From NCBI GenBank assembly GCA_033239525.1, contig BSYO01000010.1, positions 10,009,379 to 10,073,378 of the forward strand: 64,000 nucleotides of DNA. The letters run 5' to 3'. The DNA is from Nepenthes gracilis (taxonomy: Eukaryota; Streptophyta; Magnoliopsida; Caryophyllales; Nepenthaceae). Under the pieces are notes generated by a model. It saw nothing but the letters and a program-made list of their open reading frames with translations, did no database searches and had not been told where the DNA came from. Positions 1-64,000 of the stretch are shown here, piece after piece. The position numbers and the translations under genes were made by a program. Numbering within the stretch: position 1 is the first letter of the stretch; each line of letters starts with the position of its first letter.

Positions 1-319
1 CTGACGTGGACACAACTGTCTTCTCTTTCCTTCCCAGTTTGGGTGGCCGGTTATTAATTAATTTTTGCTATTATTTGCTACGTCTGTAGCCATTGTTGCT
101 GATACGATTTCTGATGACTCAGTAGGAGAATTTACCTTGGTGTCATTGTTCATGTTGATCTGATTTTGTTGTATTGTTATTTCTTCATGACTTATGTCAT
201 GGTCGTAGGGGACTCCCTTACTGCTATGTTCTTACTCCAAGTTGGCAAGTCACTTGGAATAGAACACAGATTTTGTACTTTCATTTATTTTTAATGCAAT
301 TTATTTACTTACAAAAAAA
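1..319 (+). mobile_element. 3' end of a LINE-type element, tail subtype B, cut by window edge
   Basis: The last 140 bases match the 3' tail shared by the LINE family in this window. The tail has a TCATGG...GGGGACTCCC segment, a hairpin with arms TGTTCTTACTCCAAGT (227-242) and ACTTGGAATAGAACA (252-266), an AT-rich stretch, TTTACTTAC and a short A run ending at 319. The tail at 42170 has the same upstream segment, so I group the two as subtype B. The body lies mostly outside the window; 1-180 is non-coding. No TSD can be checked because the 5' end is missing. Confidence 0.75.
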
Positions 320-1860
320 TTATACGCACATTGGTGCTCGGGCGTGTGGCGAGCGCAGCTTTACTGCCGGGCTGGGCTCGAGCAGCACGGCAAGCACGCG
401 GTGAGTGCAGCCTTATTAGATTCTACACTTGCCATGGGCTCGAGCCCATGGAGGGCGCAGATCAAGCCAGCAAGAAGCCCACATTGCATTTTCGCCGTTT
501 GGGACCCGTTTGACCATTCTAACCCAATTCTTCACACCCTTGGATCCTACTTTTGATTATATATCCTTAATAAGTCAAGATTATCATAATTTAAAATCCA
601 AAATCTTTTTTACAAATTAATATTTCATGGTTTACAACTTTGGTTCCCGGTTATGCCAATTTCGGATCTTTGGGCTTCTTAATTCAATTCCTTCCATGCT
701 CTTTGACCTTGATTCACTTATTTTAACTTAGTTACCTCCTAATTACTATATTTTGGAGTTTAGAACCTTACCATTCATTTTAACTATATCCTAGGAATCT
801 GTACCTTATAGGTCTACGTTGATCGGTTTGGATTTTAGGCTTATGTTTTAGATATGATTTATGATTGAAATAGACCGATGCTTAGTGATTAAGCTGAATG
901 GAAACAAGTTGAAGGATTGGATGGAACTATTTTGAGTTGAGGAAGGATAAGAGTGGTTGAGTTAATTAACCTTAGGATTAATGATAAGCTAAGCTTGATG
1001 TATTGAATAAAGTAACTAAGGTTCTTGATTGTCCATGTAAAGTTAAGCTAGCTAAGGAAGGGCAAGGCCGATAATAGACTTTTTGAGTGTCACACCTCAT
1101 TTCTTGGGATGTTTTTGGGAGTAATTGGTGTTAAAGAGGACCATTCTCTTTATGTAATATATTTGGGTGGCCAAAAGCTAAAGCCAGTTAATGATGACTA
1201 GGAAATAAGTTTACAAGTGTTTCAAATTTCAAAATAAAATCTGATGATGTTAATCCCTGAGGAGCAACCATTGTTGAAGGAATTATGAGTTTTGAAGTTC
1301 GGTTGGGATTTGTCAGTAAATTGGTCTTGATGGAGTATTAAGATGATCTGGATGGAAAATTGCCACACCATAACTGATAATTTTGAAAGGAATGATCTGA
1401 ATTGTAATTAGGCTCACATATTAGATGAGCTGTAAAAGAAGTAATGGAACTAATGAAGTGTGTGCCAAGTATAGATGGCGTATTAGGCCATACCTAGAGA
1501 ATTATTACGTGGATGAGGAAATTTGAGGAAACTGTTAAAGAGAAGATTTGCAATCTGATTGACAAATAAAGTTGTTGTTGAGGTTGTGCCGAAACCAGAA
1601 ATGATCTTGAGGATTCAAGTACAATCAATGAGGATATTTGGTGAACTTTGAAATAATCAAAAATTAATGATTTGATGATTGGGAGTCTTTGAGATTGAGA
1701 TATCCATAAGATAAGTGAAGGTTCACTAGGAACCGGTCCTCTATAGGGACAAGTATGGTTAGGAAATGAAATGTTCAACTTCTTTAGTTAGCATGGTAGA
1801 TAAGTGGGATTGCTGATTTGGGGTCAATTTTTGGGTTATGCCGATCTTCTCGGAATTGAG
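320..1860. other. AT-rich background, probably decayed gypsy-type sequence
   Basis: No convincing gene is present. Bases 330-480 are GC-rich and full of CTCGAG/GCTCG words, like the GC-rich parts of the LTRs at 23290-23460 and 33600-33800, so this may be an LTR remnant. From about 540 the sequence is AT-rich with no long open frame. The TSD around N1 implies that this stretch once joined 21727 onwards, which runs into a gypsy-like polypurine tract. The assignment to gypsy is inference. Confidence 0.35.
432..451. repeat. 20-bp perfect palindrome
   Basis: CCATGGGCTCGAGCCCATGG is identical to its own reverse complement. It lies in the GC-rich LTR-like stretch. No function can be assigned. Confidence 0.9.
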
Positions 1861-1904
1861 ATAGTGCTTGAGAGAGCATTAAGGAGGTTTTGAACAGCAA
1901 AGTC

Positions 1905-1935
1905 TCTAGAGAGAGAAGCTCTCATCTCTCTCTAG
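1905..1935 (+). other. 5'-terminal hairpin of N1
   Basis: CTAGAGAGAG and CTCTCTCTAG are perfect inverted arms around a short loop. The same purine/pyrimidine hairpin opens N7 (about 38466), N12 (about 61334), N3 (15573) and, on the minus strand, N2 (about 14450). It therefore marks the family 5' UTR. In N1, 33 unrelated bases separate the TSD from it. Confidence 0.7.
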
Positions 1936-1999
1936 TTTTGAACCTTCTCGTAGGCGGGAGTTAGAGCTGCCCCAGGTCATTTTCCCTCCGGTGCCGGCC

Positions 2000-3588
2000 A
2001 TGGCCGGCCCCCTAGGGACGCCGTCTAGCCCTTCTCGAGGTCTCCATCTTCCTCAGCCCCCCGATGTCACTTCTTCACATCTGGTTGTCTCCCAGATTTC
2101 CCCCCAATCCTCTCAATTCTTTCCTCCTCTATAGAGGGCCACTCTGCTTCCCCCCTCTGACCCAGACGCTTTTTTCCTGGAGCGTTTAAACCCTCTGGAT
2201 GGCTCTTCCCCTGTTCAGCCTGCTGGGTTAGCCGATTGCTGCAGCAGCTCGAAGCGAAATGGTATCGTGGAGGTAATGGAGCTAGAGCCTCTGTCTGATG
2301 CTTTTGTTTCATCTGCCCCTGTTGCCGACTCTGACCCTTCGCGAAAGCCCTCTAGAAATATGCAGTCTAATCCCCAGGCCTCCTGGGCTGCTGTTGTCCA
2401 GAACTCAGGTAGTAGCCCTTGTACTCAGCTTAAATATTTTCCTCCCGTATCAGTGGACAAGGATGTTGTTACCCTTTCCCATCCTACTAATGTTATTCAG
2501 CAGAGCCTAAAATTGTGGGAGACGACGCTTGTTGGGTATTTTATCAATAAGTCGTTGCATTTTCAAGCTGTGAACACCATCGCTCGAAAAATCTGGGCTC
2601 GGTTTGGTATATGTCATCTTGCTGGATATGCAAATGGTTTTTTCTTCTTTCGCTTCGTGTCTGTAGCTCTGATGAACTCTTGTTTGGCAATTGGTCCATG
2701 GGCTTTTGGTAGGGAAACTCTTTACATAAAACGTTGGACTCTTGGTATGCCTTTGTCTAGGGAAGAACACAAAAACTTCCCAATTTGGATCACATTGTTT
2801 AATGTTCTAGTTGAATTCTGGACCCCTTTAGGCCTCAGTTGGATTGCTAGTGGGGTTGGCAAACCTCTTCTGTTGGATTCCAACACAGCGAGCATGGAGA
2901 AGTTGCAATAGGCTCGTATATGTGTTGAGGTAGTCGGCGAGGGTCCATTCCCCACAAAACTTAGATTGAACTGTGGCAAGGAATCTGAAGCTGGTTTGCC
3001 CAAGGAGGTTGAGGTAGAGGTCAAGTACCATTGGAAGCCGCCCGTTGTACTTCCTGTAAGAAAACTGGTCATTCTGCTGCTCAATGCAAGCCAAAAAAGC
3101 TCTCCAAGCCTATCGAGGGGGCTAAATCTGCTTCCCTAATCAAGTCGGATCCTATGTCTAAGAACGTAAATTCGGGTGCAATTCCCTCTGCTGTGATTGT
3201 GTCCAGGGTTTGTCTGCCTGACCCTGCAACTGGTCCTCGGGAGGCCTCGACTATTCTAATGGATCACAAGATTCCTGATGGATTTGATAATAAGGCCATG
3301 ACTCAGGATGCGGCACCTCACGACATTGATACTCCTTGCTCCACCCTATTGCAAGATGTTAATCAGCCTAAACTAGGCGATCAGGAGGACTTTGCGTCAG
3401 ATTCCCCTGCTGCCAACAAAATTCCAAATGTAGCTCATATATCTGCTGCTGCTAACAGCCATTCTTTCTTGGCCGCTGAGCCTCAGAGCTACCCGCACGA
3501 TGGGCTTGATCCTGCCAACCCAAGGGGTTCATTGGATAGTGTAAGGGTGGGTTTGGAACAGGACACTCCTTTTTCTTTAAGTCCTTAG
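2000..3588 (+). pseudogene. N1 ORF1, N-terminal and DUF4283 part, broken
   Basis: ORF1 proteins of plant L1-type LINEs bind the element RNA. I place the start at ATG 2000 inside GCCGGCCATGGCCGGC because the same MAGxL start recurs in N7 and N12. A Ser/Pro-rich N-terminus is followed by a DUF4283-type domain (about 2430-2900, with words such as LVGYF, FFFFRF and TPLGLSWIASGVGKP). A zinc knuckle of form CX2CX4HX4C lies at about 3043-3084. The frame is broken by TAG at 2132 (Gln in the N6 copy), TAG at 2909 and a frameshift near 3031. The C-terminus resumes beyond N2 at 14484. Confidence 0.85.
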
Positions 3589-3752
3589 CCACATCTCCTT
3601 GTACTGTTCCCCTGGCTCTAATTGGGAAGATCGTTGCTACCCACTCTGGGGGTGTTTTTAGCTCTGACTCCGTAGCAGGATATGATGATCATGGGCAGCA
3701 TTTGCCAGGTAAAGGGTCTTTGGCTCTTGGAAAAAAGGATAGTTCTCACTCT

Positions 3753-3873
3753 TTTTTTGGTAAGTAAGTGATTTGGATTAATGGGAGAAAAATTTACAAG
3801 TAAGGATTTATCACCAAGTGTTATTCCGACTTGGGGATAAACCAAAATAGCTAGGGCATGCCCCGAGCACTTT
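3753..3873 (-). repeat. LINE-family 3' tail with hairpins (N2)
   Basis: On the + strand: T run, GGTAAGTAAG, then the main hairpin arms GGATTTATCACCAAGT and ACTTGGGGATAAACC, then GCTAGGGCATGCCCCGAGC, the second hairpin. Orientation is minus. Confidence 0.85.
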
Positions 3874-4842
3874 GATACAATAGATGAAACCAACTAAAAG
3901 ACAAAAATACTGGTATTCATACTACACAAGCAAACCACTCAAACATAAAAAAGCGGTTCCTAAACAAAAAAAATAACATGCCAATCCAAGGCAAAACCCT
4001 TAAAGCCAGCAACAAGATGTAGCTAGCAGCCAACAGCCACGGCTTTTTAGCACCATCAGCCAACAGCCAACAAACCGCTAAAACAAGATGAACTGCACCT
4101 TCAAAACTGGGAGCTGGAGCGTGTCCCCTTAGCAGACAAGGCCAGCAGACGCATCATCATCAAAGGGAGGACAACACCAGCGGCTAAAAAACCAACTAAT
4201 CCACGCCATAGCAACCAGAATAGCATTCTCCAAGAAGGCTTTGCCACTTCAGCTCCAGCAAATACATTTTTTTGCACTACTGTTAGCAAGCAGCACAATG
4301 CAACTCAGGCCTTCACGAGGCCACTATCAAAAAAACCAGCAAATGGCATTCTAAATGCCAAAGAAGATGATATTACAGCAAGAGATAATTGGCGATCCAA
4401 TCCGACCACATGAAATGCCCAAGAGAATCAGCCAGCTGATCCCCAAAACAGCAAAAGCATTGGCCAAGTCATCATCCAACCTCAAAGCAGCCACCAAATC
4501 CCAACACCTATTGCATCTAAATCAGCAGAGAGCATTTAATGGGCTCAGCAAAAAAAAATGGATGAGCCCAGCATCAGCTGAATCCGATTCACCAACAGCA
4601 AAGACCAACCAAGAACACTAACAAAGACCTTTGTTAAGGGAAGAAGTGAAGTGACATCCACAACTCCCTAGAACCAGACTCAATAAGCAGAGAAGCTACA
4701 CCATTACAACAGCAGCCAGAGAGCCAGCTAAAAACCAACCCAACAGCCGTCCATAACAGCAAAACTGTTGCATCTAACGCAACAACATAACAGCAAGGAG
4801 CACAGGTCGTGCTCAGTAATGACAGGATAGAATGTAAATTCA
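3874..4842 (-). other. N2 3' region, non-coding
   Basis: Non-coding, A/C-rich on the plus strand (TG-rich in the sense of the element) with many CAGC/GCTG words. This resembles the bodies of the other ORF2-less elements. No open frame has recognisable homology. Confidence 0.6.
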
Positions 4843-4858
4843 GGACCCAAAAATAACA

Positions 4859-4980
4859 TTTTTTTTTTGGTAAGTAAGAATTTTGGATTATAGGGAGAAA
4901 AATATTACAGAATCCATGTTTTTACTCCAAGTATTTTGACTTGGAGTAAAAACATAAATTGCTAGGGCATTCCCCGATCA
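4859..4980 (-). repeat. LINE-family 3' tail with hairpins (L-A)
   Basis: T run, GGTAAGTAAG, then perfect arms ATGTTTTTACTCCAAGT and ACTTGGAGTAAAAACAT, then GCTAGGGCATTCCCCGA. The basal pair TTTTT/AAAAA differs from the TTCTA/TAGAA of other copies, which is compensatory. Confidence 0.85.
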
Positions 4981-7275
4981 TCAAAAACATCAGAAAAGGA
5001 AAAAAATAAAACAACTCCTCTAGGAGGACAAGCGATTAACATAATCAACAAAATATGGGACCAGACTAATATATGGCCAAACACAAAAGCCGCAGCTACC
5101 AATCCGACAGGAGCATACAGCAAACGAATCGCCATTCCAGCCATCGGAGAATCAGCCAAATGCTTCTTCAGCAATGCAAGATTCCAACGACCGTTTGATG
5201 CGAGAACCTAAAGGGATCATCCGATAGGACAGGACTTCAGCACCAGCAACCACAAGAGAGGGGCCCGCACATAAGCAGCAGCCACAACCCAAGAGGATCA
5301 CTGCAAAACCAGCAAAAAAACCAGCAGCGATTGCCAACCGCAGTCCACTCATGAAACCAGCAGGCGCGCAGACCAAGACCTACCGGCCACCTAATTGCGA
5401 CCCAATATATCCAGTTCCCCCAATGTGCGAAAGATCACTTAAAGAATGCAACATGCCTTTCAAAGAAGACCACACCGAGAGAAACTAGCATGCAAACTGA
5501 GGGCAGCATCACATCAGCTGAGAAACAGGTAGGCCGACTCTAACTCAAGCTGTTTCAGCAAAGACAACCCACCCACACCAACAAAACCAGCTATATAGCC
5601 TTCACCCAACTACCAACTGCAGAAATAGCGAAGCCATACTTGTGTATCAAAAATTACTCATACATTCAACATGCACCACCAATATCAAGAGAATGGAGAA
5701 AAAGACAACCAAGCAAAGAATAAAGAACCATGCTCATACTCAAAGATGCCCTTGACTTGCCAACCTCATGGGCAAAGACACTGCAACATCGGAGCAGCAT
5801 TAATGCCACGCACTCAAGGGACACCGGAGCAAAAACGGTATCACCATTAATGCAACATAACACAGCACTACATTCCCACCAATTCCAGGCTCAAGAACCA
5901 TGTCAACCTACCTACCACGCCAAAACAATCGCACTCTAACCAGCACAATTGGAAAACTCAAGGTGTGAATACTGAGAAAGAATTTATTGCTGCAAGTACC
6001 TCCACATTAACAAACAATGGGCTCACAAAGCTTGGAGGCAGGGAACAAAGCCAAAGCACGGGGTCACTTCATATGGAGAAATCAACAAGATAAGTACAAA
6101 ATGACCACACGGCAGGGGAGCACATGTGATCAACCAGTGCACCTCAATCATATGCAATGAAACCAGCATTGAACCGAGCTAAGCCATCAACCAAAATCCA
6201 AAATGCCATAGCCTTAGAACAAATGGAATCAGCAACGGAGTCCACTAAGATAAACACCATGGCAGCGATTTCAAATCTCCAAGGAGATGATAGCAAAAGA
6301 ATATTTCCAAGACTTCCACAACGTTAAAATAGACCATGTAATTAGGCTTTGCCAAAACCAGACAAAAAGAATACGAAAAAATCTAGTATAATGTAAAAGA
6401 AAACAGCAACAAAATTAATCGGTTGCTGCATCACCACAACACCTGCTAAGGTGGTAGCCACCATCACCACATCGATTAAACAACCTCGGACACACTAGCC
6501 ACATAAGATCAACCACACAAATCGATTTGCATTTACACCGAATCAAAACTGGCGGCCTCCAACAACAAAGATCATTGAAATTAGATGGCATCATACACCA
6601 TCATTGGCTGCCCATTCTCAACAAAGCGTATAGATCAACAACAACATCATGTATTCCTTCTGCAACCAACAACATGCTGGGAGGTAAAAGTATTCAGAAC
6701 CCGGGATTAAGTCAATTGAACAAAACCATCTACAACGAAACATGGTTCCAACAAAGCTACAACACTTGAAATCAGGACCAACAAAGAGCAACCAAAGGGT
6801 TGAGAGGTCCGATGCCCCTAGCTATAAAGGGGATCAAACAAAAATAACCGGATGCAACATCAATGGAGAAAGGAACAAGAAATAAACTACTTCAAAAGGT
6901 TTTTTTTTTTTTTTGGAAAGGCACCTGACAATGCAGAATTCTTCTCTTTTTTTTTCTATCTTTTTTTTTTCTTCTTCTTTTTTTTTCTTTTTTTTTTCCA
7001 AGTAGAGGAGATAAACTAGAAGAGACAAGGTTCAACAGAGGAAAGGGCCAAAGCACCAACTAAATACCCTCAAGAGCAAAGGGAAGTAGACAAACTCTGA
7101 CGCAGAGAAAAAATAATAATGAGTAAATCAGCAAAAAGGAAAGAAAAAAACGAGCTACACCTAAATAGGGGAAGAAGAGAAAGACCAGGAAAACAGAAGA
7201 CGCAAGGAAAGGGAAGGAAAGAAAAACAAAAATAAATAAAAAAATATGTATGATTATTTTTTTTTATTTTTTATT
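4981..7275 (-). other. L-A 3' UTR, long and non-coding
   Basis: About 2.3 kb without recognisable coding capacity between the ORF2 stop and the tail. It is TG/CTG-rich in the sense of the element. It includes T-rich and TTC-rich low-complexity runs at about 6900-7000 and an AT-rich run at 7240-7280. A 3' UTR this long is unusual for an L1-type element, but it is also seen in L-C (about 2.2 kb). Confidence 0.65.
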
Positions 7276-10200
7276 TTATAAGTTCCAACGCCTAGCCAAC
7301 GAGTGGTTAGAGCGACCAGCACGAGGCAATGAGGCCTTCAATTTATCCCGAACAGCGTTTGATATCTGAGAGCATATATGGGAAATGTCCTGAGGTAAGG
7401 ATTTCTCAAAGATACGGTTGTTACGTTCTCTCCAAATGTAATAGACAGTTGCCACAAGATAAAGCATTTAGATTCTTGCCTTTCCAGATGTGGGCAGCCC
7501 AATTGACGTTTTGAGACCAGTTTGGGTATGGCCAATGAATATCGGCATTCCGTTGGATGGTGGTCCACACGGATTTGGGGCGAGGAGAAGAAAAAGATGG
7601 TAATGATTTTGCATCCGAGTCACAAAGAGAGCATGTGAGGGATAGGTTTGGGGTTGCGAACCCGGGTCGAATGTATGATGCTTCTTTGATTGCCAACCAA
7701 AGGGTAAAGGCGTGTGAATATGGAATGGGCCCAGACTAACTTGGTCCAACACAGTTTCAGCTTGGGAGGGTGGATAAGGAGGTAGGCAGTCTTAGCCGTG
7801 AAGACATTGGCTACCAACCCAATCGATGTTGGGTGGATAGTTGGGCATATTTTCGGCGAGACTAGAAACCTCCCGATCATAAGGGTTAGGCCAAGCCCAA
7901 TGGTCATTTCGATTATCCGAGAAACCTTGGCGCCCTGATAACCCGGTGATAGTACGAATGCGGTTGACCGGACCGAGGGGGCCGATAGGATGCAGTGGTC
8001 ATGGCTGAGATAAAGGTATCCTTGCCATCACCAATGATCTTAGTAGTGTGAGCGCACGGGAAAGGACGAAGATACATGATTTAGCTCCAGGAGCGAGTCA
8101 GGGACTTTGAGAGTCCAAATACAATGGTCCTTGATTCTAGTCTTGTGGATCCAGGAAGACCAAGCCGAATCAGGATCTTTTGACATGATGTGCCAAAAGA
8201 GTTTACAGATGAGGGCTTTATTTTGAGCTTGTAAATTCTTGAGACCCAATCCTCCTTCGTTCTTCGGGTAGCAGATATCGGTCCAGGGCACTTTTGCAAT
8301 AGCCTTTCCCTCCGAAGAACCATTCCAAAGGAACCGCCTTAAGATGCAGTCGATTTGCTTGAGAATGAATTTGGGTAAAATGAAAATCGAAGCCCAATAG
8401 AGGTGGACAGATGATAGAATAGAGGCAATCAATTGTAGACGGCCACCGAAGGAGAGCCACCTATTCTTCCATGATTTAATGCTGGTAATTTTCTCTGAGG
8501 GCCGTATAATCTCGAATTGCCGGGTAGAAATCGAGGACGCCAAGATATCTCGATGGGGAGAGATCACTTTAAAACCCAAAACATCAACGATATGAATAAG
8601 GGCAGTGGTCTTTAGAGCATAAGAAATCTCTCTCTTATTTATGTTCACCGGAGGGGCTGGCCAATGAAATTCCTCAAGGCAATCCTTGAGAATTTGGATG
8701 GAGCATACGTCGGCATGAGAGAAGAGGAGAAGATCATCGGTAAAGGCCAAAGATGACAATGTGAGTCACATCACACTTCCAATAAAATTTGAAATTATTG
8801 TTCCTGCGGGCCTTGAGGTCAATGATACATTCAACACCTCCATCGCCAGCACAAAAAGGTAGGGAGAAATTGGGTCACCTTGGCAAAGACCCTTCCCCCC
8901 TTTGAAAAATCCAACCGCTTCCCCATTAATATTAACAGAGTACGAGGGGGTGGTAATACATTGCCTAATCCAGTTTATCATTTTGGGCGGGAAATTCATG
9001 ATGGTCAGGACAGAGATGATGAAGTCCCAATGAACAGAGTCATAGGCTTTCATAAGGTCAATTTTCATAGTACACTGAGGAGGGTCATGACCCAGATGGT
9101 ACTTATGGAGGAGTTCTTGGGCCAGGAGAATGTTGTCACTGATTTGGCGACCCGCCACAAAAGCCGTTTGGCACTTATCAACCAGATAAGGTAACGTCAT
9201 CTTTAACCGATTAGCAATGATCTTCGAGATAACTTTGTAGATGACATTACAGCAGGAAATGGGACGGTAGTCAGAGACCAGCCGAGGAGACTGGACCTTG
9301 GGGATCAAGCTAATGATCGTAGAGTTCATTTGTTTGAGAAGTAAACCATGATTGAAAAAGTCACGGATGGCTTCACAAACAGATGGACCCACAATGTCCC
9401 ATGATTCCTTGAAAAAAAGGGCACTGAATCCATCAAGACCCGGGGCCCTATAGTCACCTATAGAGAAGATCACCTTGCGGATCTCATCATCACTTACCGG
9501 GCCCACAAGAGGGTCCATAAGCGATTCAGGCATAGCATGAAGGATGAAGGGCAAAGCCGATCCGCATCAGTCGACCCATACGTGCGTCCAGTCCCAAGAG
9601 CCTTACTAAAGTGATCCACAATCAGATTTTGGACATTTTCGATACCATTGGTAGGATTCCCATTGTGATCAAGGAGAGAGATAATCTGGTTCTTATTGTT
9701 GTTTCCATTCATCGTCTTAAAAAAGAATTTGTTACATTGATCACCTTCTTTGAGCCACCTTATCTTAGCTTTTTGCTGAGTAAGGTCGGCTTCCTTGGCC
9801 AGTGCATCATGGTAAGCATCCTTACATCTGCGTTCCTCGAGATGACACACCAGGTTAGAAGGGGTTTGACCCTGGATATCCTCAATCTTTTTCCTCAGGC
9901 AGACAAGCTCCTCGTGGACATCACCCTCGTAGACATTAAGCTTTTTCAGAGCCTTTTTCACCATCTTAAGACGAGCCACAAGCCTGAACATAGGATAGCC
10001 ATTGGTAACATCCGACCAAGCATCTGCAACCAAAGGATGAAATTTAGGGGATTTGGTGAGAAATTATTGAACCGGAACATCCCGCTTTTTTTGGGGGAAA
10101 AACCAGAAGGGAGAAGAATATAGGGCGAATGGTCAGAAAGTTGGGCAGGGAGAAAAATGGCTTTAGCCCGACAGAATTTGTCGAACCAATGCCCATTCGC

Positions 10201-10812
10201 AACAACACGATCAAGCTTTCTAAATATACGAATGGAAGAGTCGCGGCCATCATTCCAGGTATAGTGCATGCCTTCATGGCATACGTCATCAAGATCACAA
10301 TCTCTAAGACAATAATCCAGATCAAATGAGCTTTTATTGTGCCAGATGCCACCCAGGGCCTCGTTTGGGGACCTAATGGCGTTGAAATCCCCAAGGGTAG
10401 CCCACGGGAGATCGCCCAGATGGCTAGACATCGCCCGGAGGCTATCCCATAGGAGCCTACGGGAAATTTCTGAGTTAGCGCCATAGATAAAGGACAAAAG
10501 GCAGCGGGTATTCTCCTCGAGGAACAATACCTCAAGATGAACGACTTGTTCCTCCGAGGCGAGGATGATGCACGAAACCAAAGTGGGGTCCCAGCCAACC
10601 CAAATCCGACCACTCGGAGACGCAGAGTAGTTCATAAACCAAGACCAGTTAGGTTTGATTCTAGTGGAAACACTCGGAGAGTTTCTTTCCGCAACCTTGG
10701 TTTCCACCAAGCCAGCAATGCTACACCTATGGGAGCTAATGAGGTTGCAGACTTCATGGGCTTTTACAACCCCATTAAGACCCCTCATGTTCCAACAGGC
10801 AATACTAGTCAT
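7276..10812 (-). pseudogene. L-A ORF2: endonuclease-reverse transcriptase-zf-RVT, broken
   Basis: ORF2 nicks target DNA and copies the element RNA onto it. Domains in order: an N-terminal apurinic-type endonuclease (Glu near residue 37, GDFNAI near 141, SDH near 226); the reverse transcriptase (fingers with APGxDG and LIPK, then QGDP near 8870 and a catalytic box reading FTDD near 8735, where related copies have FADD); and a C-terminal zinc region ending in RRWNL near 7276. Length is about 1180 codons, normal for plant L1. It is broken by frameshifts near 9960-10030 and 9500-9554, a TGA at about 8766 and several breaks after 8040. The start ATG overlaps the ORF1 stop. Confidence 0.92.
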
Positions 10813-12938
10813 GAGTAAAGGGTGAGGGGGGGATGATTTTTAATCCCCCGAGATTTTTTATTTTTCCGAGAAGGAGCACACTCCCCATTTTTGGAAGAAG
10901 TACCAACGCTTTCCAAGCAACCAGAAAATCCAGATAATGGATCGCTACGATTGGTGACCATCAGTGCATCTGGTGTGAAAGGTGGAAGATGATTAATAGC
11001 ACCAGACAAACCTGGATCGAAAGAGGCCCTTTCAAGCCTCATATTTTCAGTATTGGGAGGCACCGGGCACCTGTAGGGACTCCCAGGCCCAGGAGGGGTA
11101 GACGAGTCAGAAAGCCGGTTAGAAGAGTCGTCAGCGGTAGGGCCATAAGGAATACTCGGATCGGCCTGGATCACGGCGGGTTCCGAAACAGGAACAGAGC
11201 AATTGTGACTTAGAGGGGGTTCATGTTCACATCCAATGGGCATCGCAGAGGCTATCTGGATAAGGCTTTCTGACAGGTCATTTAAATTTTCCTCCTGTAA
11301 GGCCATAAACGAGTTAGAAGTCATTATGGCCTTATGGTCTATATCAATGGTCAGAGGGGCCACCACGGCCGGAGATTTTGATCGGGGAGGCCTCTTAGGA
11401 GGAGCAAGGGAGGGAATGACACCCCTAGAATTGGCCTCCTGCTTAGGAACCCAAGAAGTTTTGATTGGGTGATTCTTATTCCTACTCTTTTCAGGAGCGG
11501 CCCTGCGCACCGGCCTATTCTGGTACTCAAATTTGATTTTGCATAGATGATCAGTCGGATGTTCGGCGCAGCCTCTAGCATGAACCTTTACAGATTCCGG
11601 CCGAGGGGCATTGACCCCCAATTCAACACAAACCCTCGCGAAACCCAATCGTTCGAGTTTTTCAGTGACAGGGTCTAAAAAGAGAGGTTTGCCAACCGCA
11701 CTCGTGATCCAGCTTAATCCCAACGGGGTCCAGTATTCAACTGGGATCCTAGACATGGTGATCCAGATAGGGAAGGATTTGTGATCCTCACGGGATAAAA
11801 TCATTCCAGGCCACCATTTTTTAAGAAAGAACAGATGGCCAGCAATCATCCACGGGCCATTGGCCAGGCATTTTTCTAGCATTGAGCTTGAGGAGAAGCG
11901 GAAGAAAAAGAAACCCGATTCGTTTCCAGCCACATGTTGTAGTTCGAATCACTTCCATATTTTCTTGGTGATATAGCTAACAACATTAAAATGGATAGGA
12001 TCTCCAACGAAATATCTAACAAGGGTAGTACCCCACAAATCCGACCCCTGTTGGATAACATCGGGAGGGGGGGACAAAATGATATTCTCCAAATCGGAAG
12101 AATTCGGAGGGTAGAATTTTAGAAGACACTTACCTCCAATAGCCCTTTTCTCAACGATTGACGCCCAAGAGACGCCCGGCGAGCAGGACCCAAGAGCAAT
12201 GGTAGGGCAAGAGGCATCAGCATTGGTGGACACATTGGCACTGGAAGACGGAGGTTGCACCGTGAGTAGTCTGGCATGTTAAGACGAACCTGGAGTGGGG
12301 GCTTGAGGACCAGACGAAGAATCCACCGACACCTGGGCTCCATGCCGAATTCCCGAAACAGAAGGAGGGACGGAAGAGCATGATGAGGGCCCGACAGCAC
12401 AGGGATGGAGAGTTGTAACGCTCGGATCACCAATGCACTCGGTGACTGGCAATGCCACAGAGAGGGACTAAGATGTGAGAGAAGACACAGCCGAAGCCCG
12501 AGAAGCAGGATGCGAAGCCGGTCCCAACGGATAGAAAGAATCCACAACGGGGATGGAAGAGACATTCGATGGAGGCGAAGGAGGAAGAGAGGATAGGCAG
12601 CCGACCGATTGTTGGAAATCAGTGGGAGGAGGATGAGAAGAAGGGGAAAGAGATGGGTGCACAGAGTTCGGAGAAACCGCCACAGAGGGGGACGAACGGG
12701 AGCGCCGAGTATGGCGTCGCCGGCAAGAGGTGGCGGACAAAGGTGGGTAGACGATGTCGGGCGACGGGGATATGGAGGGGGCCGAGTCGGATTGATGAGA
12801 GGCGCCAAGAGGCCAAGGCGTGGCTGGTCGGGAGAAGACGAGAGACGGGGAGGGTTAGGAGACGGGAGAAAGAGGGACGGGGGAGAGAGGGTTCGAGGGA
12901 GCCGGAAAGTAGGATGAAGAAGAGTCAACTGGCGCCAT
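10809..12938 (-). pseudogene. L-A ORF1: Pro/Ser-rich plus DUF4283 RNA-binding protein, broken by stops only
   Basis: A single reading frame of 710 codons runs from ATG 12938, set in a GGCGCC palindrome, to a TGA overlapping the ORF2 ATG. The N-terminal third is Pro/Ser-rich and probably disordered. The DUF4283-type domain spans about 12130-11600 (KFYPP, LWGTTLVRYF, FFFFRF, TPLGLSWITSAVGKP). No zinc knuckle remains after it. The C-terminus is Ser/Pro-rich with a basic end. In-frame stops sit near 12857, 12470, 12283 and 11950, with no frameshift. The TGA near 11950 fits a CGA-to-TGA change. Confidence 0.88.
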
Positions 12939-13026
12939 GGGCGCCGGCAAGAAGGAAGAAGGCGGGCAAAGTGGGGTTTGAAAAACAGGTTCAGCGAGAG
13001 AGAAAGCTATGGACCCAAAAATAACA

Positions 13027-14060
13027 GCAGATAGAGAGCCAACCAAAACCGACCCAACAGCCAGCCCTAACAGCAGTGTTGCCCAACTCCAAAAAACAAT
13101 TGATCTAAGGCTTCAACCAACAAACCAGTAGAGAGCATATCCACCCATCTACAACTACAAGGAAGAAAATGGAACCCACAAAGAAGCCCTAATCAAAGAA
13201 CCAAGCTTCAAAAAACAACAGCAAAAGATGACCGGCCATTGTAATGAAAATTCCAAATCCAACAACAGCCCTTCATCAGAACAAGCATTGCAAAACGAGC
13301 ATAGTAGAGGACCGCACACTCAATAATCTACCAGCAAATTCATCAGAAGAGGCATTGCAGAATCGAGACAGCAAAGGGACTAACTCTTAACGCAGCAGCC
13401 CACATCAGATGCAGACTAGGCATCGCACCACAAAATGGCAACGAACAAAAAGGGCACCACCACAGCCGAGAAGGAAATCTAGCAACCAAATAGGTCCTCG
13501 GCCGGCTCTTCATCCCTCGGCGAATAGTCCCTAGACAGACACGCACGGGCTTCCCCAACCCAACCAAAGATGGGACACACAGCCGAGAGAACAATCGAGC
13601 AACGGGACATTTGTAGCATCAATTCCATCGAAAAGACGAGTGCCAACAAAGACTTAGATAGGACTCCCGAACAGAAACTGCAGTCCCACAATTTATTGAA
13701 ATCTGCCCAATGAATGGACCAAGGTGCTCGCAACCATGAGAGGCGAGAAATGGCACAACCAGGTGACATCGCAAGAGCCCACCGAGACCTCAACAATCCG
13801 AAGCTCAAGACGCTGGCCCATATCGTAAATCAGCGAAGGAAAGACCTCACCGCACCGAAGGAATCTATCATCCAATCGGATCTTGCCAGCTCTTGAGTAC
13901 CTCGTCTAACATAGGAGTGAATACTCAGGAAGAGGAACATCAGGGCCGGCAGCAAAGACAATCGGTTGCACCAGATCCTTCGAGCATCTCATGAGCCGAC
14001 AAAAGCTACAGACAGCATCGCAAAGGAAGAAGTCTAAAGCACCAAAATCCCATCCATACC
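13027..14060 (-). other. N2 body, non-coding
   Basis: Non-coding continuation of N2 on the 5' side of L-A. It contains one copy (near 13490-13580) of the internal GTTGG-rich module seen in other ORF2-less elements. No conserved open frame was seen. Confidence 0.55.
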
Positions 14061-14467
14061 TTAGTGCAAGCCAAGGAGTGAACCGAGAAGAAGACGAGGG
14101 GGACAGCCAGGAGACCGGCCATGGCCGGCTCCAACACCACCCGGCCAGAGGAAGCAGAGCCCTAAGGCACCGCACAAGATGAGCGAAGAGAAGAGGACCG
14201 CGCAAACGAGCCCACATCCAAGCCGAGCCCTTAATGGGAGACGGCGGAAAAAGACAGAGTTCCAAGACCATAGAGAGCAAGAGATGAGAATGAGAAAGGG
14301 AGGCAGCCGGGCGAGGCAACCAGGGGACCGGCTGTGGCCGGCACTGGCACCGCCCAGCAAGATGAGGAGTGCCGTAGCGCCGAGATTCAAATTTCAAAAT
14401 GAAATTTGAAAATGGAAGAGAGAAGCGAGAGCTTCTCTCTCTAGGCGCCGAGATGGTCAATTGCTGT
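14061..14467 (-). promoter_or_regulatory. N2 5' UTR with two GCCGGCC start units
   Basis: On the minus strand this holds the GAGAGAGAAGCTCTC hairpin (about 14450), an AAATTTC/GAAATTT inverted pair (about 14390), a first GC unit (GCCGGCCACAGCCGG, about 14335-14349) and a second (AGCCGGCCATGGCCGG, about 14115-14130). The second keeps a MAGLL start but leads into only a short frame. Two units about 210 bases apart suggest a tandem 5' UTR duplication. Promoter activity is inferred only from position. Confidence 0.5.
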
Positions 14468-14483
14468 GGATAGTTCTCACTCT

Positions 14484-15424
14484 GCTAGTGGGATTGAGCT
14501 GCTTTTAGGTCCCTGTCAGCCTACTCCTGCTTCTGATCCAGGTGACTGATATTGCTTGGCACTTGTGCTCCAACCTTGGTGGCTAGATGATGCTGGAGCT
14601 CCCATTAGTGCTTTTCATGTTGAATCTGTTTTTTTTTTAGGTTTGTTTTTTGTTGTGGGACTGGGTTTTATACGGTCGTTTTTGATGAATTACACCTAGG
14701 TGAGATTTTTCTATTTTCTTATCATCGGTTCATGATTTTGTTCATGGTGATGCTCGGGGTATGCCCTAGCTCGTTGCTCTAATTCTAAGTTGGCAAAACA
14801 CCAGAGTTAGATCATCGTTTTTGTATTTTTCATTTCATTTAATTCATTTATCTTACTTACCAAAAAAAATTGGTTGATCACTTCAATGGTCCAAATGTTG
14901 TTGATATTGTCCAAAGGTCGGAGCTGCCTGTGAGGGCTGATGAGGAAAATGCCATTTTGTTTGAATAACATCTGCTTGACAGGAATGGTGAGCAAGGGTC
15001 ATTAGAAATCATGGCCTTTGTAGCTACATCCCATGCTAAAAACACTAAATGTGTTTGTTTGATTGCCTTTGCTGATGTCGTGCGGCGGGGTCTTTCGGCT
15101 TCTGATGTAGATTTGCCTAGCAGATGTGCTACCCCCTTGCCAATATCTGAGGAAGACCGATTAGCAGCCCTTGACTTGTCACCCTGGGAGGCTAATTACT
15201 CTGGCCCCGCCATTCAACAAAGTATGGAGGCTAGGGCATGCTCTAGTATTGGTGAATTGAGGAGGAATATTGTTGAGATGTGTTCACAATTCGAGGCTGT
15301 CAGAGCTCGCTCTGCGTCACCCCCCCCCCCTTCCAGTGACCCTGATTCTGGGAGTGGGGTCATAAAAATCCTCCAGCGATCTAAAAGGCAGAAAAAGAAG
15401 AGTCCGCCTAATCCATGTAATTAG
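14484..15424 (+). pseudogene. N1 ORF1, C-terminal part, interrupted by a tail copy
   Basis: After N2 the N1 coding sequence resumes, is cut at about 14636-14868 by tail copy N14, then continues. The frame 15011-15424 encodes a low-complexity C-terminus that ends in a Pro/Ser stretch and a Lys/Arg-rich tail (KRQKKKSPP). No catalytic motif is seen. A basic C-terminus fits RNA binding or nuclear import. The link to the DUF4283 part rests on the nesting order. Confidence 0.6.
14640..14868 (+). mobile_element. N14: tail-only 5'-truncated LINE copy
   Basis: It holds only the 3' end: CATGGTGATGCTCGGGGTATGCCCTAGC, here split by the reader as two words (CATGGTGAT and GCTCGGGGTATGCCCTAGC), then hairpin arms TGCTCTAATTCTAAGT and ACCAGAGTTAGATCA (partly decayed), CTTACTTACC and eight A. 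It interrupts N1 ORF1. I could not fix a TSD because the 5' edge lies in a T run. Confidence 0.65.
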
Positions 15425-15572
15425 GTGGACTCGGATGTGAAGGCATCTATTGCTGTAGGAGGTAGATTGCCTGCTGTGGTGGTAGGGGTGTACAAATGAA
15501 TCTGGAATTTAGACGACTTATGCTGCTGCCATTTCCTCTGCCAAAATGTTGGTATTCGGACATCCCCTATGG

Positions 15573-18500
15573 AAGAGAGAAGCTCTCGCTCTCTACGTTT
15601 TCAAAATTTTTGAATTTTTTCGTCGTCCTGCCGATACCGCTTGGGTGACCGGAGCCTACCATGGTCGGGCCTTTGCTGCCCGGGGTTATCCGTCTCCACC
15701 TTTCCGTATCCCTGATATGGATGTCGTTCTCGGCGACCTCGATGCATTCGATTTTTTGCGAGCTTAGTCTTCTTCTCTCGCCTTGATTGGGGTGAAGGAT
15801 TTTTGTTGGTTTACTCTTCATATTGAAGTTTTCGTAGGCGGGAGCTGTGGCCTCTCGAGTTCGATGGCGCTCATCCTTTGAGGCCTCGCATCTCTCTCAA
15901 GTTCGTTTCCTTTTCTCCTCGGTATGCGCCTAGGGTTAAGCTCTTGAATTGTCTCTCCCATTCAGAATGGGATGGGGCTTCCGAAGGTCTGTGTGCTGGC
16001 TCTGAGGTGCCTATGCCTGGGATTTCCCTTCTGGTGGACGGTTTTGGGGGTTTTCGTGTAGTGCTGGTTTGGAGATGCTTGGCCGATGTACTGAAGAGCT
16101 GGCCGTGGACCTTTTGGATTCTTTTAAACCTTCTGGTGCGATGGGGATCTTTCTTTTTGCTTCCATTTATGGAGATCTGCTTGGATGCATATGATGTGGA
16201 ATGCAGCGAATTGCTGGTCTCTCACAGATGTGTTGCTTCGGGAGCAGCTTCCTCTGGATTCCTGGTGGGTCTCACTCTATGTTCGGCTTCTGGTGCCTGA
16301 AACTTTCTTGGGCTGCTGGATTGATGATCCATTGCCAATGTGATTCCCTCCCCGTTGGTTGGGTTGGGGTTCACGCTCAGATGGGGCTTTCGGGCTGTGG
16401 TTCGTTGAGCCGATAGTGGTATAGTTTTGGCTGAAGTGGCCCTCTATTGAGGTGAGTTCCTGCCGGTTGTTGCCCGTGGGGTGCATCCTTTGGTTGGGTT
16501 TTGAATCTCTAGCCATTGGTTTTTGAAAGTAGTGCAATAAAGTGGGCTCTTATGTTGCTCTGGGTTCCGCCGCGACGACTCTAGTGATGCCGACTCTAGT
16601 GCGCCTCTACCTTTGGGGTTCTTTCCAGTTGGACGGGAAGGGGGACCGTGCAACTCGGGATTTGGAACTCTATGTTGGGGTGCTGATGAGTTGGCATGGC
16701 CCTGGTTGGATGCTTTGGGTGGTGGATTAGGCTTGGCCTGTCTATTTGCCTTTTCCTTTCTATTATTGGCAGTGGAATCTGTGGAGGTGCCGCTGCAGTT
16801 GGTTTTTATAAGCCAAATTTTGTATTTGGCGGCTGCTGTTGCTGGAGTGCTTATATGCCTTTGTTATGTGCAACTCCATTTTGGGATGTGAAGAAAGGCT
16901 TTGCAAGTGCCTGATTTTGGGGCTGTAATGGTTCTAACCTGTTGCTGATTATCTTGCTACTGGAAGGGGCCTGGGCTCTTCTGACATCGATCTTGAATGC
17001 AATTCTTTGATGCTGAAGAACGGGATCGGTTGGGCTTCAAGCTAGTGCCTACGATTCTGGTTTCTTTGCTCTCTGTGCAGTATGCTAAGTGCAGGATGCT
17101 GAGCTACAGCAGGCTTAGATCAGGTTTTTTGCGCCTGAGGGGATGCTAATGTTGTTTTGGCTAGATTGGGCACTCGGCTGCAGATTGCCTCTATGATCAA
17201 GGTTGCTACTGGGCTTTGTTGAATTTTCGGCTCTGGTTCTTGTTTGGGGGTCGCTAATGCACAGCGCTGATGTAGAAACCGGGATGGTGGAATGGGGGCT
17301 TCCTTCTGTTTTCCTTGTGTTCGCAAAGCATGGAGCCCTTTGGTGCTGCTCCGTATGGTGACACCCATTCGGTCTGGAGGGTGAATTTTACGGCAGGCTG
17401 GTGGTCAGCTCCAGGGGTATTGGCTCATGGTGCTTGTGGCCCGGGTTGGTTGATGACTCGGCTTTGACCCGTGATTCAATCACGGCTGGCTGCGATCTTT
17501 GGCCGATTTGGTATTACTTGGCGTCAAGGCCGATTCAATTTTGCTGGAGTGCCGATTTGGCCGATTTCCTTGGCCAGTTTTAGCTGGAGCTCTGTTTTCC
17601 TTGCTGATGAAATGGCTATGGAGCTGTAGCTCCTGTACGAAGCTATTGCTCTTGTGGTGCTCGCTGGATTCGTCGCTGATATTGTCCTGTGCCCGGGTTC
17701 TGTTGGCTCTCTGCCTGTGATTTCATTCCTGTTGGAAGGGTTGGGGGGAGCCCGTTTTGACTTGGACTGGGATTTAGAGGCTGGGATGCTGAAGAGCTGG
17801 GAGTGGCTTTGTTTGGTCGATGGCGATCCTTCTGATGCGGTAGTTTGCTTCCTCTGGTTCCAGTAGTGGAACCTTGCGTTTTGAGGCCGTTTTGCTGGCC
17901 GATTTGGGACGGTACCGATTTGGCTTTGGGCCCGTTTTGGATTTGTTGAGCATTCCGTTTGTGAACCGAGGTCGAGTTGAAATGCTGTCTTGGCATGTCA
18001 ATTGCCAACTGAATCGAGGTTCTTGATTGGGCATGAGGCCGGTTTGGCTTCGAGGTCCGCTTTGTCGTTCTTGACATGGCATGTCAATTCTTTGTATGGT
18101 CTTGCGATTCTCGGTGCCTATTTTGATTTCCGATCTCGCGTCACCGACCATTTGCGAGTTGGATTTGGTTGCCGTTTGGTACACCGAGGTCGATGTGGCT
18201 TCGGTGGCGGTTTGCCTCGCTGATATGGCAGGCCAAATGCTGAGTGGGCTTGAGGCGGTTTGGCCTTATTTGGAAATGTTGGCTTCAGGAACATTTGATG
18301 TTGCTGTAGTAAGTTGCTGCGGGGCGATCGGATGTTGTTGATCTAGTCGTCTCGGGAGTACCTATTTTTGCTTCTTCTTATGTATAATGACTATGTTCAT
18401 TTTTTGTTTTCTGTTAGATCGTTCCTCTTAGAGGTTTTTTTGAGGTACTCTCTGATGTACCAGTTGCTCGGGGTATGCCCTAGCATCTTATGTTCTAACT

Positions 18501-18594
18501 CTAAGTCAAAAAACTTGGAGTTATAATATAGTTTTTGTAATTTTTTTCTCCCTTTAATCCAAAATACACACTTACCCACCAAAAAAAAAAAAAA
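15573..18594 (+). mobile_element. N3: complete 3.0-kb non-autonomous LINE derivative
   Basis: It is flanked by a perfect TSD, GACATCCCCTATGG, at 15559-15572 and 18595-18608. It begins directly with AAGAGAGAAGCTCTCGC, so it carries the family 5' end, and ends in ACTTACCCACC plus an A run. An ATGG start (about 15660, MVGPLL) matches the ORF1 start of relatives, but no DUF4283, endonuclease or RT follows. The body is TG-rich with repeated CTGTTGG/GGTTGGGGG modules near 16625, 17735 and elsewhere. It looks like an element with both ends and a replaced or degraded middle. Confidence 0.88.
18466..18594 (+). repeat. LINE-family 3' tail with hairpins (N3)
   Basis: GCTCGGGGTATGCCCTAGC (hairpin 1), then arms GTTCTAACTCTAAGT and ACTTGGAGTTATAAT, then a T/C-rich stretch and the A run. 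Confidence 0.85.
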
Positions 18595-18608
18595 GACATC
18601 CCCTATGG

Positions 18609-19616
18609 TTCTGAGGACGAAGCAGGTTGAAGTCCCATTGGTTTTCTGGTTATGGTGCTTTTGTAGGTGCTCTCACTTTGTTACTCGCTTGGTTTTGCTG
18701 GAGCCAACTAGATGTGGTTGGCCTGCTGTTTTTGTTTTGATTGCTGAAAATTCGGGTTGCAGGATTTATGTCCCTCTGGATTTGCTCCCATGAAGATCGT
18801 GGCTTTAGCCGCGATCTTGCAGGAGCCATGTATAGCGCCCTGGTTGATGAAACCGGATGGAGCTAGCTTCTGATTGGCATTGTTTGGGCTGCTGTTTTCC
18901 TGGGCAGTATTGATGCTGCTTGTGGGTATGGGGTTGCATAGTAGATGCTTCTGTTTCTGGGAGAAGTATTGCAGCTACTCCTGCCGTATAACTTGGTGTT
19001 TGGCATTGCTGAATCATTGGGGATACATTTGGATCCAAGGTCCCTATAGTTGAGGTGTTGGTGGTGACTGTTTGGTTGACCAAAGTTTGGGCTGATTTAT
19101 GCTCTTGTTTGAGCTGTTTTACCATCACCGCCGCTTTGTGTGCTGAACTAACCTGATTTTCAGCTGAAGCCAGCCCTCTGGCCAAAATTATATGATCTAT
19201 AGGTTTCTTCATTGAGGCATGCTTCTCCTTTGGGCTACCAGGTTTGAGTTTAAACCTGCTGTTGACTTCTGCTTTCATTTCCTCCTACTGGAAAGCGGGT
19301 GGTTTTGTGATGGACAGCATCTTCGTACTGGTCTGGGATGTTTCTTGTTGCCCGTGGAGAGCCTTGGCTGGGGTGGGCTACAATGGCAGGATGCCATGAG
19401 GTATGCCAGGGAGGGGCTGGTTTTATCCGTGGTCCTTATGGGCGTGGATGGATATGGGCCTTTTTATGTTAAGCTCCTAGGTCCGGTAGTTTTTACCGGT
19501 ATGTTACGGCATGTTGCCGATGAGGACCGAGATGCATGCTAAACGTCATGCATTTGCCGAGGAGCTTCAGCTGATTTGTCTTGCTCGTTTTCGTGCAACT
19601 GACCGGAGTGTATTTT
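18609..19616 (+). other. N1 3' region, non-coding
   Basis: TG-rich non-coding continuation of N1 between N3 and N4. No conserved open frame. The N4 target ACCGGAGTGTATTTT sits at its end. Confidence 0.6.
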
Positions 19617-19740
19617 TTTTTTTTGGTAAGTAAGTAAATGCATTAAAATGAATGAAAATTTACAAAAGGATGTTCTAACTACAAGTGTTTTGCCAACTTA
19701 GAATTAGAACAAAGAGCTAGGGCATACCAGAGCATCACCA
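19617..19740 (-). repeat. LINE-family 3' tail with hairpins (N4)
   Basis: T run, GGTAAGTAAGT, then arms ATGTTCTAACTACAAGT and ACTTAGAATTAGAACA, then GCTAGGGCATACC. Confidence 0.8.
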
Positions 19741-19959
19741 TGAACCGAATCATGTTAAAGAAACAACAATTAGATGTACATCATCTAAGCCAGCCACTTA
19801 GATCCCGACCCACCTAGACCAAATAACAAAAACAGGCATATTCCCAATTTTATGTAATACCGCTTCTCCTTACCCCAAGCCAGCAGATGCACATGTAAAT
19901 CGGCATCAGCTAGAGCCAGCAGCAGCTACCACTCCGCCAAAAGAACGAAACAAGCAAAA

Positions 19960-20400
19960 TGCACTCTGGCAAAAATGCACTCCGGCAAAATGCACTCCGG
20001 AAAATTGCACTCCGGATTCAACTGACTCAATCCTACTCCGGCAAAAATGCACTCCGACAAAATGCACTCCGGCAAATTGCACTCCGAATTCAACTGACTA
20101 AATCCCACTTCGGCCTTTTAACGAAACAGGCACTCCGGATGCGAAGCCACTCCGACCTCATCTCACGCATATCCACTCCGGCCGATGAGGGAACAAAAAG
20201 CCACTCCGGCCATAAAGCGAACAATTCACTCCGTCCTCCTCACCACCACCTCAGAAGAAGCCACCTTGAACACACCACCCCACTCTGGATAAAGCGGGCA
20301 AATCTACTCCGTCCAAATGCACTCCGGATACAATAATGCACTCCAGATAAAGAAGCAAAGCCACTCCGTCCAATGAGAACATAAAACACTCCGCGCCCCC
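19960..20400 (-). repeat. ACTCCG/CGGAGT degenerate array in N4
   Basis: CACTCCG(G/T/A) occurs about every 15-30 bases on the plus strand, so CGGAGTG is the sense word of N4. Spacers vary, so it is an interspersed motif array rather than a fixed-length tandem repeat. Confidence 0.85.
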
Positions 20401-20529
20401 CCCCTTTTTTTTAAAGGACTCAGCAGGAGCATACCATTCAGTGCTTCCCTGAAAGTTGACAATCGTAAAGGTTTTCAACGCATCAAAAGGATCGAAAACA
20501 TCTAAAAAAGATCATGGTCTTTTCTGCAG

Positions 20530-21490
20530 TAGCAACGCCAAAAAGCCCCAAACCAGAGCTGCACGAGCATCCCCCAACCCGTCCAACAAGTAGGAACAAA
20601 TAGGCAGAGGAACAACAGAGCCAGCGATAGAGGACATTCGAATGCTCGATCCAAATGAGCGGTCGACAACCGAAAAAGGGCTTGATTAGAACACAGCATT
20701 GCCAACATAAAAAACATACTACGGGGCAAGGCCAATTTCCAACAACAGCCAATAATAAGCTAGAGGAGCAAACAAAGCAGGAGCTGTTGTGGAGGAAAAG
20801 TCCTCAAATCAGCAACCCACACCAGAAAGAAATGCTCCACTGATAGCCAGAAACTGAAGGGGCGCCACCTTACCCGAAAGATCACTTGCAAAAAGTCTCA
20901 AGCCAGAGTGCACGAGTACCCCCCAGACCGTCCACATGGAAGGGACCCAAAGACAGAGGATCATCGAGCCAGCAGCACAGGACCCTTACCAAATAGCAGA
21001 TCAGGGAACACCGCATCAGAAGGAGCACCAGCGACCAAACCAGGCCTCTTCCAGCTCTTCAGCAACCCAGCCAAGGAATTCTAATCCAGAGCTGCACAAG
21101 CCCCCCAACCCGTCCAACAGGAAGGAACGCTCAAGCAGAGGGCTTCAGAGCTAGATCAAAGGACATTGTCAGTACAAAATTCATCACCTCTTCTGACCGC
21201 ATAAAAGGAAACAAATTTTGTTCCACAGATGATCAAGTGAAGACATCTCAAAACAGGAGAACAGTGAACTACAGAAACGAAATGAGCCACTTCTATGACC
21301 CAGAAGAAGCATCCTGGCCGATTTAGTCCATTCACAACCACCATATCAATCATTCAGAAGGAAATTGGCAATATCACAGGCCAAGCCAATACCACCGCAT
21401 TGAAGGAACTCCAGTGCCAATCAAGGCCAAGGCTAGCTCTTCGGCACCCCTGCCGAGAGAACCCAAGCCAGAGCTGCACGGCTCCCCCAA
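20530..21490 (-). repeat. Three to four copies of the GTTGGACGGG-GGCTGTGCAGCTC module
   Basis: Near 20540-20595, 20890-20945, 21065-21125 and 21460-21490 the plus strand repeats AGAGCTGCACG, then CCCCCAACCCGTCC, then AACAGGAAGGAAC with small changes. The same block occurs in N3, N10 (43575) and N11 (55345). Its role is unknown. Confidence 0.7.
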
Positions 21491-21587
21491 AACCGGAGTG
21501 TATTTTGTGTCGGGTTTGTAGTATGTTGACCTCCTGGAGGACACAGTGCTGTGTTAAAATTTTTTGGTGTCTTTTGATGTACCAAGG

Positions 21588-21714
21588 TGCTTGGGGTATG
21601 CCCTAGCGCTTATGCTTTACTTCAAGTCAGCAATACTTGGAGATAAAGCATAGTTTGTGTAATTTTTTTCTCCATTTAATTTAAATTTACTTGCTTACCC
21701 AAAAAAAAAAAGAA
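21588..21714 (+). repeat. LINE-family 3' tail with hairpins (N1)
   Basis: CTTGGGGTATGCCCTAGC, arms TATGCTTTACTTCAAGT and ACTTGGAGATAAAGCATA, then TTACTTGCTTACCC and an A run. GCTTTA/TAAAGC replaces the TTCTAA/TTAGAA pair of other copies while keeping pairing. Confidence 0.85.
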
Positions 21715-21726
21715 ATAGTGCTTGAG

Positions 21727-23166
21727 GATAAAGGTGCGAATCTCGTTATGAGTTTGGAATTCATGATGCCCTGTTATTAGGTTATGAATCCTGAACGAAA
21801 GGCAAGATTGATCGAATTTAGAATAGGCATTGTGTTTAATTAGAAAATGGGACCGCATTGTGAAAGTTTTAAGGATATGTATTTGAAGGAATAGATCAAG
21901 TTGGTTTGTTTTAATAGGCGATTCAGAGATGGATTGAACTCGACATTGGTTTCTAAGGATTTGTGTGGAATTGAAAGAGTATCGGCTAGGCACTGTTGAG
22001 GAAGCCGTTGAGCCTCCGAAAAGTGAAATTTACAAATGGACTAAGTAAGTTAACAAAGATTGTAGTACCCTTGAGAAAGATTGGGATTTTTATAATTCTG
22101 CATCAATAGGTAATCACCCACAAGCAAAGTGGGGGAGGAGCCCGTAGTTTAAAATTTGTTTCACCTGTAATTGAGGTTTTGGGATAAGGCTTTTACCTTG
22201 AGAATTTGTGAGTATTACCTTGGGAAATAGAATATCGTATTCCTTAGTTGGGAAGTAGAATCGTGTTTGAATGCCTAGGAATTATGAAATTTGAAATAGG
22301 AAGTCCTTATGGTTATGTCTCAGGACAAATAGAAACAACCCGCCCGTTATGATCCCAGATAACGTGTTTGGGTTTAATTAGATGGCTTATCGGTGTGCCA
22401 ATGATCCAAAGATTGATCCTAGGTGTCGGTTTTGGGTGATCCCCTAGGGCAGTATAAACTTTTGAAGGATTGCTACAACTAAAATTTCTAATTTGACTGT
22501 AATTTGAAGATTTGTGGGGACTTGTTTATATGATATGGATATTTTAGGATTCATTTACTAAGTAATTAAGATGGGTTATGTATTTTAGGGAGATGTCGGT
22601 TTAAGGATATACCAACGAACTAATAAGGATATAGAGCATTCTGATCTGGGATCTGATTACAATCTGAGGTAATTGCCAAAATCTTAGCCAATTTGATTGT
22701 GGGTGTTAAGTTGAATTGGATTCAATGATAGACTACAATCGGATGGCCCATGATTAGAAAATTAATCAGAATACGCAGCGGAATTTTGGTGAGCCCGTAT
22801 ATTTCGATGTTCGATTGAGACTCAAAAGGAATGATTATTTTCGAGGCTCAACGTAAGTTGAAGTAAGAAATTTTTGCCCATTTAAGGTTTTGAACTACAT
22901 TGGGAAAGTAGTTAATAAATTTGGGTTGCCTTTGGACTTGGTAAATATAGATAGTCATAGAAAGAATCAGATACTAAAGATCAAGGTGATTTGGATGCTT
23001 CGCATTTCCTAAGATACATCAGATGATGAGGATCAGGATGATTTGAAGGTCTTGGAATAACAATTTTAATCGAAAGTGATTTGGGAATGTTTGGAAGGTT
23101 CCTTTAATTCAGGAAATTCTTAGTTCGTTAAATTTTGAAGATGAAATTTTTATAAGTGGAAGAGAG
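21727..23166 (+). other. Decayed gypsy-type internal region ending in a polypurine tract
   Basis: AT-rich with no usable open frame. Its last 30 bases (GATGAAATTTTTATAAGTGG then AAGAGAG before TGTAAC) match in order the end of G1 (GACGAAATTTCTATAAGTGG then GGGAGAT before TGTAAC). This is the junction of internal region and 3' LTR. The rest is assigned only by continuity. Confidence 0.45.
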
Positions 23167-23453
23167 TGTAACTATCCAGGTTCTAAAGCATATTACATCC
23201 TACTCATTAAGTTAAAATAATTAAGATTAAGGCAAATGGAATAAGGGCAAATGCGGGAAAAATCAATTTGGAGGTGAAAAATGGCCTGAGGGCCTCAATG
23301 CCCCTGTTGCACCTCGGTCGCAATCAGGGTGCACTAAGCAGAACCTCGCACTCGAGGGGCACTTGATCGGGCGCTCGGCGCGGCCATGGAAAATAACGTG
23401 GCGACCGATCGGAGCTCGAATGCCGCTCAAGCGCTCGACTATGTATAAAAGGC

Positions 23454-23460
23454 CGAGCGC
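23454..23460 (+). promoter_or_regulatory. TATA box of LTR-1
   Basis: TATAAAA followed by GG lies about 290 bases into the LTR, just after the GC-rich segment. Transcription would begin about 30 bases downstream, which is inferred from position. Confidence 0.6.
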
Positions 23461-24239
23461 ATTTTTCTCGGCCATTTTGTGATGGTTCCAGAGAGAGAAC
23501 AGCGAGAGGGAAGAGGAAAAGGGAAGAAAAGGAGAGAGAAAGGAGAAACCGGTCATTTTACTCCGATCCGGATAAAAATAACAGTTGATCGGGTTAAGGC
23601 AAGTGTACCTCGGACCTCGTTTTCCATTTTTACCATTTTTACAAGTCTCCGTGTTATCGTTTGTGCTCTAAATCTCTTGTTCTTTGATTTTTGACATAAA
23701 TAATGGATGAATCTTATGACTTTTGGACTAAAGTTCATATTTATGTGAATATACTATGACCGATAACTCGATTTCATGATTTAGCACACGTTTTGTCTTC
23801 GTTTCATGTCTGGACCGTATATCGCAAGCCCTAGCTCAAAAAATTTGGGGTTTTTGTTTATATTTGGAATTATGGCATCGATTTCATAAATAAGCATGTG
23901 TTTGGTGTTCGATTTAAGCCCGAAAGTTTTTGATGGAACCCTAGAACGAAAATTTAGAAAATCATGTCAGAAACCTGAAATTTTGATGATTTAAATATAA
24001 ATTGTCGTCATGTAACGTTTATCGAATGATTTGTATATGAAAACTGTATAATTGAACTATGGAAACCTTTGAAATCATCCGAAAGAATAACTGACTGAAA
24101 TTCGGACTTGGCTTTGAAATATAATGATTTTGATTATGGAATTTCGAACAAATGCATTGAATTAAGTTAATCAGTAAGAAAATCAGACCTAGAACTTTCG
24201 AACAGTCAAATAAGGCTCTTCGGCATGCCTTAGAACACT

Positions 24240-24813
24240 AGCAGGTGTTCTGCTGTCGTTGAAAGCATGGCTGTTGATTTCCTTGCCTATGCTGGTTCAG
24301 GGTGTATTCATTGCTACCGGCATGAAGGATGGCTGTTTTGTGTTGGTTCTCCTGGTGTGTGTTTCTAGGAACATTTGATGTTGCTGGGCTGTTGGAGTTG
24401 TGGTTCTGTTGCTCCAGGTTGTTTTTTGGCTGCTCTGGCCATCTATTGAGTAGTTAATTTATGCAGTGATAATTGGCTGCTGATTAGGCTGAAGCTATGG
24501 CTGGAGTTGCAGATCCAGTGATGGCTTCCTGAGTGTGGTCTTTTTGCTAAAATGGAGGTGCACCGACACATCCTTCGTCGAAGACTTGTTATTCTAACAT
24601 GGACTCTTCATGTTTGGTCGATTTTGTTGAGTGTATTCCCCTAGGGGGTTTTGCTCTTGTTTCATCATTTTGATGTCTTTTGTTGTACTCAGCGGCTCGG
24701 GGAATGCCCTAGCTATTATGCTTTATCTCCCTGTTAAAATACTTGGAGATAAAGCATTGATTTTGTAAATTTTTTCTCCAATTAATCCAAAATACTTACT
24801 TACCAAAAAAAAA
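24240..24813 (+). mobile_element. N13: short 5'-truncated LINE-family copy
   Basis: A TG-rich body leads to GGCTCGGGGAATGCCCTAGC, hairpin arms TATGCTTTATCTCC and GGAGATAAAGCAT, ACTTACTTACC and an A run ending at 24813. The left edge is approximate. No clear TSD was found; the flanks GGTTATGGTAATCG and GATTATGGAATTTCG are only loosely alike. Confidence 0.6.
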
Positions 24814-25054
24814 AGGTTATGGTAATCGAAGATATAATCAAACCATCGAACTATCAAATTGAGAAATGTACCATCAAACTATTGAACTATCGGCCTTTCA
24901 TTGTGTAGATTGAACACAATCTGTCCTCGATTATTAGTCCCTCGGCATTGGAACTGTCTCATAGATTTCGGCACGTGTTTAAATAGAAATATGCTTCCCT
25001 CCTATTTTCCATGAATGCTTCTGATCTTTTGATTATTGTAATTTCTGTTCTAGT

Positions 25055-25166
25055 TATTCCCCAGATCTTTTCAATGGTAATCAATGCAGTTCGGAACAAG
25101 CTGAAGACAACCTTGGAAAATGATGGAAGTACATCTCGAATGCAAATGATCCGTTGGAACTTATAA
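25055..25166 (+). pseudogene. L-D ORF2, last ~35 codons
   Basis: The frame reads QIFSMVINAVRNKLK and ends MIRWNL followed by a stop. This matches the ORF2 ends of L-A (RRWNL) and L-C (IRWGL). Only the extreme C-terminus survives through 5' truncation. Confidence 0.75.
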
Positions 25167-25928
25167 AAAAATAAAAAAAAATTTACACTGGGCGCCTGTT
25201 TGGTTGCCAGCCTTTTGAATTAACCCTTTGCCCCATTTGTTATTTTCTTTTGTTATTTCTTTTTTCTTTCTTTCAATTTGGCCTGTATGTTTGGGTCTAG
25301 CTGTGGTCTGGGTTTGTATTGATGCCCATGGAATGCTTCATGTTTATGGTTTTCTCTTCAAGTTGGAAGAACACTTGGAGGAAATAATAATAATAATAAT
25401 AATAATTTCCTTTTGTTCTTAGCCTGGCTGGGCTGATTGTGTGGGATTTATATATTTTTTTGTATTTTCCTCAACCAAAAAAAAAATTTTGATTAGCCAG
25501 GCTGGGCTGTTTGTATGGGATATATTCCCTTCTTTTACTCACACACATGCACGTTTTATTAAAAAAAAAATGGCTCGATGGTTTGCTAACTTGTAGGTTG
25601 CTGTTGCAATTCGGGTTTAATACGATGGTTAAAGAAGCTCTTGTGTGCTTATGATGTTGATTGAAATGCCAGTGGAGTTGGGCCAATATGGTCATAGGCT
25701 GCTGTTGCAATGTGGGGATTTATACGCTGATGGAAGAAGATCATGTCTGATTATGAAGTTGTTCGATGGGGCATGATCTGGCCTAATTGCCAGTGGAGGT
25801 GGAAAAATATGGTCATAGGTTACTGATGCTGTCTAGTCATGCAGTTCCGAGTGTTCGTGCTTGTTGAGGTTGAATTTTCGTCTGTCACTGCAAAAGCTGA
25901 TTATGGGTTCGACATTTTAGCATTGCCT
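25167..25928 (+). other. L-D 3' UTR, first part, with internal repeats
   Basis: Non-coding. It has an (AAT)n microsatellite at about 25383-25407, a near-duplicate TGGCTGGGCTG block (about 25424 and 25499), and a loose repeat of about 110-120 bases around CCAGTGGAG...TATGGTCATAGG (25668 and 25793). Bases 25350-25375 hold a small AAGTTGGAAGAACACTTGG pairing that resembles the family hairpin loop. Confidence 0.6.
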
Positions 25929-25944
25929 TATCCCTAAGGTTGAA

Positions 25945-27187
25945 TTTTTTAAGGACTCGTGGGAGATTATCGGTCATATTGTTTTTGAAGCTATCCATGA
26001 CTTTTTTAATCATGGAAAGCTCCTTAAACAGTTGAATACCACAATGATAAGCCTTATCCCTAAGGTTCAGTCCCCACGCATGGTTTCAGACTACCGCCTG
26101 ATTTCCTATTGTAATGTCATCTACAAAGTGATCTCTAAAATTCTTGCGAATAGAATCAAGGAAGCACTTCCATACCTAGTTGACAACTGCCAAACAGCCT
26201 TTGTGGCGGGGCGTCAGATTAGTGATAATATCCTGTTAGCTCAGGATTTCCTTCATATGTATCATCTTAGGCATGACCCGCCTAGATGTACTATGAAGAT
26301 TGATCTGATGAAAGCTTATGACTCTATTTATTGGGATTTCATTATTAATGTGCTGACCCTCATGAATTTTCCCCTACAAATGGTCAATTGGATTAGCCAG
26401 TGCATTACTACACCGTCGTACTCCCTCAATATCAATGGGGAAGTGGTTGGTTCCTTCAAAGGTGGCAAAGGGCTTCGCCAAGGGGATCCACTCTCCCCCT
26501 ATTTATTTGTCCTAGTGATGGAAGTCCTGAATGGCATTATTGAGCTCAAGGCGAGGCGGGATGATAATTTTAAATTTCACTGGAAATGCGCCGAAACTCA
26601 AATTGTTATGCTTGCCTTTGCCGACGACCTCCTCCTTTTCTCCCATGCCGATACTCATTCCACTCGGATCCTCAAGGACTGCCTTGAAGAATTCCATGTT
26701 ACCTTGGGGCTTTCTGCTAACCCGAATAAGAGTGAAATTTTCATCTGTTCAAAGGACACTTCCCTTCACCAGGACATTGTCGCTATCATAGGGTTTAAAG
26801 GGGGCAAACTCCCCATAAGATACTTGGGGGTCGCCCTGATAACCACAAGACTCTCGGTTTCTGATTGCAAATCTCTCACAGACAGAATCACTAGGAGGAT
26901 CACGGCATGGAAGAATAGATGGCTTTCCTTTGGTGGGCGATTGCAACTCGTTGCCTCCATTCTCTCGTCCATCCACCTTTATTGGGCCTCTCTTTTTATC
27001 CTTCCTAAGTCCACTCTAAAAGCAATAGATAGCCTCTTGCACCGTTTTTTATGGAATGACTCTTCTGAAGGCAGAGCTAATGCTAAAGTGGCTTGGGACG
27101 ATATTTGCTACCCTAAGTCTAAAGGTGGGTTGGGCATCAAAAACCTGATGGATCAGAATAAAGCACTTAACTGCAAGCTTCTTTGGC
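25945..27187 (+). pseudogene. L-C ORF2, reverse transcriptase part
   Basis: The frame from about 25945 enters the RT fingers (FFKDSWE), then LIPKVQSP, MKIDLMKAYDS, GLRQGDPLSPYLF and the catalytic box AFADDLLLFSH (near 26615). FADD is intact. The thumb follows (WKNRWLSFGGRLQL, RRFLW-type words). The long frame 26032-27187 has no stop, the best-preserved RT here. It is cut at CKLLW by N5. The endonuclease is missing through 5' truncation. Confidence 0.9.
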
Positions 27188-27313
27188 TTTTTTCTTTTTT
27201 TTTGGTAAGTAAGAATTTTGGATTAATGGGAGAAAAATTTTTACAAACTATGCATTAATCCAAGTGTTTTGACTTGGAGAAAATGCATAAAGCGCTAGGG
27301 CATTCCCCGAGCA
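27188..27313 (-). repeat. LINE-family 3' tail with hairpins (N5)
   Basis: T run, GGTAAGTAAG, arms TATGCATTAATCCAAGT and ACTTGGAGAAAATGCATA, then GCTAGGGCATTCCCCGAGC. TGCATT/AATGCA is another compensated basal stem. Confidence 0.85.
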
Positions 27314-28794
27314 GATAGTACATCAAAATACACACGAAAACATTGACACACAACACAGGTTCTAACAACCAGTGGGCATCATGTCCAAAAATTAGAAAAT
27401 TAGCAAAGAAGTTGGCGCTCAGCACTTCCACTTCCACTGGGCATCAGCATAGCTTAATCAGCATGGTAGCTTTCACCACCACAGCACAGCCCCATCCGCA
27501 GCCATCCCGTAGTTGATTCACTCAAAATAGAGATGGGCAGGAACATCTACAAATTTTGGGGGCATTCCTCGGACTGATGTTTCAGCATCAAACCAAAAGA
27601 AGCGAAGACAGCAGCCCCAAACCGAGCCCCATTAGTTACACAACTCTGGCCACAAGACAACCAGCAGCAGCTTGGTAGGAGAAACATTGAGATCAAAATC
27701 CGCCCACCCAATGAAGCAGAGGACCATGAGCGAGCAACATGGATACATCTCAGCCAACCCTTGTTCACCACAAAAGAGAACTGCATAATCCATCAGCAAG
27801 AAAAACTACAGTAGGATCAGCAAGAGCATCTTAATCCACTGCGTTCAGAGGTTGCACTCCAATCTAGCACCCTTTTGCAACGGTAGCATCCCACAACTCT
27901 ACTGCAGCCAGCTAATACACCAGGAGCACTTGCAGGCACTCCCAACTAGCCTTGGGCCTTTCCTGCTTCATTTGATGAACCAAACCTGAGAGCCAAGCGC
28001 AACATCCATCAGCAGTACATTACCAACACCAATTTCCAATTCCAGCAGCATCCGATCACTAGAACATTAGCCGGACGCAGCAAGGGATACGGCACTACCG
28101 AGTAGCAAATCAGCTCTGCCACCTCTAGCATAATCCGCAAACCAACCATTATAGCCAAAAACTCCATTCATTCCTACAAATCAGCACATCATAGGCAGCG
28201 GGTCCTCCAATTCTTGGCCAGCAATATTCCAGCTCCCACAGAGATTAAGAAATAACTGCGCCGGCTTCAGCAGCATCAGAAGAGGAGTCATCTGCAGCAA
28301 CTGAAGGGCCTAGTGCAGAAGTAGCACCCACCGCAGCTTGCCCGAGTAAGTCATCCAGCAAAAGCTCCAGCAAGACCCAGCTCACTGGATCCAGCATAAT
28401 AAATTCATCATGCTTCATCAGTAACAACAGTGGCAGCCAGCTACAGATCAACCATTTCCATCGGGCATCTGCTCTTCAATTTCAGAATCAACCTCCAACA
28501 ACAGTACAGCATAGAACATCCAAAAGGCAAAGAGGTCCGAGAACCCCAGCATCAAAGTGGTAGATCAGATTCAATTGGTAGCTCCTGCATAACAGTAATG
28601 ACTCATATGACCCAACAACATTTAGCAGAGCAGGCCTAGACCCATTCGGCATGAGAGCCAGCATGCAATATAATGAATCAAAACCCACCCGCCAACTCCA
28701 GCACAGACCGAGATCAACAGACATCAAATGTTCCTATAACAAGACCAAGAGATCCAATGCAATGCAGCCGATCCACCAAACCGACTACAACTTC
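27188..28794 (-). mobile_element. N5: non-autonomous LINE derivative inside L-C ORF2
   Basis: It is flanked by AGCTTCTTTGGC at 27176-27187 and 28795-28806. The minus-strand tail begins at 27188. The 1.6-kb body is non-coding and CTG-rich in its own sense. The host ORF2 reads on across the two flanks (CKLLW, then ISKDPNS), which confirms the boundaries. No 5' hairpin, so it is probably truncated. Confidence 0.88.
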
Positions 28795-28806
28795 AGCTTC
28801 TTTGGC

Positions 28807-29781
28807 GTATCATCTCTAAAGATCCTAATTCGGCTTGGCCTTCATGGATCTACAAGAATAGAATCAAAGACCGGTGCATTTGGACCCTTAAAGTCCCAGA
28901 ATCCACCACTTGGAGTTGGCGTAAGATTATGAAACTTCGACCTTTTATGCGAACCCACTCTATTAAGGCCATTGGGGATGGCACTGATACCTTCCTCTGG
29001 CACGATAATTGGAACCCCTTGGCCCCCTGAGTGAGGTCAGCTCCGATCGTACTCGCACAGTATCGAGCTTATCCTGGGATGTTAAGGTCTCTGCAATAAT
29101 CAGAAATAACAGTTGGGCCTGGCCTAACCCTTTCGACACTGAGGTGTCCCATCTTATCGAGCACATGCTAACTAACCCCCCCGATGCAACCAAAAAGACT
29201 CTCTAAGATGGGACGGGAATGTTCATGAAACTTCTCGGCTAAGTCTGCATACCTACTCATTCATCCCCCAAACAAAAGGTTATCTGGGCTCCTCTGGTGT
29301 GGGGCCATCCCATATTCCTGCTCACACGTTTACACTATGGCTGGCTATTAAAGGCAGACTCAATACCCTTGACCGCATCCATTATGTCCCAAATCTCTCT
29401 CCTAAATGCGCTCTTTGTAATATGGGAGATGAAGACCATGGGCATCTTTTCTTCTCTTGCCCATTTTCCAGATTTTTATGGGTTAAAGTTCAAAGACATG
29501 TGGGTATTCATTGGCCCCACTCCGAGTGGTATCAAAATATTTCTTGGGCTGCTCCTATATGGAAGGGGAAAAGCTTCTCGGCCCACTCTAAGCACTTGTC
29601 TCTGGCGGCCACGGTCTACCACATTTGGAAGGAACGCAATAATCGTATCTACCAAAAGTCCCCCCAAGACATCGCCCAACTCTTCTCTTTGATTATCAAT
29701 GTTGTGAGGCTTAAATTAATGTCCATCACGGTGACTGACAGGGGTGTTTCTAAGCAGTCTCGGATTCGTTGGGGCCTATAA
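28807..29781 (+). pseudogene. L-C ORF2, C-terminal zf-RVT part
   Basis: The frame resumes after N5 with words such as CIWTLKVP and a TFLWHDNW segment. Frame 29299-29781 carries the zf-RVT zinc motif CALCNMGDEDHGHLFFSC (CX2C...HX4C, near 29410-29463), then WKERNNRIY, and ends IRWGL. Frameshifts lie near 29030 and 29215. The zinc-like C-terminus is typical of plant L1 ORF2. Confidence 0.85.
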
Positions 29782-29912
29782 AAAAATAAAATAATAAAAT
29801 AATAATAAATAAATAAATAAATAAAAATAAAAATAAAAAAATAATAAAAAAGGTGACTGTCAGGGGTGTTTCTAGGCCATCTCGGATTCGTTGGGGCCTA
29901 AATAAAAAAAAA
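29729..29912 (+). repeat. Duplicated ORF2 3' end around an AT-rich run
   Basis: GTGACTG...GGGGTGTTTCTA...CTCGGATTCGTTGGGGCCTA occurs at 29729-29780 and again at 29853-29902, separated by about 70 bases of TAAA/AAT repeats. In full the copies are about 55 bases with a few differences. The second ends in an A run. Confidence 0.75.
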
Positions 29913-31873
29913 AAAGGATCTTGAAAATGGGGGTTGATGGTGGCTGGTGCGTTTGGCAGATTATGTTTAGATGCCTCATCTGGGTTTCATTCCCTCCCCC
30001 CCAAAAAAAAAACTGCCCTCTCTAACTCCTGGTTGCTTATGTTTGGCTGCCGATTACCTACTATGAATTGTTCTAGGTCGCTGCTTTTTTGTTGCCCTGC
30101 TCTTTTGAATCTGCAGGCTCTGATGGTGTCCTCATCTTCTTCTTCATTCAACTTCCAAAAAAACAGGAAAAAAGAAGAATAAAGAAAAAAGAAAGAAAAA
30201 AAAAAGAGGCAAAAGGCAGAAAATAGGTGAAAACAGAAGGAATAAAGATAAATGATAGAAATCAAAAATGGAAAACAAATCTCTATATATATTCTCTTTT
30301 ATTCTGAAGATGATCTATATGTCCTGGGATCCAGACCTCTCTTCATTGTGCTAAGGTGCTGTGTGGTGTTGTGTATGGATCCTTGGTACTATTAGTGCTT
30401 GGTGCTCAGGATTAAAGTTATTGGTTATCAGCTGGGGTGGTGCATATGCGTTGGAGCACTGGAATGATGCTGAGGAATGATCCACTGGGCAGGAATGCAG
30501 TAGGCCTGCTAATTGATTGGGTGTTGTCCGGTGTTTTACTGCAGTTGACCCCGAGAGTGCAGGAATGCAGTGGCAATGAACCGCTGCTGCCGATAGTTTG
30601 CCAGGTGTGGATTGGAATGTCTAGTGGTTTTGGATTAGGTGATGCTTGATTTGTTTGCGGTTGATGATCTCTGGTTGCTGATGCAAGTCCTACTGAATTA
30701 GATGCTGTTTGCAGATGCTGAAAGCTGGGTTGAAAATTTTGATGTGGCCGTTTCAGACACTGAGAACTGTTGGGCAGATACCTTTTCTGTTCCATGGATT
30801 CTGGCACTCTGCATCAGTGGATTTTAGATGGTTTAACTAGGCGTTTGGCATTCTGAATTGTTGGAGCTGGAGTGAAGCCTGTCTGGGAGGACTGTCCTGG
30901 TATGCAGTGGTCTAAGGTCGGCTTGCAGTCCAATTGGGTTGGAATGTGCTCTTCCATGCATGCTGCTCCTTGGATCTAGTGATGCAGGCTGCTATTGCTT
31001 ATCCTGATGCTGGAAATCTGGTGTGACATCGTTAGTTGTTGCTTCAGTTCTCGGCTGCTACTCCTACTTTTGGTTTTTCTGAGAGCTTTACAGCTGAAAG
31101 TCCCTATGAGCTGCCAAATGATTCAGCCCACGAAATGCTCAGGGGAGCTGCTCTTGGACAAGAACTTTCGGCTGCTTGAACTGTTTTTGATGGATGCTGT
31201 AGCTGGATTTGCTGGATCTGGCTCCTTTGGTCCTTGCTAAAGCTGGATTGCAACTACTCTTGATGCTGGTGGCTCTACTGCATTTGTTGAATGTGGTGCT
31301 GGACTATTAGCTTCATCTGTTGCTTTTGCATATGGTGCTTGGTTGGGAGTGAAGGCTTTGAACATGTTGCTACAGCTTGAAGCTTCTTTAGCCGGTGTTG
31401 ATGCAAGCCGGTTTGGAATTCTTAACTGCTCGTTGGTGTGTAGGCACCAATGATGCATGGCTGTTTTATGTCATTGCTACCTACTGTTGGTTTGAGGGGG
31501 TTGCCTGCGTGTGTGGCTTTTGAAACCTTTGTTGCAGGCACTGCTGTCGGTTGCTGCGGAGCTGCCTGGGTCAGCATACGGCATCTCCACTTCAGCTGGG
31601 AGGTGATGGTTATTGACATTTGTCTTCTTGGCATCTAGCTAATGTTGTGGTGGGCTTGGCTGTGCTGTGCGGAGATGCTGCATGCTGCACTGCTATGGTG
31701 CCATGTTTCCGATTGTTGTACATGTGGCTGTTTGCTGAACTGCAGAATGCAAAACATGCTGCTGTGGCCCATCTGTATATGTTTTGATCCTCCGTTTCCG
31801 ATGTAGCTAGCTTTGGTCTTTGATTAAGTAGTGTCCGGGCCTCTAGTAGGTTCTTTTTGTTTCCGCTGTAACG
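29913..31873 (+). other. L-C 3' UTR, non-coding
   Basis: TG/CTG-rich non-coding sequence with an A/G-rich low-complexity run at about 30160-30260. Composition matches N3, N6 and the L-A 3' UTR. No conserved open frame. Confidence 0.6.
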
Positions 31874-32005
31874 AGGTGATAGGGGTATGCCCCGATGACT
31901 TTGATTTCATTCCAAGTTGGAAAAACACTTGGTGTAAAATCATTGTCTGTATTATATTATTTTCCCTTTAATCATAAATCACTTACTTACAAAAAAAAAA
32001 AAAAA
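31874..32005 (+). repeat. LINE-family 3' tail with hairpins (L-C)
   Basis: AGGGGTATGCCCCGATG, arms TGATTTCATTCCAAGT and ACTTGGTGTAAAATCA, then ACTTACTTAC and a long A run. Confidence 0.85.
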
Positions 32006-32093
32006 TTAGCATTGCCTGATAGCAGATGGGCGGTTGAGGATGTGGTTTCTTTATGCGATTTTCCCTTTCATTAGTTTTATTTGATTTCCTGAT

Positions 32094-32220
32094 GTGCTTT
32101 GGGAATGCCCTAGCGTCTATATTCTACCTCTAAGTTGGCAAAACACTTGGAGTTAGAATATAGTTTTGTACTTTTTTGTTTCTTTAATACATCTTTACTT
32201 ACTTACCAAAAAAAAAAAAA
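32094..32220 (+). repeat. LINE-family 3' tail with hairpins (L-D)
   Basis: TTTGGGAATGCCCTAGC, arms CTATATTCTACCTCTAAGT and ACTTGGAGTTAGAATATAG, then TTACTTACTTACC and an A run. TATTCTA/TAGAATA is compensated relative to TGTTCTA/TAGAACA. Confidence 0.85.
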
Positions 32221-32237
32221 GTAATTTGTGTTCTAGT

Positions 32238-33179
32238 ATAGTTATGTTTTATAGAAAAGTATGAATTCTGATTTATTAACACCTGTTCATGTGATTGCTC
32301 CATTTTTCTTATATTATCGTGGTAATCTGTCTTATCAAATATATGTTCTGTATAAAAGTATTACATTTGCATATTTTGGTACATTGTTGGGCTTCGACTC
32401 ACTATTTACTGTTTTCCTCTCCAGATGAAACCATAGAGCTGGCATTAGGCGAGTTTAGTTTGAAGACCTTTGGAATCCTAAAGTATTTTGGAGATTTCGA
32501 AAAGAAACAGTTTTGAATGTAAATACTGGATTTTGTACATCGGTCTTGTATATATAGATTTCGGATATGAAATGTATATCATGTGTGTGATGAAGCAGAA
32601 AATATTGTTTCTGTAGGTTTATAGTTGTTTCCGCTATTCTGTATTCTGGATTTCTATATAGGTCATAGATAGCATCTTTTATATGTTTCTGATTTAGTGG
32701 ATAGGATTATGTTAAAGCTATGGGTGGATATGGCCTTGTGATCTTGTGAATGTGTGTTGTAGGAAAACTTATGGCTTTTGAATTGGTTGTGTGCATGTGC
32801 AAGTTGTAATATACAGGTTATATATTGGGTTTTCGTCAAGTTTTAGATAAAATTTTGTCGAAATTTCTGCAAAATTTAATGATGTAAATTTATTATTCTG
32901 TTTTGAAATAGTCTAACAGAGGATCCTATGGGAATTAGGATCCATTCCGTCACAGTAGGCCTGTGAATGCATGTTGTAGGAAAATTATGGTATAAATGGA
33001 TAGTTGTGTACTTATACTCGTTTGTTATGAAGGTTTTGTAAATGTTTATAGTTCTGTTTAGCCCAATTTTTGGGAAAACTCTGCTCGTTTTTCCTTAGAA
33101 CCTTGAGTGAGACTTGGGCTTTTGTTCCTGTTCTGAATGATGGAATTAACTAAGGACAAAAAAAATTTGTTCCGTCACG
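32238..33179 (+). repeat. LTR-1, 3' part, with a terminal duplication
   Basis: AT-rich continuation of LTR-1. A segment of about 220 bases seems doubled: TGTTGTAGGAAAA occurs near 32755 and 32974, and both copies run to TTCCGTCAC (near 32946-32952 and 33171-33179), an end shared with LTR-3 (CCGTCACA). No coding sequence. Confidence 0.5.
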
Positions 33180-33480
33180 TGATGTATTCCATGTATCAAT
33201 GCTTTGGAAGTATGTTGACGATCCTACGCATGTAATTGAGTACAGCCCCTTGACTATTGACAAGGATTTATCCTATGTCGAGGACCCGATATAGATTCTG
33301 GATGAAAAGAACCATAAATTTCGCATGAAGACCATCCCTGTGGTGAAATTGTTCTGGAGGAATCATTCACTTGAGGAGGACACCTGATAGCATGAAGAGG
33401 AGATCCAAAATAAGTATCCCCACTTGTTTTCTTAAGGCTCCGTTTAATTTTGAGAATGAAATTTCCTTAAGTGCGGGAGA
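33180..33480 (+). pseudogene. Gypsy integrase C-terminus, remnant
   Basis: Translation gives DVFHVSMLWKYVDDPTHVIEY (here named only by position, 33181-33243) and then PIxILDEK and a WRNHSLEE segment. These match the integrase C-terminal, chromodomain-like end of G1 at 50516-50743. A polypurine-like GTGCGGGAGAG precedes LTR-2. The rest of gag-pol is gone. There is a stop at about 33294. Confidence 0.8.
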
Positions 33481-34120
33481 GTGTAAGATCCCGATCCTGA
33501 AACATGATAATTATAAAATAATTATTTGGATAAAAATTATAGTTAGGTTTAAGAATGTGAAAAAATTTGATACCGAAGCAAAATGAGGTGAAATAGGCAA
33601 GAGACGGCACAGTGCCTGATGGCTGCTCAAGCGGCCACTCGAGCGAAAAAATTCCAAGGCACCACTCGAGGGTCGCCCGAGCCGAGACGGGAGCGAGAGT
33701 AGCTATGAGGGTGGCATTTGACCAGTGCGTGAGTGCTAACTCAGGCACAAAATTGCAAAAGTAGCGCCTGATGACCGCTCGACTGGTGCTCGAGCGCCTG
33801 TCTTGTGACCCACACGTGTTTCCCTTCTTTCTCGTGTTTTAAAGGGATGAATGGGGTTTGGCTTTGTAGAACTACAGTACGAACGAAGGAGAGAAGAGAG
33901 GAAGGAGACGGAAGAGAAGAAAAAGGAGAGAAATCTTCCATCCAACTCTGATCAGAGTAAGGATAACTGTAAACCGAGCTCAGGCAAGTGTACTTCGGAC
34001 ATTATTTATTATTTTTATAGTATTTTAATATCTATAAAATTGTGTTCTTTCTCCAAATCCAAGTTTTTCCATGTTTAGTGTAAATAAAGCATATTTCTTT
34101 TGATTAATAGAACTGAAGTT
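33481..34120 (+). repeat. LTR-2 of a gypsy-type element, truncated by N6
   Basis: It starts TGTAAGATCCCG after the polypurine tract, has a GC-rich CTCGAG segment (33620-33800) and the CAGGCAAGTGTACTTCGG word near 33985 shared with LTR-1. It is cut on the right by the N6 5' end. Confidence 0.65.
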
Positions 34121-34182
34121 TTTTTAAAATTGAAATTTGAACTGCATCTCTTGGCTGGCTCTCACCGTCACCAGCGCCGGCC

Positions 34183-35374
34183 TTGGCCGGCCCCCTGTTG
34201 GCGCCGTCGATTCCCCCCAGGGTTTCTTTTCCTTCTCCATCCCCCAATCTATCTTCATCGGTGACGGTTTCGTCTCCATCGCCTCTTCCCCACGCTCTTT
34301 CTCATCCTCTCTCCCAACCCTCTCACCCTTTCCCTCCCTTGCAGAGAGATGCTTTGTCTCCATCCCGTGCTCTAGATGCGTCCTTCTTGGAGCGTTTGAA
34401 GCCGATGGATTGATGCCAGAGATCACTTGTTGACGAATGGTGCCTTGGATGTTTTGGAGCTAGCGGCTTCCCCGAACAGTGATGCTCCTGCTCTTGTTGC
34501 AGCTTCCCTACCCCTACTTCCGGGGCAAATCCCTCAGGTGACCCTCCTCCCTTCCCGAAATTCTCTTGGACTGATGTTTCTTTATCCATCGATGCTTGTC
34601 AGAGTCTTCCTCTGAAATATTTCCCTCCCCAACCCATTGAAGGGGAAGTTGTCTCCATTTCTTCCCCTACTGATGTTCTTCAGCAGGTCTAGGATTTATG
34701 GGGAGCAACGTTGGTGGGCTATTTCGTCGATAGTCCTCTCCATTTTCAGGCCGTTAATGCCATTGCTCATAAAATCTAGGCTAGATTTGGTCTACCGCAT
34801 GTAGCTGGGAACGATAACGGCTTTTTTTTCTTTCATTTTGACACTAAAGATCATTTGAATCGTTGTTTGCCTTATGGTCCCCTGGACTTAGGTCAGAAAG
34901 CCATCTACCTCAAAAGATGGGCGCCCAGTATGGTCCTGGCAAAAGATTCTTTCCAATGATTCCAAATTTGGATCATATTGTCCAAGATCCCGACTGAATT
35001 TTGGGCCCTTTTAGGCCTTACTTGGATTGCCAGTGGAGTTGGTAAACCTCTCCAACTGGATCCGAGCACTGGTAGAATGGAACGACTTAATTTTGCACGG
35101 GTTTGTGTTGAAGTAGCTAGGGGTGCACCTCTCCCAACAAAAATCAGATTAAAATCAAGTGCTGATGATGTGGCCTCTACTGTTGAGATAGAGGTTGCTT
35201 ACCATGGGAAGCAAGTGCATCGGGTGAAGGGTCGCAATGCCAATTTAGGTAAACAACCTGCTGTGGATAAATCTGTGTCTCCTAAGCCGGCTGCTGTTTC
35301 CCCTTCCAACCTGATTTCTACCATAGGCCAAGTTTATTCCTCTGATGGGGATTCACGTGCATCAGTAGGGGGTT
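34183..35374 (+). pseudogene. N6 ORF1, N-terminal and DUF4283 part
   Basis: The start position reads TTG where relatives have ATG, within GCCGGCCTTGGCCGGCC, so the start codon is mutated. The next codons give AGPLLAPS, then a Ser/Pro-rich N-terminus with FFLERL-type words. The DUF4283 domain runs from about 34610 to 35130 (LKYFPP, GATLVGYF, FFFFHF, LTWIASGVGKP). Stops lie near 34411, 34687 and 34777, with frameshifts near 34410-34560 and 34960. There is no zinc knuckle. It is interrupted by LTR-3 inside a Gly-rich stretch. Confidence 0.85.
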
Positions 35375-35892
35375 TGTATGAGCCCAGATCCTAAAACATA
35401 GAAAAATTTCCGACATCGAGTCAATATAATCAATGAGTAAGGAAAAGGGAGTGATCCGGTCAACAAGTGTTGACCGAAAAGAGTGAGGAAAAGGGGGTAA
35501 TCCCCCGAAAAATGTAAAGGAAGCCTTATCCGGTCAAGGCTAGTTGACCGGAATATGTAGGAAGGAACAATTACGTTCGGTCAAGGCAGTCGACCGGAAA
35601 CGTGAAGGAGAAACCCAAATCCGGTCAAAGCCAGTTGACCGGAAATAATAAAGAAATCCCCTACGAAAAATAAAATAACCATGCCTGCAAAGCCAATAAG
35701 GAAGCCTTTACGAAATATAAAGTCAGAATAACCAGACCTGCAACGTCAGTTAACCAAAATAGTATGGAACCCTTTACGAAAAGTAAAGTCAGAATGACCA
35801 TGCCTGAGTAGGTAACCTACTCCCAACTACCCTGATAGAAAAGAAGCACAAGAAGTTGACCTGCGCTACGTACTACCACCGACCCCAACGCC

Positions 35893-35900
35893 TATAAGTA
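35893..35900 (+). promoter_or_regulatory. TATA box of LTR-3
   Basis: TATAAGTA at the same relative place as the TATA boxes of G1. The ACTCCG array lies downstream, so it would be in the transcript. Confidence 0.5.
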
Positions 35901-36284
35901 ATGGCCCTCCCCATGAGTTAGAATTAGGAAGCCAAGTAAACGACCAGGTGAAGGCGTTGAGAACTTTGAGCCAGAACCAGGTGAAGGGTTCATAGATCCA
36001 ATCCAGGCAAGTGTACTCTCCTTTTTTTTAAGTTCTTGATTTGATGCAAGAGTACTCACCGTTTTAAGTCCATATTTTTAATGTAAGTTTATCATGTCTG
36101 TTGATGTTCGGTTATTTCATGATATTCGAATGCTTGGAGCTTTGAGTATTGCATGATTGTAGATGATGACTAGCTATTTGTTTATCAAAAAGTACCCGTT
36201 ATTCCATGATATTTCGGCGTTTTACTTAAATGCATGAAATCCATCCATGTTTTAAGTTGTTCGGTTATCACATGTGTAAAAAGA

Positions 36285-36995
36285 ACTCCGACTTTAATAA
36301 ATGCACTCCGTCCTTTGAGTAAAAAGCACTCCGGCTTTCAATAAAAAAAGCACTCCGGATTTATGAAACTTTGACTTTTAAAAGTACTCCATCCTTTGAG
36401 TAAAAAGCACTCCGTCCCCTTTAGTGAAAAGCACTCCATCCTATGAATAAAAAGCACTCCGTCCAAAGAGCACTCCGGCCTCTTTTAAAAACAACTTCGG
36501 CCTTAATATGAAAATGAGCACCGACTTTGTATAAGAAAATAAGCTCCGGCCTTAATATGAAATGAACTCCGGCTTTTGAACTCCGCCTTTTGTTAAAATG
36601 AACTCCGGCCACTGTCAAAAAGAACTTGGCCTTAATATGAAAATGAGTTCCAGCTTTGTATAAGAAAATAAGCTCCGGCCTTAATATGAAATGAACTCCG
36701 ACTTTTGAACTCCACCTTTTGTTAAAAAGAACTCCGACTTTTTGAGAATAAGAACTCCGGCTTTTGTTGATAAAGAACTCCGACTTTTAAACTCCGCCCT
36801 TAGTCAAAAAGAACTCCAGCTTTTGTTGATAAAGAACTCCAGCTTTTTGTTAAAAAGAACTCCGGCTTTTGAACTCCGGCTTTTTGTTAAAAAGAACTCC
36901 GGCTTTTGTTGATAAAGAACTCCGGCTTTTGTTAAAAAGGAACTCCGACCTTTAAGGAAAGACCTCCGGCCTTGTTAAGAAGATCTCCGGTATTA
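36285..36995 (+). repeat. ACTCCG array in LTR-3
   Basis: GCACTCCGT, GCACTCCGG and GAACTCCGGCTTTTGTT-type units recur every 20-30 bases with A-rich spacers. The plus (sense) strand carries ACTCCG, the opposite sense to the LINE arrays. Confidence 0.9.
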
Positions 36996-37086
36996 AGACG
37001 TTAAGAGAAAGACCTTATGGTGTTCGGTTAATTGCATTATTTGACTGTGATTTTCGGAAAAGCATGAATTGTGGATCTAAGTATTT

Positions 37087-37314
37087 GATGGCCGAGTAGC
37101 TGCAAGCCTTAAATGTAGCCGTTATTGAGATATGATGGCCGAGTAGCTGCTGGCCTTAAATGTAGCCGTTATTGAGATATGATGGCCGAGTAGCTGTAGG
37201 CCTTAAATGTAGCCGTTATTGAGATATGATGGCCGAGTAGCTGCAGGCCTTAAATGTAGCCGTTATTGAAATATGATGGTCGAGTAGCTGCAGACCTTAA
37301 ATATAGCCGATTTT
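37087..37314 (+). repeat. 47-bp tandem repeat, ~4.9 copies
   Basis: Units begin GATGGCCGAGTAGCTG at 37087, 37134, 37181, 37228 and (as GATGGTCGAG) 37275, each with CCTTAAATGTAGCCG. Copies differ at a few sites; the last is more diverged and shorter. Confidence 0.95.
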
Positions 37315-38004
37315 TGACGAAAATGAATTTGGAAACAGAAGCATGTTTTCGAAAGTCAATGTGCATGAAAATGACTTTGGAATCTGTTTGCATCAACAAC
37401 TCTGGCCATGTTTTATGAAACTGCACATATATATGCCTCTATTGCATTATGCCTGTTCGTCACGAGTTATGACTCTGCATGATTTCTGCATGAGAGTACC
37501 TTGCTAGGCCTTATAGCTCACTCTTTCTATTTTTCAGATGACGATGATGACGAGTTTATGCCTGACGAAAAAAGAGTGATGTCTGAAGGGACTGGATAGG
37601 CAGGATAGCTGGCCGGAATGTTAAGCAGCAAAGCAACAAAAAAAATTGATGTTTTCTCTTTTGATGTTTTGGGTCAGATTTGTATATGGCCTCTATTGTT
37701 AGAAGTCTATGAATATTAGTATGCTTCCGTATGATGTTATGGTTTGAGTAAATTGTGATTTCTAGTGGCATCTCAGTTGTTTCGGGACCTTCATGTCAGA
37801 CCGACCTCTTCATTGGCCGGTCATATAAGAACCAAAAACTTTGGAGGCCAACTCAAAGAGTTCGGCCTTAAGCGATCTTGTGCACGCGTTGTGTTGATAA
37901 AAAAGAAAAGAAAAATTTTGAAGTCCACCCTTTTTAACAAAAGTGTATGATCGGTTTCGGTTGACGGGCAGCCGAATGCGGTGGAATGTGTCTGGTCCGT
38001 CACA

Positions 38005-38414
38005 GGGGGTTACCAATTGGCCATTTCCTTGAAGCCTTCCTCTCTTTATCCAGCTGTTGGTGATGGTCAGGAGAAAGGTGATGTTGATCAGTTTGGAACC
38101 AGCAGCTGTGACCCTCTGTGACTCCCATCCGTTGCCCATTACCCTGAAGCCTGCTGATGAAGTTTGTGAACTTGTCTCCAGTCCAGGTGTTGTTGCTGCT
38201 GCTGGTACCTCCGATGAGCTAAAGGCTTGTTTAGACCAGCTTGATCCAGTCCCTGATCCTAAAGTGCTTTCGGTTGACAATGAGACTCAACCATTGGTTG
38301 TAGCTAGCACGTAGTCTCCTGAGCTGCTGGTCTCCCTCCATTTTCTTGACTCCAAGGCTGCCTCTTATTTGACGGAATCGCTTCAACTTGAAGTCTTGGA
38401 TGATGTCTCATCTG
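38005..38414 (+). pseudogene. N6 ORF1, middle variable part
   Basis: Coding continues after LTR-3 (YQLAISLKP), shifts frame near 38110-38125, and continues as an acidic, low-complexity region up to SSGMPTE, where N7 is inserted. There is a stop near 38312. No motif was recognised. Confidence 0.65.
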
Positions 38415-38534
38415 GTATGCCAACTGAAGTTATACGAGGGAATACCCAATCTATCTGAGTCATTTCTAGAGAGAGAAGCTCTGCCTTCTCTCTAGAAACT
38501 CATTTCATTTCCGATCTCCCGTCAAACGCCGGCA

Positions 38535-39129
38535 ATGGCCGGCCTCTTGGGGGCTTTTCCTGGATCACCCCAGAGTTCCATCCCGCCTTCGAAGCCCTTT
38601 CCTCCTTTGCTGGTGGCTTCGGCTATCTTCGAGGTGTCTAAATCTCTACCCTCCTCGTCCGATACTCGTTGCTTGGATGTTCTCAACCTCTCTTCCTCCC
38701 CTCCGTCAGAGGGTTGCACTTCATCAGTGCCCTATCTCGCCTCTGGTGTTGCGGTCATAGGTATTAAACCCTCATCCCCTATCCCCTCTGTCACTTGCCC
38801 TAATCGCTTGCGAGGTCTTTCTAATTCATCTTAGTCCGATGTAGTTCAGAGGTAAGATGATTTTTCCCAATCTCCTCTGACATTTTCCCCTCCGCTTAAG
38901 GTGGATGGCGATGTTATTTAAATTTCCCCTACTGTCGTGGTTATGAACCATCTAGAGGCCTTCTGGGGTGTGACGCTAGTCGGCTATTTTAGTGACAAAC
39001 CCCCCCATTTTCACACGGTTAATAGTATCGCCCGAAAAATCTGGGCTACATTTGGTCTTAGTCATGTGGCTGAGAATGCAAACGGTTTCTTCTTTCGTTT
39101 CTCATCATCTGAGCTGATGAATCACTGCC
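38535..39129 (+). pseudogene. N7 ORF1, N-terminal part
   Basis: ATG 38535 lies in GCCGGCAATGGCCGGC. The frame begins MAGLLGAF and is Ser/Pro-rich. Stops occur near 38832, 38853 and 38920. The DUF4283 domain begins near 38937 (WGVTLVGYF, ARKIWATFG, FFFRFSS) and is cut at LMNHC by N8. Confidence 0.85.
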
Positions 39130-39246
39130 TTTTTTTTCGGTAAGTAAGGTGAGATTAAAATAAACAAAATTTACAATACGATATTCTAACTCCAAGTGTT
39201 TTGCCGACTTAGAGGTAGAACAACACGCTAGGGCATACCCCGAGCA
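39130..39246 (-). repeat. LINE-family 3' tail with hairpins (N8)
   Basis: T run, CGGTAAGTAAGG, arms GATATTCTAACTCCAAGT and ACTTAGAGGTAGAAC, then GCTAGGGCATACCCCGAGC. Confidence 0.8.
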
Positions 39247-40127
39247 TTATCATGATCAAAATCATGAAAAACAAACAAAAAAATTAAATAGCAAAACACA
39301 TCTAGATGAATAGTTCAATTGCCTTCAGTGTGGAAATGGCCAAGTCGACATCCATAGCATGATATTATTTGCATATTCCATGAACGAGAGCTAAAAACGA
39401 ACCAGAGGAGCAAAGTAGCTTGATACCGGACAGTATCAGTAGCCCGTGATCATCAGCCATCATTGTATAACTTGGATGGATAAAATTCAATGGTACTTCA
39501 ATCAGCTTCATGAGCAAACAAAGTCTTCATTAACCATCACTTAGAATCCATAGGAACGCCAGATCAAGTTAGCATCATTAATCAGAGCTGGAATGAGCCA
39601 CTCCAATAGCACAGTATCCATCAAGTATCAATAGCACGTGACCATCCTCCTTCATTGTGTATATTGGATGGGCAAACTTCAAGGGTATATCAATCAGCTT
39701 CACAAGCAAACAATGTCTTCAGGAACCATCTCTTAGAATCCGTGATGATTCCTATTCAAGGTGGCTTCATTACCTAGTGACAAGAATGGGCCACTCCCAT
39801 AGAATCGTGACCTGCGAGAAAGTAAACAATTTTTTTTTGGGTAAAGAAAGATTATCCCACATAATCAGCCGTACAGGCTAGGGATTTTTTTTTTTTTGAA
39901 ACGAGAACCTAGAAACAATGATGGATGAGAAAACCAACAGGCCCGAAAAATTTAGCAAATGAGGTCAGTTAGTGTCTAAACTGTAAGCAACCGAACAATC
40001 GCCCAAACAAACCAAATGAAGGTCTAGTCCAAATGTAAGTAATCAAAAGATTATTATTATTATTTTTTTGGAACATACCGTATCTCAAGGGAATGAATAA
40101 CAAGAGATATCCAATCCTTTAAAACTG
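39130..40127 (-). mobile_element. N8: short non-autonomous LINE derivative in N7 ORF1
   Basis: It is flanked by GCTGATGAATCACTGCC (39113-39129) and GCTGATGAATCGCTGCC (40128-40144), a 17-bp TSD with one difference. The minus-strand tail lies at 39130. The 1.0-kb body is non-coding with internal T runs near 39830, 39887 and 40060. Two loose internal copies of an ATCAGCTTCA...CAATGTCTTC block occur (39510 and 39693). Confidence 0.88.
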
Positions 40128-41043
40128 GCTGATGAATCGCTGCCTCCAAAAAGGCCCTTGGGCTTTGGCTGGGAGGCCTATTTTCCTCAAAATCTGGTCT
40201 CTTGGGACCCCATTGATAAAAGAGAAACACGATTCCTGTTCAATTTGGATTTCTCTTCTGAATGTCCCGGTGGAATATTGGTCCCCCATTGGCCTTAGTT
40301 GGATTGCTAGTTCGGTTGGTAAACTTCTCCTGCTGCATCCTCATACTACTAGATTGGAGCGCCTGTATTCTGCTCGGATCTGTGTGGAAGTGGAGTTTGG
40401 CTCTACTTTGCCCTCCAAAATCAAGCTTTGCTCTTGTCCTCCTAAAGTAACAGGGCTCATGCCTGAGGCTATGGTACAAGTGGTATATCATGGGAATCTG
40501 GTCAGATGTAGATCTTGCCACAAAATTGGCCATCGGTTGGCTCAATGCAATTCGATGACTCTACTTCAGCCCTCGGCTTGTGAACTTCCTTGCTCGGTTT
40601 CTGCACGTGTAAACTCTGTTCAACCTCCTTCCTTGTCATCCAATTAAGTTTCGTAGATCCAATCTAGGAAACTTGGCTTCTGACGGCGTCCCTGTGGATG
40701 GTGGCCCCATTTGTCTTCTCCCCCTTTTGCCCCTCCTAGAGAAACTCTCGGAATGGTTCCTCCTAATGATGCCTTGTCTTCGATTGATATCCTACCCTAT
40801 CCAGGTGTAAATATCGAGAACCATGACCTGTCGATTCCTCCTTCTGATGGAATGACTTCGGAGATGGAGCCTGCGTCTGCTATCGATCCGGATCTCACGC
40901 CCAGCCCTATCTCTTGTATTTCAAAAAAATACTCCCTAGTTGCTTCAAACTTTGGGGAGCCATTTTCTTCAAGCTCCAATGGTAGCCTTGAACCGACTAA
41001 GAAAAAAACTCGGAGCAGGATAAAGCCCTATAAATCTAAGTGA
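40128..41043 (+). pseudogene. N7 ORF1, DUF4283 end and zinc knuckle
   Basis: It resumes with LMNRCLQKGPW, then IWISLLNVPVEYW and LSWIASSVGK, then a CX2CX4HX4C zinc knuckle (CRSCHKIGHRLAQC, about 40507-40549). A stop at 40648 and a frameshift follow. Frame 40711-41043 continues a Ser/Pro-rich C-terminus ending in a Lys/Arg-rich KKKTRSRIKPYKSK. The knuckle supports an RNA-binding role. Confidence 0.85.
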
Positions 41044-41099
41044 TTTGTAGTGTAGGCCCAGTTTTTCTTGAAGGGATTGCGCTTGGGTCCAGAAGTGCC

Positions 41100-42120
41100 T
41101 TGTGGAGTTTTGTTCACTAAACGGCCGAAGTGGCCTTGCGTGATGATGCGTGAGATAAGGCCGGAGTGGCCAAGCATCCGGAGTGCCTTTTCGATAAAAG
41201 GCGGATTTCTTTTTTTCCGTAGTGGCCTTGCGTGATGAATCCGGAGTGCTTTATGTACTCCCATAGGCCGGAGTGGCATGCGTGAGATGAGGCCGGAGTA
41301 GCCATGAATTCGGAGTGCCTTTTCACAAAAAGGCCGGAGTGGCCTTGAGTATTTTTGGAAAGTTGATGAATCCAAAGTGCCTTATGTGCACTAAATTACT
41401 TACCAAAAAAACTTATGTGCACTAAATAATTGGAGTGGCCTTGTGTGTGATTAGGCCGGAGTGGCTTTGTTGAAGCCGGAGTGCCTTGAGTGGCCTTGTG
41501 ATTCTGGGAGGCCGGAGTGTTCAAGGTGGATTTGTTTCTTAGTGGCTGGAGTGTTTTATGCTCTCCTTGGACGGAGTGGCTTTGTCTCCTTTATCCGGAG
41601 TGCATTTGTTCTTATATCCGGAGTGCATTTGGATGGAGTGGATTTGTTCTCTTAATCTGGAGTTGGCCTTGCCGAAGTAAAAAAAAAAAAAATTAGTTTA
41701 TTTCCGGAGTGTTCAAGGTGGATTTGTTTCTTGGTGGTAGGAGTGTTTTATGCTCTCCTTCGACGGAGTGACTTTGTTCCTTTATCCGGAGTGCATCTGT
41801 TCTTATTTTCGAAGTGCATTTGGATGGAGTGGATTTGTCCTCTTAATCCGGAGTTGGCTTTGCTGAAGGAAAAAAAAAACTGGAGTGGCTCGATGCTCCC
41901 TTCTACCCGAAGTGGCCTTGTGATTCTGGGAGGCCGGAGTGTTTTCGCTCACTTTGGACGGAGTGGCTTTGTTGATATATTCGGAGTTCCTTTGTCCTCT
42001 TAAAGGGCGGAGTGGCCTTGGTTCACTTTATGGCTGGAGCGGCCTTGTATGTGGCATGGACGGAGTTGAATTGAGATTGCCACTCTCGTCTAGTTCTTCA
42101 ATTGCCATTATCGGAGTGCG
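41100..42120 (+). repeat. CGGAGTG array in N9
   Basis: CCGGAGTGGCC, CCGGAGTGCC, GACGGAGTGG and similar words recur about every 20-35 bases on the sense strand of the element. Confidence 0.9.
41397..41411 (+). mobile_element. Micro-insertion: TACTTACC plus A7, with 16-bp TSD
   Basis: TACTTACCAAAAAAA sits between perfect copies of CTTATGTGCACTAAAT (41381-41396 and 41412-41427). TACTTACC plus A is exactly the 3' terminus of the LINE family. It adds 31 bases to the array. It is best read as target-primed reverse transcription that stopped after eight templated bases. Confidence 0.88.
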
Positions 42121-42169
42121 ATTCAAATGCTGAGTTGGTTTTGCATTTCCAACGCTGATTTCGATATTG

Positions 42170-42322
42170 TAATCTTGTTATTAATGACTTTCGTCATGGT
42201 TTAGGGGACTCCCTGATTCCATGTTTCTTTTTCCAAGTCGGCAAAACACTTGGTAAAGAACATAACTGGTTGTACATTTTATTTAAATTTTAATGCAATT
42301 AATTACTTAATAAAAACAAAAA
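42170..42322 (+). repeat. LINE-family 3' tail, subtype B (N9)
   Basis: TCGTCATGG and GGGGACTCCC words, arms TGTTTCTTTTTCCAAGT and ACTTGGTAAAGAACA, then AATTACTTAATAAAAAC. The end is decayed relative to ACTTACC. Confidence 0.75.
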
Positions 42323-42922
42323 GTGTTGGCTTCAAATCAGTTTGATAAACTGGCTTTGATTGAAGCCAGGGAGGCTGAATTGCTCCACGAAGTGGATGAC
42401 GTTGCAGGGAGTTCTTTGGGTTCTGCTATGCAACTCTCCCCGGTGGAGACTCCTAACTCAGGTGGAAGGATTCCATCTGTTGATTTACCCTTTGCGGGTG
42501 GTAAAGGTGATGTGAATTCTATTGCTGGTTCGTATCCGAGGATCGAGCATGTGCTGCCCTCATCCTCTGAGCTGTCCAGTTTGAAGGATAATGGTGCATG
42601 TCTCCATGTTGATGGCCTCATCAAGACCTCATCTACTGATATATTAAAGCGTGGGGGTGAAATTGATGAGGCGGTCGAGCCTGGCAATGGAGTAGTCCAA
42701 GGAGTGGATGTTCTTAAATTTAGCTCCAATTCTGATGGATTTTCAGAGGACTCGCAGGAAAGCAAGCTGAAGTATCTGTCGCCTTTAGCTCGTAGAGTTG
42801 CTGACGGATTAACTCCCTTCGTCGTGCTGTTGACTAGTCTGCGCACAAGGATGAGGCTGTCCACGGCCTTGCATCTTCTCCGCCTGTCTATCTCATTCCT
42901 CGGTCACAGGACTCATCCTTAA
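42323..42922 (+). pseudogene. N7 ORF1, C-terminal variable part
   Basis: An open frame of about 199 codons, Ser- and acid-rich (VLASNQFDKLALIEAREAE at its start), with no recognised motif. It would follow the zinc knuckle region in N7. It is the longest uninterrupted stretch of N7 ORF1. Function beyond ORF1 membership is unknown. Confidence 0.6.
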
Positions 42923-43134
42923 AGGTGAATAAATCCATGATTAAAAAACATAGCTCTTGGCAATTATCCCATTACAACCCTCTTTTGATAAATGAAAACG
43001 AGGTTGAGAATTGGGTGCTCCGTAAGTCTACGGCTTCATATAAAGGCCATAGGTGATTTTTAGGCTTCATATTGATTGGGTTTGCCTGTTGTGGAGCTGT
43101 GGCTGGGTTGCCCTTGCTGGCATGGCCTGTAGCT
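42923..43134 (+). other. N7 sequence before N10, non-coding
   Basis: Short non-coding link between N7 ORF1 and the N10 insertion. It ends in the N10 TSD, GCATGGCCTGTAGCT. Confidence 0.6.
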
Positions 43135-45519
43135 CCTTTCAAATTTATTTTTGAAATTTGAACTCGGCGCCTAGGGTTCTGCCTCCTCTGGCTGGGCAGC
43201 ACCGGAGCCGGCCTCGGCCGGTCTCCTAGCTGCTTCGCCCAGTTCCTCCCCTGGTTGCTTCTCGTCTTCGGCTACGAGTTCGGTGTCCTCTGCGACTTCG
43301 ACTGTGGTTGTGACGGTTCCTATCCGCTGTATCAGATTGTCGTCATCGGCAAATTTTTCCTCTGAGGCTCAATAGCTCTCTCTAGACCGAGTCTTTCTCT
43401 TCCTCGGTTCACCCCCTGGCGAGCGCAAAGGTGTGGTTGGGATTTTGGACTTCAAGCCTCTTCGATTTCGATGCTATCTGTAGCATTTGTCGGCTCATGT
43501 GCTGCTCGAAGGTTCTGGCGCAGTCGTAAGTCTTTGCTGCCGACTCTGATGATCCTCTTCCTGTGTGTTCACTCTAGTTGGACGGGTTGGGGGAAGCCGC
43601 ACAGCTCGGGATTGGAACTATTAGGCGAGGGACTGAAGAGCTGGCCGAAGATCTGATTGGTTGCTAGAGTCCCTTCAGTTGTGATGAGTTCCTTCTGTAT
43701 GCCGCCTTCTGATTGGGCTGTCGGCTCCTGCAAGTTGCCCCCTTTCTTCGTCTTGGGATTTTTTGTAGAAGTCCTTCACCCATCAGGAGCGGATGTTCCA
43801 GAGAGAAGTTTTGGCTTCTCTTTGGATTCTCAAATTTCAAATTTAAAATTTGACCTTCGGTGGGACTCTCGCCTCCTCAGATTAGGGCTGGGCTTCCATG
43901 CCTCAGGCTGATGAGGCTGCTGGAACTTTTTGTCCCTGTTCTAGTTTCGATGCGGAAGTTCCGACTAGCTTGCTGTTTGTTGCAGCTCAGGAACTGCCTT
44001 TGGCCGATTTCATTTGCCGAGTTCGTCTGCTGACTTGTAACTGTGGCCATATGACGATTTCAGATGCCGAGTTGGAGTTTCTGCCTAAATGACGATTTGG
44101 ATTTGGTGCCCACTGCCGATTATAAATGCCGATTTCAAAAGGCCGAGTTGGATTTGCTGCCCAAATGCCGATTTGGTTTTGCTGCCCAAATGCCGACTTA
44201 GTTTTGTGGCCCATGTGCCGATTTCAAATTGAGGCCGAAAATGTTTGCTGACTTGGCATGTCAAATGTCGACGTGGCCTTAAGGATGCCGTTTTGGACCG
44301 CGCTTTGAACAGCCAATCTGGAATTGTGGTGCGGGGATGGTTCTGCTCCTGAGTTGCTGATCTTGTTTTTTGCTGAGGTCTACGTGGATCTGAAGCTTTG
44401 GACGGATTGGTTGCTTGTTTAGTATTTGGTTGGTTTAACTTACAGAGGGTGCTGGTCAGCCCTCTGTTTTAGGTTGGGTTGCGGTAGTTCTTTATTCTTT
44501 GGTTTGTTGGATGTTCGCAGTGATCTTCTCGCTATTGATCAAAGTGAACTCTGATATTTCTTCTGTTGTCATAGGTTCTTTGTTGTGAGGTGATTACCTC
44601 CACTTTGCTATATCTTGAATTCTTTGGGCTGTAGTAGTAGTCTTGGTTGGTTGCGGTTTTGGTGGAGGTGGCTGAACCGATTTGGACAAGCTGCTGTGGC
44701 TGCTACTTAGTCTTGAGTTTGGCTGCAGCATGTTGGGCTATTTTTTGCCCTTTCTTACCAATGGATGTTGAAGCTGGAATGGTCGCTTTGGTTCTTGTGG
44801 TAGCTGGTGGGGTTTGCTCTTGGTGGTGAAGGAAGCGTGGTTCTGCTATGCTGGAATGTGGAGGACTGCCCAGGTGTTGCTGCCCTAGTTGGCACTGTTC
44901 CTGCCCTGTCATTGCATTTTGCTGCTACTGTCGGGTGTTGGGATGCTTTTGTCTGAGCCGTCGGAGATGCATCCCGACTGACTATCTCCTGCTGGAGCCT
45001 TGATGGAGCAGATTCAGTGTAGTTGGTTGCTGGGTGAAGACACTAGTATGGCTGATTTTGGCTTTTGGAGGTTGGCTGTGACTGGCGCATCGCTGGCTCT
45101 AGTTTACGCAGGGAGAGTTGCTGATGAAATTTTGGTTGCTGTTGGGTCATGGCTCCTGAAATCATCCGGGCTGTTTTCTCTTTGTTAGACTGTGCTGCTC
45201 CTACTTTGTGGGCAGCTTTGTTTTGCTATAGCAAGTTATTGCGGGGCGATCGGATGTTGTTGATCCTGTTGCCTCGGGAGTAACTGATTTTGAATCTGAT
45301 TATGTAAAATGACTATGTTCATTTTCTATTTTCTGTTAGATCGCTCCTCTTAGAGGTTTTTTGAGGTATTCTCTGTTGTACCAGCTGCTCGGGGTATGCC
45401 CTAGCGTCTTATGTTCTAACTCCAAGTCAAAAAACTTGGAGTTATAACATAGTTCTTTGTAAATTTTTTTCTCCCTTTAATCCAAAATACACACTTACTT
45501 ACCAAAAAAAAAAAAAAAA
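43135..45519 (+). mobile_element. N10: 2.4-kb non-autonomous LINE derivative
   Basis: It is flanked by GCATGGCCTGTAGCT at 43120-43134 and 45520-45534. It starts with the 5' UTR AAATTT/GAAATTT segment, CTCGGCGCCTAGGG and GGAGCCGGCCTCGGCCGG. A second 5'-UTR-like block with AGAGAGAAG and AAATTTCAAATTT lies near 43800-43860. The body is TG-rich with one GTTGGACGGGTTGGGGG module (43577) and tandem TGCCGATTT words (44000-44260). No ORF1, ORF2 or RT. Confidence 0.88.
45386..45519 (+). repeat. LINE-family 3' tail with hairpins (N10)
   Basis: GCTCGGGGTATGCCCTAGC, arms ATGTTCTAACTCCAAGT and ACTTGGAGTTATAACAT, CTTACTTACC and an A run. This is close to a family consensus. Confidence 0.88.
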
Positions 45520-45534
45520 GCATGGCCTGTAGCT

Positions 45535-46094
45535 GCTGATTTACAATTGAAGGCCGGATGGTTTTCTCACCTGGAGATTAGCAGGTTGTGCTTTTGCCAT
45601 ATTGGATTACCCTGCTATCGTGGCTCTTTTGCAAGATTAGTCGTTGTTTCTGCCCTGTATGGATTTTGGACCGGTTTGGCCTTGATGACGTGGCCTTAGC
45701 TATCGTGTCAAACTCAAGGCAATATGGCTTTTCGCCCGGGTTGCAATCAATTGCTGTGTTGGAATGCCATTCTGTTTTGCTTGATTTGGAAAGTTGCTGA
45801 ATATGCCAGGATGTGGGCTTTGGCCGGTTTGCTTTCGCTTTGTCCGGTTTGGCCTTGCTGACATAGCCTGTATCTTTCTACTATTGGGCGGATGGTTTTT
45901 TCTGCCTGGCATGCGATAAAATACCGTTTTTGATTGGCCAGTTCTATTTCACCTGGGATTGTTTGCGGGTTAGGTAGGACTATGGACCTAGTTTTTTACT
46001 GTTAGACAGGTTTGGTTGACGGCCTTTGGTAGATGTAATGTTGTTTACTCCATTGTTTCTTCACTCTATTTTTGTTTCATGACATGTTTCACGG
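45535..46094 (+). other. N7 3' region, non-coding
   Basis: TG-rich non-coding end of N7 before its tail. No open frame of note. Confidence 0.6.
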
Positions 46095-46223
46095 TGTCCG
46101 GGGTATGCCCCTGCGTCTTTGTTCTATTTCCAAGTCGGCAAAACACTTGGAATAGAACATAAGGTTTTGTAATTTTTTTTATTTAATGCAATTTCATTAC
46201 TTACTTACCAAAACAAAAAAAAA
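46095..46223 (+). repeat. LINE-family 3' tail with hairpins (N7)
   Basis: CCGGGGTATGCCCCTGCG, arms TGTTCTATTTCCAAGT and ACTTGGAATAGAACA, TTACTTACTTACC and an A-rich end. Confidence 0.85.
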
Positions 46224-46238
46224 GTATGCCAACTGAAG

Positions 46239-46654
46239 CTGCGGTTGAAGAAGCTCCTACAGTTGATTCTACTCCCAGCCCTCATGATGTCCATCGTGAT
46301 ATGGATCCTGATGTTGATTCTGCATGTAGGATTGCTTCTGATGTAGAGCGTTTGCGGAAGCAACTGGTGGAGATTAAAGAACAGCGTTGCCTTGATTTGC
46401 ATCTGCCGTGTTGCACCCAGGCTGCCCGTGAATCTATTCTAGATGGGTCATCTTTTGGGTGTGAGGCTGTTGTGCAGGGCATATCGTTACTTGGTGCTAA
46501 TTCTTCCTCTAGTTGCCCTCAGGGGCCTCCTGTCGGATGGATTGTTGATGAACTATTTGCTAAGCAGGCAGTAAATGGGTGGTACCCAAAGGCCCGACGA
46601 CGACGTAAACCCCCTCCTAAGAATCCAAAGGGCTCGGTTGCCACCCCCTTTTGA
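46239..46654 (+). pseudogene. N6 ORF1, C-terminal part
   Basis: The frame joins MPTE before N7 to AAVEEAPT after it. It contains a possible helical segment (DVERLRKQLVEIKEQ), then ELFAKQAVNGW and a basic tail (ARRRRKPPPKNPKG), and stops at 46654. The same end, ELFARQAINGW plus RRRRK, closes N12 ORF1 at about 63735-63838. This is a conserved ORF1 C-terminus, not seen in L-A. Confidence 0.8.
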
Positions 46655-46949
46655 TTCTTTTGAACCTATTGCTTTTGTTCATTTGGCCGAACTCCTAGTT
46701 ATTCTTGCGGAATGATGAGGCTGCCCAGTTGTATGCTGATGCTGTGCGTATGCCCGGCCAGTTGGTGTGGTTAAGCTGGAGCAGAGGCCTATGTCGGTTG
46801 GAATTTTGGCTACTGAAGATGCAAGGATCGCCCATGGTGGGCTTTCTGCCTGCTTGCCTATTTCGTGATTTGATCGTATGCTGTTTTTGGGATAATGCGG
46901 TGTTGGATGGTATCGTACTGATGCTGATGCTGGACTTACAAATGCTGGT
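46655..46949 (+). other. N6 sequence between ORF1 and N11
   Basis: Non-coding start of the N6 3' UTR. It ends at the N11 target CCATTGTGTT. Confidence 0.6.
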
Positions 46950-46959
46950 CCATTGTGTT

Positions 46960-47082
46960 TTTTTTTTTGTTAAGTAAGAAGTGAATTAAAATAAAAGAAA
47001 GTACAAGACGATGTTTTTAACTCTAAGTGTTTTGCCGACTTAAAGGAAAAAACAAAAGCTCGGGGATACCCCGAGCACCACC
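46960..47082 (-). repeat. LINE-family 3' tail with hairpins (N11)
   Basis: T run, GTTAAGTAAG, arms GATGTTTTTAACTCTAAGT and ACTTAAAGGAAAAAACA, then GCTCGGGGATACCCCGAGC, which here is a perfect hairpin. Confidence 0.8.
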
Positions 47083-47421
47083 ATGATCCAAGTCATGAGC
47101 CAAGCGAAAAGAAACGCTAAATAGATAATAAACAAAATAAACAAACACCTAGATGATCTACATCTAAACAATTGAAGAGCAAAAATGATCCCCAACAAAC
47201 AACCAAAGAAAACACCACATCTTGGGCAGGGCATCCATGGACAGGGGACACGAACACAATGTCGCTCGCCCACATCCACACATCCGCATCAGCAAAACCC
47301 CAGGGCCAAAGCACAGCAGCCAGCAATCTAGCTAACTTCCAGTACCACCAGCACCGACCTTTAGCAAGGGATAACACTGAAATGTATCAGGACCTTTCCA
47401 GTCCAGTAGCTGCACCCTCAG

Positions 47422-49136
47422 TGTAACGACCCAGATTTTAAACATAGAAAATTCCGGTCATTGGATCCGGTCAACGACAGTTGACCGAAAAAATGTAATA
47501 AGAAAATAACTTGGCGTCAAGAAGAAATCACGTTCGGCCCTGCTTGATGAAAAGAAGTCCGGAATGTTCTTGATAAAAGAAGTCCGGACTTCCTTAATAA
47601 AAATCCAGACCGAATTCCCTTGAAGAAAAGAAGTCCGGATGTTCTTGAAGAAGAGAAGTCCGGATTTCCTTGAAGAAAAGAAGTCCGGATTTTCTTGAAG
47701 AAAAGAAGTTTCGATTTCCTTGAAGAGAAGAAGTCCGGATTTAGATGTAAAAAGAAGTCGGATTTGCTTGAAAGAAGCACTCGGATTTCCGAGTAAAAAG
47801 AAGTCCGATTTGCTTGAAAGAAGCACTCGGATTTGGCAAGTAAAAAAGAAGTCCGGATTTGCTTGAAAGAAGCACTCCGGTTTCGATGTAAAAAGAAGTC
47901 GGATTTAATGAAAATGAAGTCGATCTGTAAGGACGGAATGCGTATGTGTGAAGTAAAGGCGGAGTAGATTGGGTTCAATGAGATGAAAAGCGAAGTTAAT
48001 ATTGAAAGGAGTAATCCGGTCAACGTAAAATATTGACGTGAAAACGTAAACGAATGGATGGGAGAGGAAAGAAGAGCGAAATCCGGTCAACACCAATAGT
48101 TGACCGGAAGGAATTAAGTCCGGTCAAAGAAAATTTATAAGGAAACACGTTGGGAAGGCACGGCCAAAAATAATTTAGCTATTCCCAAAACTTGTTGGAA
48201 AATGTAAATCATAAGTGAGCCTCTATGGAAAATTTAAAATATAAATGACACCTTGGGAAAATGTAAAGCCATAAATGATGGCCACCTAACCCACGGGCTA
48301 TAAACAAGGACTTAAGAATATCAGAAAAAGGCACCCACTAGAAACTCCTAGTAAAACAAGAGACCGAAGGCTAAGGCAAAGTAGAAAAGGAATTAAGGCA
48401 AGATACTCACCCCCATTTCTAAAACTCATATTTATTTATGTTGCTATGAAAGTATATGATATTCCGTATGAAGTATGCCTTTGCTGTTTTATGACTTATC
48501 GTTATGAAATGCATGTTTAAAAAGAAATTATGTTACGCATGATGTTAGATTTATTCTGTTTATGATTAATTGTCAATTGTTATGAATTTTGATAAATGCA
48601 TGTTTACGGAAAAGAATTTAGGCCTTAAGATGGAACAAGAACTCCTGCTATTGATCTCTGGTTTCTGTCAAAAAGATCTCTGAATTTCAGATAAAAGACC
48701 TCTGGCATTTTTACAGAAAATGATTTAGAGCTCCGGCATTTTAGAGAATGACTTCAAATTTAGAGCTCCAGCATTTTGGAAAATGAACTTCGGATTAGGG
48801 CTTTGATTAACAGTAAATGAATTTCGGATTTGAAAGCTTTGGATTTTAATAGAAAATGCACTCCGAATTTAGAACTTCTGATTTTAACAGATACCCACTT
48901 CGGATTTAGAACTTTGGATTTTAACAGAAATGCACTCCTGATTTAGAACTTCGAATTTTAACAGATATGCACTCTGGATTTAGAACTTCGGATTTTAATA
49001 GAAATTGAACTCCGGATTTTAGAGCTTCAAATTTTGAAAGAAATTGAACTCCGGATTTACGAACTTCAGATTTTGAAAGAAAAGCACTCCGGATTATGGA
49101 AAAGAAAAGCACTCCGTCCATTTTAAAAGAAGCACT
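47422..49136 (+). repeat. G1 5' LTR, 3' part deleted
   Basis: It aligns by eye with 50826-52546 of the 3' LTR. It includes AAGTCCGGATTT-type repeats (47530-47900), GGTCAAC/GTTGACC words, a TATA box and ACTCCG units (48730-49136). The last 1.27 kb is missing; the junction with pol lies in GCACTCCGT. Confidence 0.9.
48299..48306 (+). promoter_or_regulatory. TATA box of G1 5' LTR
   Basis: TATAAACA in the context GGGCTATAAACAAGGAC. The 3' LTR has TATAAATA at the same place. Confidence 0.6.
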
Positions 49137-49138
49137 CC

Positions 49139-49680
49139 GTTGTAGCCGAGGAAAGGCCAACGTTGTTGCCGACGCATTAAGTAGGCAGCCTGGGATGCTA
49201 GCTAGAATGCAAGTCAAGCAAAAGGAGATGTTGGATTGTCTCATGAATTATAATGTCCAGCGTTATGTGCATGGAAAGCAGATGATTTTGGCGTACCTTC
49301 AGGTTCAGCCAGAAATGATTAATAAGGTAAAGGGATGTCAAACGAATGATTCTTTTCTTGTAAAGATCATGGGCGAGCTACATAAAGAATCCCGAAGTGA
49401 TTTTCAGATTTCACCGGATGGAGCATTAAGATTTAGGAATCGATTATGTGTGCCAGACAATAAAGAATTAAAGGAGAAATTCTTAAGGAAGCCCATCGAT
49501 CCCGTTATACGATTCACCCAGGAGCCAATAAGATGCATCAGGATTTGAAGAAAACATTTTGGTGGAGGAATATGAAAAGGGATATTGCAACTACGTGGAA
49601 AAGTGCCTTATATGCCAACAAGTAAAGGCGAGAAAAAGCTGACCGTCTGGGTTATTGCAACCAATGCCATTTCAGGCTGA
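49139..49680 (+). pseudogene. G1 pol: RNase H end and integrase zinc-binding part
   Basis: It begins at the RNase H end GKANVVADALSR, passes a linker region and reaches the integrase HHCC zinc-binding region (49490-49626). There the Cys pair KCLICQQ is visible in another frame. A frameshift near 49500-49550 breaks it. The upstream RNase H and RT are deleted. The start ATG of the open frame lies in the LTR and is not a real start. Confidence 0.85.
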
Positions 49681-49698
49681 AAATGGGAAGACATTGCC

Positions 49699-50138
49699 AT
49701 GGATTTTGTAACGGGTGCGCTAAGGACGCCAAGGAAGCATGATGCTATTTGGGTGATTGTCGACCGGCTAACAAAGTCAGCTCATTTCCTGGCAATCAGA
49801 ACGACTTACTCCCGTGATAAATTAGCCCAACTGTATGTAAACGAGATTATCAGACTTCATGGTGTGCCTGTCTCTATTGTATCAGATAGAGACCCTCGCT
49901 TTGTTTCATGGTTCTGGAAAAGTCTACATAAAGAATTGGGTACCGAATTAAAATTTAGTACTGCTTTTTATCCGCAAACTGACGGTCAATCAAAACGGAC
50001 TATCCAGATTCTCAAAGATATGTTAAGGGCCTCGGTCTTGGAGATGAAAAGGACTTGGGATGATTCATTAGCTCTTGCAGAGTTTGCTTATAATAACAGT
50101 TACCAGGCCAGCATCGGCATGGCTCCTTTTGAGGCATT
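49699..50138 (+). pseudogene. G1 integrase catalytic core, catalytic Glu lost, interrupted
   Basis: The core shows the first Asp in MDFVTG, the second in SDRDPRF (residue 63 from 49699) and, exactly 35 residues later, Lys in DGQSKRT (codon AAA, 49993-49995), where the DD35E integrase family has Glu. A G-to-A change explains it. The core is then cut in the APFEA motif by the 31-base micro-insertion event. The element could not have been mobilised by this protein. Confidence 0.92.
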
Positions 50139-50154
50139 TTCTTTTTGGTAAGTA
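50139..50154 (-). mobile_element. Micro-insertion: TACTTACC plus A-rich end, minus strand, 15-bp TSD
   Basis: The plus strand reads TTCTTTTTGGTAAGTA, the reverse complement of TACTTACCAAAAAGAA, between perfect copies of TCCTTTTGAGGCATT (50124-50138 and 50155-50169). Eight bases match the LINE 3' terminus. Insert plus TSD add 31 bases and shift the integrase frame; the frame continues at 50170. Confidence 0.9.
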
Positions 50155-50169
50155 TCCTTTTGAGGCATT

Positions 50170-50743
50170 GTATGGAAGAAAATGTAGGTCTCCAATTCAC
50201 TGGGAGGAACACGGAGATAAAAGGATTTTGGGTCTAGACATTATCAAGGAGACAACAGAAAAGATAAAGATATTACACGAGAATCTCAAAGTAGCCCGGA
50301 GTAGACAAAAGAGCTATGCAGACCGGAGGAGATCTGCATTAGAATTTGAAAAAGGAAATTTTATATTCCTAAAGGTATCTCCATCCAAGGGGAAATACAG
50401 ATTCGGGGTAAAAGGGAAACTGAAGCCACGATTTATTGGCCCTTTTGAAATTCTAGAAAGGATCGGAGAAGTAGCTTACAGACTTGCACTACCTCCAAAC
50501 TTGGCAGAAGTACATGACGTGTTTCATGTATCAATGCTTCGAAAGTATGTCCATGATCCTACACATGTAATTGAGTATGAACCTTTGAGGATCGACAATG
50601 ACTTGTCCTATATAAAAGAACCAGTGAAAATCTTGGATCGAAGGGAACAGAGACTACGCACCAAATCAATCGCTCTAATAAAGGTGCTCTGGAATAATCA
50701 CACACCCGAAGAGGCAACTTGGGAACGAGAGGAAGAGATTTGA
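50170..50743 (+). pseudogene. G1 integrase C-terminus with chromodomain-like end
   Basis: The frame continues from YGRKCRSP, typical of the gypsy integrase after the core. It runs through a GPFxIxxxxG segment and DVFHVSMLRKYV, to a chromodomain-like end (ILDRREQRLR, TWEREEEI), and stops at 50743. Chromodomain-type ends help target gypsy elements to chromatin. No stop interrupts this part. Confidence 0.88.
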
Positions 50744-51664
50744 AACAAATACCCATATTTATTTTCTCGAGGTTAGTGACTTTATTTAAAATTTCGAGGA
50801 CGAAATTTCTATAAGTGGGGGAGATTGTAACGACCCAGATTTTAAACATAGAAAATTCCGGTCATTGGATCCGGTCAGTGACAGTTGACCGAAAAAATGT
50901 AATAAGAAAATAACTTGGCGTGAAGAAGAAATCACGTTCAGCCCTGCTTGATGAAAAGAAGTCCGAAATGTTCTTGATAAAACAAGTCCGGACTTCCTTA
51001 ATAAAAATCCAGACCGAATTCCCTTGAAGAAAAGAAGTCCGGATTTTCTTGAAGAAGAGAAGTCCGGATTTCCTTGAAGAAAAGAAGTTCCGATTTCCTT
51101 GAAGAGAAGAAGTCCGGATTTCCGATGTAAAAAGAAGTCCGGATTTGCTTGAAAGAAGCACTGCGGATTTTCGAAGTAAAAAGAAGCCCGGATTTCCGAA
51201 GTAAAAAGAAGTCCGGATTTGCTTGAAAGAAGCACTCCAGATTTCCGATGTAAAAAGAAGTCCGGATTTAATGAAAATGAAGTCCAGTCTGTAAGGACGG
51301 CATGCGGTATGTGTGAAGTAAAGACGGAGTAGATTGGGTTCAATGAGATGAAAAGCCGAAGTTAATATTGAAGGAGTAATCCGGTCAACGTAAAATGTTG
51401 ACCAGAAAAACGTAAACGAATCGATGGAGAGGAAACAAGAGCGAAATCTGGTCAACACCAATAGTTGACCGGAAGGAATTAAGTCCGGTCAAAGAAAATT
51501 TATAAGGAAACACGTTGGGAAGGCACGGCCAAAAATAATTTAGCTATTCCCAAAACTTGTTGGAAAATGTAAATCATAAATGAGCCTCTATGGAAAATTT
51601 AAAATCATAAATGACATCTTAGGAAAATGTAAAGCCATAAATGATGGCCACCTAACCCACGGGC

Positions 51665-51672
51665 TATAAATA
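51665..51672 (+). promoter_or_regulatory. TATA box of G1 3' LTR
   Basis: TATAAATA in GGGCTATAAATAAGGAC, about 840 bases into the LTR. Confidence 0.65.
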
Positions 51673-52089
51673 AGGACTTAAGAATATCAGAAAAAGGCAC
51701 CCACTAGAAACTCCTAGTAAAGAAAGAGACCGAAGGCTAAGGCAAAGTTGAAAAGGAATTCAGGCAAGATACCCACCCCTATTTCTAAAACTCATGTTTA
51801 TTTATGTTGCTATGAAAGTATATGATACTCCATTATGAAGTATGCCTTTGCTGTTTTATGACTTATCGTTCAAATGCATGTTTAAAAAGAAATTCATTAC
51901 GCATGATGTTAGATTTATTACATTTATGATTAATTGTCAATTGTTATGAATTTTGATAAATGCATGTTTACGGAAAAGAATTTAGGCCTTAAGATGGAAC
52001 AAGAACTCCTGCTATTGATCTCTAGCTTCTGTCAAAAAGATCTCTGAATTTCAGATAAAAGACCTTTGGCATTTTTACAGAAAATGATT

Positions 52090-52930
52090 TAGAGCTCCGG
52101 CATTTTAGAGAATGACTTCAGATTTAGAGCTCCGGCATTTTGGAAAATGAACTTCGGATTAGGGCTTTGATTAACAGTAAATGAATTTCGGATTTGAAAG
52201 CTTTGGATTTTAACAGAAAATGCACTCCGAATTTAAAACTTCTGATTTTAACAGATACACACTCCGGATTTAGAACTTCAGATTTTAACAGAAATGCACT
52301 CCGGATTTAGAACTTCGGATTTTAACGGATATGCACTCTAGATTTAGAACTTCGGATTTTAATAGAAATTGAACTCTGGATTTTAGAGCTTCGGATTTTG
52401 AAAGAAATTGAACTCCGGATTTAAGAACTTCGGATTTTGAAAGAAATCACTCCGGATTTACGAACTTCGGATTTTGAAAGAAAAGCACTCCGGATTATGG
52501 AAAAGAAAAGCACTCCGTCCATTTTAAAAGAAGCACTCCGTCCCTTTGTTGAAAAAGCACTCCGGATTTTTGGTAAGAAAGGCACTCCGTCCCTTTGAAA
52601 AGAAAAGCACTCCGTCCTTTTGAAAAGAAAGGCACTCCATCCCTTTTAAGAAAAAGAATTTCGGACTTTGTTAAAAATGTACTCCGTCTTTTATGAATAA
52701 AGAACTCCGGTTTTGATGATTTTTGGATTTTAGAAAAGAACTCCAGCTTTGACTAAAGAAACGAACTCCGGCTTTGTAAGAAAAGAACTTCGGCTTCAGG
52801 AACTACAGCCCTCCCGTTTGAAAAGAACTCGGAAATTTAATGAACAAGACTCTGTCCTTTTTATTGAAAAAGAACTTCGGATATTGAACTTCAGATTTTT
52901 GAAAGATGAACTCCGGCTTTTGATAAGATG
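52090..52930 (+). repeat. ACTCCG array in G1 3' LTR
   Basis: GCACTCCGGAT, GCACTCCGTCC and GAACTCCGG units about every 20-30 bases, with AACTTCGGATTTT interspersed. The 5' LTR has the matching part at 48730-49136. Confidence 0.9.
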
Positions 52931-53821
52931 ATATGGACTTCAATGAATGAAGTAAAAAACAAGACTATATGAAAACACATGGATTATGGACAGCAAGTGG
53001 AACTCTTCCGACTTTTGATTTATGATGATTGGCCATTAAAGAACACGAACCAAGAACCGAGTTTCCGTTAAGCTTGCTGTTAAAGATGGATGAAGGCTAT
53101 TGGAGTGACACTCGAGGATGCCTCCTAGGCCACGGGAGGGAAACTTTTGGTGGCATAAGAACTATGGACTATGGCCCCGTATGCCGGGTTAAAGGCATTA
53201 CCTCCCGCCCCGGGGAGCATAATGAGAGGATACGGCTTTAGGTTGTGGGGTAGCATACAACCCGTCCTCGATGTTGTCCGCTCCCGTCCGGTCCCTAAAG
53301 ATGATACGAATTTCGAATGACTTTGATGAATTTTTCCGAAGACACGATGAAAAGAATAAGAACTGAAGAAGAAACAATATAAAGAATTTTTTTTATGCTA
53401 TGCTATATTATGAAATTATGTTTTGATCAAATTATATGTTTATGTTTTCTGCATGTGAGTATCCTGCTGGGCTTTGTAAGCTCATTCTTGCCACTTTTTA
53501 GATGACAAGCTTATGGAAGATGAAGTTGAATAGAACCTTATGGTGTAGCTGAATGGTTTGTTGGTGGAGCTTGATTTTGAGAGCTTTGTTTATTTTGCTT
53601 TTTGAGGAGACTTGTAAAATTTATTCCTTTGCTTATGAATGTTAGTATGTTTCCGTGATACTTTGGGATTAATAAAATTATAAATCTCTAATATGCATCT
53701 CAGGTTTGAAGAAAATAAATAAAAAATTTTATGTCCACCTAATTATCCTTTCATCATTAATATGATTTAGAATTGACGACGGCTTTGGATGGTAGTTAAA
53801 AAGTCCGGTCGTTACACTCAG

Positions 53822-55573
53822 TGACAGAGACAAAAACAGCAGGGCCTTTTTTTACAAGGCAAGCAGATGCTGAAGGCTTATAACCATCTAAGGCCTGCAA
53901 ACAGGCCAGCGGTAGCCTAATCCAATAGCAGCAAATTGGCAATAAGGCATTACATAGAAGGAGCTCAGCACAGACAGGAGCATCATAACGGGTACAGTTG
54001 TTACCCAGATCCAGAATCAACAGATCCAGCAGCTGTACCCAACATCAGCCAACACCCAATCCACCCACTGCAACAGCTATGGCAGAGAACAAAACCAAGA
54101 TCCATTCGCCTAGGACCAGCAGCTGCTCCCAGTAGGCGACAAGCAGCAAGGAGCCTCATCAAATTGGTAGCCTCATCAACCAAACCAAGAGAAATGCTAC
54201 AGTTGCAACCCACTTATCAGCATCAGAAGCATATCATCCGAGTAGATACAAGCAGAAACAAGCCAGCGGTAGCCCAATAGCATAAAGAGAGTATCTGCAA
54301 CTCCTACAAAATCCTGAGCACCGAAGCAAAATGGAGCAATCATCCATTCCAACAACTGCTATCCCCGTAAACCAAAGACATCAGTTCCAATAGCATAACC
54401 TTTATCATGGCAGGCCGTTTTCCGGCCAATAGCAATAAGCTCCAAAAGCAATCAAACTTCATAATTACAATAGCAATCAGAGAACCGGACAAACCGGCAC
54501 AATGTCCTTGCAGCCACATGAGACCGCAGCAACATAAGGGCCAATGACCACTACCAACTATTGTAAATCAGCAGGGCAGCTTCCATCACCACAGCACAGC
54601 CCCTTAAGAAGCCATACGGCAGATTCTTCAAACAAACAGAGAAGGGGCAGATCACCCATCAGCAACTGGCCAAAACCAGGCAAAATGCTGCACCAATAAT
54701 TGCATCAGCAGGAGAGCCTACAAATGCATCAGCAAGAGTACACCAAAGAGCTGCACATACATATGCAAATGATCTGCATTCCCTCGAACTGCTGCAAATC
54801 AGCATCAGCAGCAATTCGACACAACACCAAACAAAGTTCAACGGCGAAACAACAAGAGAGCCCGCCACTTTCAGCATTGCAGAACAATGACAGAAATGGC
54901 AAAGCCATAAGCTCCAAGAGCTGCGCCCACCAGCTTCAGCAAGGACCAAGGAGTAAAATTTGGCAATCCAGCTTCAGCATCCATTGGTAGGAAGGGGCAA
55001 ATCCAGTAGAAATTAGCCCAACAAGCTGCAACCAATCTAAAAAAGCCAAAATTAAACTCCCCAGCCAATGCAACAGCAGACAACTCCAACCCATTCAGCA
55101 TCACCAAACCTTCACAATCGGCAATACATAAAAGGCAGAAACTAGGCCCGTTACAGATAGAGAGAACCCAGCAATCCAACCCAGGTCTTAGCAATAGAAT
55201 CCATGATAGCCCATTCACACACAGCAATTGCCAACCAAATAAAGCTCCCCACAATGGCAACAAACAGCAGGATCTCCACCGCAACAGAGGGCCACTTGCA
55301 GCCAAAACTATTCCACTGTCAACTCTTCAGACCACAGCCAGAAAGACCCCAGCCTGAACTGCACGGGCAACCCCCAACCCATCCAACAGGAGGGAACACA
55401 TTGGCTGAGGATCATCAAGCTAGTAGCCCATGACAGTTTATGGTGCCAAAACCAGAGCACAGAGCGAGAGCCACTAGGAGGCCAGAGGAGGCAGCTTCCG
55501 AAAATGCAGCGAACCACATAATTAGTGCTAACTGCCTATTGACAAGAGAGGCAAGAAACGGCACAAACAGCTA
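53822..55573 (-). other. N11 5' part, non-coding
   Basis: Rich in CAGCA/CAGC on the plus strand and CTG in the sense of the element. No conserved open frame. No family 5' hairpin at its right end, so N11 is probably 5'-truncated. Confidence 0.6.
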
Positions 55574-55583
55574 CCATTGTGTT

Positions 55584-56161
55584 CTGCGGTCTTAAAGCTG
55601 ATAGCCTGCTGCCCAGGTGGATCTCTTGGATGCTGCTATGGAAACTTGGTCTGCTGATGGTAAGAACTTGTTCTATCCTTTGATGTGGAAGGATGGCCTG
55701 CTTGTATGTGGATTTATGTACTGCCTCCCGGTTTTGATTTCGTGGGAGCTTTGGATGGGTGGTTGCTGACCTTGTGGGAGGATGGCTTTCTGCTCCTTAT
55801 TGGTCGGTAGATGCGGCTGGATTTGCTGATGCAAGGAATGCTGTGGTTTGTTGTTGATTTGGGCCGACTTGCATATGCCGAGGTGCTTCAGCTAATATGG
55901 GGAAGTAACTGCCCTGGCAGAGATGCTGTGGGGCATGAATGCTTTAAGCGATATTTGCTGTGGGACTTAATCCTTCTCGATTTGCAAATGGAGGTGGTTC
56001 TACGTTTGGATTCATGTTCAAATCCATATCACGTATGATGGGTTTGAGCAACAGAGCAAGATGTCGCGAAAGACGGAATTTATTTTTGCCAGTTTGTAGA
56101 ATGTTGTCCTCTTGGAGGACCCAGTTTTGTATTTTTTTGGGTGTCATTTGATGTACCAACG
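55584..56161 (+). other. N6 3' region, non-coding
   Basis: TG-rich continuation of N6 after N11, without recognised coding sequence. Confidence 0.6.
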
Positions 56162-56264
56162 AGCTCGGGGTATGCCCCAGCGTTTATGCTTTGACTCCAA
56201 GTTGGAAAAACTTGGAGATAAAGCATAGATTGTGTAATTTTTTCTCCCTTTAATCCAAATTTAC
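56162..56264 (+). repeat. LINE-family 3' tail of N6, end displaced
   Basis: GCTCGGGGTATGCCCCAGC, arms TATGCTTTGACTCCAAGT and ACTTGGAGATAAAGCATA, then CCCTTTAATCCAAATTTAC. The expected CTTACC and A run are missing; the L-B tail starts here. Confidence 0.82.
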
Positions 56265-56400
56265 TTTTTCTTGATAAGTAATTAATTGTATTAAATTAAA
56301 GAAAAATTGTACAAAAATTATGTTTGTTACCAAGTGTTTTGCCGACTTGGAAAACGAAACATAGAAATAAGGGGAACCCTTAAGCCCATTACAAAAGTCA
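56265..56400 (-). repeat. LINE-family 3' tail, subtype B (L-B)
   Basis: TTTTTCTTGATAAGTAATT at the end, arms ATGTTTGTTACCAAGT and ACTTGGAAAACGAAACAT, then GGGGAACCC (GGGTTCCCC in sense). Confidence 0.75.
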
Positions 56401-56439
56401 TTAAGAAAAGATTACAATAATAACCGATTACTATAAAGG

Positions 56440-57960
56440 AAAAAACCCATCCGGACCATGCAGCCAATCCACTCCATCCTTGGAGCCAAGTAAGCACTCC
56501 GGCAATGAGACAATCGCACTCCAGGAGTACGAAGAGAAGCGCTCCGTCCAAATAGAGGAATAACATTCCGGCTAATCCACTCCGTCCAAGGAGACTCCGG
56601 ATAAAGGGGGCACATGCACTACTGGAAGCACGAGCCAACAAACACTCCGTCCATAGTGATATATCACTCCGTCCAAGGAGACAAAGAGAGCATTATGGGA
56701 AGGGACAAAAGCCCTTCGGAAACATTAACAAAGAGGCTCCGTCCTAAAAGATAAAACAAACCAGCCACCTCACTAAATTTATTTATAATTTTTTTTAGGA
56801 GAAAAAGAGCACCGGAGTTTTCTGCCAAGTCACTCCGCCGTAGGAGACAAGAAAGCACTCCGGATAAATACACTCCGGAAGCATGAAACCAAGGAACTCT
56901 GCCAAATAGGGAAAATTCACTCCGGCTAAGCCACTCCGTCTAATGAGAGGAAACACATGCACTCCGGAATGACGCGCAAAAGCACTCCGACCAAATTGTG
57001 ATAAGCACTCCATCCAAAGTGAAAAAAACACTCCGGGCAATAAACACATGCTTTTTTTTTTTTTTGAGGAAAAAAAGAACGCCAGATTTTTCATCCAAGT
57101 CACTCCGCCGTAGGAGACAAGAAAGCACTCTGGATAAAGACACCCGAAAGCATGAAACCAAGGAACTCCGCCAAATAGGGGAAATTCACTCCGGCTAAGC
57201 CAATCCGTCCAATGAGAGGAAACACATGCACTCCGGAATGCCGTGCAAAATCACTCCGACCAAAATGTGATAAGCACTCCATCCAAAGTGAAAAAAACAC
57301 TCCGGGCAATAAACACACGCTTTTTTTTTTGGATAAGGACACCAGAAAGGGAACAAGGCCACTCCATCCAGTTTTTTTTTTTTGAAAAACCGCAAAATCA
57401 CCAAAAGAGAAAGGCACTCCGTCCTCAACCCGGCAACAGTCGCACGAGCAACCCAACAAAATGTGGCAATCCCAAATCAGCTCAGGTCACAACACAACAA
57501 AGCCACTCCATCCTAAGTGAGAGAGCACTCCGTCCAATAGAGGCCAAAGAGGCACTCCGGAAGGCTGCACCCATTCACTCCGTCCGAGAAGAACATGATG
57601 TATTTCGGCCTTTTAGAAAAGGAAAAGCACTCCGACCTTCAATGAAAGCTCCGTCCTTATAGAGCTCCGGATACGATGAGATGAAAAGTCACTCCGTCAA
57701 TAAAGGCAAAGGTACTCTAGCCTTCAGGGACATGATTTTTTTTTTTGGAAAGGGCACCGGAAAAGGGAACAGGCCACTCTGTCCTTTAAAAGGATGAGAG
57801 GGCACTCCAGACAAAAAGCTCCGGATAAAAGAAACAGAGCCACTCCGTCGAGGGATAACAGAGTACTCCGTCCAATAAAACGCTCCGCCAGCAAAATCGC
57901 ATAAGGTTTTTTTTTTTAACGCAAAGACTCCATCAAAGGAAGGCACACCGGCCTCAGCAC
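56440..57960 (-). repeat. CGGAGTG array in the L-B 3' UTR
   Basis: CACTCCG words on the plus strand about every 20-30 bases, with several T runs of 10-15 (56788, 57050, 57321, 57371, 57730, 57906). The sense of the LINE is CGGAGTG. Confidence 0.92.
56795..57334 (-). repeat. 270-bp tandem duplication within the array
   Basis: CAAGTCACTCCGCCGTAGG occurs at 56826 and 57096, and the sequence on both sides stays parallel for about 270 bases, with scattered changes, down to GGGCAATAAACACA. Confidence 0.85.
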
Positions 57961-58014
57961 AGCTTCAGCCGCTCAAAGAACTAAAATAAGACACACCAGC
58001 ACACCCTCCAAATG

Positions 58015-61000
58015 TCAACTGGAAATCCAGTCATCCGAATGCAAGTTTGAGCTACGAATATTCCACCTTTCCAAAATCTGCCTATCCTGCACAGTAACGG
58101 CACTATGAGATGCCTCAATCTTCCCCTGGACTGCCGCAAAAATCTGGGTAACCATTTGGGTTACGTTAAGATTTCTCAAATCTTTAAACATACGATGATT
58201 CCTCTCTTTCCAGATAAAATAGACAGAAGCAGCAAGGGTGAGGAGAAATGAGTATGCTTTGACATTTTTGCCCTTCCATCGTTTAGCTGCCCACAAGATG
58301 TTTGAATTCCAATTAGGGTGGGGCCACCTACACCCCGCTTTGTGGCGTATTTGTCACCAGACAGACGAGGAAAAAGGGCAATTAAAGAAAAGGTGATCAT
58401 GACATTCCCTTCCGGTGGAACAGAGTATACATAACGTAGGAATGTGAAGGTAATTGCCAATCCTATTGAGAGTGCTAAGCCTCTAGCGGATCGCCAGCCA
58501 GAGAATAAATGTGTGGGCCGGGATTGACATGGGGCCCCAGACAAGGCTGAACCACTCCACCACACCTTTCGGATCTCAGAAAAGCCCATAGGCAGATTTT
58601 GATGAGAAGATCCCCACTGGGTGGGCGGCAGTCAAACTACCACATCATCAAGGAAATGGATCAGGGAGATATGAAGGCATGTTATTTAATATCCTACCTA
58701 CCTCCAAAGCAAAAGGGTTAGACCAATTCCATTCTCCATTTCTGATGATTTCCTTGACCTTAGCATCCAAAGGCAATTCTGTGATACATCTAATTCTCTC
58801 ATTAAATCTTTCATGAAGCGGACCTAGAGGGTGCCAAGAATCAAGCCAGAGGAAGGTGTCACTTCCGTTACCAATATGATGCCGGATTTTACTGCGAAGG
58901 GTAACACGGAGCTTCATTAGCTTTTTCCAGCTCCACGGGGTAGAATCTGGAACTTTGATGGTCCAAATGCAGCGGTCTTTGACAAAATGGAGTTCGGGTC
59001 CTTAGTGATAATCCTCCAGAAATGACGGGCCAACAAAGCTTTATTAGACGCGCTCAAGTTTTTTATTCCTAAGCTGCCTTCCCCTTTAGGGGGGCACACA
59101 TCAACCCAGGCAACCTTTGCGGAAGAGAGACCAACAGAGAATCCGTGCCACAGAAAAGAGTGAATGGATTTTTCAATGCGCTTCAAGATGGCTTTTGGAA
59201 GGATGAACAGGGAGGCCCAATAGTGATGGATTGTGGAAAGAAAGGAGGAAATAATTGAAGCCTACCCGCAAAGGAGAGCCATCGATTTTTCCAAGAAGAA
59301 ATTCGTTGATCGACTCTATCAAGGAGTGGTTTGTAGTCAGAGGCTGATAGTTTTGTGGTTATGAGGGGGACTCCGAGATGTTTGACAGGGAGATTACCCA
59401 ATCTGAACCCGAGAATGTTAAGAATGCCCCTCCTAGTGGTCTCGCTTGTAGAACACCAAAAGACCGCACTCTTATCCGGGTTAGGAGTAAGCCCAGATAG
59501 AGAACTAAACATTTTAAGACTCTCGTGTAGTGCCTGGATGGAATTACAATCAACTTTAGAAAAAAGGAGAATGTCATCTGCAAATCCGAGCATCACGGTT
59601 CTTATATCCGCACATTTCCAGTGGAACTGGAAATCCGGATTAGTCTGAGTCATTCTTTCAAGAATGCCATTAAGGACTTCCATCCCTAAGACGAAAAGAT
59701 AGGGTGAGAGAGGGTCCCCCTGTCTTAGTCCTTTGGCACCGCGGAAAAAATCCACCGACTCACCGTTGAGGCTTTTAGAAAAAGATGTTGTGGTAATACA
59801 TTGACTAATCCATTTGATCATAAGAGGGGGGAAATTCATTAGCTCAAGAACCGCTAAGATGAAATCCCAATGAATGGAGTCATAAGCCTTCATCAAATCC
59901 ACTTTTAGTGCACAACGGGGGACCCCCTTATTCAGGTGGTATTTATGAAGAAGTTCCTATGCAAGAAGAATGTTATCTCCAATGCTCCTGCCAGGAACAA
60001 AGGCCATTTGCCCCTTTGCTACCAGGAAGGGAAGAGAGGGTTTAATGCGGTTGACAATGACCTTGGAGATAATCTTATATAGAACATTGCAGCAGGCGAT
60101 GGGAAGATAATTAGTGACCTTCGAAGGGGATTTGATCTTTGGGATTAAACATAACAAGGTCGCGTTGATTTGTTTTAACAACTTCCCATGCTGAAAGAAG
60201 TGATGGATAGCTTCTATTATGGAGGGGCCAATTACATTCGAGGAATCTTTGAAAAATCTGGCAGAGAATCTGTCTGGCCCTGGAGCTTTGTTATCATCAA
60301 TGGAGAAGAGCGCCTGCCGGATCTCTTCATCAGTAATGGACCTACAGAGCTCCTGACGAATGCCATCAGGGACGGAGTGAAGAATGAATGGATGGAGTCG
60401 CTCCTTTGGGAACGGCTCACTTCGGCCGAAGCCCAAGAGATGTGAGAAGTGATTGATGAGTATCTGCTGAACTTCCTCCAAGCTACTCGTAGTCGTTCCA
60501 TCTCCTTTGGATAGGGAGAGAATCCGATTTTTATTGCGATTGGTAGTGATTGATTGGAAAAAGTATTTCGTGCATTGATCACCGTTCCTGATCCAACGGA
60601 TTTTTGACTTCTGTTGAAGGAGGTCAAGCTCAAGTCTCAACGCTCTATGATAATCAGCAAGAAGGGTATCCTCTACATGAACCCCGAGCTGAGGGACATT
60701 GGACGGGCCATTCTTCTGGAAGTCCTCAAGGGCCCGTTGTGTGCAAGAGACACCTTCAGAGACATTTCCCATCTTACGATTAATCCATTTTAGCCTTTCT
60801 TTTAAGAGCCTCAGCTTAGAAACAACTCAGAACATGGGGACCCCTTGGATAAAGTTAGCCCAACATTGTTGAACGACGGAGGAGAAGCGAGGATGCTGGG
60901 TGAGGAAATTGTTGAACCGAAAGCAGCCCGCTTTTTTGGGCCTCGAAGAAATGGGGTTCAGCAAACAGGGAGAGTTATCCGAAAGGCGAGGCGGGGGGAA

Positions 61001-61320
61001 AGAGGCAATGTAGTGGAGCTCCGCCAGCCATGGACCATTTACAACAACTCTATCAAGCTTGCGGAAGATGCTTGATCCAGGATCACGGCCATCATTCCAG
61101 GTGAAGAAAGCACCATCAAAGCACAGGTCATGGAGGTCACAATCGATGAGGCAATTGTCAAGGTCCTTAGCACTGTTGCCGTGCCAGCAACCTCCTAGGT
61201 TCTCGGAAGGAGCTCTAATAGCATTAAAGTCGCCCAACACAGTCCAAGGGTCACTAGATGAGCGGTGATGGATGGCGCGCAGGTTATCCCAGAGTGTTCT
61301 CCGAGAAATCAGATGAGATG
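58015..61320 (-). pseudogene. L-B ORF2: partial endonuclease, RT and zf-RVT, broken
   Basis: From the 5' side: the endonuclease end (LGDFNAI near 61235 and a SDNSP in place of SDHSP near 60975, a missing His in the catalytic motif), RT fingers (LIPKIKSP), MDLMKAYDS, GLRQGDPLSPYLF, an intact GFADDILLFSK box (near 59575), thumb and the C-terminal zinc region (WKERNHRMF). TAG at about 59955 fits CAG-to-TAG. Frames change near 59185, 58917 and 58600-58300. It differs from L-A and L-C throughout, so it is a separate subfamily. Confidence 0.9.
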
Positions 61321-61422
61321 TCGTCTAGGAGTTGATCCTTTAGAGAGAGAATCTCTCTCCTCTCTCTTCGATTTCAAATTCGAACTCCTTCCTATTGCCC
61401 GTTCGGCTCTGGCGGCGTCGCC

Positions 61423-61438
61423 GCCGGCCATGGCCGGC
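61423..61438 (+). promoter_or_regulatory. Palindromic ORF1 start context
   Basis: GCCGGCCATGGCCGGC is a perfect 16-bp palindrome with the ORF1 ATG in its centre. The same or decayed forms occur at 1993, 14113 (minus), 34176, 38528 and 43207. Confidence 0.8.
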
Positions 61439-63838
61439 CTCTTGGGGGATCCCCTTGTCCCGTTCTTGGACCCCGCTCTCTCCGGTTTTCCGGTTCCTTC
61501 TCCCTCTATTCTGCCAACGACGGAGATGTATGGCCCGAATGACTTTCCGCCTCTACCCGATAAATCTTTGGCCTCCCCAAATGGCCCTGATGCCGGATTC
61601 CTGTCCCAGGTAGTGGCCTTGGAAGCCGGTAACTGTATCCCATCGACGCCGATTTTCCCATCCCACCCCGTTTCTGAAGGTTCTGGTGCTCTCTGCTGTG
61701 GCCCGACGCATTTGCCTGCAAAGTCTGCTGAGGCCAAGGTACCCTCTAAAACTGATCATGCTTTTGGCTCGTCTTTAAAACCAGAAAATGTCCATGTTTC
61801 CGCAAAATCATGGGCTCAAGTCGCCGAGGTCAAGGGTCTCCGCTCTTTTGCCTCTCTTAAGTTTTTTCCCCCCAATTTTGAATCTGACTTCGACAGCCCA
61901 ATCTCACCTCCTGCTGAGGTTGTGCAGCAGTGCTCCAAATTTTGGGGTTCCACTTTGGTGGGTTTCTTCCCTGGAAAACCTCCCCACTTTTCGGCGGTCA
62001 ATGGCATCATCCGAAGAATTTGGGCAAGATATGGGATACGTCACGTTGCTGTTAATGGAAATGGAATTTATTTTTTCAATTTGACTCGAATCTCATCCGG
62101 AGGAATGCTTGACTAGAGGTCCCTGGCCTTTTAAAAAGACGCCTTTGTCTTCCTCAAGAGATGGTCACGGGCTTGAGCTGGACCCCGAATCTCTCATGTC
62201 GGTCCCCGAGTGGATTTATTGTCTAATGTGCCAATTGAGTTCTGGACTCCAATGGGTTTAAGCTGGATTGCTAGTAGGATTGGTAAACCAATCTTGTGTG
62301 ATCCACATACTGCCTCTATGCATCGGGTGCATGTGGCCAGAGTTTGTGTTGAGTTGAAGAAGGGTGACCCTCGACCAGCAAAAATTAGGCTTCTGTCGGT
62401 TGCTGCTGCTCCTTCCAGGGTGGTTGAGGTTGATATTGCTTATCACTCTAAGCCGGATTTTAACAGGTTTCCAAGCAGATTGAAGAGTCCTACAACTATG
62501 CCTAAGGCCCCGGTTCCTGTTGCTGCTGGGGCTGGAGCACTACCCATCAAACCCCCCTCTGTTCAGGATTTGTCTACGGAAGTTGTTGAACCTGCATTTC
62601 CTACTGCGGGGCCAGGTAGAGAGGTTGAATCCTCTTACGCTCGTGGTATGGAAGATATGGTTCCAGCAGACTTGTTGTTCTCGCCATTGATGAAGGCTCG
62701 ACACGGGCTAGTATCTTCGCCGCCTTCCCATTCCATCGATTTTGCTCGGCCCGCCGCCGCCTTTGCCGAGTGCTCCCTGCCGGGCCTCGCGATCTTGTTC
62801 AGATTGCACGGGCCTCTAGCCGAGGCTCTTCCTATTAGGAATTGTGGTTCGATTCTCGATGCAAATGGACCTTACTATGGAGGCTTGTGATGATTCGCCT
62901 TCTAATCTGGTTGTCCCACCGATCACCAATCGTCGGATGTGGCTGCCCATTTGTGAACGATTCTGCTGGCCCTTCCTTGGCCGCTTGCAATCTTGGATGG
63001 GCAGAGTCCAGAGCTTGTTCATGATGTAGTGATCATGGGGAGAGCTGTGAGGAGGCTTCACTGTGAGTTGTGACCCCTCCTCGATGGCCGATGTCCACCA
63101 AATGGTGGGTGCCGTTGATTTGGTGTTGTCACAAAACTCCCGCTGTTTCGGCCCCAGCCTCTGGGTTTTCGTATGGGTTAGGTGTGGAAGGGGCAGTCGC
63201 TATTTTGGGACCCAAAGTGGGACTTGCTGTTAATGTCGGGGTTTCATATGAACCTACTGACTCTTGCTCTTTGAATCCAGATAGGTCTCTAGTTGGGGTT
63301 CCAGCTATTTATATGCATGATTCTTCTAGGGGGGCTCATCAGCCCTCCTTGTCCACTCCCTCCTCGTCCTCTTCCGAACAGGAGCATTGTAACCTGGAGT
63401 CCATTAACCAGGTTGAAGGGCTTCCTGCAAGAGATTTGGCTCTTGTGAATTGCCTAATTCCCGGGTTGATGATTCTACTCCGAGTCTATTGCGGAGATCG
63501 TCAGAATACACCTGTGCTGCTTCTTCTCTAAAAACGCCCTAAAGGATCCATCTCGTAGATGGTCCGGTGGATCTAGCCGAGCTTGCTAATCGATCTATTC
63601 AGACCCGCCCCGTTCTTGGATGCTTGGATGTGACTTGAGCCTTTAGCGGCTGTTACCATGGAATCTGGTAGTGGATTTGGTCCTGCTAAGTCCTTTGTGA
63701 ATCCTATTGCTAGTTGATCGCCAACATTATGAGGATGAGCTTTTTGCTAGGCAGGCTATAAATGGGTGGGAACGAGTGGTTGCTGAACGCCGACGGCGTA
63801 AATCTGCTTCTAAGAAAGCCCGGCGACCTCATTCCTGA
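61430..63838 (+). pseudogene. N12 ORF1, broken
   Basis: ATG 61430 begins MAGLLGDPLV. A Ser/Pro-rich N-terminus is open to 62113. The DUF4283 domain spans about 61860-62360 (LKFFPP, GSTLVGFF, IRRIWARYG, TPMGLSWIASRIGKP), with frame slips between about 62080 and 62200. No zinc knuckle follows. The C-terminal half is broken in several frames but closes with ELFARQAINGW and a basic RRRRKSASKKARR tail, stop at 63836-63838. This end matches N6. Confidence 0.85.
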
Positions 63839-64000
63839 TAAATGCTGCAGCAGGTGCTGAACCTATTGTTTATCTTTTTGGGATTGTGCTTGCCGGGTCG
63901 GTTTATGTAGCTGCTCCCTCTAAACTGCTCCCTCTTGGGTGGCTTTCGTCTTTGGGCGATTGGTTTTAATGCCCCATCCGCTTGTGGATTTTGCGGACTT
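63839..64000 (+). other. N12 3' region, start
   Basis: TG-rich non-coding sequence like the N6 region after 46655. No endonuclease start is seen within the 160 bases available. Confidence 0.55.

Follow-up and report, generated by a model that had tools for sequence, protein, structure and literature searches.

Sixteen bases enclosed by two copies of a 15-bp sequence interrupt the integrase region of a gypsy element in the carnivorous plant Nepenthes gracilis. Very probably, these bases are a plant L1-type LINE copy with extreme 5' truncation, left behind by target-primed reverse transcription. The reading is based on their identity to the LINE 3' end, the A-tail, a target-site duplication (TSD) of LINE-like length, uninterrupted relatives of the host element and many equivalents in the genome. 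We infer that the LINE's own enzyme was at work and that its early stop was synthesis aborting soon after the tail. Insertions of this kind are called stubs below, and the window is the whole 64-kb stretch of DNA that was analysed. Its relevant features are listed in Table 1.

The insertion and its host element

The earlier note had described a 15-bp duplication around 16 bases, and coordinates and letters are exactly as given there. In reverse complement the insert reads TACTTACCAAAAAGAA, with the A-tail directly before the second TSD copy. Its nick site is C|AA, not T|AA. Since an A(n) tail is generic, LINE identity is carried solely by the seven to nine element bases. The further claim, that the 3' end of a LINE was retrotransposed here and carries an A-tail and a TSD, is borne out, as the bases match the LINE terminus and have equivalents at other sites of the genome.

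Judged by domains, the surroundings of the insert code for the end of a Ty3/gypsy polyprotein, located between two presumed LTRs. On the left side of the insert an open frame extends to ...MAPFEA; on the right side, reading continues with ...PFEALYGRKC in a different frame, the two sides having been translated separately and unjoined. The motif PxxxLYGxxC is unbroken in 115 of 120 protein relatives among the matches listed, and 86 of these 115 have at least eight residues of the same protein before the motif. The relative with the highest identity among the matches listed comes from Nepenthes gracilis itself (85% over 74% of the query).

To look at empty sites, the 752.5-Mb assembly (133 contigs) was searched with the host 15-mer TCCTTTTGAGGCATT, which occurs 171 times, its reversed control being absent (0 occurrences). 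Among 100 of the 171 places listed, only the pair in the window is spaced by 31 bp. The earlier note had proposed a comparison with other gypsy copies, and this came out as it predicted: all nine relatives read in the same genome have a single uninterrupted 15-mer and lack the 31 bases. For eight of them the 15-mer itself was the criterion of choice, and the ninth (L021) is a gypsy copy met by accident; all are paralogous family copies in the same genome, not the orthologous locus of another species. The closest copy read (L007) is 94.9% and 93.3% identical on the two sides. With nine of nine relatives read being free of the insert, the alternative that it is an old feature of the gypsy family was rejected. 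Diverged tandem repeats of 20-50 bp (ACTCCGGATTT-like) form long arrays at 36300-37320, 47527-49140 and 50931-52640, in the presumed LTRs as well as in other elements.

Table 1. Position and nature of the features detected in the window
Feature	Position	Strand	Description	Basis
First TSD copy	50124..50138	+	15 bp, TCCTTTTGAGGCATT	read from sequence
Stub insert	50139..50154	-	16 bases; minus strand TACTTACC + AAAAAGAA (8 element bases + A-tail)	read from sequence
Second TSD copy	50155..50169	+	TCCTTTTGAGGCATT again	read from sequence
Other stub of the window	41381..41427	+	TSD CTTATGTGCACTAAAT 41381-41396, insert TACTTACCAAAAAAA 41397-41411, TSD CTTATGTGCACTAAAT 41412-41427	read from sequence
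Integrase core left of insert	49681..50136	+	rve, E 1.6e-5, 25.5 bits (below cut-off of 32.6)	Pfam
Open frame, integrase C-terminal part right of insert	50072..50743	+	PF24626 SH3_Tf2-1, 92.9 bits	Pfam
Direct repeat of host element, presumed LTR	47422..49095	.	92.2% identical to 50826-52458	LTR status inferred
Second presumed LTR of host element	50826..52458	.		LTR status inferred
Long LINE copy	4859..13010	-	8152 bp between TSD copies, 16/16	TSD + domains
Domains in long LINE copy	4859..13010		RVT_1 8766-9566; Exo_endo_phos 9958-10839 (below cut-off); DUF4283 10809-11948	Pfam
5'-truncated LINE copy	43135..45519	+	2385 bp, TSD 15 exact (18 with one mismatch)	
5'-truncated LINE copy	19617..21491	-	1875 bp, TSD 15/15	
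5'-truncated LINE copy	39130..40127	-	998 bp, TSD 16 of 17	
LINE 3' UTR end	45359..45505	+	two conserved hairpins + TTACTTACC terminus; one of 16 aligned copies	

The source LINE family and its 3' hairpin

Sixteen copies with related 3' ends are present in the window (positions 175-56405). They have in common two hairpins, a T-rich spacer, a TTAC-repeat terminus and an A-tail. Directly before the A-tail, exact TTACTTACC is found in 10 of the 16 aligned copies and close variants in the other six. In seven long copies the A-tail is followed by TSDs of 12-18 bp, some with one mismatch. Besides the 8152-bp copy, spans from TSD to TSD amount to 998, 1875, 2385, 6077, 7166 and 7794 bp; some hold nested insertions, so not all are clean element lengths, and the pair at 6077 bp consists of 12 exact bases. 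For the remaining LINE 3' ends of the window no convincing TSD was detected within 9 kb. A LINE insertion of intermediate length, about 300 bp with an 11-bp TSD, was met elsewhere in the genome (L027, 5490, minus strand).

The source family is probably of L1 type, as it displays the layout of plant L1 elements, with endonuclease-like, reverse transcriptase and ORF1 parts in one element. The 8.15-kb copy scores 95.9 bits for DUF4283, 104.1 bits for RVT_1 and 21.3 bits for the endonuclease, the latter below the cut-off of 24.5. Among the matches listed, a few of the 120 relatives are named LINE-1.

Further, we examined the two helices of the 3' UTR in an alignment of the 16 window copies (alignment A1). 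Of the cells in their 24 pairs, 89.3% are paired. Changes on both sides affect nine of the 24 pairs, eight of these nine being located in the larger helix, compared with 4.9 after shuffling (1 in 500 shuffles as high) and at most six when partners were slid; this outcome is favoured by the structure having been partly taken from the same alignment. The smaller hairpin beside the long one is G-rich/C-rich.

These features suggest a LINE family with a "stringent-type" 3' end. According to a review (PMC3747384), the plant L1 clade includes "stringent" LINEs whose 3' hairpin is conserved, as described there for a single monocot lineage (monocot 1a of ME1); the review also mentions a 3' end that a SINE and a LINE have in common in a green alga. 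As far as that description goes, the plant stringent LINEs and the Nepenthes family both have a 3' poly(A) as well as a 3' hairpin in which changes compensate each other. In contrast to the monocot hairpin lineage, compared by description only, the Nepenthes family belongs to a plant presumed to be a eudicot; by our count its stem comprises 17 pairs, and its terminus is TTACTTACC(A)n. The hairpin in a presumed eudicot L1 family would thus add to the monocot case reported in the review.

A second stub in the window

The other stub of the window lies at a distance of 8.7 kb, within a LINE-rich region. Both were recovered by a blind scan that was given no expected sequence and accepted every A-tailed insert of up to 100 bp enclosed by direct repeats of 11 bp or more. 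It returned three places in total, the third being an 11-bp pair inside a repeat array. When inserts of up to 400 bp were allowed, two further places appeared, a 344-bp insert between 13-bp repeats and a 143-bp insert between 11-bp repeats; neither is a LINE stub.

It could be objected that such a direct repeat arose by chance, a view for which the shortness of the insert is the only point. However, 881 windows of equal size simulated by a first-order Markov model yielded, in total, a single repeat of at least 15 bp with an A-tailed insert of up to 100 bp, against two in the real window, and no simulated A-tailed insert in these windows started with TACTTACC. Together with the genome-wide pattern described below (1081 places against 28 for its reversed form), the simulation led us to reject a chance origin, the probability of which we consider negligible, and the earlier argument that two stubs in one window are not accidental holds. 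The equal total of 31 bases added in both cases, which had been pointed out as well, is on the contrary a coincidence: over 40 stubs, aligned TSDs range from 10 to 22 bp and the stretch from body to second TSD from 1 to 30 bases.

The scan also bears on double-strand-break repair, in which a staggered break would have been filled in and patched with filler from a LINE tail elsewhere. Plant break repair is known to produce short direct duplications that contain filler, LINE tails are plentiful as donors, and the filler-DNA tandem duplications of plants resemble stubs in having a short direct repeat around a short insert. Filler would nevertheless be expected from any repeat and with any endpoints, whereas the inserts read end at the LINE 3' terminus with an A-tail, mostly with a clean 5' start and TSDs of LINE length (places in the genome were chosen by the LINE terminus). 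In the blind scan of the window there was no A-tailed insert of up to 100 bp of other origin, except for the 11-bp array pair. Break repair is therefore regarded as improbable.

No stub was found in 200 kb of other stretches of the genome that were read, which is not unexpected at an estimated density of 2-3 per Mb. Matches to TTACTTAC(C)A4 number 12 in the 64-kb window (one of them the stub at 41397) and 3 in 200 kb elsewhere.

Stubs across the genome

Since long LINE copies usually have T before TACTTACC, the pattern [ACG]TACTTACC-A6 (VTACTTACC-A6) enriches for stubs. It occurs at 559 + 522 = 1081 places, its reversed form at 28. From these, 100 places were listed and 61 read: 38 are TSD-flanked stubs, 13 are LINE 3' ends according to a loose motif test and 10 belong to neither class. 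For a place to be called a stub, its flanks, aligned with gaps allowed, had to exceed the 99th percentile of cross-locus decoys. This first scoring covered 62 matches in 60 pieces, of which one, in L040, lies outside the pattern (T in front), hence 61. A wider search gave 37 of 61 and a stricter ungapped test 31 distinct junctions; both took centred matches only (61, 40 and 40 in the wider search), and the strict test merged identical junctions. Mutual copies within the samples are L091-L093, L153/L154 and L160/L161. Among the 38 called stubs, L038, L057 and L069 are doubtful and L040 is a tandem tail, while L071, below the threshold, looks real.

In the 38 stubs and the two of the window, aligned TSDs have a median length of 15 bp, and 32 of the 40 stubs have their first base exactly where the TSD stops. 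Insertion points appear to be enriched for T|A(A): 21 of the 40 have T at position -1, 22 have A at +1 and 26 at +2, with a bias towards A because leading A's of the TSD are indistinguishable from the tail.

These junctions also tell against another template RNA with identical bases, U1 snRNA. TACTTACC also corresponds to its positions 2-9, and this identity of eight bases speaks for such an origin. U1 would, however, add A in front of the stub; the preceding base is A in 17, C in 12, G in 10 and T in 1 of 40 cases (T is rare because the pattern excluded it), and in 32 of 40 it belongs to the TSD. Moreover, nine-base stubs start with TTACTTACC like the LINE, in a tally made without ATACTTACC as a rival class, and U1 continues with UG, not A(n). 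On account of the preceding base, the nine-base starts and the A(n) continuation, U1 origin is disfavoured and seems highly improbable.

The neighbouring lengths were counted likewise. The seven-base pattern [ACG]ACTTACC-A6 occurs at 949 places (control 84) and the nine-base pattern [AGT]TTACTTACC-A6 at 2575 (control 11). Strict stubs of the exact class make up 12 of 40 seven-base places read, and strict stubs 16 of 40 nine-base places. Bodies of both lengths match LINE sequence. Scaling of all strict stubs gives ~285 (12/40 x 949), ~550 (31/61 x 1081) and ~1030 (16/40 x 2575), in sum ~1,900, the samples being small and non-random (places from contigs 1-3 in listed order). As a loose estimate, LINE insertions keeping only 7-9 bases number 1,500-2,000. 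This figure covers the seven-, eight- and nine-base classes; stubs of ten or more bases would fall mainly in the class CTTACTTACC.

Longer stubs exist as well, since the nine-base class includes inserts of 10 (L111), 12 (L158), 13 (L116) and 28 (L126) bases. Inserts of 11, 14, 21, 27, 28, 36, 38 and 40 bases also occur in the three classes, several of them doubtful and with AT-rich flanks. Three eight-base stubs (L097, L104 and L107) have A instead of T as first base (AACTTACC); this A is unexplained by the TSDs and may stem from either a variant source or a misincorporated last base.

Length of the retained body

The earlier note had suggested that eight bases are a preferred stopping point. 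Junctions with no base shared between stub and target account for 10 of 40 seven-base, 18 of 61 eight-base and 6 of 40 nine-base places, which corresponds to ~240, ~320 and ~390 insertions when multiplied by class counts. At such sample sizes these values are indistinguishable; a stop at eight alone is thus unsupported, and the idea was dropped once the seven- and nine-base classes had been counted by one rule. With counts covering the classes of 7-9 bases, the distribution might continue to rise towards shorter bodies, as far as insertions consisting of the tail alone.

Microhomology was considered as a cause of the stop. It is unsupported for eight-base stubs, where 13 of 31 have one or more bases in common with the target (0.29 expected, P = 0.086), as well as for seven-base stubs (2 of 12 share a base). 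In the nine-base class 10 of 16 share a base with the target (0.34 expected, P = 0.018), a figure that is biased since the pattern also admits eight-base stubs with a T flank. The clean 5' start of 18 of the 31 eight-base stubs, without shared bases, speaks against the view that pairing at the junction chiefly caused the stop.

Proposed mechanism

TSD length, A-tail and 3' anchoring point to target-primed reverse transcription. The target would be nicked by the LINE endonuclease and the LINE RNA primed at its poly(A) tail. Reverse transcriptase would then copy the tail and just the last eight body bases before stopping, and the short cDNA would be joined across the other side of the 15-bp staggered cut. 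The body being so short, either the enzyme stopped almost on leaving the tail or the template ended there. Our preference is for an abortive start, during which the enzyme may still have been bound to the hairpin. As a conjecture, the covarying 3' UTR hairpin, a few tens of bases upstream, might be the anchor that has to be released before elongation.

The other course presumes decayed or cleaved LINE RNA, comprising the last 7-9 bases and poly(A), that was copied to its end. Two loci (pieces of 155-173 bases) have tandem structure: L060 contains two TACTTACC(A)n units in tandem, and in L040 a TACTTACC(A)n unit comes after a LINE tail and is itself followed by CTTACC(A)n. Template jumping between short RNA ends would give such tandems, but they could also have arisen by subsequent insertion into an A-tail. 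The 18 of 31 eight-base stubs without a base in common with the target at the junction are likewise in favour of a short template; on the other side, 5' ends are spread over 7-9 bases and more, with no single cleavage point. On the whole, we consider a short template rather unlikely.

A broader proposition can be put forward tentatively, with more doubt than belief: that most target-primed events of the LINE abort within about ten bases past the tail. Stubs of 7-9 bases, invisible to annotation, would then rival or outnumber recognisable copies and record nicked targets, and their range of lengths would be set by the transition from initiation to elongation on the 3' UTR hairpin.

Comparison with known insertions

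Severe 5' truncation of LINEs is textbook knowledge. Stubs and mammalian 5'-truncated L1s have in common the TSD, A-tail, 3' anchoring, 5' truncation and perhaps a weak T|A(A) preference of the first nick; the difference consists in the stub body of 7-9 bases. For truncated human L1s a mean of ~900 bp is given (PMC2837659), and a mouse study of very short L1 copies analysed those of 100-400 bp (PMC11084082). For some twin-priming events, the human study proposes that the first reverse transcriptase detaches while still within the tail, which would be a related early stop. LINE insertions with bodies of 7-9 bases were not found in open-access literature by title and abstract opening, most subscription journals being outside this search. 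What appears to be new, as far as this search goes, is the abundance and the extreme truncation, to 7-9 element bases; the mechanism itself is already known. With respect to the plant filler-DNA duplications discussed above, stubs differ in that their insert is a LINE 3' end with A-tail.

Lengths of LINEs are normally derived from copies long enough for repeat-finders, and the first step of reverse transcription is therefore invisible. Owing to the distinctive last bases of this family, remnants of 7-9 bases are recognisable and this earliest step becomes countable: the genome holds an estimated hundreds to thousands of natural products made by enzymes that began copying and then stopped. The stub set could also map where the LINE cuts. 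An insertion of this kind, adding 31 bases in either window case, can disrupt a reading frame and would pass as a small indel.

In antisense, the insert at 50139-50154 and other stubs read T(n)GGTAAGTA. GGTAAGTA matches the consensus 5' splice site. Stubs would thereby scatter splice-donor-like sites through genes, and those in genes could act as donors.
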